Assembly (NCBI RefSeq): GCF_030719295.1
Contig: NZ_CP120997.1
Coordinates: 620,001-684,000, forward strand
DNA length: 64,000 nt
Source: Streptomyces sp. Mut1
GTDB taxonomy: Bacteria > Actinomycetota > Actinomycetes > Streptomycetales > Streptomycetaceae
Direction: 5' to 3'
Notes under the pieces: model-generated
What the model was told of the DNA's origin: nothing
The model's input: the letters and a program-made list of their open reading frames with translations, nothing else
Database searches by the model: none
Shown: piece by piece, positions 1 through 64,000 of the stretch
Numbering within the stretch: position 1 is the first letter of the stretch
Layout of the letters: each line of letters begins with the position of its first letter
Position numbers and translations under genes: made by a program

Positions 1-439
1 CCGAGGGAGTGCGAGGTCAAGGCTGATGCCTTCCTTGTGGAGAGGGGCCGAGGGGCCACCGTATGAGGGGTCGCCAGGACGGCTTGCGTAATTGCCGATT
101 CAGCGATACGATCGCCTCGACAGTCGCGTGTTGATCACCGATTTGGTGAGAGTGCAGGATAACGTCCGCCTCGCCGCCTGTCCACCCCCGCACCAACACC
201 CCCCGCGCAGACGTGCAGTCGCGCGGGTTTCCGCGCGTTGTCGCGGGGCGACTTGACCAGACTTGCCAACTCCCTTCCAGGCGCCCGCAGTTCGTTGACG
301 GGGTCATGACGGCATGTGAGTGTTCGGTCGCTCGCTCACGGACACCACCCGGACGGACGGCCCACGCTGCCGCACGGGCGGGCGCGTCTCCCCACGCCAC
401 TGCCCGTGACCGAGGTCCCCACGAAGACGAGGAGCCTCG
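1..439. other. Non-coding upstream region of the M4/M28 protease gene
   Basis: I recognise no gene in this stretch. The open frames that cross it have no family motifs and look like chance frames of GC-rich DNA. Its right end carries the ribosome binding site for the protease gene (ACGAGGAG, about 5 bases before the ATG at 440). A direct repeat of ACTTG lies around 250-266 (CTTGACCAGACTTGCC) and could be part of a promoter, but no clear -35/-10 pair can be assigned. Confidence 0.4.
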
Positions 440-3400
440 ATGAAACGCAGACCCTTGACGGCCGGGACAACCCTGGCCGTCCTCGCCGGAATGCTGGTCG
501 CCGTCAGCGGCCAGTCAGCATCCGCGGAACCGTCACCGCCCCCGGTTCCCACAGCGCTCACCACCGCCGTCTCGGCCGCCGACCGGGCGGCCGACAGCGG
601 TCTCGACACCCTGGCCAAGGGCCCGGAGGAGCGCTACGAGCGCCGCACGGTGACCCCGTGGATCAACGGCCTCTACTCCGTCGCGTACGAGCGCACCTAC
701 CGCGGCCTGCCGGTCGTCGGCGGGGACGCCGTCGTGGTGGCCGACGCCAAGGGCCGGGTCCGCGGCTCGCAGTCGGCCCTGTCGCGGCGCATCAACGTGC
801 CCACCACCGCGACGGTCTCGGCGAAGTCGGCCGAGGCCACCTCCCGCAAGCAACTGCGTTCGGTGGAGCGGGTCGAGAGCCACCGGCTCGTCGTACGGGC
901 CACCGGCAAGCGCTCCCGGCTCGCTTGGGAGACCGTGCTCACCGGCCGGAGCGAGAAGGCGCCGAGCCGGCTGCACGTCTTCGTCGACGCGGGCACCGGG
1001 GCGGTCCTGGACAGCTACGACGACGTCAAGGCGGGCACGGGCAACAGCCAGTGGAACGGCCCCTCCCCGCTCTCCATCAACACCACGAACTCCGGCGGCA
1101 GTTACTCACTGCGTGACCCGAGCCGCCCGGGGCTGAGCTGCGCCGACTACAGCACCGGCGGCGTCTTCACCAAGTCGACCGACTCCTGGGGCACGGGCAG
1201 CGCCTCCAGCAAGGAGACCGGCTGCGTCGACGTCATGTGGGCGGCCCAGCACGAGTGGGACATGCTGCGCGACTGGCTCGGGCGCAACGGCCACGACGGC
1301 AACGGCCGCAGCTGGCCCGTCAAGGTCGGCCTCAACGACATCAACGCCTACTGGAACGGCTCCTCCATCTCCATCGGCCACAACCAGGCCAACCAGTGGA
1401 TCGGCGCCATGGACGTCGTGGGCCACGAGTTCGGCCACGGCATCGACCAGTACACACCGGGCGGCGCCAACAACGAGTCCGGGCTCGGCGAGGCCACCGG
1501 CGACATCATGGGCGCGCTGACCGAGGCGTACACCAATGAGCCGGCCCCCTACGACGACCCGGACTACACCGTCGGCGAGAAGATCAACCTCGTCGGCAAC
1601 GGGCCGATCCGGATCATGTACAACCCCGGCCAGATCGGCGACCCGAACTGCTACAGCGCCTCCATACCCAACACCGAGGAGCACGCGGCGGCCGGTCCGC
1701 TGAACCACTGGTTCTACCTGCTGGCCGAGGGCTCGAACCCCGGCGGCGGCAAGCCCTCCAGCCCCACCTGCAACAACTCCACGGTCACCGGCGTGGGCAT
1801 CCAGAGCGCCGGCAAGGTCTTCTACGGCGGGATGCTCCTCAAGACCAGCGGCATGACCTACAAGCGCTACCGCACGGCCACCCTCACCGCGGCCAAGAAC
1901 CTCGACGCCACCTGTGTGCTGCACAGCCGCACGAAGGCGGCGTGGGACGCGATCAGTGTCCCCGCCCAGAGCGGTGACCCGGCCTGCACACCGAGCGCGA
2001 ACAACGACTTCTCGCTCTCCCTCGACCCGGCCTCCGGCTCGGTGAAGGCGGGCAACGCGGTCACCGCCACCGTGCGCACGACCGTCTCCTCCGGCAGCGC
2101 CCAGACGGTGAACCTCTCCGCGAGCGGTCTGCCCGGCGGCGTCAGCGTCTCCTTCAGCCCCTCCTCCGTTCAGTCCGGCTCGACGTCGGCCATGACGGTC
2201 TCGACCACGTCCGCCGCGGCGCCCGGGTCGTACACCTTCACCGTGAAGGGCGCGGGCACCCAGGAGCACACCGCCCAGTACACGCTGACCGTCACCGACG
2301 GAGGCGGCAGCCCCGGCGGCACACCGCCCGACATCAGCGTCGCCCAAGTGCAGGCCCACCTCGCCCAGTTCCAGACCATCGCCTCACAGAACGGCGGCAA
2401 CCGGCGGGCCGGCAGCAGCGGCTACACCGCCTCGCTCGCCTATGTGAAGGGCAAGCTCCAGGCGGCCGGTTACACCGTCAGCGAGCAGACCTGCACCACC
2501 TGCTCCTACCCGGGCAACAACCTGATCGCGGACTGGCCGGGCGGCCCCGCCGACAGCACCGTGATGTTCGGCGCCCACCTGGACAGCGTGTCCGCCGGGC
2601 CCGGAATCAACGACAACGGCTCCGGCTCCGCGACCCTGCTGGAGAACGCCCTCGCGCTGGCCCAGCAGAACCCCACGATGACCAAGCACGTCCGCTTCGC
2701 CTGGTGGAACGGCGAGGAACAGGGCCTCCAGGGCTCCAAGTACTACGTCGGGCAGCTCACTTCGGCCCAGCGCAGTGCCATCAAGGCCTACTACAACTTC
2801 GACATGGTCGCCTCGACCAACGGCGGCTACTTCATCAACAACCTGAACTCCTCCGCCTCCGCCCCGATGAAGGAGTACTGGACCTCCCTCGGGCTCGCCC
2901 CGGAGGAGAACGTCGAGGGCCAGGGACGCTCCGACGACTACTCCTTCCAGCAGGGCGGCATCGCCACCTCGGGGTACGCGACCGGCGCCAGTGACACCAA
3001 GACCTCGGCCCAGGCTGCCAAGTGGGGCGGCACTGCGGGCCGTTCCTACGACCCCTGCTACCACCAGTCCTGCGACACCACCTCCAACATCAACGCCACC
3101 GCGCTCGACCGCAGCGCCGACGGGATCGCCTACACGCTGTGGAAGACAGCGGTCGGCACCACCGCCCCGGCCGACGACTTCTCCGTCTCGGTGAACCCGG
3201 TCTCCGGGAACGTCCAGCCGGGCGGGTCCGCGACCGCCACCGTGTCCACGGCCACCACCAGCGGCTCCGCGCAGAACGTGCGGCTGACGGCCACGGGCGC
3301 GCCGAGCGGTGTCACGGTCTCCTTCGCGCCGTCCTCGGTGCAGTCGGGGTCCTCGTCCACGATGACCGTATCGGCCGGAGCGCAGGCCACGGCGGGTACG

Positions 3401-3937
3401 TACACGCTCACCGTGACGGGTACCGGCACCGCCACCCACACCACCACGTACTCGCTCGTGGTCGGGGGCGGCGGCAGCTGCCAGCCGCGGCAGGTCGTGG
3501 CCAACGGCGGCTTCGAGAACGGGACGGCGCCCTGGACGCAGACGGCCGGTGTCATCAACAACCGGACCTCCGAGAAGCCCGCGCACAGCGGTGCGTACCA
3601 GGCATGGTTCGGCGGCTGGGGCAGCACGCACAGCGACACCGCCACGCAGTCGGTGACCGTGCCCGCCGGCTGCTCGACGTACCGGCTGTCGTTCTACCTG
3701 CGCACCGACACCGCTGAGTCGGCGTGGGGACAGGCGTACGACACCTTCACCGTCAAGCTGGGGTCCCGGACGCTGGCCACGTACTCGAATCTCGACGCGA
3801 GCAACGGCTATGTCCTGCAGACCTTCGACGTCGGCTCGGCCGCCGGTCAGACGTTGACGCTCGGGTTCACCAGTAACGAGGACGCCTACCTGCAGACCAG
3901 CTTCGTGCTGGACGATGTGGCCCTCGATGTGAGCTGA
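440..3937 (+). CDS. Secreted bifunctional protease: M4 metalloprotease fused to M28 aminopeptidase
   Basis: This 1165-residue secreted protein contains two peptidases. Residues 1-30 are a Sec signal ending ASA. A propeptide-like region (about 40-210) precedes an M4 (thermolysin-type) domain with zinc motif HEFGH at residues 329-333 and the third-ligand motif GEATGD (Glu351), aligning with NEAxSD of thermolysin. An Ig-like repeat (about 520-630) leads to an M28 domain like Streptomyces griseus aminopeptidase, showing [20 protein letters not shown] and YNFDM metal and catalytic motifs. A second Ig-like repeat (starting DDFSVSVNP) and a C-terminal jelly-roll-like domain (NGGFENG ... [10 protein letters not shown]) follow. 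Endo- and aminopeptidase activity in one chain would feed extracellular protein use. The start is set by ACGAGGAG before ATG. Family assignment is firm; joint activity is inferred. Confidence 0.9.
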
Positions 3938-3954
3938 TCCGGCGACGGGGGGGC

Positions 3955-3987
3955 GGGGGCGGGGCGTGGTCCACACGTCCCGCCCCC
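3955..3987. terminator. Bidirectional terminator hairpin
   Basis: A 14-bp GC-rich inverted repeat (3955-3968 with 3974-3987, one mismatch) with a 5-base loop lies between the convergent protease and XRE regulator genes, 18 bases after the protease stop. It can act on both strands. Confidence 0.55.
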
Positions 3988-4001
3988 GCTGTCGTGCGCC
4001 C

Positions 4002-5432
4002 TCAGCGGACCGCCGCGGCCAGTCTGCGGACGAAGTCGTCGGTCTCGGAGCGGTCGCCGGGGCGGCCGGCCAGCCGGGTGTACAGCCCGCGCAGCTCCTG
4101 GCCGAGCAGGGTCGAGGGGTGCACCTCGGTGTTCTCCAGGACGGGCCCGGCGACGGCCGCGGCGGCGGCCGGCTCGCCCGCGCACACGTAGGCGTCGGCC
4201 GTCCGCGCCAGGAACAGCAGCCGGGCCGAGTGCATGCCTGGCGGCAGCAGCCTGATCGCCGTACCGGCCGCGTCGAGGGCGCGGAGCGCGAAGCGCCGTT
4301 CCCCGGTGGCCGCGGCGAGATCGCGCAGCGCACCGGCGGCGCCCGACTCCACCCGCAGGCGCACGGAGGCGACGGAGAGCCACGGGGCCTCCGCCTCGTC
4401 GCGCTCGCCGGCCCGGTCCATCCGGGCCCAGGCGCGGCCGATGTGGTGCAGGGTGCGGTCGGCGTCGCCGCGGACCGCGTGGCCGCGCGCCTGGTACAGA
4501 TCGCTCATGGCGCCCGCCCAGGGCCGGTCCGCCGCGACCCTCCGGATGGCTTCGCCGTATGCGAGCGCCGAGGGCCCGTCGCCCTCCAGCCGGGCCAGGG
4601 TGCTCATGTCGCTGAGGGCCGCCACCTGCGCCCCCACGTAGCCGGCCATCGCCGCCCACAGCAGCGACCGGTCGAGCCAGGCCATCGCCGTCCCGTTACG
4701 CCCCCACAGCAGCCGCAGGCAGCCCGCCGACTGGGCGTACTCGGCGGCCAGCGGCGCGAGTCGGCCCCGGTACGAGCCGGCCGGGAGGGCCATCCAGCGG
4801 AGCATCGCGTGCAGGGTGCGTTCGACCACGGCGGTCGCCCCCGGCCAGGCGTGCTCCTCGTCGGCGCGCAGGCAGACGGCGAGCAGCGCGGTCAGCGCGT
4901 GCACGGTGTCGGTGTCCAGGGCCGGGTGGGGCGAGGTGTCCGGGCCGATGGCGCAGAACCGGGCGTGCAGGGCAATAACGTCGGGCAGCGCCGGGACCGC
5001 GCAGCCGTCCCGCCCGTGCACCGGGCAGACCAGGCCGTACGCGGGCAGCCGCGTGGGCAGGACGGTCCCGGGCGGGAGCATCGCCGTGAGTGTTCCGCCC
5101 GCGGGCTCGCCGGGCAGCGGCCCCTGCCGGACCGGGCCCGGCTCGGCGGGCGCGGCCTCCGCCCGTTCCCGCGCCTCGGCCTCCTCACAGGCGGCCAGGA
5201 GGTCTCCGCCGGCCGCCAGCAGGTCGTCCAGGCGGCGGGCCAGCGGGAGCGGGGTCCTGCGGCTGCCGTGTTCGAGTTTGCTGATGGCGGTGTGGTCGTA
5301 GCCGACCCGGAGGCCCACCTGGGCCTGGGTGAGTCCGGCCCGCCAGCGCCAGTGACGCAGCCGGGCGCCGAACGCCTGCCATGCCTGCCCGCTCCGGCTC
5401 CCCGCCGCGACGGGGCCCGTCGCCGCGCTCAT
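4002..5432 (-). CDS. XRE-family helix-turn-helix regulator with TPR-like C-terminus
   Basis: A 476-residue cytoplasmic regulator. Residues about 18-75 form a helix-turn-helix of the HTH_31/XRE type (GLTQAQVGLRVGYDHTAISK, then LEHGSRRTP). The rest is Ala/Leu/Arg-rich helical sequence without enzyme motifs, as in the large Streptomyces group of XRE regulators with TPR-like sensor domains. It is divergent from the discoidin/beta-helix protein gene across 464 bases, so it may control that gene, itself, or something distant. The ATG at 5432 is the first start compatible with the HTH. No ligand can be read from the sequence. Confidence 0.8.
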   Translation of the reverse strand: MSAATGPVAAGSRSGQAWQAFGARLRHWRWRAGLTQAQVGLRVGYDHTAISKLEHGSRRTPLPLARRLDDLLAAGGDLLAACEEAEARERAEAAPAEPGPVRQGPLPGEPAGGTLTAMLPPGTVLPTRLPAYGLVCPVHGRDGCAVPALPDVIALHARFCAIGPDTSPHPALDTDTVHALTALLAVCLRADEEHAWPGATAVVERTLHAMLRWMALPAGSYRGRLAPLAAEYAQSAGCLRLLWGRNGTAMAWLDRSLLWAAMAGYVGAQVAALSDMSTLARLEGDGPSALAYGEAIRRVAADRPWAGAMSDLYQARGHAVRGDADRTLHHIGRAWARMDRAGERDEAEAPWLSVASVRLRVESGAAGALRDLAAATGERRFALRALDAAGTAIRLLPPGMHSARLLFLARTADAYVCAGEPAAAAAVAGPVLENTEVHPSTLLGQELRGLYTRLAGRPGDRSETDDFVRRLAAAVR

Positions 5433-5837
5433 CCGGAACCCCGTCGTGCCTGGTCAGCGGCGCGCTGTGCGCCACACTCACGGCTCATGCACCGGAGGAT
5501 AGCGACCCTCGGGGCCCGCTGTCCCCGGGACGGCGGTCACGTGTCCGGTAACAGCCGCGCCGGCCGGCGGTGTCCGGGGCCGCGGCCCCGCCGCGCGCGT
5601 CGCGTGATTGCGGTGGCAACGGCTCGTTCCGCCGCGCTCACTCCCCGTACACGCTCCGTCATCCCCTGAATCGACGGCGCGGCCACCCCTACGGCCAACC
5701 AGCCTCAAGGCGGCCCGAATACGGATACTCATCGCGTACCCGTCGTCAACTGTTGTCTTCAACGACGCTTGAAAAAGCGGTTGTTGCACACCTATTGACG
5801 CCGGGTGAGCGAGGGAGAAGTATCCCCAACTGCCGGA

Positions 5838-5849
5838 GAGAGCGCTCTC
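5838..5849. promoter_or_regulatory. LacI-type operator upstream of the discoidin/beta-helix gene
   Basis: GAGAGCGCTCTC is a perfect 12-bp palindrome with the central CG typical of LacI-family operators. It lies 48 bases before the ATG at 5897. A TTGACG (about 5796) with a weak -10 could form the promoter just upstream, so the operator would sit near the transcription start. It resembles, but differs from, the CebR box TGGGAGCGCTCCCA seen at 49357. The rest of the 5433-5896 interval shows no gene. Confidence 0.55.
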
Positions 5850-5896
5850 CAGCTTCGTGTCGTGCACCCGTTCCGCGACTCAGGAGACATTGCCCC

Positions 5897-8080
5897 ATGT
5901 ATGGACCCCCCTTGCTCCACAGACCCGCGTCCTCGTCCGGAAGAAGACGTACCGGCGTGCTGGCCGCCGTCGCCGGTCTCGTCGTCTCGCTCCTGGCCTT
6001 CGTGCCGTCGACCGACGCCAGCGCGGCCCCCTCCCTGCTCTCCCAGGGCAAGACGGTGACCGCTTCCAGCCAGGAGGGCGCCGGTACCCCCGCGACCGCC
6101 GCCGTGGACGGAGACAACGGCACCCGCTGGGCGAGCGCCTTCTCCGACCCGCAGTGGCTCAAGGTCGACCTGGGCACCTCCGCGTCGGTCAGCCAGATCG
6201 CGCTGAAGTGGGAAGCCGCCTACGCCACGAGCTACCGCATCGAGTTCTCCACGGACGACAACACGTGGAGCACCGCCTACTCGACCACCACGGGCCCCGG
6301 TGGCGACGAGACGCTGAACGTCTCCGGCACCGCCCGCTACGTCCGGCTGACCGGAACCACCCGCGCCACCCAGTACGGCTACTCGCTCTGGGAATTCCAG
6401 GTGTTCGGCACCACGGGCGGAGACGGCGGTCAGCAGATCCCCGGTGGCGGCGATCTCGGCCCGAACGTCCTGGTGTTCGACCCGTCGACCCCCAACATCC
6501 AGGGCAAGGTCGACGAGATCTTCCACCAGCAGGAGTCGGCGCAGTTCGGCACCGGCCGCTACGCGCTGATGTTCAAGCCCGGCACGTACAACAACATCAA
6601 CGCCCAGATCGGCTTCTACACCTCGATCGCCGGTCTCGGTCTCAAGCCGGACGACACCACGTTCAACGGTGACGTCACCGTCGACGCCGGCTGGTTCGAC
6701 GGCAACGCCACACAGAACTTCTGGCGTTCGGCCGAGAACCTCGCGCTCAACCCGGTCAACGGCACCGACCGCTGGGCCGTCTCGCAGGCGGCTCCGTTCC
6801 GCCGGATGCACGTCAAGGGCGGGCTCAACCTGGCGCCCGACGGCTACGGCTGGGCGAGCGGCGGGTACATCGCCGACAGCAAGATCGACGGCCAGGTCGC
6901 ACCGTACTCGCAGCAGCAGTGGTACACCCGCGACAGCACCATCGGCAGCTGGGGCAACGGCGTCTGGAACATGACGTTCTCCGGCGTCGAGGGCGCCCCC
7001 GCGCAGAGCTTCCCCGAGCCTCCCTACACCACGCTCGACACCACCCCCGTCTCCCGCGAGAAGCCGTTCCTCTACCTGGACGGCAACGACTACAAGGTCT
7101 TCGTCCCGGCCAAGCGCACCAACGCGCGCGGTGTCTCCTGGAACGGCACCCCGCAGGGTGATTCGATCCCGCTGAGCCAGTTCTACGTCGTCAAGCCGGG
7201 TGCCTCCGCCGCCACCATCAACGCGGCCGTCCAGCAGGGCCTGCACCTGCTGTTCACGCCGGGCATCTACCACGTGGACCAGACGATCAACATCGACCGC
7301 GCCGACACCGTCGTGCTCGGCCTCGGCCTCGCCACGATCATCCCGGACAACGGGGTCACCGCCATCAAGGTCGGTGACGTGGACGGCGTCAAGCTCGCCG
7401 GGCTCCTCGTCGACGCCGGTCCGCAGAACTCCCAGGTGCTCGTCCAGGTCGGCCCCGACGGCGCGTCGGCCGGCCACGCGGCCAACCCGACCAGCGTCCA
7501 GGACGTCTTCATCCGCGTCGGCGGCGCGGGCGCCGGCAAGGCGACCACGGGCATGGTGATCAACAGCAACGACACGATCATCGACCACACCTGGCTGTGG
7601 CGCGCCGACCACGGCGAGGGCATCGGCTGGGACACCAACCGGTCCGACTACGGCCTCCAGGTCAACGGCGACAACGTCCTGGCCACCGGCCTCTTCGTGG
7701 AGCACTTCAACAAGTACGACGTCCGCTGGTCCGGCGAGAACGGCAGGACGATCTTCTTCCAGAACGAGAAGGCGTACGACGTTCCCAACCAGGACGCCAT
7801 CCAGAACGGTGACACCAAGGGCTTCGCCGCCTACAAGGTCGACGACTCCGTCACCACCCACGAGGGCTGGGGACTCGGCAGCTACTGCTACTTCAACGTC
7901 GACCCGAGCATCCGCCAGGACCACGGCTTCGAAGCCCCGGTCAAGCCCGGCGTGAAGTTCCACGACCTGATCGTCGTCTCCCTCGGCGGCCAGGGACAGT
8001 ACAACCACGTCATCAACAGCACAGGGTCGCCCACCTCGGGGACCGACACCATTCCGTCGCAGGTCGTCTCCTTCCCGTGA
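5897..8080 (+). CDS. Secreted discoidin (F5/8 C) plus right-handed beta-helix protein, GH55-like
   Basis: A 727-residue secreted protein. An Arg-rich N-terminus and hydrophobic stretch (LAAVAGLVVSLLAFV) end in a Sec cleavage site near ASAAPS. Residues about 45-180 form a discoidin/CBM32-like domain (AVDGDNGTRWASAF, WLKVDLG, YSLWEFQVFG). The remainder is a two-part parallel beta-helix (FKPGTYNNIN; LLFTPGIYHVDQTINI) as in GH55 exo-beta-1,3-glucanases. Homologues are often labelled adenylyl cyclase, but I see no cyclase motif. Glucan binding or cleavage is therefore the better guess. AGGAGA precedes the ATG at 5897, and earlier in-frame codons would place sequence before the signal peptide. A LacI-type operator lies upstream and a strong terminator follows. 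Catalytic residues could not be assigned. Confidence 0.75.
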   Translation: MYGPPLLHRPASSSGRRRTGVLAAVAGLVVSLLAFVPSTDASAAPSLLSQGKTVTASSQEGAGTPATAAVDGDNGTRWASAFSDPQWLKVDLGTSASVSQIALKWEAAYATSYRIEFSTDDNTWSTAYSTTTGPGGDETLNVSGTARYVRLTGTTRATQYGYSLWEFQVFGTTGGDGGQQIPGGGDLGPNVLVFDPSTPNIQGKVDEIFHQQESAQFGTGRYALMFKPGTYNNINAQIGFYTSIAGLGLKPDDTTFNGDVTVDAGWFDGNATQNFWRSAENLALNPVNGTDRWAVSQAAPFRRMHVKGGLNLAPDGYGWASGGYIADSKIDGQVAPYSQQQWYTRDSTIGSWGNGVWNMTFSGVEGAPAQSFPEPPYTTLDTTPVSREKPFLYLDGNDYKVFVPAKRTNARGVSWNGTPQGDSIPLSQFYVVKPGASAATINAAVQQGLHLLFTPGIYHVDQTINIDRADTVVLGLGLATIIPDNGVTAIKVGDVDGVKLAGLLVDAGPQNSQVLVQVGPDGASAGHAANPTSVQDVFIRVGGAGAGKATTGMVINSNDTIIDHTWLWRADHGEGIGWDTNRSDYGLQVNGDNVLATGLFVEHFNKYDVRWSGENGRTIFFQNEKAYDVPNQDAIQNGDTKGFAAYKVDDSVTTHEGWGLGSYCYFNVDPSIRQDHGFEAPVKPGVKFHDLIVVSLGGQGQYNHVINSTGSPTSGTDTIPSQVVSFP

Positions 8081-8121
8081 CGGAAGGCGCATGACACCTG
8101 GTGTACGAGGTGAGTGAACGG

Positions 8122-8152
8122 CGCGGGGCCCGGCGGTGTGCCGGGCCCCGCG
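8122..8152. terminator. Bidirectional terminator hairpin
   Basis: A perfect 13-bp stem (8122-8134 with 8140-8152) and 5-base loop lie between the convergent beta-helix gene and SpoIIE-phosphatase gene. It ends 7 bases from the phosphatase stop codon. Confidence 0.75.
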
Positions 8153-8158
8153 TCGCCG

Positions 8159-10837
8159 TCACAGGGGCCACTGGGCCGGGGGCGGGCCGCCGAGCGTCTG
8201 CTCGGACCAGATGACCTTGCCCCGGTCGGTGTACCTGGCGCCCCAGCGCTCGGCGAACTGGGCGACCAGGAAGAGGCCACGGCCGCCCTCGTCCGTCGTG
8301 GCGGCGTAGCGCAGGTGCGGGGAGGTGCTGCTGCAGTCCGACACCTCGCAGATCAGGGACCGGTCGTGGAGCAGCCGGACCTTGATGGGCTCGGAGCCGT
8401 AGCGGATGGCGTTGGTGACGAGTTCGCTCAGGATGAGTTCGGTGACGAACCCCTCCTCGTCGAGACCCTGGTCGGACAGCCAGCGGATGGCCTGCTTGCG
8501 GACGCCCGCGACGGCGGCGGGGTCCGGGGGGACGTCCCACTGGATGCGCCGGGACGGGTCCAGCGTGCGGGTGCGGGCGACCAGCAGGGCGACGTCGTCG
8601 CCGGGGTGGCTGGGCATCATGGCGTCCAGCACGTCGTCGCAGGTCTCCTCCGGTGTCCGGTCGCGGTCGGTGAGCGAGCGGCGCAGGAGTTCGAGGCCGT
8701 CGTCGATGTCGCGGTCGCGGCGCTCCACCAGGCCGTCCGTGTACAGGACCAGACGGCTTCCCTCGGGCACCTGGAACTCGGTCATCTCGAAGGGCATGCC
8801 GCCGATCCCGAGGGGCAGCCCGGCCGGCATCTCGGGGAAGCTCACCGTGCCGTCGGGCAGCACGAGCGCGGGCCCCGGGTGGCCGGCCCGAGCGATCGTG
8901 AAGCGTCCGGAGACGGCGTCGTAGATCGCGTACAGGCAGGTGGCGCCGGTGATCGCGCCGCCGCCCGTCCCCTCGTCCTGGTCCATCCTGACGACCAGCT
9001 CGTCCAGGTGGCCGAGGAGTTCGTCGGGTGCCAGGTCCAGCGTCGAGAAGTTGAGCACGGTGGTGCGCAGCCGGCCCATGGTGGCCGCGGCGTGCAGGCC
9101 GTGTCCGACGACGTCGCCGACGACGAGGGCGACCCGTGCGCCGGACAGCGGGATCACGTCGAACCAGTCGCCGCCCACGCCGGCCTGTGCCGGCAGGTAG
9201 CGGTAGGCGACGTCCAGGGCGTTCTGCTCGGGCAGCCCGCGCGGAAGGAGGCTGCGCTGAAGGGTGACGGCCATCTCGTGCTCGCGGGTGTAGCGCCAGG
9301 CGTTGTCGACGCTCACGGCGGCACGGGCCACCAGTTCCTCGGCGAAGGAGAGGTCGTCCAGGTCGAAGGACGACTCGTTCTGCGCGCGCCAGAAGTTGGC
9401 CACGCCGAGGATGACACCGCGGGCCCGCAGGGGGACGGAGAGCAGCGAGTGGAATCCGTGCTCCAGGATGTCTGCCGCGTGCTCGGGGTCGGGGTCGCGC
9501 CACCGCTGGGAGGTGGTCAGGTCGGACACGATCCAGGTGTGCCCGACGGTGGTGCCGAGGGACTCCGGGGTGGTCGGAACGAAGCCGATGACTTGCCCCG
9601 CCGGGTAGAGCGGATGGTCGTCGCCGACGCTGCGCACGGCGGTGCGGCGCAGGTTCATGACGTCGCCGACGGGCAGCCGCGGCTCCTCGCCGCGCAGGAC
9701 GGAGTCGGCGAGGTCGACCGTCACGCAGTCGGCGAATCCGGGGGTCGCGACGTCCGCGAGTTCCTGCGCGGTGGTGGTGACGTCGAGAGTGGTGCCGATC
9801 AGGGCGCCCGCCCGGTAGAGCAGCGTCAGCCGCTCGCGTACGGTCTCCGCCCGTCCGGTGACGGCCCGCAGTTCCGTGGTGTCGCGCAGGGTGGCGACCA
9901 TGCCGGGCTGGCCGCCGCGCTCCTCGGTGGGGCGGAGGTTGACGGCGAGCAGCCGGTCCCCCGCGGGCCGCAGCTCGTCCGTGGCGACCTGTCCGGAGGC
10001 CAGGAGTTCGCCGGTCCCGGGGTCCAGGCCGAGGTCGGTGACCGCGCGGCCCTCCGCGTCCGCGGGCAGGTCGAGCAGGCGCCGTGCCTCGTCGTTGGCC
10101 AGCAGCAGCCGGTGGTCGGCGCCGATGATGAGGACGCCCTCGCGCACGGCGTGCAGCACCGCGTCGTGGTGTTCGTACATCCGGGTCATCTCGGCCGGGC
10201 CCAGGCCGCGTGTCTGGCGGCGCAGGCGGCGGCTCACCAGGGCAGCGCCTGCCGTGGTGAGGGCGAGGGCGGCCACTCCGGCGCCGATGGTGAGCGGCAT
10301 GCTCGGGTACGCCAACCGGTTCACGGCCTCGACCCTGATGCCCACGGCCACCAGTCCGGCCACCGATCCGTCCCTGCGCCGGACGGGTACGGCGGAGGCG
10401 ACCGACCTGCCCCGGCTCGCGGAGACCGTACGGGTGACGGAGCGTCCCGCCAGGGCCTCCTCGTAGGGGCCGGGGATCTTCTTGCCGATGAGCGCGATGT
10501 CGCGGTGGGTGTACCGGATGCCGTTGGTGCCGGCCACGATGACGTACTCCACGCCGGTGCTCTGCCGGATCTCCTCGGCGCGCGGCTGGAGGACCTTGGT
10601 GGGGTCCTTGCTGTCCAGCGCGGCGGCGACGCCGGGCGCGTGGGCGAAGGCCTGCGCGACGCTCAGCGACTGGGCACGGGCCGCGCTCATGCTGTCGCGC
10701 CTGCCCTGCACCACCAGGGCGACGACGGCCGCCGAGACGAGCAGGACGACGATGCTCAGCATGAGGACGAAGAACTGGCCCGCCACCGTGCGGACACTGA
10801 ACAGGGCGCGCAGCCGGCGCCCTGGCGGGGTCCGCAC
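8159..10837 (-). CDS. Membrane sensor PP2C (SpoIIE/RsbU) phosphatase with C-terminal HATPase kinase domain
   Basis: About 892 residues. After a short basic N-terminus come a transmembrane segment (VLMLSIVVLLVSAAVVALVV), an extracellular CACHE-like sensor (VAQAFAHAPGVAAAL ... YVIVAGTNGIRYTHRD), a second membrane segment, a PAS domain (EGVLIIGADHRLLLAN), a GAF domain, a SpoIIE-type PP2C phosphatase (GGDWFDVIPL, VGDVVGHGLHAAA, RLVLYTDGLVE) and an RsbW-like HATPase (LILSELVTNAIRYG, EGGRGLFLVAQF). Such proteins act on anti-sigma-factor antagonists in partner-switching cascades, combining phosphatase and anti-sigma kinase modules. The start is uncertain: GTG at 10837 gives a short cytoplasmic tail, and an in-frame GTG at 10951 would add 38 residues. 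A K+ channel gene diverges from it. Confidence 0.85.
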   Translation of the reverse strand: MRTPPGRRLRALFSVRTVAGQFFVLMLSIVVLLVSAAVVALVVQGRRDSMSAARAQSLSVAQAFAHAPGVAAALDSKDPTKVLQPRAEEIRQSTGVEYVIVAGTNGIRYTHRDIALIGKKIPGPYEEALAGRSVTRTVSASRGRSVASAVPVRRRDGSVAGLVAVGIRVEAVNRLAYPSMPLTIGAGVAALALTTAGAALVSRRLRRQTRGLGPAEMTRMYEHHDAVLHAVREGVLIIGADHRLLLANDEARRLLDLPADAEGRAVTDLGLDPGTGELLASGQVATDELRPAGDRLLAVNLRPTEERGGQPGMVATLRDTTELRAVTGRAETVRERLTLLYRAGALIGTTLDVTTTAQELADVATPGFADCVTVDLADSVLRGEEPRLPVGDVMNLRRTAVRSVGDDHPLYPAGQVIGFVPTTPESLGTTVGHTWIVSDLTTSQRWRDPDPEHAADILEHGFHSLLSVPLRARGVILGVANFWRAQNESSFDLDDLSFAEELVARAAVSVDNAWRYTREHEMAVTLQRSLLPRGLPEQNALDVAYRYLPAQAGVGGDWFDVIPLSGARVALVVGDVVGHGLHAAATMGRLRTTVLNFSTLDLAPDELLGHLDELVVRMDQDEGTGGGAITGATCLYAIYDAVSGRFTIARAGHPGPALVLPDGTVSFPEMPAGLPLGIGGMPFEMTEFQVPEGSRLVLYTDGLVERRDRDIDDGLELLRRSLTDRDRTPEETCDDVLDAMMPSHPGDDVALLVARTRTLDPSRRIQWDVPPDPAAVAGVRKQAIRWLSDQGLDEEGFVTELILSELVTNAIRYGSEPIKVRLLHDRSLICEVSDCSSTSPHLRYAATTDEGGRGLFLVAQFAERWGARYTDRGKVIWSEQTLGGPPPAQWPL

Positions 10838-11092
10838 GTGGGGCGGCCCGGAGGGCGCGGGTTCGTCACCGCCTGGGCGGCCGCCATCGTGTCGATGCGG
10901 CCGCCGGGCGGAGCGGTGAGACCACGCCCGGAATCGACCTGTACCACCCACGTATTCAGGTTTAACACGGATTACCGGAGTGCGATCGGCGTGAGCGACC
11001 CGGACCGGGCGGGGGCGGGCCCGGCCGGTGCGATCGGGTGACGCGGGGCGGACGGACGCGCGCCCGTCCGCCCCGGGGGCCGCCCGCGCCGC

Positions 11093-11590
11093 ATGATCGG
11101 CGAAATGGTGCCTGTATTCCTGACCAAGGCGGTCGAGCTGCTGCTCGGCCGGGAGAACCGTTCGCTGCACCTCAAGGCGGCGGGCTGGGCGACGGTGCTG
11201 CTCGCCCTGACCGTGCTGGTGGGCTCGTGGGTGGTGCTGGTGGCCGAGCGGCACGCCCCGCACGCCACCATCACCTCGTACCCCAAGGCGCTGTGGTGGT
11301 CGGCGGAGACCGCGACGACCGTGGGTTACGGCGATTTCTTCCCGGTGACGTTGTGGGGGCGGATCGTCGCCGTCGCCGTGATGGGCGTCGGCATCACGAC
11401 GTACGGGATGGTCACGGCGGCCCTCGCGACCTGGTTCGTGGGGCACGAGCAGCGGCGCCGCCACCGGCTCGCGCGCGAGGCCGAGCACGCCGCGCGTGCG
11501 ATGCGGGACGAGACCGAGCAGCTGCTGCACGAGCGGTTCGACCGCATCGAGCGGATGCTCGCCGACGCGGGTCACGGGCCGCGGGGCTGA
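11093..11590 (+). CDS. Two-transmembrane potassium channel
   Basis: A 165-residue membrane protein with the K+ selectivity filter TTVGYGD at residues 75-81. It is flanked by an outer helix (WATVLLALTVLVGSWVVLVAE), a pore helix (PKALWWSAETA) and an inner helix (IVAVAVMGVGITTYGMVTAALA). The C-terminus is charged and helical (EQRRRHRLAREAEHAARAMRDE), probably a coiled coil for tetramer assembly, with no RCK domain. It resembles KcsA-type channels in layout. No good ribosome binding site precedes ATG 11093; ATG 11105, four codons on, is an alternative start. Confidence 0.85.
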   Translation: MIGEMVPVFLTKAVELLLGRENRSLHLKAAGWATVLLALTVLVGSWVVLVAERHAPHATITSYPKALWWSAETATTVGYGDFFPVTLWGRIVAVAVMGVGITTYGMVTAALATWFVGHEQRRRHRLAREAEHAARAMRDETEQLLHERFDRIERMLADAGHGPRG

Positions 11591-11698
11591 GCGGTGCGCC
11601 GGCGGTGTGCGGCCCGCCGGACCACGCCGGCCGGCCCGGTGACGTGTGAACGGCTCCGGGCCGGGCATAGGTCCGGTTACCGACAGGAGGTGGTGGCA

Positions 11699-11794
11699 GT
11701 GGGCCGCATCAGAGTCGTCCGGCGTCCTCAGCTTCCGCAACGTCCGCCGCCCCTCGATCTGCGCACGCCGTCCGGGCGCCCACTGCCCTACTGA
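11699..11794 (+). CDS. Possible 31-residue basic peptide with strong Shine-Dalgarno
   Basis: A GTG-started frame encodes a 31-residue peptide rich in Arg and Pro (starts MGRIRVVRRPQLPQR). It sits 9 bases after a perfect AGGAGG (11685-11690), which no larger gene uses. The following flavoprotein gene begins at 12010 with its own site. I recognise no family. It may be a chance frame, but the good binding site earns a mention. Confidence 0.3.
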   Translation: MGRIRVVRRPQLPQRPPPLDLRTPSGRPLPY

Positions 11795-12009
11795 CCGCGT
11801 CGCACCGCCGCCCCTCCGTCGTCGGGCCCGCCGCACGCGGGCGGACGGACGGGCGGTTCTCGTATGCCCTTCCGATTCCCGGCGGCCCGTGGGCGGCGTT
11901 CTCCGGGACCTTGTTGATCACCCTCCCGGGGAGCGGGGTGACCCGGCAGGATGTCGGTGTACTGGGCCGTCGTCCTCGGGCGGCGGTGCCGACCGAGGAA
12001 GGGAGCCCC

Positions 12010-13332
12010 ATGCGGGAGACGCGTGCAGAGCGGTCGCCGTCGGACGAGGAGACCGCCGGCGGCGGTGCCGAGGAGGCACAGGTGATCGTGGTGGGGGCGG
12101 GGCCGGCCGGTTCGTCGGCCGCCTACCACCTCGCCAGGGCCGGTGTCGATGTGCTGCTGCTGGAGAAGTCCCGTTTCCCCCGCGAGAAGGTGTGCGGGGA
12201 CGGCCTGACCCCGCGCGCGGTGCACCAGCTGATCCGGATGGGCGTCGACATCAAGGCCCCGGGGTGGACCCGGTCGCGGGGCATGCGCTGGGTGGCCGGT
12301 GACCGGCAGGTGCAGATCGACTGGCCCGCGCTGGGCGGCTTCCCGGATTTCGGGCTCACCCGCAGCCGGCACGACTTCGACGACATCCTGGCCCGGCACG
12401 CCGTCGCCGCCGGGGCCCGGCTGCGTACCGGGGTGAAGGTCAGGGAGCCGGTGACCGACCGGGCGGGCCGGATCACCGGGGTGACGGCCGCGTCGGAGGC
12501 CGGGCCGGTGGCGCACCGGGCGCCGGTCGTGATCGCCGCCGACGGCGCCTCGGCCCGGATCGCCCTGGCCATGGGGCTCCAGCGGGACCCCGGACGGCAG
12601 ATCGCGACGGCCGCCCGGCGGTACTACCGCAGCCCCGAGCGCTCCCGGGAGGAGTTCCTCGAACTCTGGGCCGATCTGCGCTTCCCCCGCAGCGACCACT
12701 ATCTGCCGGGGTACGGCTGGATCTTCCCGATGGGCGACGGCCGGGTCAACGTCGGCCTCGGCGCGCTCCCCCACCGCCGCCACGGCAGCGCGGACCTGCG
12801 CGCGACGCTGGACCGGTGGCTGGCCCGTACGCCCGCGGAGTGGGGGCTGCGGGAGGAGAACGCCGAGGGACCCGTGCGCAGTGCCGCCCTCCCGCTGGGC
12901 TTCAACCGCCATCCCCTGTACACGCGGGGGCTCCTGCTCGTCGGCGACTCCGGAGGCATGGTCAGCCCGTGGAACGGCGAGGGCATCGGGCAGGCCATGG
13001 AGGCGGGTGAGGTCGCCGCCGAGACGACGGCGCTCGCGCTCGCGCTGCCGCCGGGCCCGAGGCGGGAGCGGGCGCTGCGCCATTATCCGGCCGAGATGAA
13101 CCGCCGCTGGGGCCGCTACTACCGGCTCGGCAACACGGCGGCCGACCTGGTCTTCAGCCGCTCGGGCTTCCAGCCGGTGCTCAACCGCTACGTGATGGGC
13201 TCACCGGCCCTGCTCAACACCCTGGCCAGGCTCCTCACCAACCTCACCCAGCACCCCTCGCGCGACGCGATCGACCATGTGCTGAACACGGCGGTCCGTC
13301 TCGTCCCCGCCCCCGGTCCCCGGCGCCGCTGA
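12010..13332 (+). CDS. FAD-dependent oxidoreductase, geranylgeranyl reductase family
   Basis: A 440-residue flavoprotein. The N-terminal dinucleotide fold (VIVVGAGPAGSSAAYHLARA, then LLEKSRFPREKVCGDG) and the second FAD motif (LLLVGDSGGMVSPWNGEG) are diagnostic of the geranylgeranyl-reductase/ChlP group. In actinomycetes this family reduces polyprenyl double bonds of menaquinone or membrane lipids, or acts in secondary metabolism. The substrate cannot be read here because no prenyl-biosynthesis gene is adjacent. The start is set by GGAAGGGAG 5-13 bases before ATG 12010; an in-frame upstream ATG at 11911 would add 33 residues of low-complexity sequence. It stands alone between a K+ channel and convergent genes. 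Confidence 0.85.
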   Translation: MRETRAERSPSDEETAGGGAEEAQVIVVGAGPAGSSAAYHLARAGVDVLLLEKSRFPREKVCGDGLTPRAVHQLIRMGVDIKAPGWTRSRGMRWVAGDRQVQIDWPALGGFPDFGLTRSRHDFDDILARHAVAAGARLRTGVKVREPVTDRAGRITGVTAASEAGPVAHRAPVVIAADGASARIALAMGLQRDPGRQIATAARRYYRSPERSREEFLELWADLRFPRSDHYLPGYGWIFPMGDGRVNVGLGALPHRRHGSADLRATLDRWLARTPAEWGLREENAEGPVRSAALPLGFNRHPLYTRGLLLVGDSGGMVSPWNGEGIGQAMEAGEVAAETTALALALPPGPRRERALRHYPAEMNRRWGRYYRLGNTAADLVFSRSGFQPVLNRYVMGSPALLNTLARLLTNLTQHPSRDAIDHVLNTAVRLVPAPGPRRR

Positions 13333-13354
13333 CCGCCCCGTGGGGCCGGGCCGG

Positions 13355-13456
13355 CTACACGTCCGCCCCGGGCACTTCGAGCAGTTGCCGTCCCCAGGTC
13401 TTCTCCGCCTCGCTGAGCGGGACTTCGGGGCACAGCCGCTCGGGGTGGCCGGTACG
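13355..13456 (-). pseudogene. Possible C-terminal coding remnant
   Basis: On the minus strand an open stretch ends at TAG 13355-13357 and reads GHPERLCPEVPLSEAEKTW followed by GRQLLEVPGADV. The composition looks like the end of a real helical protein rather than a random frame. No start codon or recognisable domain lies upstream before the phosphatase gene, so it may be the tail of a deleted gene. Confidence 0.2.
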
Positions 13457-13483
13457 AGGCCGCCCTCGGCGCCTTCGGGCCGG

Positions 13484-16051
13484 TCAAGGGGTTCCGAAGC
13501 CGCCCGCGGGGCCCGTGTGCGCCGGGCCCGCCCGGCCGGCATCGGCGTCGCCGTCCTGCCCGGTCCAGCGGGCGGCGAGGAGCAGGGCGATGTCGTCGGG
13601 GCGGTCGGGGGCCTGTCGGGCCCGGCGGATCACCTGGTCCGCGGTCTCGGTGAGCGGGGCCGGGCCGAGGCCGGCGATCGTGCCGCGCAGCCGCTCGACG
13701 CCGATGTCGATGTCGATGCCCGCCTCCTCGACGAGCCCGTCGGTGTACAGGGCGAGCAGGGCGCCCGGCTCCAGGTGCAGTTCGGTGACGGGGTAGGACG
13801 CGTCGGCGTCGACGCCGAGCACGATGCCGCCCGGCAGCTCCAGGACCTCGGCGGTGCCGTGGGGGTGGCGCAGGACGGGCTGGGGGTGTCCGGCGCGCAC
13901 GGCGTGCGTGCGGCCGGTGGCCGGGTCCATCACGATGTAGCAGCAGCTCGCGAACTGCCCGGTGTCGAGGTCGATGAGCAGGCGGTTGGTGCCGCTCATG
14001 ACCTCCTGCGGGTCGTGGCCGCCGAGCGCGAAGGCCCGGACGGCGCTGCGGAGCTGGCCCATGGTCGCGGCTGCGGCGACTCCGTGGCCCTGGACGTCCC
14101 CGATGACCAGGGCGAGCCGGCTGCCGGTCTCGATCACGTCGTACCAGTCGCCCCCGACGTCCATGCCCTGGGTGCCGGCGAGGTAGCGGCCCTCGGTGCC
14201 GACGCCGGGCACGACGGGCAGCCGGTGCGGCAGCAGGGCGCCCTGGAGGCCGCGGGCGAGGGCGGCCTCGGCGTCGTAGCGCTGGGCCCGCTCCAGTGCC
14301 TGCGCGATCAGTCCGGCCAGTGCGGTCAGGACCGTACGCTCCTCCGGGCTGAAGCCGCGCGGCTGGTCGAAGCCGAGGATGCAGGAGCCGACGTGGCGGC
14401 CGGAGGCGATCAGCGGCAGGAAGGCGCGGGCGCCGACGTCGGCGTCCATGGGGATGCCCGGGTAGGCGGCGGCCAGGTGCTGCATCGACTCGAAGAAGAT
14501 GGGGCGCCCGGTGGTGAGGGTCTCCACGCCGGGGATGCGGGCGTCCAGGCCGACGGCGTCGAACCGGTCGAGGAAGCCCTGGGGGAAGCCCGTCTCCCAC
14601 TCCAGGTAGAGGTGGCCCTCCTTGAGGAGGTAGATCGCCAGTTGCCGGCCGCCGAAGGCGGGGAGCAGTTCCTCGGTGACCACGCGGGAGACCTGCCGGG
14701 CGGTGACGGCCTCGGTGAGGGCGATGGCCAGGGCGACCGGGCGGTAGAGCGCGGCGGACCGGTCGGCCGGGGAGCCGAGGCCCAGGCCGGGCGAGGCGAC
14801 GGAGCCGGGGGCGTAGGCCGGCTCCTCGGTGGGGGTGAGGACGGCGGTCAGCCCGTCGTGGCCGGGGTAGAGGGAGACGGCGAGCCAGGGCGGCGGATTG
14901 CGGCGGGCCAGGAAGTGGACCGGGGCGTCGGAGATCATCGCGGCCCGGTAGTGGTCCTCGTAGGCGGGGTTCGCGAACGCGGGCAGGACCTCCCAGAACA
15001 CCCGCCCGACCAGTTCGGCGCGGGCCCGGCCGAGCAGCTCCTCGGCCAGCCGGTTCAGGTAGGTGATCCGGCCGTAGCGGTCGACCGAGAAGATGCCGCG
15101 CGGCAGCCGGTCGGCTGCCTCGGGGACGACCGGGCCGATGCCCAGGTCCACCAGGAAGCCGGTCAGGTGCCCGCCGGGGCCGGCGTCCTCGTCCCGGCGC
15201 CCGGAGACCTCCAGCAGGTGGGAGCGCCCGTCGGGGCCGCGCAGCCGCATCCTGCGGACGACGGGGCCCGCCGAGCCCGCCGCCTGCCGGGCGAGCGCCC
15301 ACAGGCCGTACACGTCCTCCGGGGCGAGCCTGGCCGCCAGGGCCTCGATGGTGCCGGGGAAGCCGCCGCGGCCGGTGCCGAGGATCGCGCCGAGGCCGTC
15401 GTCCGCCCTGACGGCGCCGGTGTCGAGGTTCCACTCGAAGCGGCCGATCCGTACCGGCGGGGAGCTCTCGGCGGGCAGCTGGACGGGCAGCGGCTCCTCC
15501 TCCCACTCCAGGCAGGTGCCGCCGTCCGCCAGGCCGGTCAGGGCGGCGCCCAGCTCATCGGCGATGTCCTGGATCCGGTGGAGGTCCTCGGGCCGCACCG
15601 GCTCGTCCCCGGTCGCCGCGCGCAGGACGACCAGGACACCGATGGGTGCGCGGCCGCGGAGGACGGGTACGTAGAGGGAGCCGAACGGGAAGGGCAGACC
15701 GGCCATGAGCTGCGGGAAGCGCCGCATGGCGTCCTCGGCGTCCGAGAGGTAGACGGGGCTGCCCGAGCGGAAGGCCTCGGCGACCGGGAAGGGCCGGTTC
15801 ACGTGCATCCGCCACCAGGGGCGGAAGAGCGGGCCGGGCAGTCCCGCCAGAACGGCGAGCCGCAGCAGGCCGGGGGTCCCGGAGCGCAGGTAGACACCGC
15901 CGGCCTGTCCGCCGACGGCTCCGACGGCGTTCACGACGGACTGGGCGAGCACCAGCGACAGATCGTCCGGTGCCCGGCCGTCCCGCAGTCTCCCGGACGG
16001 GGCGTCGCTCGGGCCGAGCGGCGTCCGCCCGGCCGCGCCGTACCAGGTCAC
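13484..16051 (-). CDS. Multidomain GAF/PAS PP2C (SpoIIE/RsbU) phosphatase
   Basis: About 855 residues, cytoplasmic, with no membrane segment. Order: N-terminal GAF-like domain (about 25-170; VYLRSG, GSLYVPVLRGRAPIGVLVV), PAS-type sensor domains (RIGRFEWNLDTGAV; GIFSVDRYGRITYLNRLAE), a second GAF (RQLAIYLLKEGHLYLEW), then a SpoIIE phosphatase (GGDWYDVIETG, IGDVQGHGVAAAATMG, LLALYTDGLVEE, RPDDIALLLA). It should dephosphorylate an anti-sigma-antagonist protein in response to light, redox or small ligands bound by the sensors. Unlike the phosphatase at 8159, it lacks the HATPase domain. GTG 16051 is my preferred start; ATG 16168 is possible but adds Pro-rich sequence. Signal unknown. Confidence 0.85.
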   Translation of the reverse strand: MTWYGAAGRTPLGPSDAPSGRLRDGRAPDDLSLVLAQSVVNAVGAVGGQAGGVYLRSGTPGLLRLAVLAGLPGPLFRPWWRMHVNRPFPVAEAFRSGSPVYLSDAEDAMRRFPQLMAGLPFPFGSLYVPVLRGRAPIGVLVVLRAATGDEPVRPEDLHRIQDIADELGAALTGLADGGTCLEWEEEPLPVQLPAESSPPVRIGRFEWNLDTGAVRADDGLGAILGTGRGGFPGTIEALAARLAPEDVYGLWALARQAAGSAGPVVRRMRLRGPDGRSHLLEVSGRRDEDAGPGGHLTGFLVDLGIGPVVPEAADRLPRGIFSVDRYGRITYLNRLAEELLGRARAELVGRVFWEVLPAFANPAYEDHYRAAMISDAPVHFLARRNPPPWLAVSLYPGHDGLTAVLTPTEEPAYAPGSVASPGLGLGSPADRSAALYRPVALAIALTEAVTARQVSRVVTEELLPAFGGRQLAIYLLKEGHLYLEWETGFPQGFLDRFDAVGLDARIPGVETLTTGRPIFFESMQHLAAAYPGIPMDADVGARAFLPLIASGRHVGSCILGFDQPRGFSPEERTVLTALAGLIAQALERAQRYDAEAALARGLQGALLPHRLPVVPGVGTEGRYLAGTQGMDVGGDWYDVIETGSRLALVIGDVQGHGVAAAATMGQLRSAVRAFALGGHDPQEVMSGTNRLLIDLDTGQFASCCYIVMDPATGRTHAVRAGHPQPVLRHPHGTAEVLELPGGIVLGVDADASYPVTELHLEPGALLALYTDGLVEEAGIDIDIGVERLRGTIAGLGPAPLTETADQVIRRARQAPDRPDDIALLLAARWTGQDGDADAGRAGPAHTGPAGGFGTP

Positions 16052-16187
16052 CCAGCCAGCATGCTCCCGGGGTGCCGGTCGGCGCACGTCGGACGCGTCC
16101 GGTCCGGGCGGGGGCACGGGGCATGCGGGGGCGTGCCCGAGCGGTGGACGCCTTGATCCTGCGTCCACCGCTCAGGAGTGCCGGTGC

Positions 16188-16376
16188 CTACCGCTCGTCG
16201 TTGCGCGGGTGGCTGTCACCGAGTTGGTCATTGAGCTTCTTCTGGGCGGAATCGACCTGCTTGCCGTACTTCCCACCGGTCCTCTTGTCGACGAAGTCGC
16301 CGCCCTTCTCGACTCCCTGGCGGGCCTGGTCCGGATGCCCCTTGATCATGCCCTTGATCTTGTCGAGCATGCTCAT
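16188..16376 (-). CDS. Small antitoxin-like protein, MT0933 family
   Basis: A 62-residue Lys/Asp/Gly-rich protein (MSMLDKIKGMIKGHPDQARQ ... GGDFVDKRTGGKYGKQVD). The core K-GGDFVDKxTGGKY is typical of the MT0933/Rv0909 antitoxin family, common in actinomycetes. No RelE/VapC-type toxin gene is adjacent, so a toxin-antitoxin role is doubtful; many members are orphan stress proteins. A perfect AGGAGG precedes the ATG at 16376. It is separated from the LysM gene by a strong terminator. Confidence 0.7.
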   Translation of the reverse strand: MSMLDKIKGMIKGHPDQARQGVEKGGDFVDKRTGGKYGKQVDSAQKKLNDQLGDSHPRNDER

Positions 16377-16471
16377 GACTGTCCTCCTTGGAACGCTGAC
16401 CATCCCAGCATCCACGCGTTGCCCGGCTGCCGCACCCCGGGGCGGGCGGTCCCGCCGGCAGCCATGCGAAA

Positions 16472-16508
16472 AGGGGTGGAAGGAAGCGTGTCGCTTCCTT
16501 CCACCCCT
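16472..16508 (-). terminator. Rho-independent terminator of the LysM hydrolase gene
   Basis: A perfect 16-bp inverted repeat (16472-16487 with 16493-16508) with a 5-base loop is followed on the minus strand by TTTT. It lies 36 bases after the stop of the LysM/transglycosylase gene. This is the clearest intrinsic terminator in the window. Confidence 0.9.
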
Positions 16509-16544
16509 GCTCACGACTCCGCCCCGAGCGCGGGGCCGCTGAGA

Positions 16545-17417
16545 TCAGTAGGCGCCGAAGACGTTGTCCATCGAGCCGTAGGTGGCGGCGGCGTAGTTGC
16601 ACGCGGCCGTGATGTTGGCGACCGGGTCGTAGATGTCCATCGAGGTGCCGGGCACGTGGTAGGCGTCGAAGGTGGGCTGGATCACCTGGAGCAGGCCCTT
16701 GGAGGGCGTGCCGGCGACAGCGTTGGAGTCCCAGTTGTTGATCGCGAACGGGTTGCCCGAGGACTCGCGGATGATGTTGCGGTAGATCCCGTCGTAGCTG
16801 CCGGGGATGCCGTTCTCGGCCATGACGGCGAGGGATTCCTTGATCCAGCCGTCGAGGTCGTCGGTGTACGCGGTGGCCGTCTGCGTCTCGGTGGCCGCGG
16901 CGGTCTTCTCGGCGACGGGCACCGTCGTGCGCTCCGAGCGGTCGGCACGGTCGGCGCTCTCGGTCCGCGTGGTGGTGTCGGCCTTCTTCTCGGCGGTCTC
17001 CGCCTTGAATTCGCTCTTCGTCGCGGCCTTGGGTGCGGCGGCCTGCGACGTGGCACCGATGGTCAGCTTCAGACCCGGGTGAATGAGGTCGGGGTTGCTG
17101 CCGACGACGTTCCGGTTGTCCTTGTACAGGCGCTCCCAGCCACCGCTGAGGGAATGCCCCTGAGCGATCTTGTAAAGGGAATCGCCGGACACCACGGAAT
17201 AGGTGGTGGGCGTGGCCTTGCGTACAGCAATTTCCTTGCCCGCGACGGACGTCGGGGTGGCGGCCTTTTCGGTGACGGCGGTCTTCGCGGGGGCCGCGGA
17301 AGCTGTTCCGGCGGTCATCAGGGGGAGCGCGAGAACGGCTCCGCCCGCGCTCACGGCGATGAAACCGCGGGTCAGGGACGTGGACTTGGCACGACGGTGC
17401 TTACCCGGGAAGGGCAT
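16545..17417 (-). CDS. Secreted LysM / lytic-transglycosylase-like cell-wall hydrolase
   Basis: A 290-residue secreted protein. The basic N-terminus and signal peptide end near ASA (residues 1-41). One LysM domain (about 66-115; TYSVVSGDSLYKIA ... NPDLIHPGLKLTI) binds peptidoglycan. A Lys/Glu/Thr-rich linker leads to a C-terminal SLT-type domain (about 190-290) with IIRESSGNP, carrying the catalytic Glu, and GLLQVIQPTFDAY. This architecture matches actinomycete resuscitation-type muralytic enzymes, many of which lie behind c-di-AMP riboswitches, as here. AGAGGAA precedes ATG 17417. Expression should respond to c-di-AMP and link wall remodelling to osmotic or germination state. Confidence 0.88.
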   Translation of the reverse strand: MPFPGKHRRAKSTSLTRGFIAVSAGGAVLALPLMTAGTASAAPAKTAVTEKAATPTSVAGKEIAVRKATPTTYSVVSGDSLYKIAQGHSLSGGWERLYKDNRNVVGSNPDLIHPGLKLTIGATSQAAAPKAATKSEFKAETAEKKADTTTRTESADRADRSERTTVPVAEKTAAATETQTATAYTDDLDGWIKESLAVMAENGIPGSYDGIYRNIIRESSGNPFAINNWDSNAVAGTPSKGLLQVIQPTFDAYHVPGTSMDIYDPVANITAACNYAAATYGSMDNVFGAY

Positions 17418-17436
17418 GGCGCATTTCCTCTCCGCC

Positions 17437-17600
17437 GCCTGCGAGGTGAGCTGTCGGGTTCGGACTGGAGATGTCCGGCCGCACATGGCGACTTCACCCC
17501 TAGCCGCTCCGGATACCGGACCGGCGGCAAACCTGGGTCCCCCGCTCCTGCCGTACGTGAGTGGTCGGGTTCCCGGATGGCGGCAGGATTCGGCGTTCCA
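17437..17600 (-). promoter_or_regulatory. c-di-AMP riboswitch (ydaO/yuaA class)
   Basis: The minus-strand leader just upstream of the LysM hydrolase contains the ydaO-class landmarks in order: a GCCGAATCCTGCCG start, CGTACGGCAGGAGCGGGGGA then CCCAGG, GGGGTGAA, ATCTCCAG, CCCGAACCCGACAGCTC and ACCTCGCAGGC at the 3' end. The riboswitch is known to control rpf-like and other wall hydrolase genes in Streptomyces. The 5' boundary is approximate. The more AT-rich stretch 17640-17845 beyond it probably holds the promoter; no gene was seen there. Confidence 0.85.
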
Positions 17601-17845
17601 TCCGGATTGGATGTCGGTGACCGTAAGCGAGAAACGACGGCCGGAACAAGCCCGGAATTGGTGATCACAATTGTTTTGCAAGATCAATCAAAGGAAATGC
17701 TCATCATCGGCGGCGCCGACGGAAGTCAACTTTCTTGGCGCGTCTGGGAACCGCGACACCGGATCATGCGTCAGGGATGACAAACGTGACGCTGGCCACT
17801 GCGCCCGAAAGGGGCGATTTACCCGGTGTTCACACCTTTAGGCAC

Positions 17846-18358
17846 CATTAAATACCCCCGAAATGCCCCTTTTTGGCTTTTGATCCATAAGTGGGCAATT
17901 GGGACATCATGGCGTGGCCGGGGCCGAGGGCGCCGGTGGGTTCGCCGAGCAGGGTGAGCGGCGTCCGCCGGGCGAGGACCCTCGCGAGCCGGCACCGCCG
18001 GCACTGACCGCCGGAGAGCCGGCCGACGCGTTCACCGCGCCCGGTGCGGGGCGGCGGAGCCGGGCGGTGGTGCGCAACAGGGTCGACTTGCCGCATCCGT
18101 TGGGGCCCACGACGGCGACGGCCTGTCCGGCGGGCACGGCGCGACCGACGTCCGCAACGACGGGGCGCCCGGTTCGCCGGTGAGGCGGTGCCGGGTGCCG
18201 CCGGCCGAGCTGGCGCCGATGACGAGGGAGAGCGGAACGAGGGGCGGCGGCGGGAGTACGAGCCCGATGGCCGCCCAGCGGACGAAACACCCTTCCCTCA
18301 GCAGGATTTCACTGGAGCGGGTCCTTGATTTGGGCCGTCCCCCTTGCACGATCGACAT
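17846..18358 (-). pseudogene. Decayed siderophore ABC transporter (permease start plus ATPase fragments)
   Basis: Three minus-strand frames hold pieces of a ferric-siderophore transporter. From ATG 18358, one frame gives a FecCD-like first membrane segment (18286-18200; RWAAIGLVLPPPPLVPLSLV, then IGASS). A second frame then carries an ATPase Walker A, GPNGCGKST, at 18107-18081. A third carries the signature LSGGQ (18018-18004) and a Walker B region reading LTLLGEPTG (17958-17938), where the usual Asp before Glu is Gly. About 0.5 kb remains of genes that would span over 2 kb, so frameshifts and deletions have removed function. It starts exactly at the iron box shared with the siderophore operon, suggesting it was once the divergent uptake operon. 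Confidence 0.7.
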
Positions 18359-18376
18359 ATGGTTAGCCTAACCTAA
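18358..18376. promoter_or_regulatory. Iron box (DmdR/IdeR-type operator)
   Basis: The 19-mer TATGGTTAGCCTAACCTAA matches the actinomycete iron-box consensus TTAGGTTAGGCTAACCTAA at 16 of 19 positions. It lies between the decayed transporter and the siderophore operon and should silence the latter when iron is ample. Confidence 0.85.
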
Positions 18377-18521
18377 GTGTCCCGAGCGGATTTCGGCGGC
18401 TCCCGGGGCACATCCCTGCCCTGAGACGACGTCAATCGCTCTGTACCGCTCCCCTGTCGGTTGCTACGGAACGCCCGCCCGGACCCACTCGCCCCTCGCA
18501 TACACACGGAGATCCCAGGCC

Positions 18522-18809
18522 ATGGCGCCGCATCCCACCCCTTCCTCCCGTCGTCTCCTGCGCCCGGCCGTGGCGGTCTCGCCGGCCGGCTTCAGCGGTC
18601 TCGCCCCGAGCACCCGCGGGCCGTCCGGCAAACCGGACGCGTCCGCCCACGCGGGCAAGGCGACGACGACTCGGGTGACGGATGCGACCGGAACGGCGGT
18701 GAGCGTCCACCAGGCGACCGTGATCGACGGCACCAGGTGGACGAGCCCCGGCGGCGCGCAGGCGGCCGTCTCCGTGCGCGACGACATCCGGAAGGCGATG
18801 GTCAAGTGA
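18522..18809 (+). CDS. Small unknown protein, first gene of the siderophore operon
   Basis: A 95-residue protein of no family I recognise. The N-terminus is Arg-containing and then mildly hydrophobic ([23 protein letters not shown]), which could be a weak export signal. The rest is Thr/Val/Ala-rich ([20 protein letters not shown]) without Cys. Its stop overlaps the GTG start of the DHB dehydrogenase gene (GTGA), so the two are translationally coupled, and it is the first gene after the iron box. GGAGATC lies upstream of ATG 18522. It may be a functional accessory protein or a shortened remnant of a larger gene. Confidence 0.5.
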
Positions 18810-19603
18810 GCACCGCCCAGGAACTCAGCGGCCGGCTGGCCCTCGTGACGGGAGCGGGCCGCGGCATAGGCGAGGCGGTCGTGCGGGTCCTCGTCGAACG
18901 CGGCTGCCGGGTGCTGGCGACCGACGTGGACCGCGAAGGCATCGACGCGCTCGCCCGCGAACACGGCGGGAGCGTCGTCGCGCGGGTCCTCGACGTCACG
19001 GACGCGGCGGCCGTGGAGGCCCTCGTCGCCGATGCCGAGGAGACCGTCGGCGCACTCGACATCGCGGTCAACGTCGCCGGGATACTGCGCTGTTCGCCGG
19101 TCGGCGAGCTGACGGACGAGGACTGGGCGGCGACGTTCGCCGTCAACACCAACGGGGTGTTCCACGTCTCGCGGGCCGTCTCGCGCCGGATGGCAGGGCG
19201 CGGCGCGGGCAGCATCGTCACGGTCGCCTCCAACGCGGCGGGCATACCCAGGACGACCATGGCGGCCTACGCCGCGTCGAAGGCCGCGTCCGTCATGTTC
19301 ACCAAATGCCTCGGCCTTGAGCTGGCGCCCCTGGGCGTGCGGTGCAACACCGTGTCACCGGGCTCCACCCTCACCGACATGCAGCGCGGGATGTGGCCGG
19401 CCGGCGAGGAGCGGGACGACGGGCCCGCGGCCCGGCGCGTCATCGCCGGGGACCTGGCGAGCTACCGCACGGGCATACCGCTCGGCCGGATCGCCGACCC
19501 CTCGGACATCGCCGAGGCCGTCGCCTTCCTCGTGTCCGACCGCGCCCGCCACATCACCCTGCACGACCTCTACGTCGACGGCGGCGCCACCCTGCGGGCC
19601 TGA
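18806..19603 (+). CDS. dhbA: 2,3-dihydro-2,3-dihydroxybenzoate dehydrogenase
   Basis: A 265-residue short-chain dehydrogenase (EntA/DhbA type) that oxidises 2,3-dihydro-2,3-dihydroxybenzoate to 2,3-dihydroxybenzoate (DHB) with NAD+. It shows the cofactor loop TGAGRGIG (residues 15-22), NVAG, catalytic Ser in VASNAAG and YAASK. The function is chosen over other SDRs because genes for isochorismate synthase, DHB ligase and isochorismatase follow directly. The GTG start overlaps the stop of the small gene before it. A 60-base gap separates it from the isochorismate synthase gene. It acts in the cytoplasm as the last step of DHB synthesis. Confidence 0.92.
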
Positions 19604-19663
19604 CCTGCACGCACCACGTCATTGACAGCGGCTCGCAGCCCTCCCCCACTGGAGACCACCACG

Positions 19664-20875
19664 ATGTCTGCCTCACTGCGCGTACCCTCCGCCCCGCCCC
19701 AGGCCGCCCCACCGCACTCCCCCTCATCCGGTCCGGCCACCGCACTCCTGGACGCCTACCGGCCCGGCACGGACCGCTTCCTCGCCTCGCCCGGCCGCAC
19801 CCTGCTCGGCACCGGCACCGCCGCCGAGGTCCCGCACGACGACCGGCCGCCAGCCGTCCGCGTACAGGAGGCCCTGGACGCCGCCCGGCGGGCCGGGAAC
19901 GCGGCGCCGGTCGTCATGGGTTCGCTGCCCTTCGACCCGCAGGCACCGGCCGCGCTGGCCGTCCCGCAGACCGTGCGCCGGGCATCCGCCCTGCGCGACG
20001 ACCCGTTCGTCGCCCTGCCCGTCCCGGCCGCCGGGCCCGGCACCTGGCAGACCCGGGAGGTCCCGTCGGCGGCCGGTTACGGTGCCGCGGTGGACGCGGC
20101 GGTCCGGCGGATGCGGGCGGGCGAGTTCGACAAGGTCGTCCTCGCGCGCACCCTGGAACTGACCTCCTCCCAGGACCTCGATCTGCCCGCCATGCTGCGC
20201 CGGCTCGCCCGCCACGACCCGGGCGGCTACACCTTCGCCGTGCCCAGCGGCCCCGGCCGCACCCTCATCGGCGCCAGCCCCGAACTCCTCGTCGCCCGCA
20301 CCGGAGGCCGGCTCACCGCCAACCCGCTGGCCGGCTCCGCACCCCGCAGCAACGACCTCGCCGAGGACGTGCGGCGGGCCGCCGCGCTGCTGGAGTCGCC
20401 CAAGGACCTCCACGAGCACGCCGTCGTCGTCGATGCCGTGCGCGAGGCCCTCGCCCCCTTCTGCACCGGCCTGGACGTGCCCGAACAGCCCACGCTGGTA
20501 CGGACGGAGGCCATGTGGCACCTGTCCACGACCGTCACCGCAACCCTCACCGACCCCGCCACCACCTCGCTCGCCCTCGCCTCCGCGCTGCACCCCACGC
20601 CCGCCGTGTGCGGCACGCCCACCGACGTGGCGCGGGCCGTCATCGCCCGGTCCGAGCCCTTCGAACGGGGCGCCTACACCGGCATGGTGGGCTGGCAGGA
20701 CGCGGACGGCGACGGTGAGTGGGTGGTGACGATCCGCTGCGCCGAGGCGGAGGGCCGCTCGCTGCGGCTGTTCGCCGGGGCGGGGGTGGTCGCCGCGTCC
20801 TCGCCGGAAGCCGAGACCGCAGAGACCGGCGCCAAGTTCCGTACGTTCCTCAACGCCGTGGGAGCCGCCCTGTGA
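19664..20875 (+). CDS. dhbC: Isochorismate synthase
   Basis: A 403-residue chorismate-binding enzyme (EntC/DhbC type) converting chorismate to isochorismate, the entry step to DHB. The C-terminal two thirds carry family landmarks: [72 protein letters not shown] and [12 protein letters not shown]. The N-terminal 60 residues are Pro/Ala-rich and less conserved. GGAGACC precedes ATG 19664. Its stop overlaps the GTG start of the ligase gene by 4 bases (GTGA), indicating coupled translation. Menaquinone-type MenF is excluded by context. Confidence 0.92.
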
Positions 20876-22545
20876 GCACCGCACCGCACGAAGACGCCCC
20901 GACCTGGCCGGCCGGGTTCGCCGCCCGCTACCGGGCGGCCGGGCACTGGCGCGGCGAGACGTTCTCCGGCATGCTGCGCGAACGGGCCGAGGCCCACGGC
21001 GACCGCGTGGCGCTGATCGACCCGGCCCCCGAGCGCCGCGCCTGGACCTATCGCGAACTGGACGAGCGCGCGGCCCGCCTCGCGGCCGGATTCCGGGCGC
21101 GCGGGATAGCCAAGGGCGACCGGGTCGTCGTCCAGCTGCCGAACATCGCCGAGTTCGCCGAGGTCGTCTTCGCCCTCTTCCGGATCGGCGCGCTGCCCGT
21201 CTACGCGCTGCCCGCCCACCGGGAGACGGAGATCGGCTACTTCTGCTCGTTCGCCGAGGCCGTCGCCTACGTGATCCCGGACCGGCACGCCGGGTTCGAC
21301 CACCGCGCGCTGGCGACCGCCGTACAGGAGCGAACGCCCACCCTGAAGCACGTGTTCGTCGTCGGCGACCCGGGGAAGCACACCGCCCTGTCCGACGTAC
21401 CGTGCGAGGAGACCGCGGCGCCCGAGGACGGCCCCGAGCCGCACGACCTGGCCTTCCTCCAGCTGTCCGGCGGCACCACCGGGGTCCCCAAGCTCATCCC
21501 CCGTACACACGACGACTACATCTACTCGCTGCGCGGCTCCAACGAGATCTGCGGCGTCGACGCGGACACCCGCTACCTCGTCGTCCTGCCCGCCGCGCAC
21601 AACTTCCCGATGAGTTCGCCCGGCTGGCTCGGCACGCTGTACGCCGGCGGCACGGTCGTCCTGTGCCCGCGCCCCGACCCCGCGACGGCGTTCCCCCTCG
21701 TCGAGCGGGAGCGCGTCACGATGACGGGCATGGTGCCGCCGCTCGCCCTGCTGTGGACCGAGGCCGCCCCGGGCGCCGGGCAGGACCTCTCCAGCCTGGA
21801 GCTGGTCCTGGTCGGCGGCGCCAAGTACAGCGAGACGGCGGCCCGCCGCTTGGAGCCCGCGCTCGGGTGCCGGCTGATGCAGGTCTTCGGCATGGCCGAG
21901 GGCCTCGTCAACTACACCCGGCTGGACGACGACCAGGAGACCGTGGTCACCACCCAGGGCCGGCCGATCTCCGAGGACGACGAGATCCGCATCGTGGACG
22001 ACGCCGGACACGAGGTGGCCGAGGGGGACTTCGGGCACCTGCTCACCCGGGGCCCGTACACGATCCGCGGCTACTGGCGCGCTCCCGAGCACAACAGGTC
22101 GGCGTTCACCGAGGACGGCTTCTACCGCACGGGCGACATCGTGCGCCGCACCCCGGGCGGGCATCTCGTGGTCGAGGGCCGGGCGAAGGACCAGATCAAC
22201 CGGGGCGGCGAGAAGGTCGCGCCGGAGGAGATCGAGAACATCATCCTCGCCCACCCGGCCGTGCACGACGTGTCGGTGGTCGGTGTGGCCGACGCGTATC
22301 TCGGCGAGCGCACCCTCGCCTATGTGATCCTGCGCGAGGACTCCGGACCGCTCGGGGCCCTGGCCGTGAAACGGCATGTGCGCGAGCGCGGCGTCGCCGC
22401 GTACAAGATCCCCGACCTCGTCGAGTTCGTCGACGTCTTCCCGCAGACCGGAATCGGCAAGGTCAGCAAGAAGGGCCTGCGCTCCGAATCCCCCGCGGGA
22501 CCGGCCCCGTCCGCGCCCGCCTCCCCCTCCGCCGAGCAGCACTGA
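20872..22545 (+). CDS. dhbE: 2,3-dihydroxybenzoate-AMP ligase
   Basis: A 557-residue stand-alone adenylation enzyme (EntE/DhbE) that activates DHB with ATP and loads it on an aryl carrier protein. Motifs: [18 protein letters not shown] (A3), [17 protein letters not shown] (A5), YRTGDIV (A7) and [14 protein letters not shown] (A8), with the catalytic Lys near the C-terminus ([11 protein letters not shown]). [14 protein letters not shown] is typical of DHB/salicylate activators. The C-terminal tail is only Pro/Ser/Ala-rich and holds no carrier domain. The GTG start overlaps the preceding stop. Confidence 0.94.
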
Positions 22546-22576
22546 GCCCGCCCCGAGCGGCACGAAAGGCCTCCTC

Positions 22577-23209
22577 ATGGCACTCCCCGCCATCGCCCCC
22601 TACGCCCTGCCGGGCGCGGACGAACTCCCCGTGAACCGTGTCGGCTGGACCGTCGACCCGATGCGCGCCGTGCTGCTCGTACACGACCTGCAGAATCACT
22701 TCCTGAGCGCCTACCGCCCCGGCGAGCAGCCGCTGACCGGCATGCTGGAGAACACGGCGCGCATCATCGAGACCTACCGCCGCGCCGGGATCCCGGTCGT
22801 CTACTCGGCACAGCGCGGCGGCCAGACCCCCGAGGAGCGCGGGCTCCAGCTCGACTTCTGGGGGCCGGGCGTGGCCGATGACCCGGAGGCTCTGGCGACT
22901 CCGGAAGCGGTCGCGCCCGCGCCCGGCGACACCGTCCTCACCAAGTGGAAGTACAGCGCGTTCGCCCGCACCGATCTGGAGGCGCTGATCCGCAAGGAGG
23001 AACGCGACCAGCTGGTGATCACCGGGGTGTACGCGCACATCGGGGTGCTGATGAGCGCGGCCGACGCGTGGATGCGGGACATCCAGGCGTTCGTGGTGGC
23101 CGACGCCGTCGCGGACTTCTCGCGCGCGGACCACGACATGGCGCTGCGCTGGGCGGCGGGGCGCTGCGCGGTCGTGACGACCACCGATCTGCTTCTGAAG
23201 GAGGTCTGA
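22577..23209 (+). CDS. dhbB: Isochorismatase without aryl carrier domain
   Basis: A 210-residue isochorismatase converting isochorismate to 2,3-dihydro-2,3-dihydroxybenzoate plus pyruvate. Catalytic features are visible: Asp in LLVHDLQNHFL, Lys in LTKWKYSAF, and ITGVYAHIGVLMSAADAWM, where Tyr-Ala-His replaces the usual Cys/Tyr-Ala-His loop. EntB and DhbB usually run to about 285-310 residues with a C-terminal aryl carrier protein (LGxDS). Here the protein stops right after LLKEV, so that domain is absent. GAAAGG precedes ATG 22577. The 3' end contains a perfect AAGGAGG that may serve downstream translation. Confidence 0.92.
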   Translation: MALPAIAPYALPGADELPVNRVGWTVDPMRAVLLVHDLQNHFLSAYRPGEQPLTGMLENTARIIETYRRAGIPVVYSAQRGGQTPEERGLQLDFWGPGVADDPEALATPEAVAPAPGDTVLTKWKYSAFARTDLEALIRKEERDQLVITGVYAHIGVLMSAADAWMRDIQAFVVADAVADFSRADHDMALRWAAGRCAVVTTTDLLLKEV

Positions 23210-23214
23210 GCGCC

Positions 23215-23292
23215 GTGGCTCCCGCCCCGACCGCGTACGCGCGGCACCGCGCCGAAGCCCGGTCCCCGCTGCCGGGGGTGGGTGTCTCATGA
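23215..23292 (+). CDS. Possible 25-residue coupling peptide before the synthetase
   Basis: GTG 23215 lies 9 bases after AAGGAGGT, the best ribosome binding site in the operon, and opens a 25-residue frame whose TGA overlaps the synthetase ATG (ATGA). The peptide (VAPAPTAYARHRAEA...) has no recognisable function. It would carry ribosomes to the synthetase start by coupling. The alternative is that the site acts at a distance on ATG 23289. Confidence 0.3.
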   Translation: MAPAPTAYARHRAEARSPLPGVGVS

Positions 23293-26200
23293 CGGTCCTG
23301 CTCGCCGGCGGGACGGCGGCCCGTGCGTCGAAGGGCGGTCTGCCGCTGACGGCGGCCCAGTTGGGCATGTGGTACGCGCAGTCGCTCGATCCGCTGAGCC
23401 CGGCGCAGAACACCGCCGAGTACCTGGAGATCGACGGGCCGGTCGATCCCGGGGTCTTCGCCACCGCGCTGCGCCGGGTCGTCGCCGAGACGGACGCGCT
23501 GCGCGTGTGTGTGAAGGACGGGCCCGACGGGCCCCGCCAGCACATCGCCGCCTCCGTCCAACTGCCCCTGACCGTGCGCGATCTGCGGGAGGTGCCGGAC
23601 GGACGGGGGCAGGCGCTGGCGTGGATGCGGGCGGATCTGGCCCGGCCGTGCGACCTGGCGGCGGGGCCGCTGTTCGGGTACGCGCTGTTCCGGCTCGGCG
23701 ACGAGCGCTGGCTCTGGTACCAGCGCGTCCACCACCTCGTCGTGGACGGCTTCGGCCACTCGCTCCTCGTGCGGCGCACCGCCGAGGTGTATTCGGCGCT
23801 CGCCCGGGGCGAGGCCCCCGCCCCGCGCAGCTTCGGCACGCTGGCCGGTCTGGTCGCGCAGGACGCCGCGTACCGGGAGTCGGACGCGTTCGAAGCGGAC
23901 CGTGCCCACTGGTCGGCCGCGTTCGCCGACGGGCCCGAGGCGCCGAGGCTCGCGGGCCGGGGCGCGCTGCCCTCCCGTACGTCCCTGCGGCGCACCGCCC
24001 ATCTGGGCCCGCGGGCCACCGGGCGGGTGCGGGAGCTGGCCGCGCAACTGCGCGCGACCTGGCCCGAGGTGCTGATCGCCGCGCAGGCGCTGTACGTGTC
24101 CCGGGCCACGGGCCGCCGCGATGTGGTGCTCGGGCTGCCGATGATGGGCCGGGTCGGCCCGGTGGCGCTGCGGGTTCCCGGCATGGTGACGAACGTGCTG
24201 CCGCTGCGGGTGGCCGTCGAGCCGGAGGCGGCCTTCGGTGAGCTGGTGCGCGAGGTGGTCCTCGGGATCCGGACGGTCCGCCGCCATCAGCGTTACCGCT
24301 ACGAGGACATCCGCCGCGATCTGCGGCTGCTCGGCGAGAACCGGGCGCTGGTCGGCCCGCTCGTCAACGCGATGCCGTTCGTCTACGACGTGGACTTCGC
24401 CGGGGCGCGGGCCCGGTCCCGCAATCTGTCCGCCGGCCCGGTGGACGACCTGACCGTCAACATCTACGACCGCGGCGACGGCCGGGGCCTGATCATCGAC
24501 CACGACGCCAATCCGGCGCTGTACGACGAGGGGGCGCTCGCCGCACACCAGGAGCGCTTCCTGCGTCTGGTGGAGCGGCTGGCCGACGCGGGCCCCCGCA
24601 CCCCGCTCGCCGCGCACGGCATCGCCACACCGGCCGAACTGGAGCTGGTCCGCGACCGGTTCGTCCGCACCGGCCGCGAGCTGCCGCCGACGACCCTGAT
24701 CGGCCCGGTCGAGGCGCAGGCCGTCCGCACCCCGGACGCGACCGCTCTGGTCCACGGGGATGTCTCGCTCACCTACGCGGAGCTGAACACCCGGGCCAAC
24801 CGGCTGGCCCGCCATCTGCGGACCCTGGGCGCCCGGCCCGGGGCGGTGGTGGCGGTGGCCGTGCCCCGCTCGGCGGAGCTCGTCGTCTCGCTGCTCGCCG
24901 TGCTGAAGACCGGGGCCGCCTATCTGCCGCTGGACCCGGACCACCCGTCGGAGCGGATCACGCACATGCTCCGGGACGCGGAGCCGGTCTGCGCCGTCAC
25001 GGACCGCGCGGACCGCCTCCCCGCGGACACGGGGACTCCCCCGGTGGTCCTGGCGGGGCTGGACGTCTCCGGATACCTGTGGACCGATCCGCCGCGCCCG
25101 CTGACGCCCGCGCACCCGGCGTACGTCATCCACACCTCGGGCTCCACCGGCCGTCCCAAGGGCGTCGTCGTCCCGCACCGGGCGATCGACAACCGGCTGC
25201 GCTGGATGCAGGACGCCTATCCGCTGGGTCCCGGCGACCGGGTGCTGCACAAGACGCCGTCGTCGTTCGACGTGTCGGTATGGGAGTTGTTCTGGCCGCT
25301 GCGTGCGGGGGCCGCGCTCGTCGTCGCCGAGCCCGGGGGTCACAAGGACCCCGGGTACCTGGCCCGGCTGATCCGCGAACAGTCCGTGACCGTCTGCCAT
25401 TTCGTGCCGTCGATGCTCCGGGCCTTCCTGGCCGGTGCGGACGCCGGCCGGTGCGCGGGGCTGCGCCGCGTGTTCTCCAGCGGCGAGGAGCTGCCCCGGG
25501 AGACGGCCCACGCCTTCGGGCGCGCCCTGCCGCAGGTCGCCCTGCACAATCTGTACGGGCCGACGGAGGCCGCCGTCGATGTCACCTTCCACCCGTGCGC
25601 CCCGGACGGCGCCGGTCCGGTGCCGATCGGCCGGCCCGTGTGGAACACCCGGCCGTATGTGCTGGACGACGCGCTGCGGCCCTGCCCGCCGGGTGTGGCG
25701 GGAGAACTCTGCCTGGGCGGGCGGCAGTTGGCCGACGGCTATCTGAACCGCCCGGCGCTCACCGCGGCCCGCTTCGTCGCCGACCCCTTCGGACCGCCCG
25801 CCGCGCGCATGTACCGCACGGGCGACCTGGCGCGCTGGACCGAGGAGGGCGAGCTCGAATACCTCGGCCGCACCGACGACCAGGTCAAGCTGCGCGGGCA
25901 GCGCGTCGAACTCGGCGAGATCGAGGCCGCCCTGGCCGCCCACCCCGGCGTGGACGGCGCCTGTGCCCTGGTGCGCGAGGACCGGCCGGACGACCAGCGG
26001 CTCGTCGGGTACGTGACGGGGACCGCCGACCCCTCGGACGTACGGGCCGCACTGACGCGGCAGCTTCCGGAGCACCTGGTGCCGGCGGCGGTGGTCGCGC
26101 TCGACGCGTTCCCGCTGGGCCCCAGCGGCAAGCTGGACCGCCGGGGGCTGCCCGCCCCCGTCCACACCGGCGGTGCCGGTGCGCGCCCGGCGAAGGGCAC

Positions 26201-27209
26201 CCGCGAGGAGGCGCTGACCGCGCTGTTCGCGGAGGTGCTCGGGGTGGCGGAAGCCGGCCCGGACGACGCGTTCTTCGACCTGGGCGGCACCTCGCTGCTC
26301 GCGGTGCGGCTCGTGGCGCGGGTGCGGGAGGAGTTCGGCGCCGCGCTGACGGTCGGTTCGCTGTTCGAGGCGTCCACGCCGGAGGCGCTCGCCGCCCGGA
26401 TCGACGCCGCCGGGCCGGCGTCGGGGGACGCGCTGGGAGCCGTCCTGCCGCTGCGCGGGACCGGCGACCGCGCTCCCCTGTTCGCCATCCACCCGGCGGG
26501 CGGCATCGCGTGGGCCTACGCCGGTCTGTCGGCCCGGCTGGGACCGCACCAGCCGGTGTACGGCATCCAGGCCCGTGGGCTGGTCCGCGGCGAACCGCTC
26601 CCGCGCACCCTGGAGGAGGAGGCCGCCGGCCATGTGGACCGCATCCGCTCTGTGCAGGGCGACGGCCCCTACCGGCTGCTCGGCTGGTCGGTCGGCGGGG
26701 TGCTCGCCCACGCGGTGGCGGTGCTGCTCCAGGAGAGCGGCCAGAAGGTCGAACTGCTGGCGCTGCTGGACGCGTTCCCCGCCGAGCAGTGGCGCGGGCG
26801 CCCGGCGCCCGGGGAGGGCGACGCCCTCACGGCGGTGCTGCGCATGGCGGGCTTCGAGCGCGGTGGTGAACGCACCCGTGGCGATGTCCTGGCCACGCTG
26901 CGCCGGGCGGGCAGTCCGCTGGCCGGTCTCGGGGACCACACGCTGTCCCGGATCGTCGACATCGTGCCCAACCACGCCCGCATGATGCGTGAGCACACGC
27001 ACCGGCGGTACGAGGGCGACCTGCTGTTCTTCACCGCGGCGGCGCCCCGCGCGGAGCACTGGCTCAGCCACCGGGCCTGGCGGGCGCATGTGACGGGCAC
27101 CGTGGTCAACCACGACCTGGACTGCACCCACGCGCAGGTGATGCGGGACCGGCAGCTCGACGTCATCGCTCCCGTGCTCGCGGCGCGGCTGGCAGCACCG
27201 GACGCCTGA
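23289..27209 (+). CDS. entF: EntF-like nonribosomal peptide synthetase, C-A(Ser)-PCP-TE
   Basis: A 1306-residue single-module synthetase, close to the length of EntF (about 1293). The condensation domain (1-450) has HHLVVDG. The adenylation domain (about 470-960) has HTSGSTGRPKG and YGPTEAAVDV. Reading the specificity positions by alignment to remembered EntF gives D-V-W-H-F-S-L-V-D-K, the serine code. The carrier domain has DLGGTSLLAV with the Ser for phosphopantetheine. The thioesterase has GWSVGG. By analogy, it would join DHB to L-Ser and let the thioesterase trimerise three units into enterobactin. No MbtH gene, epimerase or second module is present. The ATG overlaps a small upstream frame. 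A terminator follows, ending the operon. Confidence 0.94.
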   Translation: MTVLLAGGTAARASKGGLPLTAAQLGMWYAQSLDPLSPAQNTAEYLEIDGPVDPGVFATALRRVVAETDALRVCVKDGPDGPRQHIAASVQLPLTVRDLREVPDGRGQALAWMRADLARPCDLAAGPLFGYALFRLGDERWLWYQRVHHLVVDGFGHSLLVRRTAEVYSALARGEAPAPRSFGTLAGLVAQDAAYRESDAFEADRAHWSAAFADGPEAPRLAGRGALPSRTSLRRTAHLGPRATGRVRELAAQLRATWPEVLIAAQALYVSRATGRRDVVLGLPMMGRVGPVALRVPGMVTNVLPLRVAVEPEAAFGELVREVVLGIRTVRRHQRYRYEDIRRDLRLLGENRALVGPLVNAMPFVYDVDFAGARARSRNLSAGPVDDLTVNIYDRGDGRGLIIDHDANPALYDEGALAAHQERFLRLVERLADAGPRTPLAAHGIATPAELELVRDRFVRTGRELPPTTLIGPVEAQAVRTPDATALVHGDVSLTYAELNTRANRLARHLRTLGARPGAVVAVAVPRSAELVVSLLAVLKTGAAYLPLDPDHPSERITHMLRDAEPVCAVTDRADRLPADTGTPPVVLAGLDVSGYLWTDPPRPLTPAHPAYVIHTSGSTGRPKGVVVPHRAIDNRLRWMQDAYPLGPGDRVLHKTPSSFDVSVWELFWPLRAGAALVVAEPGGHKDPGYLARLIREQSVTVCHFVPSMLRAFLAGADAGRCAGLRRVFSSGEELPRETAHAFGRALPQVALHNLYGPTEAAVDVTFHPCAPDGAGPVPIGRPVWNTRPYVLDDALRPCPPGVAGELCLGGRQLADGYLNRPALTAARFVADPFGPPAARMYRTGDLARWTEEGELEYLGRTDDQVKLRGQRVELGEIEAALAAHPGVDGACALVREDRPDDQRLVGYVTGTADPSDVRAALTRQLPEHLVPAAVVALDAFPLGPSGKLDRRGLPAPVHTGGAGARPAKGTREEALTALFAEVLGVAEAGPDDAFFDLGGTSLLAVRLVARVREEFGAALTVGSLFEASTPEALAARIDAAGPASGDALGAVLPLRGTGDRAPLFAIHPAGGIAWAYAGLSARLGPHQPVYGIQARGLVRGEPLPRTLEEEAAGHVDRIRSVQGDGPYRLLGWSVGGVLAHAVAVLLQESGQKVELLALLDAFPAEQWRGRPAPGEGDALTAVLRMAGFERGGERTRGDVLATLRRAGSPLAGLGDHTLSRIVDIVPNHARMMREHTHRRYEGDLLFFTAAAPRAEHWLSHRAWRAHVTGTVVNHDLDCTHAQVMRDRQLDVIAPVLAARLAAPDA

Positions 27210-27216
27210 TCCGCCG

Positions 27217-27257
27217 CCGCCGTCCCCGCCCGGCACCGGGCCAGGAGGGGACGGCGG
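27217..27257 (+). terminator. Terminator after the siderophore operon
   Basis: An 11-bp perfect stem (27217-27227 with 27247-27257) encloses a second small GC stem. It begins 8 bases after the synthetase stop. The stretch from here to 27399 holds no recognisable gene. Confidence 0.7.
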
Positions 27258-27399
27258 TGCCCGGGGACAGCGACTCCACCAGACCGCCGGCCGGTTCCGT
27301 GCGCCTGCACAGAGAGTCGCGGCCGCCGTTGAACTCCTGGTAGTGGCGTCCACGTAGCCGGCGGGCGGCGGGCAGCACGAGCGCCCCCGCGCAAAGAAG

Positions 27400-27431
27400 A
27401 TTCCCCGGTCCGCAATTGCGGACCGGGGAAT
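27400..27431. promoter_or_regulatory. 32-bp perfect palindrome at the HelD/HelR-like gene promoter
   Basis: A perfect inverted repeat without spacer is centred at 27415/27416 (right half TGCGGACCGGGGAAT at 27417-27431). It overlaps a possible -35 (TTGCGG, 27416-27421) that pairs with TATATT (27440-27445) across 18 bases. It could be a repressor operator or, if transcribed, a long hairpin. It differs from the published rifamycin-associated element as I remember it. Confidence 0.6.
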
Positions 27432-27451
27432 TTCACGACTATATTGGGGGG

Positions 27452-27489
27452 TTCTGTGCGCCCACAGAAAAGGCCCCTCAAGGGGGGCC
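27452..27489 (+). promoter_or_regulatory. Two hairpins in the HelD/HelR-like leader
   Basis: TTCTGTG/CACAGAA (27452-27458 with 27463-27469, 4-base loop) is followed by GGCCCC/GGGGCC (27472-27477 with 27484-27489). Both overlap the short leader frame 27456-27494. The arrangement suggests translation- or transcription-dependent attenuation, although no U-tract follows. Confidence 0.45.
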
Positions 27490-27494
27490 ACTAA
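27456..27494 (+). CDS. Possible 12-residue leader peptide
   Basis: GTG 27456 opens MRPQKRPLKGGH-stop, preceded by GGGGGG at a usable spacing. It ends 28 bases before the TTG start of the ATPase gene. Short basic leader peptides that cover hairpins are common before antibiotic-responsive genes. Translation is unproven. Confidence 0.35.
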   Translation: MRPQKRPLKGGH

Positions 27495-27522
27495 GAAACA
27501 CCTTAGCCGTCAGGGAGCAATT

Positions 27523-29757
27523 TTGTCAACTCGGGAAAGTGCCGAATTGCAGAAGGAGCAGGAATTCGTCGACCGGGTCTACGACCGTGTCGATGTGCTG
27601 CGCGGTGTCACCGCCGAGCGGGTCCAGGACGCCCTGACGCCCGTCGGCAACGGCCTCCAGGCCCGGCTCGAACGTGATGTGCTCGTCTCCGAGCGCTCGG
27701 GTCTGCTCGCCGCTCTGAACGCGGTCGACGGTTCGCTCTGTTTCGGCCGCATCGATCTCTCGGACGGCGCCGCGCACCATATCGGCCGTATCGGAATCCG
27801 CGAGGACAACACCGATCACACGCCCATGCTGATCGACTGGCGCGCACCGGTCGCCCGTCCCTTCTACCTCGCCACCGGTCACACTCCGATGGGTCTGCGC
27901 AGGCGCCGGCACATCACCACCGAGGGCCGCACCGTCACCGAGCTGCACGACGAGATCCTCGACGTCCGGGACCGGGAGCGCACCGGCTTCGAGGACCCGA
28001 GCGGCGACACCGTCCTGCTCGCCGCCGTGAACTCCGCGCGCACCGGACGCATGGCCGACATCGTACGGACCATCCAGGCCGAGCAGGACCGCATCATCCG
28101 CGCCCCGCACCGCGGTGTCCTCGTGGTCGAGGGCGGCCCCGGCACCGGCAAGACGGCGGTGGCGCTGCACCGGGCGGCGTTCCTGCTGTACGAGCACCGC
28201 GAGCTGCTCGCCAAGCGCGCCGTCCTGATCGTGGGCCCCAATCCGGCGTTCCTGAGCTACATCGGCGAGGTGCTGCCCGCGCTCGGCGAGACCGGTGTCC
28301 TGCTCGCCACCCAGGCCGAGCTGTTCCCCGGGGTCCACGCCCGCGGCACCGACACGCCCCGCGCCGCGGCGGTGAAGGGCGGCGCGGCCATGGCCGAGGC
28401 GCTGGCCCTGGCCGTGCGCGACCGGCAGCGGCTGCCCGAGCCCGGCGCGCCGCTGGTCATCGCGCACGACGACGGCGACCTGGTCCTGGACTGGGAGATC
28501 GCCTACGAGGCCCGGCAGGCGGCGCGCGACACCCGGCTGTCGTACAACCTCGCCCGGCCGCACTTCGCCTTCCGGATCATCGACGCGCTGACCGCGCAGC
28601 TCACCGAGCGCATCGGCGCCGACCCGTACGGCGGCCCCAACTTCCTCGGCCCCGACGACATCGCCCAGCTCGGCAAGGGCGTCGCCGTCAGCCGGGAGGT
28701 GCACGTCGCGATCGACACGCTGTGGCCGCCCCTCGCCCCGGAGGGCTTCCTCGCCGACTACCTCGCCGAGCCGGTCCACCTGCCGGCCGAGGACGCCGAG
28801 GCCATCCGGCGCGCGCCGGGCGAGGGCGGCTGGACACCTGCCGACGTACCGCTGCTGGACGAGGCGGCCGAACTCCTCGGGGTGGACGACAGCGCCGAGC
28901 GGGCGGCGGCCGAGGCCGAGCGCCAGGAGCGGATCGCGTACGCCCAGGGGGTGCTGGAGCTGTCCAGGGGCTCGGAGTCCTTCGAGTTCGAGGACGAGGA
29001 GTCGGAGGTGCTCGCCGCGCACGACATCATCGACGCCGAACGGATGGCGGAGCGGCAGGAGGAGGCCGATCACCGCAGCGCGGCTGAACGTGCCGCCGCC
29101 GACCGGACCTGGGCGTTCGGGCACATCATCGTGGACGAGGCGCAGGAGCTGTCGCCGATGGCGTGGCGGCTGCTGATGCGCCGTTCCCCGACCCGGTCGC
29201 TGACCCTGGTGGGCGACCCGGCGCAGACCTCGGAGGAGGCGGGGATCGGCTCGTGGAAGGAGATCCTCGATCCGTACGTGGGCGATCGTTTCGAGCACGT
29301 ACGGCTCGGGGTCAACTACCGTACGCCCGCCGAGATCATGGCGGTCGCGGCGAAGGTGCTGCGGGCCGACGACCCCTCGTTCGAGCCGCCCGGCTCGGTG
29401 CGGTCCACCGGGGAGGTGCCGTGGGTCCGGGACGCCGGCGACGACCTGGCGGGCGCGGTGGCGCGGGCGGTCGCCGAGCTGACACCGGAGGAGGGACGCC
29501 TCGCGGTGATCGCGCCACGTGAGCTGCACGAGGAGATCGCCGCCCCGCTGGACGGGGTCGCGGCCGGCGCCGAGCCCGATCTGACCCGGACGGTGGTCCT
29601 GCTCGGCCCCCGGCAGGCCAAGGGCCTCGAATTCGACCACGTGCTGGTCGTGGAGCCCGGCCGGTTCGGGACCAGCGATCTGTATGTGGCGCTGACCCGG
29701 GCCACGCAGCGGCTGGGGATCGTGCACCGCGAGGCGCTTCCCGCCTCTCTGCGCTGA
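27523..29757 (+). CDS. HelD/HelR-like UvrD-family ATPase (RNA polymerase rescue)
   Basis: A 744-residue superfamily 1 ATPase. The N-terminal helical arm (ESAELQKEQEFVDRVYDRVD) is typical of HelD proteins that enter RNA polymerase channels. Walker A is VEGGPGTGKTAVALHRAAFL (about residue 205), Walker B is HIIVDEAQELSPMAW, and further motifs are LVGDPAQT, NYRTPAEIM and QAKGLEFDHVLVVEP ... LYVALTRATQRL. In actinobacteria such proteins dislodge stalled or rifamycin-bound polymerase (HelR) or recycle it (HelD). TTG 27523 is used because AGGGAG sits just upstream and the helical arm starts there. The gene has its own promoter-like leader and a terminator after it. Whether it gives rifamycin resistance cannot be told. 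Confidence 0.85.
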   Translation: MSTRESAELQKEQEFVDRVYDRVDVLRGVTAERVQDALTPVGNGLQARLERDVLVSERSGLLAALNAVDGSLCFGRIDLSDGAAHHIGRIGIREDNTDHTPMLIDWRAPVARPFYLATGHTPMGLRRRRHITTEGRTVTELHDEILDVRDRERTGFEDPSGDTVLLAAVNSARTGRMADIVRTIQAEQDRIIRAPHRGVLVVEGGPGTGKTAVALHRAAFLLYEHRELLAKRAVLIVGPNPAFLSYIGEVLPALGETGVLLATQAELFPGVHARGTDTPRAAAVKGGAAMAEALALAVRDRQRLPEPGAPLVIAHDDGDLVLDWEIAYEARQAARDTRLSYNLARPHFAFRIIDALTAQLTERIGADPYGGPNFLGPDDIAQLGKGVAVSREVHVAIDTLWPPLAPEGFLADYLAEPVHLPAEDAEAIRRAPGEGGWTPADVPLLDEAAELLGVDDSAERAAAEAERQERIAYAQGVLELSRGSESFEFEDEESEVLAAHDIIDAERMAERQEEADHRSAAERAAADRTWAFGHIIVDEAQELSPMAWRLLMRRSPTRSLTLVGDPAQTSEEAGIGSWKEILDPYVGDRFEHVRLGVNYRTPAEIMAVAAKVLRADDPSFEPPGSVRSTGEVPWVRDAGDDLAGAVARAVAELTPEEGRLAVIAPRELHEEIAAPLDGVAAGAEPDLTRTVVLLGPRQAKGLEFDHVLVVEPGRFGTSDLYVALTRATQRLGIVHREALPASLR

Positions 29758-29780
29758 CGGCCGCCGGGCAACCGGCTTCG

Positions 29781-29815
29781 CGGGCCGGGCTGTTGTACGC
29801 GGACAGCCCGGCCCG
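29781..29815 (+). terminator. Terminator after the HelD/HelR-like gene
   Basis: A perfect 13-bp stem (29781-29793 with 29803-29815) and 9-base loop start 24 bases after the stop codon. Confidence 0.75.
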
Positions 29816-29878
29816 GACGGACGGGTTCCGGGAAGCCTTGACACCCCGGAGCCACAGGAGGAGCATCCTCACGTCGTT

Positions 29879-29890
29879 GACAACGTTGTC
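29879..29890. promoter_or_regulatory. LacI-type operator before the GH92 gene
   Basis: GACAACGTTGTC is a perfect 12-bp palindrome with a central CG, 81 bases upstream of GTG 29971. It fits a LacI-family sugar repressor controlling the mannosidase. Confidence 0.6.
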
Positions 29891-29970
29891 GGGGCGACGC
29901 CGTTCCGCTGCGGCCACGACGCCCGTTCCCCGCCGCGTTGACCGTCCGTCACATACGAAGGGCAGGAACG

Positions 29971-32900
29971 GTGCCACAGACGCACAACCGTCGCACGCAC
30001 ACCGGAATCCGGGCCGTCGGATCCGTCACCGCCGCCGCCATGGCCGTGATGGGCCTGGTGGCCGCGGCCGCCCCCGCGTCCGCCTCGCCCGGCGGGGACA
30101 CCGTCAGAAACCCGGTGTCGTACGTCGACCCCCTCATCGGCTCGTCGAACGCCGGCAACACCTACCCGGGCGCGGTCCAGCCGTTCGGCATGCTGGCGTG
30201 GAGTCCGCAGAACTCGCGGGGCAAGCAGGTCTCGACGCCCGCACCCGGCGGCTACCAGTACGACGCGAAGAAGATCCGCGGCTTCAGCCTCACCCATCTC
30301 AACGGCGTCGGCTGCTCCGGCGCCAACGGCGACATCCCGATCATGCCGTACGTGGGCGACGTGGACTCCTCCCCCACCTCGGACACCACCGACGCGAAGT
30401 ACGCGAGCGACTTCTCGCACGACGACGAGACGGCGTCCGCCGGCTACTACGAGGTCGGCCTGGCCAGTGGCGCGTCGGCTGCGCTCACCACCACCGCCCG
30501 CACCGGATCGGGGCAGTTCGGCTTCCCCGCCGGCAAGCCCGCCAGCATGCTCTTCCGCACCTCCAACTCGGAGACCGGAAGCACCGGCGCCACCGTGCGC
30601 ATCAACCGGGCCGAGCGGACCGTGACGGGTTCGGTCACGGCGGGCAACTTCTGCGGGCCGCAGAGCGCGAACAACCGCAAGGACCTGTACACGCTGTATT
30701 TCACCGCCCACTTCGACAAGCCCTTCGCGAAGGTCGGCACCTGGAAGGACGGCACACTCTCCCCCGGTTCCACCTCCGCCTCCGGCGGTACGGGCTACAG
30801 CGCGTCCGGCAACGCCGTGGAGGGCAAGGGCTCCGGCGCGTACGTCACGTTTGCGGACGGAACCACCCTGGCGCGCGCCAGGGTCGCCGTCTCGTACGTG
30901 AGCCAGAAGAACGCCGAGGCCAACCTCCGCGCGGAGAACGGGCCCGGCCGGAGCTTCGACTCCGTGAAGCGGCAGGCCGCCGCCAACTGGAACAAGGCAC
31001 TGAAGTCGATCGAGATCGGCGGAGGCACCGAGGCCCGGCGCACCACGTTCTACACCGCGCTCTACCACTCCATGCTGGAGCCGACCCTCACCAGCGACGT
31101 GGACGGCCGCTATCTCGGCGCCGACCGGAAACCGCACCGGCTCGCCAAGGGGCAGAAGGCGCAGTACGGCACCTTCTCCGGCTGGGACCAGTACCGGGCG
31201 CAGGTGCAGCTCATGGCCCTGCTCAACCCGAGGGCGGGCAGCGACTACGCCCAGTCCCTCTTCAACTACGCGAACCAGCGCGACGGGGAGTGGGACCGCT
31301 GGCTGCTGGAGAACGGCAAGACGAGCGTGATGTCCGGCGACCCGTCGGACGCGGCGCTCGCCGGGATCTACGCGTTCGGCGGCCGTGACTTCGACGTCAG
31401 GGGCGCGCTGAAGTCCCTGGTGAGGGCGGCGACCGTGCCGACCGCGAACGACTCGGACAGCGCGGGCTGCAACGTCGAGTGCGTGGGCCAGCGGCCCGCC
31501 CTCGACAAGTACCTGGAGCTGGGCTACGTACCGGCGGACAACTGCCACTGCTGGGGCGGTGCGGCCGAGACGCTGGAGGACGCCGCGGCCGACTTCGGCC
31601 TCGCGGAGCTCTCCCGGCGGCTGGGGCGGACGGCGGACGCGAAGAGGTTCCTGGACCGGTCGGGCAACTGGACCAACGTCTTCGACGCCAACGCCACCGA
31701 GGACGGCGGCTACATACGCGACCGGAAGTCCGACGGCAGCTGGGCGGGCACCTTCACGCCGGGCACCGGCAGCGGTTTCGTCGAGGGCACCAGCGCCCGG
31801 TACACCTGGATGGTCTACTCGGACGTGGCCGGCCTCGCGGGCGCCATGGGCGGCAACGAGCGCGCGGCGGAGCGGCTCGACGCGTTCTTCCGCGGTCCGG
31901 ACGGCACGTTCGACTTCTCGGCGAAGGACCCCACGCGCTACGACCCGACGAACGAGCCGGACATCAACGCGCCTTACCTGTACAACTACTTCGGCGCTCC
32001 GTACAAGACACAGGAGACGGTCCGCGCGGAGCTGGACCAGCTGTGGACCGACGGCCCCGGCGGCATCCCGGGCAACGACGACGCGGGCACCATGTCGTCC
32101 TGGTACGTCTTCTCCGCGCTGGGCATGTACCCGCAGAACCCGAGCCGCGCCGATCTGACGCTCACCGCCCCGCTGTTCCCGCACGCGGTGGTGCACACCG
32201 GGCACGGCAGGACGATCACGGTCGACGCGCCCGCGGCCTCGGCCGGCCACATGTACATCCACGGCCTGAAGGTCGACGGCCGTACGTCCACGAAGCCGTG
32301 GGTCCCGGACTCGCTCGTCACCCGGGGCGGCCGCCTCGACTTCACCCTCGGCACGACGGCCGACACCACCTGGGGCAGCGCCCCGGCAGACGCGCCGCCG
32401 TCCTTCCCCGGCGGCGGGCTGAAGTACTTCACGGGCGCCTCCCCCGACCAGCTGAAGACCGAGCCGGGCTCCGAAGGCGCGCGGACGGTCGTCAAGGTGC
32501 AGAGCCTGGAGACGAAGGCGACCACCGTGCACTGGACGGCCGATCCGCCCGCCGGGATCACGGTCACCCCGTCCGAGGGCGACTTCACGGTGCCCGCACG
32601 CGGCGCGGCGCAGGCGAAACTGACCGTGTCGGCCGGGACGGACACCGCCGAGGGCTACTACACGGTCCCGGTGACCCTGAAGTCCTCGACGGGTGAGGAG
32701 CTGCCGAAGACATCGGCGGCGGTGACGGTCGCCGAGCGCGACGGCCTGCTGTGGAACCGCAACAGCACCGGGATCTCGGCGGACGACGGGAATCCGCAGG
32801 CCAACTTCGACGGCGAGGGCTGGAGTTACTCGGCGAAGGCGCTCGCGGCGGCGGGTGCGGAGCCGGGCGGCACGGTCTCGTCGGGCGGTTTCGACTTCGC

Positions 32901-33321
32901 CTGGCCGCAGGTGGGTGCCGGTGACCCGGACAACATCGAGGTGGCCGGCGCGGACCCGCAGGTGCTGAACGTCCCCGCCTCGCAGGGCGACACGAAGCTC
33001 GCCTTCCTCGGGAGCGCCGCCGAGGGCGAGGCGTCGGGGACGGTGACGCTGACGTACACCGACGGCACCACGCAGCGGGCGGAGATCGGCTTCAGCGACT
33101 GGACGCTGGGCGGCGGCACGCAGCAGCCGTCGTTCGGCAACACGGTCGCGGTGCACACCGAGTACCGCGATGTGCAGGGCGGCGGGAAGGACCCGGTGGG
33201 CACCGAGCTCTTCGCGACCGCGCCGATCGCCCTCCAGGCCGGTAAGCGGCTCGCGAGCGTAACGCTGCCGGGCGAGACGGAGGGCGGGATCATCCACGTC
33301 TTCGCGGTGGCCACCGCCTGA
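29971..33321 (+). CDS. Secreted GH92 alpha-mannosidase with C-terminal accessory domains
   Basis: About 1116 residues. The signal peptide ends at ASASPGGD. Residues about 45-770 form the GH92 fold: VDPLIGSSNAGNTYPGAVQP, GYQYDAKKIRGFSLTHLNGV, TFSGWDQYRAQVQLMALL, NCHCWGGAAETLEDA, PYLYNYFGAPYKTQ and the hallmark GNDDAGTMSSWYVFSALGM. GH92 enzymes are calcium-dependent, inverting exo-alpha-mannosidases. The C-terminus adds an Ig-like domain of the NEW3 type (about 840-925) and a beta-sandwich (about 935-1115), probably for substrate binding. GTG 29971 follows AAGGGCAGGAACG; the earlier in-frame TTG 29938 lacks a site. A LacI-type operator lies upstream. It likely releases mannose from fungal or yeast glycoproteins. 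Confidence 0.92.
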   Translation: MPQTHNRRTHTGIRAVGSVTAAAMAVMGLVAAAAPASASPGGDTVRNPVSYVDPLIGSSNAGNTYPGAVQPFGMLAWSPQNSRGKQVSTPAPGGYQYDAKKIRGFSLTHLNGVGCSGANGDIPIMPYVGDVDSSPTSDTTDAKYASDFSHDDETASAGYYEVGLASGASAALTTTARTGSGQFGFPAGKPASMLFRTSNSETGSTGATVRINRAERTVTGSVTAGNFCGPQSANNRKDLYTLYFTAHFDKPFAKVGTWKDGTLSPGSTSASGGTGYSASGNAVEGKGSGAYVTFADGTTLARARVAVSYVSQKNAEANLRAENGPGRSFDSVKRQAAANWNKALKSIEIGGGTEARRTTFYTALYHSMLEPTLTSDVDGRYLGADRKPHRLAKGQKAQYGTFSGWDQYRAQVQLMALLNPRAGSDYAQSLFNYANQRDGEWDRWLLENGKTSVMSGDPSDAALAGIYAFGGRDFDVRGALKSLVRAATVPTANDSDSAGCNVECVGQRPALDKYLELGYVPADNCHCWGGAAETLEDAAADFGLAELSRRLGRTADAKRFLDRSGNWTNVFDANATEDGGYIRDRKSDGSWAGTFTPGTGSGFVEGTSARYTWMVYSDVAGLAGAMGGNERAAERLDAFFRGPDGTFDFSAKDPTRYDPTNEPDINAPYLYNYFGAPYKTQETVRAELDQLWTDGPGGIPGNDDAGTMSSWYVFSALGMYPQNPSRADLTLTAPLFPHAVVHTGHGRTITVDAPAASAGHMYIHGLKVDGRTSTKPWVPDSLVTRGGRLDFTLGTTADTTWGSAPADAPPSFPGGGLKYFTGASPDQLKTEPGSEGARTVVKVQSLETKATTVHWTADPPAGITVTPSEGDFTVPARGAAQAKLTVSAGTDTAEGYYTVPVTLKSSTGEELPKTSAAVTVAERDGLLWNRNSTGISADDGNPQANFDGEGWSYSAKALAAAGAEPGGTVSSGGFDFAWPQVGAGDPDNIEVAGADPQVLNVPASQGDTKLAFLGSAAEGEASGTVTLTYTDGTTQRAEIGFSDWTLGGGTQQPSFGNTVAVHTEYRDVQGGGKDPVGTELFATAPIALQAGKRLASVTLPGETEGGIIHVFAVATA

Positions 33322-33337
33322 CCGGACCTGTGCGGCG

Positions 33338-33373
33338 GTAGGGGCCGGCCCCATGCGTGGGGCCGGCCCCTAC
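33338..33373. terminator. Bidirectional terminator between GH92 and katG
   Basis: A perfect 15-bp stem (33338-33352 with 33359-33373) with a 6-base loop sits between the convergent genes, 7 bases from the katG stop. Confidence 0.85.
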
Positions 33374-33380
33374 GGCGTAC

Positions 33381-35748
<2,368 letters not shown>

Positions 35749-35928
35749 TACGACACACACACTGGAATGATCAGGGTCCGCACCTCCCGCGCTGCCATGA
35801 TCGCCCGCCCGCGCGCAGGGCCGAGTCGCGTAGGTGGAACGGGCTCGTGACCACGGCTGCGCCGACGTCCGACGTGTGGAGCCCGCCTTCCCGTCCACGC
35901 TGTGCGCGACGCTGGAGCCGTTGTCCGG

Positions 35929-36546
35929 CTAGATCGTCTCCGGCCTGCGGTGGACGCTGACGGCGTAGCCGCCGCCGTCGTACGGGGCGGCGTCCCATGT
36001 CGCGAAGCGGTCGACCGGGGCGAGACCGGAGGCGGAGCAGCAGTCGTCGTACTCCGCGAGCGTGAGGGCGGGCTCCACGGGCAGGTGGGCCTCGTCCAGA
36101 CCGAAGCCCGCGACCAGCAGGCCGCCGGGGCGCAGGGCCGCCGACAGGCGCCGGACGACGGTGGCCTCGGTGCCGGGGGCGAGCAGCGCGAAGACGTTGC
36201 CCGCGGCGACGACGAGGTCGAAGCCCGTCCCGATGCCGAGGGCCGCCGGGTCGAACGCGGCGAGGTCGGCCCGGAACCAGGGCAGGTGCGGTGCCTGCTT
36301 CCGCGCCACGGCCAGCATCGACGGGTCGACGTCCACCCCGACGCAGTCGTACCCGAGCTCCGCGAGCCGGATCGTGACCCGCCCGGTGCCGCATCCGGCG
36401 TCCAGCACGCGCGCTGCGGAGGGCACGAGGGCCGAGCAGAACCGCGCCTCCCCGTGCATGTCCTTGCCGCTGCGGGCCAGGGCCGCGAATCGGGCGGCGT
36501 AGTCCTCCCCCGACGTGTCTCCGGTCAGCTCGGTCCAGCGGTTCAT
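35929..36546 (-). CDS. SAM-dependent class I methyltransferase
   Basis: A 205-residue Rossmann methyltransferase with motif I VLDAGCGTGRVTIRLAELG, an acidic end of beta2 (VGVDVDPSM), FDLVVAAGNVFALL (motif II) and LRPGGLLVAGFG (motif III). The N-terminus MNRWTELTG...YAARFAAL is typical of small UbiE-like methyltransferases. The substrate is unknown. ATG 36546 directly precedes this segment. It lies downstream of nothing on its strand and is divergent from the ABC exporter genes across 141 bases, so a functional link is possible but not shown. Confidence 0.82.
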   Translation of the reverse strand: MNRWTELTGDTSGEDYAARFAALARSGKDMHGEARFCSALVPSAARVLDAGCGTGRVTIRLAELGYDCVGVDVDPSMLAVARKQAPHLPWFRADLAAFDPAALGIGTGFDLVVAAGNVFALLAPGTEATVVRRLSAALRPGGLLVAGFGLDEAHLPVEPALTLAEYDDCCSASGLAPVDRFATWDAAPYDGGGYAVSVHRRPETI

Positions 36547-36687
36547 GCGGCCCACTGTAGACGGGGCGGGGGGCCTGCCGGAGCGGGGGCGGGGCTCACG
36601 GCCCCGGCCATGGTTCGGTTTCCCGTACCCCCGATCCGGGGGCAGGCACGATCGATCCGGGCGCCCCGTCGGCCCAGGATGGGGGAC

Positions 36688-37440
36688 ATGGCTGAGACAG
36701 CGACACACACCGGGACCCAGACCGCCGTCCGAGCGCAGGACCTGCACCGCGAGTACGGGCGCGGCACCGCCGCCGTCCGGGCGCTGCGCGGAGTCTCCGT
36801 GGACCTCTCCCCCGGTACGTTCACGGCGGTGATGGGTCCTTCGGGCTCCGGCAAGACCACGTTGCTGCACTGCCTGGCGGGGATGGACCGGCCCACGCGG
36901 GGCTCCGTCCGGTGGGGCGGTACGGAGGTGTCCCGGCTGCCGGAGCGGCGGCTGGCGGAACTGCGGCGCGGCCGGGTCGGGTTCGTGTTCCAGGCGTTCA
37001 ACCTCATGCCGGCGATGACGGTCGAGCAGAACGTCGAGCTGCCCGGCCGGCTGGCCGGTGAGCGGCCCGGCCGGGAACAGGTCCGGGAGGCGCTCGCCCG
37101 GGTGGGGCTCGCCGGGCGGGAGCGGTACCGGCCGGGGCAGTTGTCCGGTGGGCAGCAGCAGCGGGTGGCGATCGCCCGAGCGCTGGTGTCGCACCCGGAG
37201 GTGCTGTTCGCGGACGAGCCGACCGGGGCGCTGGACCGGTCCACGGGGCGCGAGATCCTGGATCTGCTGCGCGCCGGGGTGGACCAGGAGGGGCAGACCT
37301 GTGTGATGGTGACGCACGATCCGGTGGCCGCCGCGTACGCGGACCGGGTGCTGCTGCTCGCCGACGGTCTGCTGGTGGACGAGCTGGTGCGGCCGACCGC
37401 CGCTCAGGTCGGCGAGCGCCTGAGCCGTCTGGGCGGCTGA
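36688..37440 (+). CDS. ABC transporter ATP-binding protein (LolD/MacB type)
   Basis: A 250-residue ATPase with Walker A GPSGSGKTT, Q-loop FVFQAFNLMP, signature LSGGQQQRVAIARAL, Walker B VLFADEPTGALD and switch His in MVTHD. FNLMPAMTVEQNVELP marks the LolD/MacB/FtsE-like subgroup, which pairs with FtsX-type permeases such as the one encoded 4 bases downstream. ATG 36688 follows AGGATGGGGG; ATG 36679, three codons earlier, is also possible. Together with the kinase gene downstream, it resembles antibiotic- or envelope-stress exporters with their own two-component systems. Confidence 0.93.
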   Translation: MAETATHTGTQTAVRAQDLHREYGRGTAAVRALRGVSVDLSPGTFTAVMGPSGSGKTTLLHCLAGMDRPTRGSVRWGGTEVSRLPERRLAELRRGRVGFVFQAFNLMPAMTVEQNVELPGRLAGERPGREQVREALARVGLAGRERYRPGQLSGGQQQRVAIARALVSHPEVLFADEPTGALDRSTGREILDLLRAGVDQEGQTCVMVTHDPVAAAYADRVLLLADGLLVDELVRPTAAQVGERLSRLGG

Positions 37441-37444
37441 GCCC

Positions 37445-38815
37445 GTGATCGTCCTGCTCGCTCTCGGCCGGATCCGGCGGCAGCCGGCGGCCTTCGCCGG
37501 TCTGGCGGTCGCGCTCCTTCTCGCCATCGCCACGGTGACGCTGTTCGGCTCGCTGTTCGCCACCGGTCTCGCGACGCCCGAGGCCGCCCGGGACGCGGTC
37601 GAGGGGCCCGGCCTGATGGTGATCGCCGGTGCCTTCGGGGAGATCGCGGTGCTCGTCGCGTTCTTCGTGGTGGTCAACGCGCTGGGCTTCGCGCTGCGTC
37701 AGCAGCACCGTGAGCTGGCGCTGCTGCGTACGGTCGCGGCGACGCCCCGGCAGGCGCGGCGGCTGGTCCGTTGTCAGGTCGTCGCGGTCACGGTGCTGGT
37801 GACGGTGCCGGGCTGGGCCGGGGGCGCGGTCGCGGCCCGTCTCCTCCTCGCCGAGCTGCAAGGGCGCGGGATGGCGGCGCCGGGCGTCGGGGTCCCGTGG
37901 ACACCGGTCCCGATGCTGGTGGCGTCGGCCGCCGCGTTCGTCGTCGCGCTGGTGGCCTCGGCCGTCGCGGCGCGGCGTGTCACCCGGCTCGCGCCGGCCG
38001 CCGCGCTCACCGCCGGGTCGACGGAGCAGGGGCGGACGGGTGTGCCGCGGCTGCTCGCCGGAGCGGGTGCGCTGGTGGGCGGCGGGTTCCTGCTGCGGCT
38101 GGCGGCGACCCGGCCGTCCGGTGAGCTGGACAAGGCGGGGCAGGCGGCGCTGCTGGGTTCGCTGGTACTGCTGATCGGGGTCGCCCTGGTGGGGCCGCTC
38201 GCGGCACGTGTCCTGGTGGCCGTGCTGGGTCTGCCGGTGCGGGTCCTGGCGCCCCGTACGGGCTGGTCGGCCGACGCGAACCTGCGCGGATACGCGCGGC
38301 GTCTTTCGTCGGCCGTGGTGCCGGTCGCGCTGCTCGTGGGTCTGTCGGGCACCATGACGATCATGACAACCACCGCCGAGCACGCCTCGGGCGCGGCCAC
38401 CGGCAGCGTCACATCGGACACGGATGTCTGGCTCCGGCAGGCCGAGCTCGCCCTGCTGCTGTGTTTCGCGGCGGTGTCCACGGTCAACACCCTGGTCGCC
38501 GTGACCGCCGAGCGGCGCCGCGAGTTCGCCCTGCTCCGGCTGGTCGGGGCCACCTGGTCGCAGCTGATGCGCATGCTGACGGTGGAAGCGGTACTGACGG
38601 CCGCGGTGGGTGTCCTGCTCGGCGCGGCGGTCGCGGGCGCCGCGTCGGCGGCCTTCAGCATCGCGGTGACCGGGTCGGCGGTGCCGTCCGTCCCGGGTGG
38701 CGCCGGGTGGCTCGTCGCCGGCGCGGTGGCGCTGACCGCCCCGGTGATCCTGGGCACGGGGCTGCGGGCCGTGCGTGGTCCTGCGGCGGAGCAGGCGGGC
38801 GGTGCCCGTGACTGA
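37445..38815 (+). CDS. FtsX-like ABC transporter permease
   Basis: A 456-residue membrane protein with FtsX-type domains: an N-terminal segment (FAGLAVALLLAIATVTLFGSL), a block of three (IAVLVAFFVVVNALGFALR ... ALLRTVAATPRQARRLV) and a second block (LLCFAAVSTVNTLVAVTAER then RREFALLRLVGATWSQL), giving eight to ten membrane helices. The repeated ALLRxVxATxxQ motif is the coupling helix of this family. The start GTG 37445 lies 4 bases after the ATPase stop. With the ATPase it forms an exporter of unknown cargo. Confidence 0.9.
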   Translation: MIVLLALGRIRRQPAAFAGLAVALLLAIATVTLFGSLFATGLATPEAARDAVEGPGLMVIAGAFGEIAVLVAFFVVVNALGFALRQQHRELALLRTVAATPRQARRLVRCQVVAVTVLVTVPGWAGGAVAARLLLAELQGRGMAAPGVGVPWTPVPMLVASAAAFVVALVASAVAARRVTRLAPAAALTAGSTEQGRTGVPRLLAGAGALVGGGFLLRLAATRPSGELDKAGQAALLGSLVLLIGVALVGPLAARVLVAVLGLPVRVLAPRTGWSADANLRGYARRLSSAVVPVALLVGLSGTMTIMTTTAEHASGAATGSVTSDTDVWLRQAELALLLCFAAVSTVNTLVAVTAERRREFALLRLVGATWSQLMRMLTVEAVLTAAVGVLLGAAVAGAASAAFSIAVTGSAVPSVPGGAGWLVAGAVALTAPVILGTGLRAVRGPAAEQAGGARD

Positions 38816-38850
38816 GCGCGGCCGGGGCCCGGCGGCCGGGGCGCCCGCAG

Positions 38851-40080
38851 ATGTGGATGGCTGAGCGGCGCCGGTATTTCCGTGTCCGGGGCGGCGAGTG
38901 GGTCTTCGCCGCCGCCGGGCTGCCGCTCGCCCTGGTCGGCGGTGTCTACGCGCTGGCCGTGCTGTACGCGGGCGTGCTGCTCTCGCTCACGGTGCTCGGC
39001 CTGCCGTTCGTGGCCGCCGCGCTGATGGGTGCGCGGGGTTTCGGCACGCTGCACAGGCGGCTGACCGGGTGGCTGCTCGGCGAGCCGGTCGAGCCGCCGG
39101 GCGGACTGCCGCGACCGAAGGGGGTGCTCGCCCGGGGCCGTGCGGTGCTGACCGACCCGGTGGCCTGGCGGACGCTGCTGTATCTGGTGCTGCGGCTGCC
39201 GCTGGGGGTGGCGGGCTTCGTCGTCGCCGTGGTGCTTGTGCCGGCCTGCGTCTGGCTGACCGGCTTTCCGCTGTGGGGCCGTCTGCTGGAGCCGGACGCG
39301 CGGCCCGCCGTGTGGCTGGATGCCGGGGCGGTCGTGCTGGGTGTGGTGCTGCTGTGGGCGATGCCCGGTGCGCTGCGGGCGCTCAGCGGGGCGAACCGGT
39401 GGCTCGCCCGGTCGTTGCTCGGCCCGGCCCGCGCCCAGCGGCGGGTGAGGGAGCTGGAGAGCGCCCGCGCCACCCTTCTCGTGGGGAACAGCGACCGGCT
39501 CCGCCGCCTGGAGCGCGATCTGCACGACGGCACCCAGGCCCGGCTGGTCGCCCTGGCCATCACGCTCTCCCTGACCGAGGACGCGCTCGCCCCCGCCGCC
39601 GGACCGGACGTGGGGCGGCTGCGCTCCCTGCTGGGCCGGGCCCGCGACCAGACCGACGAGACCATCACCGAGCTGCGCCGGCTCACCCGGGGCATCCACC
39701 CCGTGGCGCTGGACGGCGGCCTCGGTCAGGCACTGCCCGCCCTCACGGCCACCTCGCCGGTGCCGGTCACCGTCCGCCTGGAGCTGCGGGAGCGCCCGGA
39801 CCAGGTGATCGAACAGGCCGTCTACTTCTGCGCCGCCGAGCTGCTCACCAATGTCGCCAGGCACAGCGGTGCCCGCTCGGCCGAACTCACGGCGCACGCG
39901 TCCGACGGCCGTATCCGGCTGACCGTGCGCGACGACGGGCGGGGCGGTGCGGCGCCCGGCGCGGGCAGCGGCCTGACCGGGCTGGCCGAACGGCTCGCGG
40001 CGGTGGACGGGGCGCTGCGGATCGACAGCCCGGCGGGCGGCCCGACCACGGTCACCGCCGAGCTGCCCACGCACGTGTGA
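38851..40080 (+). CDS. Membrane sensor histidine kinase (NarX/LiaS family)
   Basis: A 409-residue kinase. The N-terminal half has four membrane helices arranged as a putative-sensor domain (AAAGLPLALVGGVYALAVLY; GFVVAVVLVPACVWLTGF). HisKA_3 follows with ERDLHDGTQARLVAL, where the His is phosphorylated. The HATPase shows AAELLTNVARHSGA (N box) and [23 protein letters not shown] (G boxes). It is in line with the ABC exporter genes, so it probably senses the cargo or envelope damage. The NarL-type regulator gene at 40097 is convergent, 16 bases away, and is the likely partner. ATG 38857 is an alternative start. Confidence 0.9.
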   Translation: MWMAERRRYFRVRGGEWVFAAAGLPLALVGGVYALAVLYAGVLLSLTVLGLPFVAAALMGARGFGTLHRRLTGWLLGEPVEPPGGLPRPKGVLARGRAVLTDPVAWRTLLYLVLRLPLGVAGFVVAVVLVPACVWLTGFPLWGRLLEPDARPAVWLDAGAVVLGVVLLWAMPGALRALSGANRWLARSLLGPARAQRRVRELESARATLLVGNSDRLRRLERDLHDGTQARLVALAITLSLTEDALAPAAGPDVGRLRSLLGRARDQTDETITELRRLTRGIHPVALDGGLGQALPALTATSPVPVTVRLELRERPDQVIEQAVYFCAAELLTNVARHSGARSAELTAHASDGRIRLTVRDDGRGGAAPGAGSGLTGLAERLAAVDGALRIDSPAGGPTTVTAELPTHV

Positions 40081-40096
40081 CGGCGGCCGGGCCGGG

Positions 40097-40771
40097 TCAG
40101 TCCGCGCCCAGCCCCAGGTAGGCCAGGACCGCCTTCACCCGGCGGTTGTCGGTGGCCGTCGCCCGCAGCCCGAACTTGGTGAAGACGGCGGCGACATGTT
40201 TCTCCACCGCCCGTTCCGACACCACGAGCCGGGTGGCGATGGAGCGGTTGGAGTGCCCCTGCGCCATCAGCTCCAGTACCTCGCGTTCGCGCGCTGTCAG
40301 GGCGTCCACCCGATCGCGCCGCCCGCCCCGCATCAGCCCGGTGACGACCTCCGGGTCGAGGGCCGTGCCCCCGGCGGCGACCCGGTGCAGGGCGTCCACG
40401 AGGTCGGAGGTCCGGGCGACGCGTTCCTTCAGGAGATATCCGATGCCCGCCGCGCCGCCGGCCAGCAGCCGGGCGGCGAGGGCGGTCTCGATGTGCTGGG
40501 AGAAGACCAGGATGCCGGTCGCGGGCGTACGCTCACGGATCTCGACGGCGGCGCGGATGCCCTCGTCGGTGTGTGTGGGCGGCATCCGGATGTCCACCAC
40601 GGCCACATCGGGCCGGTGTTCGGCCACCGCCGCGAGCAGTTCGGGCGCCGTCCCCGCGGTGGCCGCCACCTCGCAGCCGCGGGCGCCGAGCAGCTCGACC
40701 ATGCCGTCGCGCAGGACGACGGAGTCCTCGGCCAGCACCACGCGCAGTCGCCTGTTGATCACGCCCCCCAT
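40097..40771 (-). CDS. NarL/LuxR-family response regulator
   Basis: A 224-residue regulator. The receiver domain has acidic LAEDSVVLRDG, phospho-accepting Asp in VAVVDIRMPPT and Lys in YLLKERV. The C-terminal LuxR-type HTH reads LTAREREVLELMAQGHSNRSI ... VSERAVEKHVAAVFTKFGL. It should be phosphorylated by the kinase encoded convergently next door and control the exporter operon. ATG 40771 and GTG 40762 are both possible; neither has an ideal ribosome binding site. The gene lies 3' of the PQQ-domain kinase gene on the same strand with a 44-base gap. Confidence 0.92.
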   Translation of the reverse strand: MGGVINRRLRVVLAEDSVVLRDGMVELLGARGCEVAATAGTAPELLAAVAEHRPDVAVVDIRMPPTHTDEGIRAAVEIRERTPATGILVFSQHIETALAARLLAGGAAGIGYLLKERVARTSDLVDALHRVAAGGTALDPEVVTGLMRGGRRDRVDALTAREREVLELMAQGHSNRSIATRLVVSERAVEKHVAAVFTKFGLRATATDNRRVKAVLAYLGLGAD

Positions 40772-40815
40772 TATCGGGGCGGGCGCCCGCGCTCCCGTAC
40801 CCGCCCGCCCCTGCG

Positions 40816-43062
40816 TCAGCCCGGCTTCGGCGGGTTCCGCGCGTCGAACGCGAAAACGGTGTTGCCGGCCGCCGCCACGATCAGCGCGCCCCCCGCGACG
40901 GTCACGCGCGGGCTCGCGCCCTGCTCGCCGGTCAGCCCGTCGGCCCGCGGGTCGGTCGTCCACAGCGATGTGCCGTCGGCCGGCGACAGCGCCACGACCC
41001 GGCCGGTGGCGGAGCTGAAGTACAGCGCCCCGTCTCCCGCCGCGGGGCCCGACGCGCCCTCCACGCTCGTCTGCCGGGACCACTTCTTCCGGCCGGTCGC
41101 GGGGTCGAGCGCCGTGACGAGACCGGTCTGCCCGCTCACGTACACGGTGCCGCCCGCCATACCGGGCGTTCCCCCGTACGTCGTGGACAGCCGGGTGTAG
41201 GCGGCCTTCCCCGACGCAGGGTCGACGCGCACCACCCCGTCGTATCCGGTCATCGCCGCCCCCTCCCAGTGTTCCTGGAGGAGGACGAGCCTGCCGTCGG
41301 CGTCGCCCATCGGCACGGCGGGGCCGTCGACCTCGATGGCCTCGCCCCAGGTCCCCGAGGTGCGGTCGACCGGGTAGAGGGTGGGGTGGCGTACGGACGA
41401 GGCGGACAGCTCCGCGTCCGTCGCGCACATCGCGAGGAGGTCAGCGCCCATCGGGACGGGAGCGCACTGCTCACCGGCGGGGAACGGCTGCGTCCAGGCG
41501 ATCTCGCCGCTGTGCGCGTCCCGGGCCTCGAAGGCAGTGTCGGTCGCGTCGACCGTCACGACGGCGTCGCCCATCAGCACGGCGTCCTCGGTCCGGCCCG
41601 TGACAGCGGTCGACCGGCCGCCGGCCGGGGCGGACCACAGCTCCCGGCCGCTGTCCGCGTCGATGGCCACCACCTCGGTGTCCGGGTCCTGCGGGGCGTC
41701 CTCGGCGGCGAACCGGTAGCCGAGCACCGTGTCGTCGGTGGCGCCCACCAGGTGCATGCCCTGGACGGGGATGCCGGGGCTCAGCGCCGTCCACGCGCGG
41801 GAGCCGTCCTTGGCGCTGATCCGCGCCGCGACGACGCCCCCGCCTCCGCAGAACACCCCGTCGCCCCGTGCGACGCACCGCAGCTCGTCGGGAATGTCCT
41901 TGCGCCCGCCCAGCACGGTCCTGTGCCAGGGCGTGAAGCCGTCCGGCAGCGCGGCCCCCGGCGCCGCGGTCGTCCTGTTGCCGTGGTCCTCGGTGTCGCT
42001 GCCGCCGATACCGCCCGCCTGCAACGCGGTGACTCCCCCGCCGATCGCCGCGACGGCGACGGCGGCCGCGAGCACGGGCCGCCACCGGCCGCGCAGCCGA
42101 CGGCCGATGGCGGTGCGGGAGTTTCCGGCGCCGGAGACGTCCGTGGCCGGGGCCTTCGGCGCGGGGGTGTCCCGTGTCGCGAGGTGGTGCTCGGTGAGGA
42201 CGTCGCGGGTACGGCCGGCCGCGGCCCCGGGCCCGTCCGCCGCGCTCTCGCCCAGCTCGGACGGCAGGTCCCGCAGCAGTTCGAGGAGTTCGTCCGCCGA
42301 GGGGCGGCCCTCGGGCTCCTTGCCCAGGCACGGTTCGACGACCGTCCGCAGAGCGGCCGGTACGGCGTCCAGCGACGGTTCCTCGTGGACGACCTGATAG
42401 GCGGTCAGGTAGGGGCTGTCCGCGTCGAAGGGGCCGCGTCCCGTCGCCGCGTACACCAGCAGCGTCGCCAGCGAGAAGACGTCGGAGCGCGGCCCCACAC
42501 CCCTGGGCGCCTGCAACTGCTCGGGCGACATGAAGGGCGGGGTACCGATGACGCGTCCGGTCATCGTGAGCGTCTGCTGGTCGGCGGCGCGCGAGATGCC
42601 GAAGTCGATGACGCGCGGCCCCTCGGCGGACAGTACGACGTTCGACGGCTTCAGGTCGCGGTGGACGACACCCACCCGGTGGATGTCACGCAGCGCCTCC
42701 GCGAGGCCGATGGCGAGGCTCCGCAGCCCGGCCCCGCGCAGCGGGCCGTCGTCGGCGATGCGCTGTGCGAGCGTCGGCCCCTCGATGTACGCCGTCGCCA
42801 TCCACGGATGGTCGGCCTCGGGTGCGGCGTCGACCACGGCGGCGGTGAACGCCCCGCTCACCCTTCTCGCCGCCGCGACCTCCTGGCGGAAGCGGATGCG
42901 GAATTCGCTGTCACTCGCGAACTGCTGGTGGATCAGCTTGATCGCGACGGGCCGCCCAGAACTCGTACGGGCCAGAAAGACGGTGCCCATGCCTCCTGAG
43001 CCGAGGCGCGCCTCAAGCGGATAACCACCGATCTCCGCCGGATCGCCTGCGCGCAGCGACAC
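40816..43062 (-). CDS. Ser/Thr protein kinase with extracellular PQQ beta-propeller
   Basis: A 748-residue PASTA-less Hanks-type kinase. Residues 15-275 carry LGSGGMGTVFLA (P-loop), VAIKLIH, VVHRDLKPSNV (catalytic loop), IDFGISR and GTPPFMSPEQL (activation segment). After a linker comes one membrane helix (PVLAAAVAVAAIGGGVTAL), then an outside domain of about 370 residues built from PQQ-like repeats (GRELWSAPAGG, GEIAWTQPFP, GRKKWSRQTS, GTSLWTTDP). Such kinases are thought to sense extracellular ligands with the propeller. The start chosen is GTG 43062, just before the kinase fold; ATG 43131 would add 23 residues. The target is unknown. Confidence 0.9.
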   Translation of the reverse strand: MSLRAGDPAEIGGYPLEARLGSGGMGTVFLARTSSGRPVAIKLIHQQFASDSEFRIRFRQEVAAARRVSGAFTAAVVDAAPEADHPWMATAYIEGPTLAQRIADDGPLRGAGLRSLAIGLAEALRDIHRVGVVHRDLKPSNVVLSAEGPRVIDFGISRAADQQTLTMTGRVIGTPPFMSPEQLQAPRGVGPRSDVFSLATLLVYAATGRGPFDADSPYLTAYQVVHEEPSLDAVPAALRTVVEPCLGKEPEGRPSADELLELLRDLPSELGESAADGPGAAAGRTRDVLTEHHLATRDTPAPKAPATDVSGAGNSRTAIGRRLRGRWRPVLAAAVAVAAIGGGVTALQAGGIGGSDTEDHGNRTTAAPGAALPDGFTPWHRTVLGGRKDIPDELRCVARGDGVFCGGGGVVAARISAKDGSRAWTALSPGIPVQGMHLVGATDDTVLGYRFAAEDAPQDPDTEVVAIDADSGRELWSAPAGGRSTAVTGRTEDAVLMGDAVVTVDATDTAFEARDAHSGEIAWTQPFPAGEQCAPVPMGADLLAMCATDAELSASSVRHPTLYPVDRTSGTWGEAIEVDGPAVPMGDADGRLVLLQEHWEGAAMTGYDGVVRVDPASGKAAYTRLSTTYGGTPGMAGGTVYVSGQTGLVTALDPATGRKKWSRQTSVEGASGPAAGDGALYFSSATGRVVALSPADGTSLWTTDPRADGLTGEQGASPRVTVAGGALIVAAAGNTVFAFDARNPPKPG

Positions 43063-43193
43063 TCTTCCCGACCTCTCGTCCCCCGGGCACCTCTGCCGCC
43101 CCGGGCCTGCCTGTATATGTCCTGGACCCAAACTAGTCGCAGGTCGGTCCGGCAGAGCAAAGCGGGTGACATCCGAATCCGGCGGCGGGGCGG

Positions 43194-43219
43194 GGCCGGC
43201 GCGCCCTCGCGCGCCGGCC
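43194..43219 (-). terminator. Terminator of the chitinase gene
   Basis: A perfect 11-bp GC stem (43194-43204 with 43209-43219) and 4-base loop lie 20 bases beyond the chitinase stop. Confidence 0.65.
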
Positions 43220-43239
43220 GGGCCCTCCGGGGCGCCCCT

Positions 43240-44463
43240 TCAGCAGGCGCCGAGGTCTTCCCAGACCCCCCATTCACCCGTGCTGCCGGGCGTCTCGTTC
43301 TGCGTCCACCACTTCGCCTTCCAGGTGTGGCCGCCGTAGGAGACGGTGTCGCCGCCCGTGTAGACGGCGCCGCTGTTCCACGCGCCCGCGGCGCAGTCGC
43401 CGCCGGTCGGGGGCGGGGTGGTCGGCGGGGTGGTGGTCGGCGGGGTGACGCCGGCGAACTTCACCGAGAACTTCGCGAAGTCCCAGTCCGACTGGGCCAC
43501 GCTGCTGCACGTGCCGGAGGTCTTGCCGTTGTTGTCCGGCGGGGTGCACTGCCGGTCGCGGTTGAGCGACCAGAAGGTGAAGCGGTCCATGTGGTGGCTG
43601 GTGGCGAAGTCCAGCACGGTCTGGAAGTCGGCCTGGGTGAAGTACTCGCCGGTGTCGCTGCGGCCGTTCATCCCGGAGAAGCCCTCGTGCGCGTACGCGG
43701 TCGCCGCGTCCCAGCCGAAGGTGGACTGGAGGACGGTGTTGAAGTTCGTCAGGGCGCTCGTCTGCGCGGCAGCCCCGTTGAACCCGCCGTCGAACGGCAT
43801 GATCGAGAAGTTGTTCGGCGTGAAGCCCTGCGCCTTGGCCTCGTTGAGCATCTGCTTGCCGAACCAGCCGGTGCCGTCGGCGGTTCCGGCCGTGGTGACC
43901 GAGACGTAGAGGCCGGGGTTGTTCTGCTGGAGGATCTTGGCCGCGCCGATCTCTCGGGCGATGGCGGCCGTGTTCTCGTACTCCGGCTCCTCCAGGTCGA
44001 AGTCGATGGCCTTCAGCTGGTACTTGGTGATGACCTGCTGGTAGGCGGCGGCGGTGGAGGCGGCGTCGGAGCAGGTCTGGCCGAGTTTGGTGCCCCCGTA
44101 TCCGCCGATGGAGACCGAGACGTCGCCGCCCTTGGCGCGGATCGCGCTGATGACGGACCCTACGGCGGTGTCCGACGAGACCGGCGACGTACCGTCCCAG
44201 GTCGGGCTGCACCCTCCGCCGTCGGGCGCGAGGATGAAGGCGAGCTGGAACGCCTTCAGGCCGGTGGCGTCCATGATGGCGCCGGCGTCCGGCGGGTTGT
44301 TGTCGTGCGGCATCAGATAGGGCGCCGCGGCGTACCAGCGGTCGCTGAGCGCGGTGGCGCCGGCGGGCGCACCGGAAGCCTGCTGCGCGGCGAAGGCGGC
44401 GAGTCCCGCGGTGGCCAGGGCGGCGGTGGCCGCACCGCAGAGCAGAGCGCGAAAACGCTTCAT
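43240..44463 (-). CDS. Secreted GH18 chitinase with C-terminal CBM5/12
   Basis: A 407-residue secreted enzyme. The signal peptide ends near ASGAPAG. The GH18 barrel (about 40-340) contains VSVSIGGYGG and the catalytic line KAIDFDLEEP with Asp154, Asp156 and Glu158. The first Asp of DxxDxDxE is Lys here, as in some chitinases that lack the small insertion domain. A Thr/Pro linker (TPPTTTPPTTPPPTGG) leads to a CBM5/12 chitin-binding module (WNSGAVYTGGDTVSYGG, then HTWKAKWW). It should hydrolyse chitin outside the cell. AGGAG precedes ATG 44463. A DasR-type site lies about 65-80 bases upstream, implying induction by chitin-derived sugars. Confidence 0.92.
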   Translation of the reverse strand: MKRFRALLCGAATAALATAGLAAFAAQQASGAPAGATALSDRWYAAAPYLMPHDNNPPDAGAIMDATGLKAFQLAFILAPDGGGCSPTWDGTSPVSSDTAVGSVISAIRAKGGDVSVSIGGYGGTKLGQTCSDAASTAAAYQQVITKYQLKAIDFDLEEPEYENTAAIAREIGAAKILQQNNPGLYVSVTTAGTADGTGWFGKQMLNEAKAQGFTPNNFSIMPFDGGFNGAAAQTSALTNFNTVLQSTFGWDAATAYAHEGFSGMNGRSDTGEYFTQADFQTVLDFATSHHMDRFTFWSLNRDRQCTPPDNNGKTSGTCSSVAQSDWDFAKFSVKFAGVTPPTTTPPTTPPPTGGDCAAGAWNSGAVYTGGDTVSYGGHTWKAKWWTQNETPGSTGEWGVWEDLGAC

Positions 44464-44525
44464 GGAGACTCCTGACGGGAGAAGGTGCCGCCAAGAATCG
44501 GAGGGTGACGCATTCACGTCAATGC

Positions 44526-44541
44526 GTTGGCCTAGACCATT
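44526..44541. promoter_or_regulatory. DasR-responsive element (dre) at the chitinase promoter
   Basis: On the minus strand AATGGTCTAGGCCAAC matches the dre consensus ACTGGTCTAGACCACT with one substitution in the central 12 bases and small edge changes. It lies 63-78 bases before the chitinase start, a typical spot for DasR. Confidence 0.75.
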
Positions 44542-44592
44542 GCTTTCTCTTGAACGTTGACCGGCCCGCCCGCCGGCCCCGGGCACGGCCGC

Positions 44593-46983
44593 TCAGAGCC
44601 GGAACCAGCGCTCCTCGCCCGGCCGGACGGCGGACCGGCGCCCGTCCGGCAGGACGACGGGAAGCGGACCCCCCGGCGAGTCCGGCACCTGGATGGCCAG
44701 GCGCCCGGGGAGCATACGGACGCGGACGCCCCGGTGGCCGCGGAAGCAGACCGTGAAGGAGAACCGGGGGATCTGCGCCAGGGCCACCGGCTCCACGCGC
44801 AGCCCTTCCGGCACCGCCTCCAGACCGGTGATCCCCCGCTCCACCAGGTCGACCGTGCCCGCCATCGCCCCGAGGTGGATGCCCTCGCCCGTCGTACCGC
44901 CCTGGAGGTCGGCCACATCTCCGAGCAGCGCCTCCTCGCAGAAACGCCAGGCGTCGGCGCCCTTCCCCCGGGCCTCCACCCAGCCGTGGACGAGGCTGCT
45001 GAGCGTCGATCCGTGGCTGGTGCGGCGCAGGTGGTACGCGACGGTGGCGCGCCAGGTCTCGTCGTCCAGGGGACAGCCGAGCCGGGCGAACAGCTCGCGC
45101 AGTTCCCTGGGCCGGAAGAGGTAGCCGAGCATCAGCGTGTCGGCCTGCTTGGAGGCCTGGTAGCGGTTGACGGTGTCGCCTTCCGCCTCCAGGATCCGGT
45201 CGAGCCTGCGGATGTCGCCGTAACGCTCCCGGTACCCCTCCCAGTCGAGTTCCGCCAGGTCGCCCCAGCCGTCGAACTGGCTGATCACCCCCTGGTGGTA
45301 GGGGATGTGGAGACGGCGGGACACCTCCTCCCAGCGCCCCAGTTCCTCGTCGTCCAGCGACAGGTCCTCGCGCAGCTCCGCCTTCCGTGCGGGCGGCAGG
45401 TCGTCCAGGAGGTCGAGGCCCCGGGCGAGGACCCAGGCCGCGGTCACGTTCGTGTACGCGTTGTCGTCGATGCCCGGTTCCGCCGCGTCGGGATAGGCGT
45501 CGTGGTACTCGTCCGGGCCGACGACCCCGCGAATCCGGTAGCGCCGCAGTCCCGGGTCGAAGGCGGCGGCCCCGGCCCAGAAGCGGGCGACCTCCAGGAG
45601 GATCTCGGCCCCCTCCGCGTGCAGGAACCCGCGGTCCCCGGTGGTCTGCGCGTACCGCCACACGTTGTAGGCGATGGCCGAGCCGACGTGGCGCTGGAGC
45701 CGTGAATGGTCCGGGAGCCAGCGCCCCGAGCGGGGGTTGAGGTGCAGTTCCTGCGTCTCCTCGCGGCCCGAACTCGCGCTCTGCCACGGGTACATGGCCC
45801 CTTGGCCTCCGGCGTCGCGGGCCGCCGCGCGGGCGGCCGGGAGGCGGCGGTGGCGGTACATGAGCAGGGCCCGCGCCACTTCGGGGAAGTGCAGGTTCAG
45901 GTGCGGCAGGACGAACAGCTCGTCCCAGAAGATGTGGCCACGGTAGGCCTCGCCGTGCAGGCCGCGCGCCGGGACCCCGGCATCGAGTTCCGCGGTGTGC
46001 GGCGAAAGCGTCTGCAGGAGGTGGAAGAGGTGCAGCCGCAGGATGCGCCCCTCCTCGCCGGGGACGTCCAGTTCGCCCTGTTCCCACAGGCGCCGCCAGG
46101 ACGCCTCGTGCGTGGCGAGCAGCCGGGGGAAGTCCGGTGTCCGGGTGAGCGCGTCGCAGGCCTCCGCGCGCGGGTCGCCGTCGGGCCGGTCCGTCGAGGT
46201 GTGCAGGGCCATCGTCTTCACCACGGAAACCGAGCGGCGCGGGACGACGGGGAGGCGGTAGGTCTGGACGGTGCGGGTCGGTGCGGCGGTCTCCGCGGCG
46301 GGCACCTCGGGGGTAGTGACGGTACGGACGGCCAGGGCGAGACGGATGCCGGGATCGTACGTGCGGCAGGAGAGCCAGGCGGTCCCGTCGGGCTCGTATC
46401 CGCTCGCGTGGTCCGCGAGGTGGTGCCTCTCCAGGTCCCGGTACCGCTCCACCCCGGCGTTGCTGACCGCGCCGTCCAGGACGGACTCCACCTCGACGGC
46501 GCCGCTCCACCCGTAGGCGCGGAACGTGCTGCGCTGGGCCGCGAGGTGCGGGTCCCCCATGTGCACGATCCGCGTGTGGCCGACGCGCAGCCCGCGCCCC
46601 CGCGCGTCCCGGAAGTACAGCTGCCGGGTGAGCGTTCCTGCGCGCAGGTCCAGCCCCGCCTCGTAGTGCCGCAGGTCCTCGGAGTCGGGCGTCAGCCAGT
46701 CGCCGGGCGGCCCGTCGTCGGGGAGGCAGCGGTAGCGCAGGAGCGTCCAGTTGGGCAGGTTGACCATGTCCTCGTTCTCGACGCTCCGGCCGGCGACGGC
46801 CGAGGTCCGTCGGTCGAAGCAGCCGGCCAGGTACGTACCCGGGTAGTGGACGGGGCCGGCGGGGCACTCCGGGGCGGAGCCCCGGGTGGCGAATCTGCCG
46901 TTGCCGAGCGTGCAGAGCGACTCGACCAGCCGCTCGCGCTCCGGCTCGTACCGCCTGTAGCCCCACGTCCACCCGGCGGTCAT
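44593..46983 (-). CDS. GH65 family disaccharide hydrolase/phosphorylase
   Basis: A 796-residue cytoplasmic enzyme without a signal peptide. The (alpha/alpha)6-barrel carries GEAYRGHIFWDELFVLPHLN, the general-acid Glu492 in GVVGPDEYHD, NRYQASKQADTLMLG (residues 607-621) and THGSTLSSLVHGW-type SHGST (656-660). The family includes trehalose, maltose, kojibiose and nigerose phosphorylases and trehalases. The KQAD and HGST segments are typical of the phosphate-handling members. Its ATG overlaps the HAD gene stop by 4 bases (ATGA). A beta-phosphoglucomutase-like HAD partner supports a phosphorylase releasing beta-glucose-1-phosphate. The exact disaccharide is not readable. Confidence 0.88.
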   Translation of the reverse strand: MTAGWTWGYRRYEPERERLVESLCTLGNGRFATRGSAPECPAGPVHYPGTYLAGCFDRRTSAVAGRSVENEDMVNLPNWTLLRYRCLPDDGPPGDWLTPDSEDLRHYEAGLDLRAGTLTRQLYFRDARGRGLRVGHTRIVHMGDPHLAAQRSTFRAYGWSGAVEVESVLDGAVSNAGVERYRDLERHHLADHASGYEPDGTAWLSCRTYDPGIRLALAVRTVTTPEVPAAETAAPTRTVQTYRLPVVPRRSVSVVKTMALHTSTDRPDGDPRAEACDALTRTPDFPRLLATHEASWRRLWEQGELDVPGEEGRILRLHLFHLLQTLSPHTAELDAGVPARGLHGEAYRGHIFWDELFVLPHLNLHFPEVARALLMYRHRRLPAARAAARDAGGQGAMYPWQSASSGREETQELHLNPRSGRWLPDHSRLQRHVGSAIAYNVWRYAQTTGDRGFLHAEGAEILLEVARFWAGAAAFDPGLRRYRIRGVVGPDEYHDAYPDAAEPGIDDNAYTNVTAAWVLARGLDLLDDLPPARKAELREDLSLDDEELGRWEEVSRRLHIPYHQGVISQFDGWGDLAELDWEGYRERYGDIRRLDRILEAEGDTVNRYQASKQADTLMLGYLFRPRELRELFARLGCPLDDETWRATVAYHLRRTSHGSTLSSLVHGWVEARGKGADAWRFCEEALLGDVADLQGGTTGEGIHLGAMAGTVDLVERGITGLEAVPEGLRVEPVALAQIPRFSFTVCFRGHRGVRVRMLPGRLAIQVPDSPGGPLPVVLPDGRRSAVRPGEERWFRL

Positions 46984-47759
46984 CGCGCCTCTCCCCAGAT
47001 GTGCCGCACCATCGCCATGAGGTCGGGGACCACCAGGTCGGCGCCCTCCTGCCGCAGGGCTTGTGAGCCGTTCCCGTCCGGGCTCCGGTCCACAGCGGTC
47101 ACGCATCCGAAGCCTCCGCGATGGGCCGCCCGCACTCCGGCGAGCGCGTCCTCCACCACCGCGGTGTCGCCGGGGAGGGTGCCGAGGTGGTCGGCCGCGT
47201 GCAGGAAGAGCGCGGGGTGCGGCTTTCCGGGGAGCGCGAGCCGGGCGGCGTCCTCGCCGTCCACGACGGCTGCCAGGAACTGGTCGAGTCCGGTGTACGC
47301 GAGCAGCGTCCGGGCGTGCCGGGACGCCGAGACGGCGACGCAGGGAACGCCGCGCGTGCGCAGGGCGGCCAGTGCCTCCTCGGCGTCCGGGAACGCGACG
47401 ACGGCGCCGTCGGCCAGGGCGTTGCGGAACTCCGCTTCCTTGCGGGCGGCGACGGCCCAGACGGTGTCGCAGCCGGGCGGGTCGTCGGGGTGCCCGGGTG
47501 GGAGATGGATGTCCCGGGAGACCAGGAACGCCTCGGCCCCGTCGTACCGGGACCTGCCGTCGACGAAGCGGCGGTATTCGGCGTCCGCGTCGAAGGGGGT
47601 CCAGGCCGCCCCCGGTCCGTCGGACGCCGGCCCGGCGAGGCAGGCGTCGAACGCGGTCTTCCACGCGGCGGCGTGGACGACGGCCGAGTCGAGGAGCACC
47701 CCGTCGGCGTCGAGGACGACCGCGCGCGGCGGCCCGGACCGGTCGCGGAGCCCGTTCAT
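46980..47759 (-). CDS. HAD-family phosphatase / beta-phosphoglucomutase-like
   Basis: A 259-residue HAD enzyme with motif I VVLDADGVLLDS, motif II VAVSASR, LPGKPHPALFLHAA (motif III Lys) and TAVVEDALAGVRAAHRGGFG (motif IV). The fold matches beta-phosphoglucomutases, which convert beta-Glc-1-P to Glc-6-P, the logical next step after a GH65 phosphorylase. It carries a longer cap (about residues 45-105) than standard enzymes, as in the HAD partners of actinomycete GH65 genes. Its stop overlaps the GH65 start, so they are translated together. No strong ribosome binding site precedes ATG 47759. Confidence 0.85.
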   Translation of the reverse strand: MNGLRDRSGPPRAVVLDADGVLLDSAVVHAAAWKTAFDACLAGPASDGPGAAWTPFDADAEYRRFVDGRSRYDGAEAFLVSRDIHLPPGHPDDPPGCDTVWAVAARKEAEFRNALADGAVVAFPDAEEALAALRTRGVPCVAVSASRHARTLLAYTGLDQFLAAVVDGEDAARLALPGKPHPALFLHAADHLGTLPGDTAVVEDALAGVRAAHRGGFGCVTAVDRSPDGNGSQALRQEGADLVVPDLMAMVRHIWGEAR

Positions 47760-48140
47760 GCGACGGCCGGAGGGCCGGGGACCCGCGCGCCCGCCGGCTG
47801 CGGCCCGCCGGCCGCGCGCAAGGGGGCTTGTGCGCCGATGGTCCGGCCGGGGCCGTGCGGCCCCGTTTCCCGGACGGTGACGAGATCGCCCCGCCCGATC
47901 ACGTCACCCGCGTCCCGCCGGGCACCGCTGCCCGGTCCCGCGAAGACGGCAGCCTTCATGCTGCCCACCCACTTCCTGTACGGCCACTTCCTGTACGGCG
48001 CTCGGGTGCCCTTCCTCCTCGGCCTCGGCCGCGACCGCCTCGCGTCGAGCGAGGTGGTCACGGCTCTTCCAGCGTGGCGTGTACCCGTGGCACCGCAACC
48101 GGGGGCGACCGCGCCGGGTCCTCGCGGGCGCCGCCGGCCG
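47760..48140. other. Gene-poor stretch with a possible dehydrogenase N-terminal remnant
   Basis: No complete gene is recognisable in these 381 bases. On the minus strand an ATG at 47959 opens MKAAVFAGPGSGARRDAG, resembling the start of zinc-type alcohol dehydrogenases, but the similarity ends after about a dozen residues. It may be a chance likeness or a truncated gene. A 15-bp tandem duplication (47970-47999) lies just upstream of it. Confidence 0.3.
47970..47999. repeat. Perfect 15-bp tandem repeat
   Basis: CACTTCCTGTACGGC occurs twice in direct succession (47970-47984 and 47985-47999) inside a gene-poor interval. It could be a recent slippage duplication or a pair of protein-binding sites. 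Confidence 0.7.
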
Positions 48141-49313
48141 TCAGCAGCCGACCGGGGCCGAGCCGACGACCACGTCGTCGAACCAGAGGGTGTCGTCGCC
48201 GGTTCCGTAACTCTCCCAGCCCAGCCGCAGGGCGGTGGGGCGCGGCGGTGTGGTCCGGGAGAGCCACTGGGCGTCGATGTCCTGCGTCGGCACTCCGTCG
48301 GCGTGCAGTCCCGGCACCTGCTCGTCGTCGAGCCAGGTGTCGAGTCCCGGCGCCGAGGTGTCGACCGCGAACCGCAGGCACTGCCAGCTGTCCGTCGGCA
48401 GGGGCCTGCTCAGCCCCACTCCGACCGGGCTCTGCGCCGGGAGCGTGGCGTCGTCGGTCTCCCGGTTCCACTGGAGGGCGCCGTTCTGCCCGCCGATCCT
48501 CAGCGCCTTGCCGTCCTGGGAGCTGTCGGGCATCGATACGAAGGTGACGTGCGCGGCCGGGAGCGGGGTGGTGTGCCGCACCCACATGCGGACGTGCAGC
48601 ACCGGGCCGACCGACGACAGGTCCGCGGTGGAGGCCACGAAGGCGTGGTTGCAGTAGCCGGCCCGCCCGTCCAGCCGCAGCGACCGGGTGCCGCTGTGCG
48701 CGATCTCCGTGTCGACGGCGGCCGTGCCCGTGCCCTGGCAGTCGGGCGCGGTGAACTGCCAGTCGCCCGCGGGGGCCGGGCCCGTCTGGTTCTCGAAGTC
48801 CTCGCAGACGGCGGCATCCCCGCACTCCGCGGAGGGCGGGGTGGTGGGAGGCGGTGTGGTGGGCGGGGTGGTGGGCGGCGAGGTGCCGTCACCGCCGCAC
48901 GACACGTCGTTGAGCGCGAAGTCCGTGGGCACCGAGCCGCCGGTCCGCCCGGTCCCCTGCACGCCGAAGTCGACGGTGCCGCCACTGGCCAGCGCCCCGT
49001 TCCAGGCGGCGTTGACGGCGGTCACCGCGTGGCCGTCCTGTGTGACGGTGGCGCCCCAGGCCGACGTGACCTGCCGGTCGTCGTCGTACGTCCAGGTCAG
49101 ACGCCAGCTGTCGAGGTCGGGACCGGTGTTGGTGAGGCGCACCTCGGCGGTGTAGCCGCCGGTCCACTCGTTGACGGTGTAGTCGACCTGGCATCCGGAC
49201 GCCAGGTCCGAGCCACTGGCGGGCACCGCGGCGAAGAGGGACAGGGCCAGCGCGAGAGCGGCACCGGCCGCTGTCCAGGGTCTGCGCGGTAAACGCGGGG
49301 AAGTGATCGGCAT
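48141..49313 (-). CDS. Secreted CBM2 protein with Cip1-like C-terminal domain
   Basis: A 390-residue secreted protein. The signal peptide ends near ASGSDLA. Residues about 33-140 form a family 2 carbohydrate-binding module (CQVDYTVNEWTGGYTAEVRL, WGATVTQDGHAV, NAAWNGALASGGTVDFGVQG). A Thr/Pro linker (PPTTPPTTPPPTTPP) follows. The C-terminal 220-residue beta-jelly roll (ECGDAAVCEDFENQTG ... LRLGWESYGTGDDTLWFDDV) resembles Cip1 of Trichoderma and its Streptomyces homologues, recently linked to glucuronan lyase activity. It likely binds plant cell walls and acts with cellulases. GGAG precedes ATG 49313. A CebR operator palindrome lies just upstream. Confidence 0.8.
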   Translation of the reverse strand: MPITSPRLPRRPWTAAGAALALALSLFAAVPASGSDLASGCQVDYTVNEWTGGYTAEVRLTNTGPDLDSWRLTWTYDDDRQVTSAWGATVTQDGHAVTAVNAAWNGALASGGTVDFGVQGTGRTGGSVPTDFALNDVSCGGDGTSPPTTPPTTPPPTTPPSAECGDAAVCEDFENQTGPAPAGDWQFTAPDCQGTGTAAVDTEIAHSGTRSLRLDGRAGYCNHAFVASTADLSSVGPVLHVRMWVRHTTPLPAAHVTFVSMPDSSQDGKALRIGGQNGALQWNRETDDATLPAQSPVGVGLSRPLPTDSWQCLRFAVDTSAPGLDTWLDDEQVPGLHADGVPTQDIDAQWLSRTTPPRPTALRLGWESYGTGDDTLWFDDVVVGSAPVGC

Positions 49314-49342
49314 GTGCGTCTCCTCGGAGGTCGGGAACTCGG

Positions 49343-49384
49343 GGCGATGTGATGAATGGGAGCGCTCCCATTCATCACATCGCC
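49343..49384. promoter_or_regulatory. 42-bp perfect palindrome containing a CebR operator
   Basis: The 14-bp CebR box TGGGAGCGCTCCCA is at 49357-49370. The symmetry extends 14 bases further on each side without a mismatch (flank GATGTGATGAA and its complement), giving 42 bp. It ends 30 bases upstream of the minus-strand Cip1-like gene. CebR releases this box when cellobiose or cellotriose is present. Confidence 0.9.
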
Positions 49385-49431
49385 TTGACGGCGCACTGTC
49401 AATAACGGCGCCACAACGTGAAGACAACCTC

Positions 49432-49442
49432 CGAAAGTTTCG
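49432..49442. promoter_or_regulatory. Xylan-type box CGAAAGTTTCG
   Basis: An 11-bp near-symmetric element identical to the sequence conserved upstream of Streptomyces xylanase genes (CGAAANTTTCG). It lies 264 bases before the esterase gene and 119 bases from the Cip1-like gene. Confidence 0.65.
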
Positions 49443-49564
49443 AACCATCACTACCCCACCACCGAGTGGAGTTTCCACCGGCCCACCATCTCCCCACAGG
49501 TCGGAGGAGTCACAGGTGTCCTCTGAACTGGAATGCAGCCTCACGGCGAGCGGCGCAGCCCGGT

Positions 49565-49575
49565 CGAAGATTTCG
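49565..49575. promoter_or_regulatory. Second xylan-type box CGAAGATTTCG
   Basis: It differs at one position from the CGAAANTTTCG consensus and overlaps an ATTTCGAAAT palindrome. It lies 19 bases upstream of TTGACA (49594-49599), a possible -35 for the esterase gene at 49706, and so is well placed for regulation. Nothing else was recognised between 49443 and 49705. Confidence 0.55.
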
Positions 49576-49705
49576 AAATACATGCCGAAACTATTGACAG
49601 CCATCGAGGCCGACCGAAAACTCGGCACCGCTCCCCCGGCCACCGCCCGGCCGGCCGCTCTCCCGGCGCGGCCGAACCCGGCACCCCGTCACCAGGAGGA
49701 CCCCG

Positions 49706-50689
49706 ATGCGCTTCCGTCTCCGTCGCCGCCCCGCTGCCCTGGCAGTGGGCCTCGCTCTCGCCGCCGCGAGTTCCCTGGGCCTGACCGCCACGGCCTCCGC
49801 CCCCGCGCAGGCCGCCGCCTGCACCGGCTATGTGGGCCTCACCTTCGACGACGGCCCCTCCAACGACCACACCCCCGCCCTGCTCAACGCCCTCCGACAG
49901 AACGGCTTACGGGCCACCATGTTCAACGAGGGGCAGTTCGCGGCCTCGTACCCGGGCCAGGTGCAGGCGGAGATCAACGCCGGCATGTGGGTCGGCAACC
50001 ACAGCTACACCCACCCCCACCTCATCCAGCAGAGCCAGGCCCAGATCGACTCGGAGGTCTCCCGGACCCAGCAGGCCATCGCCGGCGCGGGCGGCGGGAC
50101 GCCGAAGCTGTTCCGGCCGCCGTACGGGGAGACCAACTCCACCCTCAAGGCCGTCGAGGCCAAGTACGGCCTCACGGAAGTGATCTGGGACGTCGACTCG
50201 CAGGACTGGAACGGCGCGAGCACCGACGCGATCGTGCAGGCCGTGGGCCGGCTCTCCGACGGTCAGGTCATCCTGATGCACGAGTGGCCGGACAACACGC
50301 TCGCCGCGATCCCCCGGATCGCGGCGTCGCTCGCCTCCCGCGGCCTGTGCCCGGGCATGATCTCCCCGCAGACCGGGCGGGCCGTCGCACCCGACGGCAG
50401 CAGCGGCGGAGGCGGGAACCCCGGCAGCTGCACGGCGACCCTGTCCGCCGGCCAGCAGTGGGGCGACCGCTACAACCTCGACGTGTCCGTCACCGGCTCC
50501 GCCGACTGGACCGTCACCATGCGGCTCCCCGCCCCCGAGAAGGTCCTCGCCACCTGGAACATCAGCGCCGCCTACCCCAGCGCCCAGGTCCTCACCGCGA
50601 AGCCCAACGGCAACGGAAACACCTGGGGGGTGACGATCCAGACCAACGGCAACTGGACCTGGCCGACGGTGTCGTGCGCGACGTCCTGA
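49706..50689 (+). CDS. axeA: Acetylxylan esterase, CE4 deacetylase with CBM2-like module
   Basis: A 327-residue secreted enzyme. The signal peptide ends AQAAAC. The CE4/NodB domain (about 37-230) shows [11 protein letters not shown], metal-binding [38 protein letters not shown] and [11 protein letters not shown]. This pattern matches AxeA of Streptomyces lividans closely from memory. A Gly/Ser linker leads to a C-terminal beta-sandwich (about 245-327; [21 protein letters not shown] ... [11 protein letters not shown]) of CBM2 type. It removes acetyl groups from xylan, helping xylanases; chitin deacetylation is a less likely alternative. GGAGGACC precedes ATG 49706. Xylan-type boxes lie upstream and a terminator follows. 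Confidence 0.88.
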
Positions 50690-50719
50690 CCACCCGGAAC
50701 GCCGGTTCCGCAACGCCCC

Positions 50720-50748
50720 GGGCCGGTGTGCGAGGCGCACACCGGCCC
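50720..50748 (+). terminator. Terminator after the esterase gene
   Basis: A perfect 13-bp stem (50720-50732 with 50736-50748) and 3-base loop lie 31 bases after the stop. It separates the esterase from the HAD gene. Confidence 0.75.
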
Positions 50749-50765
50749 CCTCTAGGCTGCCGCAC

Positions 50766-51425
50766 ATGACGCTGAACCCGATAGACCTGGTGATCTTCGA
50801 CTGTGACGGCGTACTGGTGGACAGCGAGAAACTGTGCGTCAAGGTGGACGCACTGATCATGGCCGATCTGGGGTGTTCGTTCACCGAGGCCGAGATCATC
50901 GAGCGGTTCGTCGGCTCGTCCGTCGAGGTGTACACGGCCGCCATCGAGGAACGGCTCGGGCGGAGCCTGGAGAAGGACTGGCAGAACCAGTACGAGCATC
51001 TGTACGACGCGGCGTTCGAGGCCGAGCTGGCCGCCGTCGACGGCATCGGCGAGGTCCTGGACGGCCTCACCAGCAGCACCTGCGTCGCGTCGAACAGCAG
51101 CCACACCGGCATCCGGCGAAGCCTGGAGATCACCGGTCTGAGGCACCACTTCGCGGACCGGATCTTCAGCGCGAACGACGTCAGCCGGGGCAAGCCCGCC
51201 CCCGACCTCTTCGAGCACGCCGCACGCTCCATGGGGGTGCGCCCGGAACGGTGCGCGGTGATCGAGGACAGCGCGTACGGGGTCCAGGCGGCCCGGTCCG
51301 CGGGCATGCGCGCCTTCGGGTACTGCGGCGGCCTCACTCCGGCCAAACGGCTGGAAGGGCCCGGCACGGTCGTGTTCAACGACATGCGCGACCTGCCGGA
51401 GCTGCTGGCCGCCGCCGCCCGCTGA
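50766..51425 (+). CDS. HAD-superfamily sugar-phosphate phosphatase (YieH/GmhB-like)
   Basis: A 219-residue HAD enzyme with motif I VIFDCDGVLVDSE, motif II VASNSSHTGIRRSLEITGL, motif III GKPAPDLFEHAARSMGV and motif IV CAVIEDSAYGVQAARSAGM. The helical cap (residues 18-85) is the small class found in beta-phosphoglucomutases and 6-phosphogluconate phosphatases such as YieH. The substrate is unknown. It is monocistronic, with its own start 17 bases after the preceding hairpin, and is not closely related to the HAD enzyme at 46980, which has a longer cap. Confidence 0.85.
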   Translation: MTLNPIDLVIFDCDGVLVDSEKLCVKVDALIMADLGCSFTEAEIIERFVGSSVEVYTAAIEERLGRSLEKDWQNQYEHLYDAAFEAELAAVDGIGEVLDGLTSSTCVASNSSHTGIRRSLEITGLRHHFADRIFSANDVSRGKPAPDLFEHAARSMGVRPERCAVIEDSAYGVQAARSAGMRAFGYCGGLTPAKRLEGPGTVVFNDMRDLPELLAAAAR

Positions 51426-51694
51426 ACGCACGCACCCCGCCGTCCGGGGCCCCGGATGCCGCCGGGCCGAGGGATCGCCCCGGCGGCATCCACCGGTCGT
51501 GCGCTGTGCGGGCTCATGCGAAGCTCGTTCCGTGAATCCGATGAAAACGGACATATAGCCACGCGAGTGGAGCCGGTGGTTTCACGCCGCGCTGCGGCCC
51601 TTCGCGGGTACCCCGGCCCACCGCCCGTTTCTCGGAGCAACGGACCCCGGGTTTCCGCGGTGAAACCCCTCAGCCTCTGACCAGGAGCTTCGGC

Positions 51695-54217
51695 ATGTCG
51701 ATGGCGTTCGGTTCACCCCTCGGTTCCTCCGATCCGTTCAGCGAGATGCTGAACCGGTTCTTCGGCATGTCACCGGCCTCCTCACCCCCGGCCGTGCAGC
51801 GCGTGCCCATCGGAAGGCTGCTCACGGAGTCCTCGCACGAACTGCTCAACCTGGCCACCCGCAAGGCGGCCGAGGACGGGACGTCCGACCTCGACACCGA
51901 GCACCTGCTGTGGGCCGCCACCCGGGTCGAGCCCTCCCGCAGGCTCCTCGTCCAGGGCGGTGTGGACCCCGACACCCTCGCGGACCGGATCGCCGAGGTG
52001 CTGCCCGCACAGTCCGCCGAGCCGTCCTCGGAGCCCGGCCTCACCCCGGCCGCCAAGCGCACCCTCGCTCTCGCCCACGCCCGCTCGCAGGCCGCCGGTG
52101 TGTCCTACATCGGCCCCGAGCACATCCTCGGCGCCCTCCTGGGCGACCCCGACTCCGGGGCCTCCCGCTTCCTGCGCGCCGAGGACCTGGACGTCTCGAA
52201 GCTGCGCGGCGCCGCCGACCAGGGGGCCTTCGGCCCGGAGGGAGCCGCTTCGGCCCCGAAGGAGCCGGCCACCACCCTCGACGAGTTCGGCCGGGACCTC
52301 ACCGAGGAGGCGAAGGCGGGGAAGCTCGACCCCGTGGTCGGGCGGGCCGAGGAGATCGAGCAGACCATCGAGATCCTCTCCCGGCGTTCCAAGAACAACC
52401 CGGTCCTGATCGGTGAGCCCGGCGTCGGCAAGACCGCGATCGTGGAGGGCCTCGCGCAGCGCATCGTGGCGGGCGAGGTGCCCGACACCCTCAAGGACAA
52501 GCGGGTCGTCTCCCTCGACCTGTCCGGGCTGGTGGCCGGTGCGCAGTACCGGGGTCAGTTCGAGGAGCGTCTGAAGAAGGTCATCGAGGACGTCCAGAAG
52601 GCTCAGGGCGACATCGTCCTGTTCATCGACGAGCTGCACACGGTCGTCGGTGCCGGCGCGACCGGCGAGGGCTCGATGGACGCCGGCAACATGCTCAAGC
52701 CCGCCCTCGCCCGCGGCGAGCTGCACGTGGTCGGCGCGACCACCATCGACGAGTACCGCAAGCACATCGAGAAGGACGCCGCCCTCGAACGCCGCTTCCA
52801 GCCGGTCCTGATCCCGGAGCCGACCGTCGAGGAGACCGTGCAGATCCTCGAAGGGCTGCGGGACGCGTACGAGGCGCATCACCAGGTCCGCTTCGCCGAC
52901 GGCGCCCTCACGGCGGCGGCGGAGCTCTCCGACCGCTATGTCAGCGACCGCTTTCTCCCCGACAAGGCGATCGACCTGATGGACCAGGCCGGAGCCCGGG
53001 TGCGGCTGCGCAGCGCCGGCCGCTCCACCGAGGTGATCAGCCGGGAGGACCGGCTCGCGAAGCTGCGGCGGGAGAAGGACGAGGCCGTCGCGGGCGAGGA
53101 GTTCGAGAAGGCCTCCGACCTCAAGCGGCAGATCGCACGGGCCGAGGGCGAGCTCGCGGGCATCGAGGAGCGGCGCGAGGGCGTCGTCTCCGTCACCGCC
53201 GCCGACATCGCGGACATCGTCTCCCGCCGTACCGGCATTCCCGTCTCCCGGCTGACCGCCGGCGAGAAGGAGAAGCTCCTCCGGCTGGAGGAGGAGATGC
53301 ACTCCAGGATCGTCGGCCAGAACGAGGCGGTCACGGCGGTGTCCGAGGCCGTGCGCCGCAACCGGGCCGGCATGGGCGACCCGGACCGCCCCGTGGGCTC
53401 CTTCCTCTTCCTGGGACCCACCGGCGTCGGCAAGACCGAACTCGCCAAGACGCTCGCCGCTCTGCTCTTCGGCGACGAGGACCGGATGATCCGGTTCGAC
53501 ATGAGCGAGTTCCAGGAGAAGCACACCGTCGCCCGGCTCGTCGGGGCGCCTCCCGGGTACGTCGGTTACGAGGAGGCCGGCCAGCTCACCGAGAAGGTCC
53601 GCCGGCAGCCGTACAGCGTGGTGCTGTTCGACGAGATCGAGAAGGCGCACCCGGACGTCTTCAACACCCTGCTCCAGATCCTGGACGACGGGCGCCTCAC
53701 GGACGGTCAGGGCCGCACGGTCGGCTTCCGGCACTGCGTCGTCATCATGACGTCCAACATCGGCGCCCACCGCATCCTCGACCACGAGGGCGACGCGGCC
53801 GAGCTCAAGGACCAGCTGATGGAGGAGCTGCGGGGACGTTTCCTGCCCGAGTTCCTCAATCGCATCGACGACATCATCGTCTTCCACAGCCTCACCGAGG
53901 AGGACCTGTCGGAGATCGTCGACCACCTCCTGGACCGCAGCAAGCACCGCGTCCACGCACAGGGCATGACGCTGGAGGTCACCGAGGCGGCGAAGAAGCT
54001 CGTCGTCGCCCACGGCTACCAGCCGGCCTTCGGTGCCCGGCCGCTGCGCCGCACGATCCAGACAGAACTGGACAACCGGGTCGCGTCCCTGCTGCTCGGC
54101 GGTGACGCCGAGCCCGGCGACACGATCGTCGCCGACGTGGTGAACGACTCGCTCCACTGCACGGTCCGCAAGGGCGACGCCGCCACGGAGCCGGAGCCGG
54201 CGGCTCCCCCGTCCTGA
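51695..54217 (+). CDS. ClpC-like AAA+ unfoldase
   Basis: An 840-residue Hsp100 ATPase. A Phe/Gly/Met-rich head ([20 protein letters not shown]) precedes the Clp N domain (about 45-170). AAA-1 has [13 protein letters not shown] and [14 protein letters not shown], followed by a middle region with a UVR-like motif ([20 protein letters not shown]). AAA-2 has [13 protein letters not shown] and [18 protein letters not shown]2 arginine finger region ([10 protein letters not shown]) and C-terminal domain follow. The short middle domain fits ClpC rather than ClpB. The protein is divergent from a housekeeping ClpC, so it is probably the stress paralogue common in streptomycetes. I did not find a clear ClpP-binding loop by eye. 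AGGAG precedes ATG 51695. Confidence 0.9.
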
Positions 54218-54229
54218 TCCGGGACAAGA

Positions 54230-54268
54230 CCCCGGCCGCACGCCACCGGAGCCGGAGTGCGGCCGGGG
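54230..54268 (+). terminator. Terminator after the ClpC-like gene
   Basis: A 12-bp perfect stem (54230-54241 with 54257-54268) starts 12 bases after the stop and separates this gene from the SPFH operon. Confidence 0.75.
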
Positions 54269-54344
54269 AGGCCCTGTCGTTGCTGGTTGCTATCGTTCCC
54301 TGACGAATCGCGAGTGGGGCGCAGCAACGAACGGGGGAGGTTCC

Positions 54345-55478
54345 ATGGGGCTGTTCGACAGCATCCGCGGGGAATTCATCGACATCATCGAGTGGACCGA
54401 CGACAGCCGGGACACCATCGTGTGGCGGTTCCCGCGCCACGACAACGAGATCAAGATGGGCGCCAAGCTCGTCGTGCGGGAATCGCAGACCGCGGTCTTC
54501 GTCAACGAGGGCCGGATAGCGGACGTCTTCCAGCCGGGCACGTACACCCTCCAGACGCAGAACATGCCGCTGCTGTCCACGCTCAAGGGCTGGAAGTACG
54601 GCTTCGACTCGCCGTTCAAGGCCGAGGTGTACTTCGTCACCACCCGCCAGTTCACGGACATGAAGTGGGGTACGCAGAACCCCGTCATCGTCCGCGACCC
54701 CGAGTTCGGCATGGTGCGGCTGCGGGCCTTCGGCGCCTACGCGGCGCAGGTGGTCGACCCGGCGGCGCTGCTGCGCGAACTGGCGGGTACGGACCCGCAG
54801 TTCCGCACCGAGGAGGTGCAGCAGTATCTGCGCCAGCTGATCGTCGGCAAGCTGGGCAGCGCGCTCGCGACGGCGGGTGTGCCGATGCTGGATCTGGCGA
54901 CCCAGCAGGAGGCCATCGGCACCAGGCTCGCGGGGGTGCTCTCCGAGGAGCTGAAGCCGGTCGGTATCGCCGTCCCCAAGTTCATCATCGAGAACATCTC
55001 GCTGCCTCCGGAGGTCGAGGAGGCCATCGACACCCGTTCCCGGATGGGGATCGCGGGCAATCTCGACCAGTACACCCAGTTCCGGGCGGGCGACGCGCTC
55101 TCCACCGCCGCGGGCACGCCGGGCAACGGTGTCGGCGAGGGCATGGGCCTGGGGCTCGGGATGGCCGCGGGCCAGCGGATGGCCGCCGCTCTCACCCCGC
55201 AGCCGCAGCCCGCGGCTCCCGCACCCGCCCCTTCTCCCGCCCCGGCGGCAGGCCCGCCGCCGCTGCCCGTGCAGGAGCAGTGGTTCATCGGTGTCAACGG
55301 CACCCAGCAGGGGCCCTACGACCGTGCGGCGCTGTCCGGTCTGGTGAGCGCGGGCACCCTGACCAGGGCGACGCTGATCTGGAAGGACGGGATGTCCGGC
55401 TGGCTGCCCGCCGAACAGATACCCGACGTGGGCGGGCTCTTCGCTGCCGTCCCTCCGCCGCTTCCGCCACAGGCCTGA
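54345..55478 (+). CDS. SPFH-domain protein with C-terminal GYF_2 domain
   Basis: A 377-residue protein. The N-terminal two thirds (about 1-250) are the YdjI-like (virion-core) SPFH group: GEFIDIIEW, LVVRESQTAVFVNEGRIADV then FQPGTYTLQT, YFVTTRQFTDMKWGT, IENISLPPEVEEAIDTRSRM. A Pro/Ala-rich linker (about 285-310) leads to a GYF_2 domain (WFIGVNGTQQGPYDRAAL ... WKDGMSGWLPAEQI) that binds proline-rich peptides. The protein has no membrane segment of its own but likely organises at the membrane through the zinc-ribbon protein encoded 13 bases downstream. GGGGGAGG precedes ATG 54345. The Bacillus relative YdjI lies in a stress-induced operon; function here is inferred. Confidence 0.85.
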   Translation: MGLFDSIRGEFIDIIEWTDDSRDTIVWRFPRHDNEIKMGAKLVVRESQTAVFVNEGRIADVFQPGTYTLQTQNMPLLSTLKGWKYGFDSPFKAEVYFVTTRQFTDMKWGTQNPVIVRDPEFGMVRLRAFGAYAAQVVDPAALLRELAGTDPQFRTEEVQQYLRQLIVGKLGSALATAGVPMLDLATQQEAIGTRLAGVLSEELKPVGIAVPKFIIENISLPPEVEEAIDTRSRMGIAGNLDQYTQFRAGDALSTAAGTPGNGVGEGMGLGLGMAAGQRMAAALTPQPQPAAPAPAPSPAPAAGPPPLPVQEQWFIGVNGTQQGPYDRAALSGLVSAGTLTRATLIWKDGMSGWLPAEQIPDVGGLFAAVPPPLPPQA

Positions 55479-55491
55479 GGGAGGGACGACG

Positions 55492-56607
55492 TTGAACACC
55501 GAAGAGCAGGAGGCCGGGGCCGCCGGCACGGGTTCCCGTTCCTACCCCTGCCAGGCATGCGGCGCCACGGTGGAGTTCGCACCGGGCTCCGACGCCATGC
55601 GCTGCCCGTACTGCGGTCACGAGCAGGCGGTGGCCACGGCGGCGCGCGAGGTCCGCGAGCACGGTTTCGACGAGCTGGCCGCGCTGCCCGCCAAGCCGCG
55701 GAGCCCCGTCGCGGGCGGCATGCGGACCTATCTCTGTCCGGGCTGCGGCGCCCACACCGAGAGCGACGACCTCTCCGTGAACTGCCAGTTCTGTGCCACG
55801 GCGCTGGTCGCGGACCCGGAGGCCACGGAGCGGGTGCAGCCGGAGGCCGTGGTCCCCTTCGGCCTGGACCGGGACGCGGCCCGGGACGCGCTGCGCTCAT
55901 GGACGTCGTCCCGCTGGTTCGCGCCCTCGCGGCTGAAGAAGGTCAGCGAGGCGGAGACGTTCAAGGGCAGCTATCTGCCGCACTGGACGTACGACGCCCA
56001 GACGGCCACCAGCTACCGGGGCCAGCGTGGTACCCACTACTACGTCACCGAGACGTACACCACCACGGAGGACGGCAGGAGCGTCACCAAGACCCGCCAG
56101 GTGCGCCGCACCCGCTGGTCCAACGTCTCCGGGACGGTGAGCCGCGCCTTCGACGACGTCCTCGTCGCCGGGACCAGCCACGTCGGCCACGAGCAGCTGG
56201 ACAAGCTCACGCCGTGGCCGCTGGAGGAGGCGAAGCCGTTCCAGCCGGAGTACCTGGCGGGCTTCCGGACCGTACGGTACGACGTGGAGCCCGAGGACGG
56301 GCTGGTGACGGCCAAGGAGCGGATGGCCACGGTCATCAAGTCCGACTGCCGGTCGGACATCGGCGGTGACGAGCAACGGGTCACCTCGCTGGACACGCAG
56401 TACTCCGCGCTCACGTTCAAGCTGATGCTGCTGCCCGTGTGGTTCCTGACCTATCTGTACGCGGGCACCAGCTGGCAGGTCATGGTGAACGCCCGCACCG
56501 CCGAGGTCATCGGCGAACGCCCGTACAGCAAGGCCAAGATCGCCGCGGCGGTGGTGAGCGGGCTGGTCATCGCCGCGCTGATCGTCCTCCTGGTGATGCG
56601 CAGGTAG
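55492..56607 (+). CDS. Membrane-anchored double zinc-ribbon protein
   Basis: A 371-residue protein. It has two zinc ribbons at the N-terminus: CQACG...CPYCG (about 20-45) and CPGCG...CQFC (about 83-105). A beta-rich middle (LPHWTYDAQTATSYRGQRG, YYVTETYTTTEDG) follows, then two membrane helices at the C-terminus (FKLMLLPVWFLTYLYAG; AAAVVSGLVIAALIVLLV). It is of the TFIIB-ribbon-like type found with YdjI-type SPFH genes. TTG 55492 is the start, following GAGGGAGGG. The 13-base spacing shows an operon with the SPFH gene, so the pair probably forms one membrane-linked assembly. Confidence 0.8.
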   Translation: MNTEEQEAGAAGTGSRSYPCQACGATVEFAPGSDAMRCPYCGHEQAVATAAREVREHGFDELAALPAKPRSPVAGGMRTYLCPGCGAHTESDDLSVNCQFCATALVADPEATERVQPEAVVPFGLDRDAARDALRSWTSSRWFAPSRLKKVSEAETFKGSYLPHWTYDAQTATSYRGQRGTHYYVTETYTTTEDGRSVTKTRQVRRTRWSNVSGTVSRAFDDVLVAGTSHVGHEQLDKLTPWPLEEAKPFQPEYLAGFRTVRYDVEPEDGLVTAKERMATVIKSDCRSDIGGDEQRVTSLDTQYSALTFKLMLLPVWFLTYLYAGTSWQVMVNARTAEVIGERPYSKAKIAAAVVSGLVIAALIVLLVMRR

Positions 56608-56692
56608 AGGCGCGGTGTCCTGGCCGGCCTCGGCCGGCGACGCGCTGCCCCGCCGGATCGTTCCGGCGGGGCTGTCGCGTCCTGCCGGGCGG

Positions 56693-57526
56693 TCAGCGCA
56701 GTCCGGCGAAGAGGTCGTTCTCGGGTACGGACGCTCCGGTGGTGTCCTTGACCCGTACGAAGGTCTCCACGCCCATCAACGCGCCGAACCTCTCCTTGCC
56801 CATCTTGAGGAAGAAGATGTTCTCCCCCTGACTGGCGTGCGCGGCCAGCGCGTCGAACTTCTGGCCGCTGAACTCCGAGGTGTCCACCCACGTGGTGATC
56901 TCGTCGTCGGGGAGCCCGATCTCGGCCATCGCGGCCTCCTCGGCGGGATCCGGCTCGGGCACGTCCGTGCCGAACTCGCGCATGGTCTCCCCGAAGCGCT
57001 GCATCATCGAGCGCGGTGCCGTCGTCCAGTACACCTTCGGCGTCAGGTCGGTCATCTCCAGCGCCGCCGTCGTGATGCGGTTGGCCTGGATGTGGTCGGG
57101 GTGACCGTAGAAACCGTTCTCGTCGTAGGTGACGACCACGTCGGGCCGGTAGTGGCGCATGAGCTCCGCGAGCCGGGCGGCTCCTTCCGCCACGGGGGTC
57201 CGCCAGAAGGAGCCGGGGGCGTCGTTGCTCGGCCAGCCGGTCATCCCGGAGTCGGCGTAGTCCAGCATCTCCAGGTCACTGACCTTCAGGACTTCACAGC
57301 TCGCCTCCAGTTCCTCGCGTCGCATGAGGGCGACGGCCGCCGGGTCGTGACCGGGCTCCCCCGGCTTGACGCCCCCCGGCCCGTCACCGCAGCCGCCGTC
57401 GGTACATGTCACAAGAACCGTGCGGATTCCTTCCGCCGCGTACCGCGCGAGGACCCCTCCCGTTCCGGTCGCCTCGTCGTCGGGGTGGGCGTGCACTGCC
57501 ATGAGCGTCAACGGCCGGTCAGTCAT
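56693..57526 (-). CDS. PIG-L family deacetylase (Mca/MshB-like)
   Basis: A 277-residue zinc deacetylase with AHPDDEATGTGG at the N-terminus and GHPDHIQANR, the metal-binding motifs of the LmbE/PIG-L superfamily. MRREELEASCEVLKVSDLEML and the length fit mycothiol S-conjugate amidase or GlcNAc-inositol deacetylase relatives. Without mycothiol genes nearby the substrate is open, and a role in antibiotic or cofactor metabolism is equally possible. ATG 57526 is chosen because AGGAGGA lies upstream; longer in-frame starts lack it. It is a single gene divergent from the hydrolase gene. Confidence 0.88.
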   Translation of the reverse strand: MTDRPLTLMAVHAHPDDEATGTGGVLARYAAEGIRTVLVTCTDGGCGDGPGGVKPGEPGHDPAAVALMRREELEASCEVLKVSDLEMLDYADSGMTGWPSNDAPGSFWRTPVAEGAARLAELMRHYRPDVVVTYDENGFYGHPDHIQANRITTAALEMTDLTPKVYWTTAPRSMMQRFGETMREFGTDVPEPDPAEEAAMAEIGLPDDEITTWVDTSEFSGQKFDALAAHASQGENIFFLKMGKERFGALMGVETFVRVKDTTGASVPENDLFAGLR

Positions 57527-57866
57527 GACACAGTCCTCCTGCGGAGATACATCAAGGTCCGAGTGCGCGGCGGGCGCCGCGCGATCGTGGGGCCCGGACG
57601 CCCGGCGGGCGGACGACCTCGCGGTCCCCGTGTGCCCCGCCCGTGCGGCGCCGGCCCTCGGTCGATGCAACCGCCCCGCCCGGACCCCCTGTTCCCGTCG
57701 CGGCCGATTCGCCTCCTCCGCGCCGGAATTTCAACGCGTACGAGGGACAGCGGGGGCCGGGCAGGCCGCCGCGGGCTCCGGAAGGAATGCGGATTCCCGC
57801 CGGTGAGGCATCGAATCGCACTCCGCGTGGAAGGTGGTGCTCACGAGGCAGAAGGGGAGAAAAGTG

Positions 57867-58688
57867 ATGGACTGGACGCTGGACGAGGAATTCGAGACGC
57901 CCGGAGGGGTGATGCGGTGGGGATCGGTGGGCAGCGGGGAACCACTCGTGCTGGTGCACGGCACGCCGTACTCCTCGTTCCTCTGGCGGGACATCGCTCC
58001 CGCGCTCGGCCGCACCCGCGAGGTCTTCTTCTTCGACCATCTCGGCTTCGGCCAGTCGGAGCAGCGGGAGGGCCAGGACCTGAGCCTGGCGGCGCACTCC
58101 GTGAACTTCGCGCGGCTCCTCGACCACTGGGGACTGCCGAGCCCCAGCGTGGTGGCGCACGACATCGGCGGTGCGGTGGCGCTGCGGACCCTGCTGCTGG
58201 AGGAGAGGGACTACCGGGACCTGACCCTGTTCGACGCGGTGAGCGGCGGTGAGTGGGAGCGCGGGCTCTTCCGGCTCTTCCTGGAGCACGAGGAGGTCTT
58301 CCGCGAGCTGCCGGGTTACGCGCACGAGGCGCTGGTCGCCAGTCATCTGCGGCACGCGACGCAGGCCGGCTTCCGGCCGGGGGTTCTTGAGGCCTTCCTC
58401 GAGCCGTGGCGGCGGGAGGCGGGGCAGGCGGCGTTCTACCGTCAGTACACCCAGATCAGGCAGGCGGACACCGCCGCGTACGAGCACCTGCTGGGCGGCA
58501 TCTCGATCCCGGTACGGCTCATCTGGGGCCGCGAGGACCGTATCCTCCCTCCCCAGTACGCCGAGTGGCTGCACGAACGCGTCCCGCACTCCGAACTGCA
58601 CTGGATCGAGGGCGCCGGCCACCTCCTCCAGGAAGACGCGCCGGGCCGGCTGCTGGCCTGCCTGACGGCCGGTGACCGACAGGGGTGA
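57867..58688 (+). CDS. Alpha/beta hydrolase with Asp nucleophile, haloalkane-dehalogenase-like
   Basis: A 273-residue hydrolase. The oxyanion motif is HGTPYSSFLW. The nucleophile elbow reads VVAHDIGGAV with Asp99 where serine esterases have Ser, which places it with haloalkane dehalogenases and epoxide hydrolases. The acid is in WGREDRILPP and the His in GAGHLLQED. There is no signal peptide, so it acts in the cytoplasm. The Trp after Asp seen in many dehalogenases (HDWG) is Ile here, so halide binding is uncertain and epoxide or ester substrates remain possible. AGGGGAG precedes ATG 57867; an in-frame GTG at 57834 lacks a site. Confidence 0.82.
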   Translation: MDWTLDEEFETPGGVMRWGSVGSGEPLVLVHGTPYSSFLWRDIAPALGRTREVFFFDHLGFGQSEQREGQDLSLAAHSVNFARLLDHWGLPSPSVVAHDIGGAVALRTLLLEERDYRDLTLFDAVSGGEWERGLFRLFLEHEEVFRELPGYAHEALVASHLRHATQAGFRPGVLEAFLEPWRREAGQAAFYRQYTQIRQADTAAYEHLLGGISIPVRLIWGREDRILPPQYAEWLHERVPHSELHWIEGAGHLLQEDAPGRLLACLTAGDRQG

Positions 58689-58732
58689 CCGGCCGGGGCC
58701 GAAGACCTTCACGCAGTCCGGGATCGCCGAGA

Positions 58733-58751
58733 TAAGGGCAGCCTTCCCTCA
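58733..58751. promoter_or_regulatory. Weak iron-box-like sequence before efeO
   Basis: TAAGGGCAGCCTTCCCTCA agrees with the iron-box consensus at about 12 of 19 positions and keeps partial dyad symmetry (AGGG...CCCT). It lies 84 bases before efeO, where an iron repressor would be expected. Confidence 0.4.
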
Positions 58752-58834
58752 CCGTCTACATGTGCGTAGACTCCCCTGCGGCCGGGCATCTGTGCCCGCG
58801 CTCTCGGCCCACCCGCGTGAATTGAGGCACCCCC

Positions 58835-59995
58835 ATGTCCGCCAGACCCCGTCCCCTTCTCCTCGGCACCGCGGCGATAGCCGTCGCCGTGACGCTGTCG
58901 GGCTGCACGCAGAAGGCGTCGGGTGAGGACGGCGCGGTCTCCGTGACCGCGTCGGACTCCGCGTGCAAGGTCTCCACGACCGAGTTCCCGGCCGGGCACG
59001 TGAGCCTGGCGCTGGAGAACAAGGGCTCCAGGGTCACCGAGGTGTACGTCCTGTTCCCCGACGACCGGATCGCGGCGGAGCGGGAGAACCTGGGCCCCGG
59101 CACCAAGGCGACCCTGGTCACCGAACTCGGGCCGGGCGACTACGAGATCGCGTGCAAGCCCGGCATGAAGGGCGACGGCATCCGCCAGAAGGTGAAGCTC
59201 ACCGGCAGGAACGCGGCCGCCGAGCGCAGTCCGGAAGCCGACGCCGCGGTCGCCGCCTACCGCTCCTACGTACTGGCGCAGGCCGAGCAGACCCTGCCGA
59301 AGGCCAAGGCGTTCGCCGCCGCGGTCGAGGCCGGTGACGTCGAGAAGGCGAAGAAGCTGTACGCGCCGTCCCGGATCGGGTGGGAGCGCACCGAGCCGGT
59401 CGCCGAGTCCTTCGGTGACATCGATCCCAAGGTCGACGTCCGTGAGGACGGCCTGGAGGACGGCCAGGACCCCGAGACGGACTGGACCGGCTGGCACCGC
59501 CTGGAGAAGGCGCTGTGGCAGGACAAGAAGATCGGTGACCGGGAGAAGGAACTCGCCGGCCGGCTGATGACGGACCTGGACGCCTGGGTGAAGAAGGTCG
59601 GTACCGCGGAGATCACCCCGACGTCCATGGCCAACGGCGCGAAGAGCCTGCTGGACGAGGTCGCGCTCAACAAGGTCACCGGCGAGGAGGAACGCTACTC
59701 CCACACCGACCTGGTCGACTTCAAGGCCAACCTGGAGGGCGCGCGCAAGTCGTACGACCTGCTGAAGCCGATCGCGCGGAAGAACGACTCCTCGCTCGCC
59801 AGGGAACTCGACAAGCAGTTCGCGTCCCTGACCAAGCAGCTGGACGTCTACCGCACCGACGACGGCGCGGACCAGGACTCCTACACCTACCGGTCCTACG
59901 ACAAGGTCTCCGAGGCCGAGCGCAAGGACCTCTCCGACGGGGTCAACGCGCTGGCCGAGCCGCTGTCCAAGCTCGCCGCCGCCGTCGCGAAGTGA
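58835..59995 (+). CDS. efeO: EfeO iron-uptake lipoprotein (cupredoxin plus imelysin-like M75)
   Basis: A 386-residue exported lipoprotein with lipobox LSGC (Cys at residue 26). The N-terminal cupredoxin-like domain (about 35-125) ends in GPGDYEIACKPGMKGDGI. The M75/imelysin-like helical domain (about 130-386) carries the HxxE motif in WHRLEKALW, plus GANGAKSLLDEVA-type NGAKSLLDEV. It binds ferrous or ferric iron outside the membrane and delivers it to EfeU. GAGGCA precedes ATG 58835. It opens an efeO-efeB-efeU order, and its stop overlaps a possible GTG start of efeB. Confidence 0.94.
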   Translation: MSARPRPLLLGTAAIAVAVTLSGCTQKASGEDGAVSVTASDSACKVSTTEFPAGHVSLALENKGSRVTEVYVLFPDDRIAAERENLGPGTKATLVTELGPGDYEIACKPGMKGDGIRQKVKLTGRNAAAERSPEADAAVAAYRSYVLAQAEQTLPKAKAFAAAVEAGDVEKAKKLYAPSRIGWERTEPVAESFGDIDPKVDVREDGLEDGQDPETDWTGWHRLEKALWQDKKIGDREKELAGRLMTDLDAWVKKVGTAEITPTSMANGAKSLLDEVALNKVTGEEERYSHTDLVDFKANLEGARKSYDLLKPIARKNDSSLARELDKQFASLTKQLDVYRTDDGADQDSYTYRSYDKVSEAERKDLSDGVNALAEPLSKLAAAVAK

Positions 59996-60024
59996 ACCCC
60001 ACCGCACCACAGGCAGGAACGGGT

Positions 60025-61263
60025 ATGTCCGATCAACAGCGCGAGGCAGCCTTCTCCCGGCGCGCGGTGCTCGGCTGGGGCGGCGCCGGGCTCGCTCTCG
60101 GCGCCGCGGCGGCGGGCGGCGTGGCGGTCGCGGCCGGCGGCGGAGGGGACAACGGCCCGTCCGGTGGCGGCTCCGTCCCCTTCCACGGCCCCCATCAGGC
60201 CGGCATCGCCACCGCGGTGCAGGACCGGCTGCACTTCGCGGCCTTCGACGTGAAGACGGACGACCGCGCCGAGCTGATCCGCGTGCTCAAGGACTGGACC
60301 CGCGCCGCCGAGCGGATGACGGCGGGACACGCGGTCGGCGACGGCGCGTACGGAGGCGTCCCGGAGGCGCCGCCCGACGACACCGGCGAGGCACTCGGCC
60401 TGCCGCCGTCCCGCCTCACGCTGACCGTCGGCTTCGGGCCCAGCCTCTTCGACCACCGGTTCGGCCTGGCGAAAAGGCGGCCGTCCGCGCTGGTCGACCT
60501 GCCGAAGTTCCCCGGCGACAACCTGGACCCGGTCCGCAGCAACGGGGACCTGTGCGTACAGGCGTGCGCGGACGATCCGCAGGTCGCCGTGCACGCCATC
60601 CGCAATCTGGCCCGGATCGGGTTCGGAAAGGTCGCGGTGCGCTGGTCGCAACTCGGCTTCGGCAAGACGTCGTCGACCACGCCCGACGCGCAGACACCGC
60701 GCAACCTGTTCGGCTTCAAGGACGGCACACGCAATGTCTCGGGCACCGACACCGCCGGCCTCGACCGGCACGTCTGGGCCGCACAGCAGCCCGGCGCCGC
60801 CTGGATGGCGGGCGGCTCCTACCTGGTCGCCCGCCGCATCCGGATGAACATCGAGACCTGGGACCGCACCTCGCTCCAGGAGCAGGAAGACGTCTTCGGC
60901 CGCGACAAGCAGGAGGGCGCCGCGGTCACCAGGGCCAAGGAGCACGACGAGCCGTTCCTCAAAGCCATGAAGCCGGACTCGCACGTCCGGCTCGCGCACC
61001 CGGACTCCAATCACGGGGCGACCATCCTGCGGCGCGGCTACTCCTTCACCGATGGGACCGACGGCCTCGGGCGCCTGGAGGCCGGCCTGTTCTTCCTCGC
61101 CTACCAGCGCGATCCGCGCACCGGGTTCATCCCCGTCCAGAGCGGCCTGGCGCGCTCCGACGCCCTCAACGAGTACATCCAGCACGTGGGTTCGGCCCTG
61201 TTCGCCGTCCCGCCAGGCGTCCGCGACACGGACGACTGGTGGGGCCGGGCGCTGTTCACCTGA
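60025..61263 (+). CDS. efeB: EfeB DyP-type haem peroxidase
   Basis: A 412-residue Tat-exported peroxidase: the twin-arginine motif SRRAVLGWGGAGLALG directs a folded, haem-loaded enzyme across the membrane. The DyP hallmark GFKDGTRN (GxxDG) provides the distal Asp. The proximal His is likely in DSHVRLAHPD, and LRRGYSF is conserved. In EfeUOB systems it oxidises ferrous iron or releases iron from haem. ATG 60025 follows AGGAACGGG and gives a normal Tat signal. The alternative GTG 59992 overlaps the efeO stop and adds 11 residues. Confidence 0.94.
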   Translation: MSDQQREAAFSRRAVLGWGGAGLALGAAAAGGVAVAAGGGGDNGPSGGGSVPFHGPHQAGIATAVQDRLHFAAFDVKTDDRAELIRVLKDWTRAAERMTAGHAVGDGAYGGVPEAPPDDTGEALGLPPSRLTLTVGFGPSLFDHRFGLAKRRPSALVDLPKFPGDNLDPVRSNGDLCVQACADDPQVAVHAIRNLARIGFGKVAVRWSQLGFGKTSSTTPDAQTPRNLFGFKDGTRNVSGTDTAGLDRHVWAAQQPGAAWMAGGSYLVARRIRMNIETWDRTSLQEQEDVFGRDKQEGAAVTRAKEHDEPFLKAMKPDSHVRLAHPDSNHGATILRRGYSFTDGTDGLGRLEAGLFFLAYQRDPRTGFIPVQSGLARSDALNEYIQHVGSALFAVPPGVRDTDDWWGRALFT

Positions 61264-61307
61264 CACACCACGGCGCCCCACAGCTTCAACCCGGGAAAGG
61301 AACCCGC

Positions 61308-62156
61308 GTGTTCGGCAACTACCTGATAGGACTGCGCGAGGGTCTGGAGGCCGGCCTCGTCGTCTGCATCCTCATCGCCTACCTCGTCAAGACCGGCAAC
61401 AAGAACCGGCTCACCCCCGTGTGGACGGGCGTGGCCATCGCCGTCGCGCTCTCGCTCGCCTTCGGCGCCCTGCTCCAGTTCGGGTCCTCCGCCCTCACCT
61501 TCCAGGCGCAGGAGATCCTCGGCGGCACCCTCTCCATCCTCTCCGTCGGCCTGGTCACCTGGATGGTGTTCTGGATGCGCCGCACCGCCCGCCACCTCAA
61601 GAGCGAACTCCACGACAGGCTCGACGCCGCCCTCGCACTCGGCACCGGGGCCCTGGTCGCCACCGCCCTCTTCGCGGTCGGCCGCGAGGGGCTGGAGACC
61701 TCCCTGTTCATCTGGACCGCCGTGCAGGCCAGCGGCGACGGGGTCCGCCCGCTCGTCGGCGCCCTCCTCGGCCTCGCCACCTCGGTGGTCCTGGGCTGGC
61801 TGTTCTACAAGGGCACCCTGCGCATCAACCTGGCCAAGTTCTTCCGCTGGACGGGGGCCATGCTCGTCCTCGTCGCCGCCGGCGTCCTCGCCTACGGCAT
61901 CCACGACCTCCAGGAGGGCGATGTCCTGCCCGGCCTGCGCACCCTCGCCTTCGACATCAGCGGTACCGTCCCGCCCGACTCCTGGTACGGCACCCTGCTC
62001 AAGGGCGTCTTCAACTTCCAGCCCGACCCGACCGTCCTCCAGGTCATCGTCTGGCTGCTCTACCTCGTCCCCGTCATGGCGGTCTTCCTCGCCCCCCAAC
62101 GCACCGCCCCGCCGGCGGACGCGCCGCGGCCGGCGAGCCGGCTGAGCACCGACTGA
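61308..62156 (+). CDS. efeU: EfeU iron permease (FTR1 family)
   Basis: A 282-residue membrane protein with seven or so helices. Two REGLE motifs, at residues 10-14 and 126-130, are the iron-translocation signature of FTR1/EfeU permeases. HDLQEGDVLPG is a further conserved loop. GTG 61308 follows GGGAAAGG. The gene is 44 bases after efeB and 13 bases before the FetB-like gene, so all four genes probably form one operon. It imports iron supplied by EfeO and EfeB. Confidence 0.95.
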   Translation: MFGNYLIGLREGLEAGLVVCILIAYLVKTGNKNRLTPVWTGVAIAVALSLAFGALLQFGSSALTFQAQEILGGTLSILSVGLVTWMVFWMRRTARHLKSELHDRLDAALALGTGALVATALFAVGREGLETSLFIWTAVQASGDGVRPLVGALLGLATSVVLGWLFYKGTLRINLAKFFRWTGAMLVLVAAGVLAYGIHDLQEGDVLPGLRTLAFDISGTVPPDSWYGTLLKGVFNFQPDPTVLQVIVWLLYLVPVMAVFLAPQRTAPPADAPRPASRLSTD

Positions 62157-62169
62157 CGCGCGGGAACCC

Positions 62170-62958
62170 GTGCACCACTCCGCCTCCGCCGCGCTGCTGC
62201 CGGTCAACGCCGTGCTCGGCTGGGTCCTGGCCATGCTCCTGGCCACCGCCGTCACGGTCACGGCACTGGCGCGGCTCTCACCGGATCAGGGCCTCGGCCG
62301 CGCCCGCGAAGTGCTGACCGCCGGGGTGCGCGCGGCCGTCCAACTGGCCGCGGTCTCCGCCGTGATCGGCTGGGTCATCCACCATGGCGCCGCCCTGCTC
62401 GGCTTCGTGCTGCTGATGTACGCCGTCGCCGTACGCACCGCCGGCCGCCGGATCACCTCCAACGGCACCTGGTGGTGGGCCGCCCTGCCCATCGCGGCCG
62501 GGGTCCTGCCCGCAGTCCTCCTTCTGCTGGCCACCGGTCTGCTCCCGCCGCGCGGCATCACGCTCATCCCGGTGACCGGCATCCTGATCGGTGGCGCGCT
62601 CACCGCGACCGTCCTGGCCGGGCGCCAGAGCCTGGCCGCCCTGGAGCAACGGCACGGTGAGGTCGAGGCGGGATTCGCGCTCGGCATGGCGGAACGCGAC
62701 ATCCGGATCGAGATCGCCCGCCCGGCCGCGTCCGAGGCCCTCGTCCCCGGCCTGGACCAGACCCGCACCGTCGGTCTGGTCACCCTGCCCGGCGCGTTCG
62801 TCGGCATGCTCCTGGGCGGAGCGGACGTGCTCACGGCCGGAGCCGTCCAGCTCTTCGTCCTCATCGCCCTCATGGCCGTACAAGCCCTCGCTGTCACCGT
62901 CACGCTCGAACTGGTCGCCCGCGCCCGGATCACCGCGCCCCGCCGCGACCGGGCGTGA
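62170..62958 (+). CDS. FetB/YbbM-like membrane protein (UPF0014)
   Basis: A 262-residue membrane protein with six or seven helices of the FetB/UPF0014 family: VRAAVQLAAVSAVIGWVI, ITLIPVTGILIGGALTATVL and the coupling segment LVPGLDQTRTVGLVTLPGAFVGMLLGG. FetB is the permease of the FetAB iron exporter in E. coli. The ATPase partner FetA is not in the window. The start is GTG 62170, 13 bases after efeU, so an importer and a possible exporter part share one transcript. It could instead serve a different metal or a distant ATPase. Confidence 0.82.
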   Translation: MHHSASAALLPVNAVLGWVLAMLLATAVTVTALARLSPDQGLGRAREVLTAGVRAAVQLAAVSAVIGWVIHHGAALLGFVLLMYAVAVRTAGRRITSNGTWWWAALPIAAGVLPAVLLLLATGLLPPRGITLIPVTGILIGGALTATVLAGRQSLAALEQRHGEVEAGFALGMAERDIRIEIARPAASEALVPGLDQTRTVGLVTLPGAFVGMLLGGADVLTAGAVQLFVLIALMAVQALAVTVTLELVARARITAPRRDRA

Positions 62959-63006
62959 CGGGACGGTCCGCTTCGCACCCGCTTGCGTGCCGTGTACAGC
63001 GTTCGC

Positions 63007-63026
63007 TTAAGGTAAGCCTCGCCTAA
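63007..63026. promoter_or_regulatory. Iron box upstream of the siderophore-binding protein gene
   Basis: TTAAGGTAAGCCTCGCCTAA matches the DmdR/IdeR iron box at about 15 of 19 positions and lies 37 bases before ATG 63063. It should switch the binding protein on when iron is scarce. Confidence 0.75.
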
Positions 63027-63062
63027 ACCCTCAAAGGTAAATCACAGCTAGGGGTCACTCTC

Positions 63063-64000
63063 ATGTCACATCGGCGCCGCGGTACCGCCGCAGTCGCTCT
63101 CGCCGTCGCCGCCGCACTGTCACTGGCCGCGTGCGGCGCCGATTCCTCCGGGAGCGGCTCGTCCGCCCAGGGGTCGGGGACGAAGGACTCGAAGTCGGTC
63201 GCCAAGGGCGGCAAGGACTTCGGCGACGCGGCGGCGAAGACGGCGGCGCTCGGCACGGACGCCGCGCCGGGCCAGTGGCCCCGCACGGTCAAACACGCCA
63301 TGGGCAGCACCGAGATCAAGGCGCGGCCCGAGCGTGTGGTCGTGCTGGACGTCGGTGAGCTCGACAACGTCGTCTCGCTCGGCGTGAAGCCGGTCGGCCT
63401 CGCCCCGACCGAGGGTTCGCCGGAACTCCCGTCGTACCTCAAGAAGGACGCGGGCTCGCCGAAGAACATCGGCACCATCAACAGCCTCAATCTGGAGGCG
63501 ATCGCCGCGCTCAAGCCCGACCTGATCCTGGGCAGCCAGCTGCGCGCCGCCAATTCCTACGACGAGCTGTCCAAGATCGCGCCCACCGTCTTCTCCATCC
63601 GTCCCGGCTTCACCTGGAAGGAGAACTACCTCCTCAACGCCGCGGCACTGGACAAGACGGCGCAGGCCGAGGCGAACCTCGCCTCGTACAAGAAGAAGGC
63701 CGAGGCCCTCGGGGACAAGCTGGGGGCCGACAAGCCGACCGTGTCGATGGTCCGCTATCTGCCCGACGGTGTGATCCGGCTCTACGCCAACGCCTCGTTC
63801 ATCGGCACGATCCTCAAGGACGTCGGCATCCCGCGCCCCAAGAACCAGGACATCGCGGATCTGGCCGCCGAGGTCAGCGCCGAGAACATCGACCAGGCCG
63901 ACGCCGACTACATCTTCACGGGCGTCTACGGCGAGGCGAAGGCCACCGACAAGAGCAAGGCGCAGGCCAACCCCCTGTGGAAGAACCTGAAGGCGGTCAA
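63063..64000 (+). CDS. Iron-siderophore ABC transporter substrate-binding lipoprotein (3' truncated)
   Basis: At least 312 residues, cut by the window end. A lipobox LAAC at residue 21 marks a membrane-anchored lipoprotein. The mature part is a FhuD/FepB-type (PF01497) binding domain: RVVVLDVGELDNVVSLGVKPVG, LNLEAIAALKPDLILGSQ, DELSKIAPTV and ENIDQADADYIF. It binds a ferric siderophore and passes it to FecCD permeases, not seen here. Given the dhb locus, enterobactin-like chelates are possible, but xenosiderophores and desferrioxamines are too. An iron box lies directly upstream. Confidence 0.92.
   Translation, partial: MSHRRRGTAAVALAVAAALSLAACGADSSGSGSSAQGSGTKDSKSVAKGGKDFGDAAAKTAALGTDAAPGQWPRTVKHAMGSTEIKARPERVVVLDVGELDNVVSLGVKPVGLAPTEGSPELPSYLKKDAGSPKNIGTINSLNLEAIAALKPDLILGSQLRAANSYDELSKIAPTVFSIRPGFTWKENYLLNAAALDKTAQAEANLASYKKKAEALGDKLGADKPTVSMVRYLPDGVIRLYANASFIGTILKDVGIPRPKNQDIADLAAEVSAENIDQADADYIFTGVYGEAKATDKSKAQANPLWKNLKAV

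What the first reader, a model, noticed from the sequence alone, without database searches (positions are those of the whole stretch)
18806..27209. Enterobactin-type assembly line in an actinomycete with no aryl carrier protein
The DHB genes and an EntF-like C-A(Ser)-PCP-TE synthetase (pocket code read as DVWHFSLVDK) predict enterobactin. However, the isochorismatase stops before the carrier domain, the ligase tail has none, and the synthetase begins directly with its condensation domain. No MbtH is present either. A carrier encoded elsewhere must work in trans, or the line has a different logic or is inactive.
Basis: partly seen in the sequence, partly recalled or inferred. Interest (0 to 1): 0.75.

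Follow-up and report, generated by a model that had tools for sequence, protein, structure and literature searches.

The report
Enterobactin cluster with deleted carrier gene
This bacterium's enterobactin-type gene cluster has lost its own carrier-protein gene, and the only matching carrier lies about 200,000 bases away in a second iron-scavenger cluster, so the two clusters probably work as one pathway and may still share that carrier.

Summary
In detail: dhbA-C-E-B-F encode no aryl carrier protein (ArCP) and no MbtH. A stand-alone isochorismatase is known in Streptomyces; most relatives carry a separate ArCP gene (dhbG) between dhbB and dhbF. Here dhbG has an internal deletion and a 25-codon remnant. 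A second strain and two relatives have remnants too, so it is no sequencing error. The uptake genes upstream are also fragments in this strain. The only DhbG-like carrier found in the genome is a stand-alone ArCP about 202 kb away, in a catecholate-hydroxamate NRPS cluster with MbtH but no DHB genes, whose first condensation domain resembles DhbF's. All 12 dhbG-less genomes found at this locus have that ArCP, and each keeps dhbC here (4), beside the ArCP (7) or at both (1), as expected if the loci form one pathway. So the window cassette most likely makes and activates DHB for the second line. DhbF is still under purifying selection here, though broken or missing in the other ten genomes outside this species, so it may borrow the same ArCP. 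In-trans DHB supply is published; carrier loss plus reciprocal dhbC loss is the new variant.

The parts
17781..18365 (-). Remnants of the ferric-siderophore ABC importer (ATPase pieces near 17902-18172; start of a FecCD permease near 18163-18365); most of that permease and a second permease-like frame are deleted
   Evidence: blastn to L074 and L082, where ATPase and one FecCD gene each are intact; second permease-like frame in L074 read by eye, not scanned; about 283, 225 and 2008 bp missing relative to L074
18358..18376 (.). Iron box (DmdR/IdeR-type, 2 mismatches to the recalled consensus), upstream of dhbA
   Evidence: identical in L074, L069 and L082; six simulated 64-kb windows gave no site with 4 or fewer mismatches
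18522..18809 (+). Gutted gene for a siderophore-binding lipoprotein (95 codons left of about 328; about 700 bp deleted inside)
   Evidence: intact orthologue is Peripla_BP_2 in L074 and L082
18806..19603 (+). dhbA, 2,3-dihydro-2,3-dihydroxybenzoate dehydrogenase
   Evidence: TIGR04316 331 bits, over cut-off; only match at E 1e-50 or better in the genome
19664..20875 (+). dhbC, isochorismate synthase
   Evidence: TIGR00543 over cut-off; DhbC model 483.1 bits, just under its cut-off of 486; next best match in this genome is 43% identical
20872..22545 (+). dhbE, 2,3-DHB-AMP ligase
   Evidence: TIGR02275 733.9 bits, over cut-off; the only one over cut-off in this genome
22577..23209 (+). dhbB, stand-alone isochorismatase without carrier domain
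   Evidence: PF00857 at residues 33-205 of 211, no other family
23215..23292 (+). dhbG remnant: 25-codon reading frame left by an internal deletion (net 150 bp) of the aryl carrier gene; phosphopantetheine-serine region gone
   Evidence: alignment with intact dhbG of six relatives; remnants in L068, L069, L074; translation
23289..27209 (+). dhbF, EntF-like C-A(Ser)-PCP-TE synthetase, intact frame and motifs
   Evidence: Pfam domains; motifs; best solved relative EntF 5ja1
27523..29757 (+). helD-like helicase gene (named from memory of the family, not scanned), conserved neighbour that marks the locus in related species

Best explanation
The window holds a DHB-making and DHB-activating cassette (DhbC, DhbB, DhbA, DhbE) left over from a full enterobactin cluster whose carrier gene dhbG was deleted in an ancestor. 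DHB-AMP made by DhbE is loaded onto the stand-alone ArCP encoded at 436 kb, about 202 kb away, and the first condensation domain of NRPS1 there passes DHB into a five-module, TE-less peptide with hydroxylated (and probably formylated) ornithine, a catecholate-hydroxamate siderophore. Shown by sequence: the deletion, uniqueness of the ArCP and of DhbE, condensation-domain kinship, co-occurrence, reciprocal dhbC loss, iron boxes at both loci. Inferred: loading, module order, product, co-expression. DhbF is still constrained and may also draw DHB from this ArCP (about 42%) or be on its way out.
For: Intact relatives have dhbB-dhbG-dhbF; window, L074, L068 and L069 have dhbG remnants. A profile of 13 DhbG finds one good carrier in this genome (75.2 bits; the other match 17.3), also in the 4 other dhbG-less genomes tested, and no separate one above 30 bits in 3 genomes with dhbG in place. 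With named relatives added, 12 of 12 dhbG-less genomes at this helicase locus have it at 73-82 bits, and A0642, with intact dhbG at the same locus, has no second match at E 1e-8. dhbC: window locus only in 4, beside the ArCP only in 7, both in 1, none in 0 of 12. The only DHB-AMP ligase over cut-off in each of 5 genomes is the one at this locus. NRPS1's first C domain scores 252.7 bits to DhbF's C, other C domains found 50.1 at most. The ArCP cluster has Orn monooxygenase, formyltransferase, SIP, FecCD, MbtH, no TE. dN/dS of dhbA, C, E, B is 0.13-0.19 against L068 and L069. Named loci, including others outside this clade: all 16 of 80 dhbB loci without dhbG lie in genomes with an ArCP of 67-89 bits elsewhere (the 64 loci with dhbG were not so tested as a set). 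Wider genus: 14 of 16 genomes without dhbG beside dhbB have an ArCP of 70 bits or more elsewhere, against 3 of 29 with it (counted by hand; Fisher 4e-7, not corrected for relatedness, threshold chosen after seeing the scores). In-trans DHB supply by enterobactin-type clusters is in print (PMC10127220, passages; PMC6746918, passages).
Against: No expression, chemistry or binding data. 2 of the 16 wider genomes without adjacent dhbG (G166, G090) show no such ArCP at E 1e-10 (only 29 candidates per genome were scored). In the window strain no dhbC lies beside the ArCP, so the case rests on the window's dhbC being used. The ArCP is only 45-51% identical to the 6 DhbG compared. The specificity of the ArCP for DHB is inferred from kinship.
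Confidence: 0.78

Rival explanations
1. DhbF still makes enterobactin or DHB-Ser oligomers by taking DHB from the 436-kb ArCP in trans; one carrier feeds two assembly lines. Not exclusive of the best explanation.
For: Intact frame and motifs. Over 960 comparable codons, since the split from strain ATexAB-D23, which shares the deletion, dhbF changed at 9 nonsynonymous and 14 synonymous codons on the window branch (omega about 0.26, p 0.001) and 6 and 9 on the other (0.26, p 0.01); pairwise values to intact clusters are 0.26-0.27. The carrier keeps the Met and Phe of the recalled EntB-EntF contact patch.
Against: 28 of 647 sites invariant in 19 intact DhbF are changed here (4.3%; intact ones, each left out in turn, 0-3.6%), while dhbA, C, E, B are in the normal range. 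dhbF is frameshifted or truncated in L068 and L069 and absent from the locus in 8 of the 12 dhbG-less genomes. The third recalled contact position is Ala in 13 of 13 DhbG and Phe in 5 of 5 trans ArCP. The strain's uptake genes for this cluster are broken.
Confidence: 0.42
2. DhbF is a vestige, lost too recently to have decayed; the cassette feeds only the second NRPS line.
For: Carrier and uptake module gone, raised change at invariant sites, decay or loss in 10 of 12 dhbG-less genomes, omega about 1.03 and 0.6 in L069 and L068. In the same-species pair the dhbF ratio (0.33) is no lower than that of the neighbour helD (0.31) and above those of dhbA, C, E, B (0-0.23).
Against: Fewer nonsynonymous changes than neutral on the stem and on both tips of this species; ATexAB-D23 also keeps its uptake genes.
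Confidence: 0.45
3. The line is dead or gives only free DHB; no carrier in trans is used.
For: No carrier in the cluster; free DHB is a possible end product.
Against: dhbE, an activating ligase of no use for free DHB, is constrained (omega 0.08-0.16 on five branches) and kept in 12 of 12 dhbG-less genomes at this locus; dhbC is kept beside the ArCP where it is gone here.
Confidence: 0.08
4. The missing carrier is an assembly or sequencing error.
For: None found.
Against: A second strain, in a different assembly, has the same gap, and two relatives have variant remnants.
Confidence: 0.01

Closest known systems
Griseobactin dhbABCEFG and Streptomyces varsoviensis ens cluster (EnsB1/EnsB2)
   Same: Isochorismatase and ArCP are separate genes; EnsF is a Ser-predicted C-A-PCP-TE (PMC10188961, section 3.1 and passages; griseobactin DhbB/DhbG from passages of PMC12210187; the griseobactin paper itself not seen, its gene list recalled)
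   Different: Here the ArCP gene is a remnant and the uptake module is broken
Qinichelin (Streptomyces sp. MBT76) and megalochelin (Streptomyces ID71268): DHB supplied in trans
   Same: TE-less NRPS line fed with DHB by a cassette associated with an enterobactin-type cluster elsewhere (PMC10127220, passages; the qinichelin paper PMC5696649 is not held)
   Different: For megalochelin the other cluster is expected to form DHB-Ser; here it has lost its carrier, and related species have lost DhbF as well. Product here not known
Stenotrophomonas EntB/EntB'
   Same: Single-domain isochorismatase with separate ArCP; the paper also reports that S. muris and S. riyadhensis have EntA, B, C, E and F but no detected EntB', so an enterobactin-type set without its ArCP has been noted before (PMC12210187, passages)
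   Different: In S. maltophilia the carrier lies in the same locus; for the two species without it the passages seen name no replacement
Caboxamycin-enterobactin cross-talk, Streptomyces sp. NTK937
   Same: DHB of an enterobactin pathway enters another pathway (PMC5481532, passages)
   Different: The cross-talk product was found in a mutant; no carrier loss in the passages seen

Membership tests
Enterobactin-type biosynthetic cluster | DHB genes dhbA, B, C and E | tested here: met
Enterobactin-type biosynthetic cluster | Ser-specific C-A-PCP-TE synthetase | tested here: met
   specificity is a prediction
Enterobactin-type biosynthetic cluster | Aryl carrier, fused or adjacent | tested here: not met
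   only a remnant
Enterobactin-type biosynthetic cluster | Linked ferric-siderophore uptake genes | tested here: not met
   remnants in this strain
Enterobactin-type biosynthetic cluster | Produces enterobactin | not testable with these tools
   needs LC-MS
Catecholate-hydroxamate line fed in trans (qinichelin-like) | NRPS cluster with ornithine hydroxylation and no DHB synthesis genes | tested here: met
   monooxygenase; no isochorismatase, DhbC, DHB ligase or DhbA match in 394-436 kb
Catecholate-hydroxamate line fed in trans (qinichelin-like) | DHB-type ArCP and a DHB-accepting first C domain | tested here: met
   by sequence kinship only
Catecholate-hydroxamate line fed in trans (qinichelin-like) | No terminal thioesterase | tested here: met
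   both NRPS
Catecholate-hydroxamate line fed in trans (qinichelin-like) | Product carries DHB made by the distant cassette | not testable with these tools
   needs mutants and LC-MS

The most novel reading that the evidence does not exclude
One stand-alone aryl carrier protein about 200 kb away serves two assembly lines, DhbF and a TE-less catecholate-hydroxamate NRPS, so that after loss of dhbG the enterobactin line survives only by borrowing the other cluster's carrier, and DhbF is adapting to it.
Probability: 0.35. Interest if true: 0.65.

Novelty: new variant of a known kind. Interest (0 to 1): 0.5.

Why it matters
Read alone, this would be called an enterobactin cluster. The comparison suggests two distant clusters that cannot be understood apart, and a graded natural series (intact cluster, carrier lost, synthetase decaying, only dhbA-E-B left, dhbC kept at the other locus) showing how one siderophore line can be absorbed by another. 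It also offers a direct test of whether one carrier can serve two synthetases.

Tried and rejected
The 95-codon frame just upstream of dhbA was tried as a hidden ArCP: no Pfam or NCBIfam match, later shown to be a remnant of a binding-protein gene. A fused carrier in dhbB or dhbE: none. Other stand-alone PP-binding frames listed do not score with the DhbG profile: only 2 matches at E 10 or better in this genome, the second inside a 5504-codon frame. Long direct repeats as the cause of the uptake-gene deletions: only short matches at the junctions. Two other DhbG-like hits (G155:C43, 56 bits; G171:C1:7018769, 54 bits) and the stretch around another isochorismatase gene (G000:C1:220000-236000) were fetched but hardly pursued. 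The EntB M249/F264/A268 contact residues, the specificity anchor positions, the iron-box consensus and the qinichelin details are recalled or second-hand; none of the 8 papers listed holds the three residue names. Not tried: structure prediction, the 5.8-billion protein search, viral and metagenome collections.

Full report
What is there. Five genes in one direction encode DhbA, DhbC, DhbE, a carrier-free DhbB and an EntF-like DhbF. The genome-wide PP-binding search lists 93 places; the only one in the window is the PCP of DhbF. Seven MbtH genes exist, none in the window. DhbF has the expected motifs, and its best solved relative is EntF.

The missing carrier was deleted. In relatives dhbB is followed by a 75-residue ArCP gene, dhbG, then dhbF; 13 of these were aligned. 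Of 17 loci examined, 13 had dhbG in place and 4 (G155, G171, G116, G147) did not. In the window the interval keeps only the two ends of dhbG as a 25-codon frame. The same-species strain ATexAB-D23 (G155, L074) has the same gap, and A0958 (L068) and A1277 (L069) have variant remnants; A1277 keeps about a dozen leading codons. Streptomyces sp. A0642 (L082) has A-C-E-B-G-F next to the same helicase gene, which points to loss rather than gain. A tree of DhbE, DhbB and HelD puts all 11 dhbG-less rows in one clade (support 99), split into the remnant group of 4 (97) and the others (98).

The rest of the enterobactin line is also decaying. ATexAB-D23 and A0642 have an intact binding protein, FecCD permease and ATPase upstream of dhbA; in the window these are fragments, with about 283, 225, 2008 and 699 bp missing relative to ATexAB-D23; in A0958 and A1277 frames are shortened or not found. 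dhbF is frameshifted and truncated in A0958, internally deleted and truncated in A1277, and absent from the locus in 8 of the 12 dhbG-less genomes; it was not sought elsewhere in them. Only the window's strain and ATexAB-D23 have it whole.

A carrier in trans. A profile of 13 DhbG finds one strong match in this genome, G000:C1:436160-436372, 75.2 bits; the only other match is 17.3. It is a 79-residue protein with a ribosome-binding-like site, whose stop overlaps the start of a siderophore-interacting protein gene. All 12 dhbG-less genomes at the helicase locus have it at 73-82 bits; A0642 and three other genomes with dhbG in place lack a second comparable carrier. Eight of the 12 have a second-type dhbC (67-69% identical) divergent from this ArCP. 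dhbC is at the window locus only in 4 (window, ATexAB-D23, A0958, A1277), beside the ArCP only in 7, at both in 1 (col6), nowhere in 0. In col6 dhbA sits on another contig. Such reciprocal loss is expected when both loci feed one pathway.

What the second cluster is. From 394 to 436 kb: MbtH, an esterase, ABC transporters, NRPS2 (3 A, 3 PCP), binding protein, ornithine monooxygenase, formyltransferase, NRPS1 (2 A, 2 PCP, starting with C), FecCD permease, binding protein, SIP, ArCP; no TE. Orthologous genes lie in the same order in G155, G171, G116 and G147 as far as the stretches fetched reach. NRPS1's first C domain scores 252.7 bits against DhbF's C domain; the other C domains found reach 50.1. 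The window's DhbE is the only DHB-AMP ligase over cut-off. Both loci carry iron boxes.

Selection. Against A0958 and A1277, dN/dS is 0.13-0.19 for dhbA, C, E and B but 0.51-0.53 for dhbF. By branch, dhbF has omega about 1.03 in A1277, 0.6 in A0958, 0.34 on the stem of the window's species and 0.26 on each tip; the tips depart from neutrality (p 0.001 and 0.01; together 4e-5, stem 7e-5). So dhbF was still under constraint in this species after the carrier was lost. Against that, 28 of 647 otherwise invariant sites are changed, more than in any of 19 intact sequences, and in the same-species pair dhbF (0.33) is less constrained than dhbA, C, E, B (0-0.23) though like helD (0.31). These are simple counts, not a codon model, over 960 of 1306 codons by branch.

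Wider pattern. Of 80 named dhbB loci, 64 have a dhbG hit and 16 do not. The reverse test on the 64 was not made as a set. L106 (S. halstedii), outside the helicase group, also has a short frame in place of dhbG before a dhbF, apparently an independent case. In a separate sample of 199 genus genomes, 45 have a DhbB of 64% identity or more; 29 have an ArCP beside it, 16 not. Of the 16, 14 have an ArCP of 70 bits or more not adjacent (in G075 only 4 kb away); of the 29, 3 do (G133, G036, G048). The genomes are related, overlap with the named ones, and only 29 candidates per genome were scored.

Literature. Split isochorismatase and ArCP: PMC10188961 (section 3.1), PMC12210187 (passages), which also reports two Stenotrophomonas species with EntA, B, C, E and F but no detected EntB'. 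DHB in trans from an enterobactin-type cluster: PMC10127220 (passages), and PMC6746918 (passages) reporting Gubbens 2017, which is not held. Cross-talk of DHB: PMC5481532 (passages). Non-cognate MbtH can substitute in some cases: PMC7593251 (passages). The listings of searches (14 of 14, 9 of 9, 15 of 684, 15 of 17, 12 of 37, 12 of 2184 papers) show, by title and abstract start, none on loss of the carrier gene from a Streptomyces enterobactin-type cluster; papers outside this open library were not seen.

Verdict. Confirmed observation, mostly explained: not a new carrier-free chemistry, but a cluster whose carrier was deleted and whose DHB output most likely goes to a second siderophore line, with DhbF's fate open.

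Noticed in passing
window 17781-18809: Ferric-siderophore uptake genes reduced to fragments by several separate deletions, while the same-species strain ATexAB-D23 has them intact.
   Followed up: yes
L106 (S. halstedii), after dhbB at about 10631-10720: Another short frame in place of dhbG before a dhbF, outside the helicase group; its genome has an 89-bit ArCP elsewhere. Apparently an independent carrier loss.
   Followed up: partly
L071 (col6), G201:C6:203644-204429: In col6 the DHB pathway is spread over three contigs: dhbC-E-B at the helicase locus, a second dhbC plus ArCP, and dhbA.
   Followed up: partly
L115, L116, L125, L126, L127, L131: Loci with DhbA, DhbE and DhbB at 70-82% but a DhbC (where found) of 48-50% and a DhbG of 46-56% identity: apparently another type of catechol cluster.
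   Followed up: no
G036:C2:680945, G048:C10:169099: A second full-strength DhbG-type carrier (about 147 bits) away from dhbB.
   Followed up: no
G166, G090: DhbB at 65-68% identity with neither an adjacent dhbG nor another ArCP at the threshold used.
   Followed up: no
G155:C43:1604-1801 (L158), G171:C1:7018769-7018969 (L159): A further DhbG-like carrier of 54-56 bits in some genomes of the clade; context not worked out.
   Followed up: no
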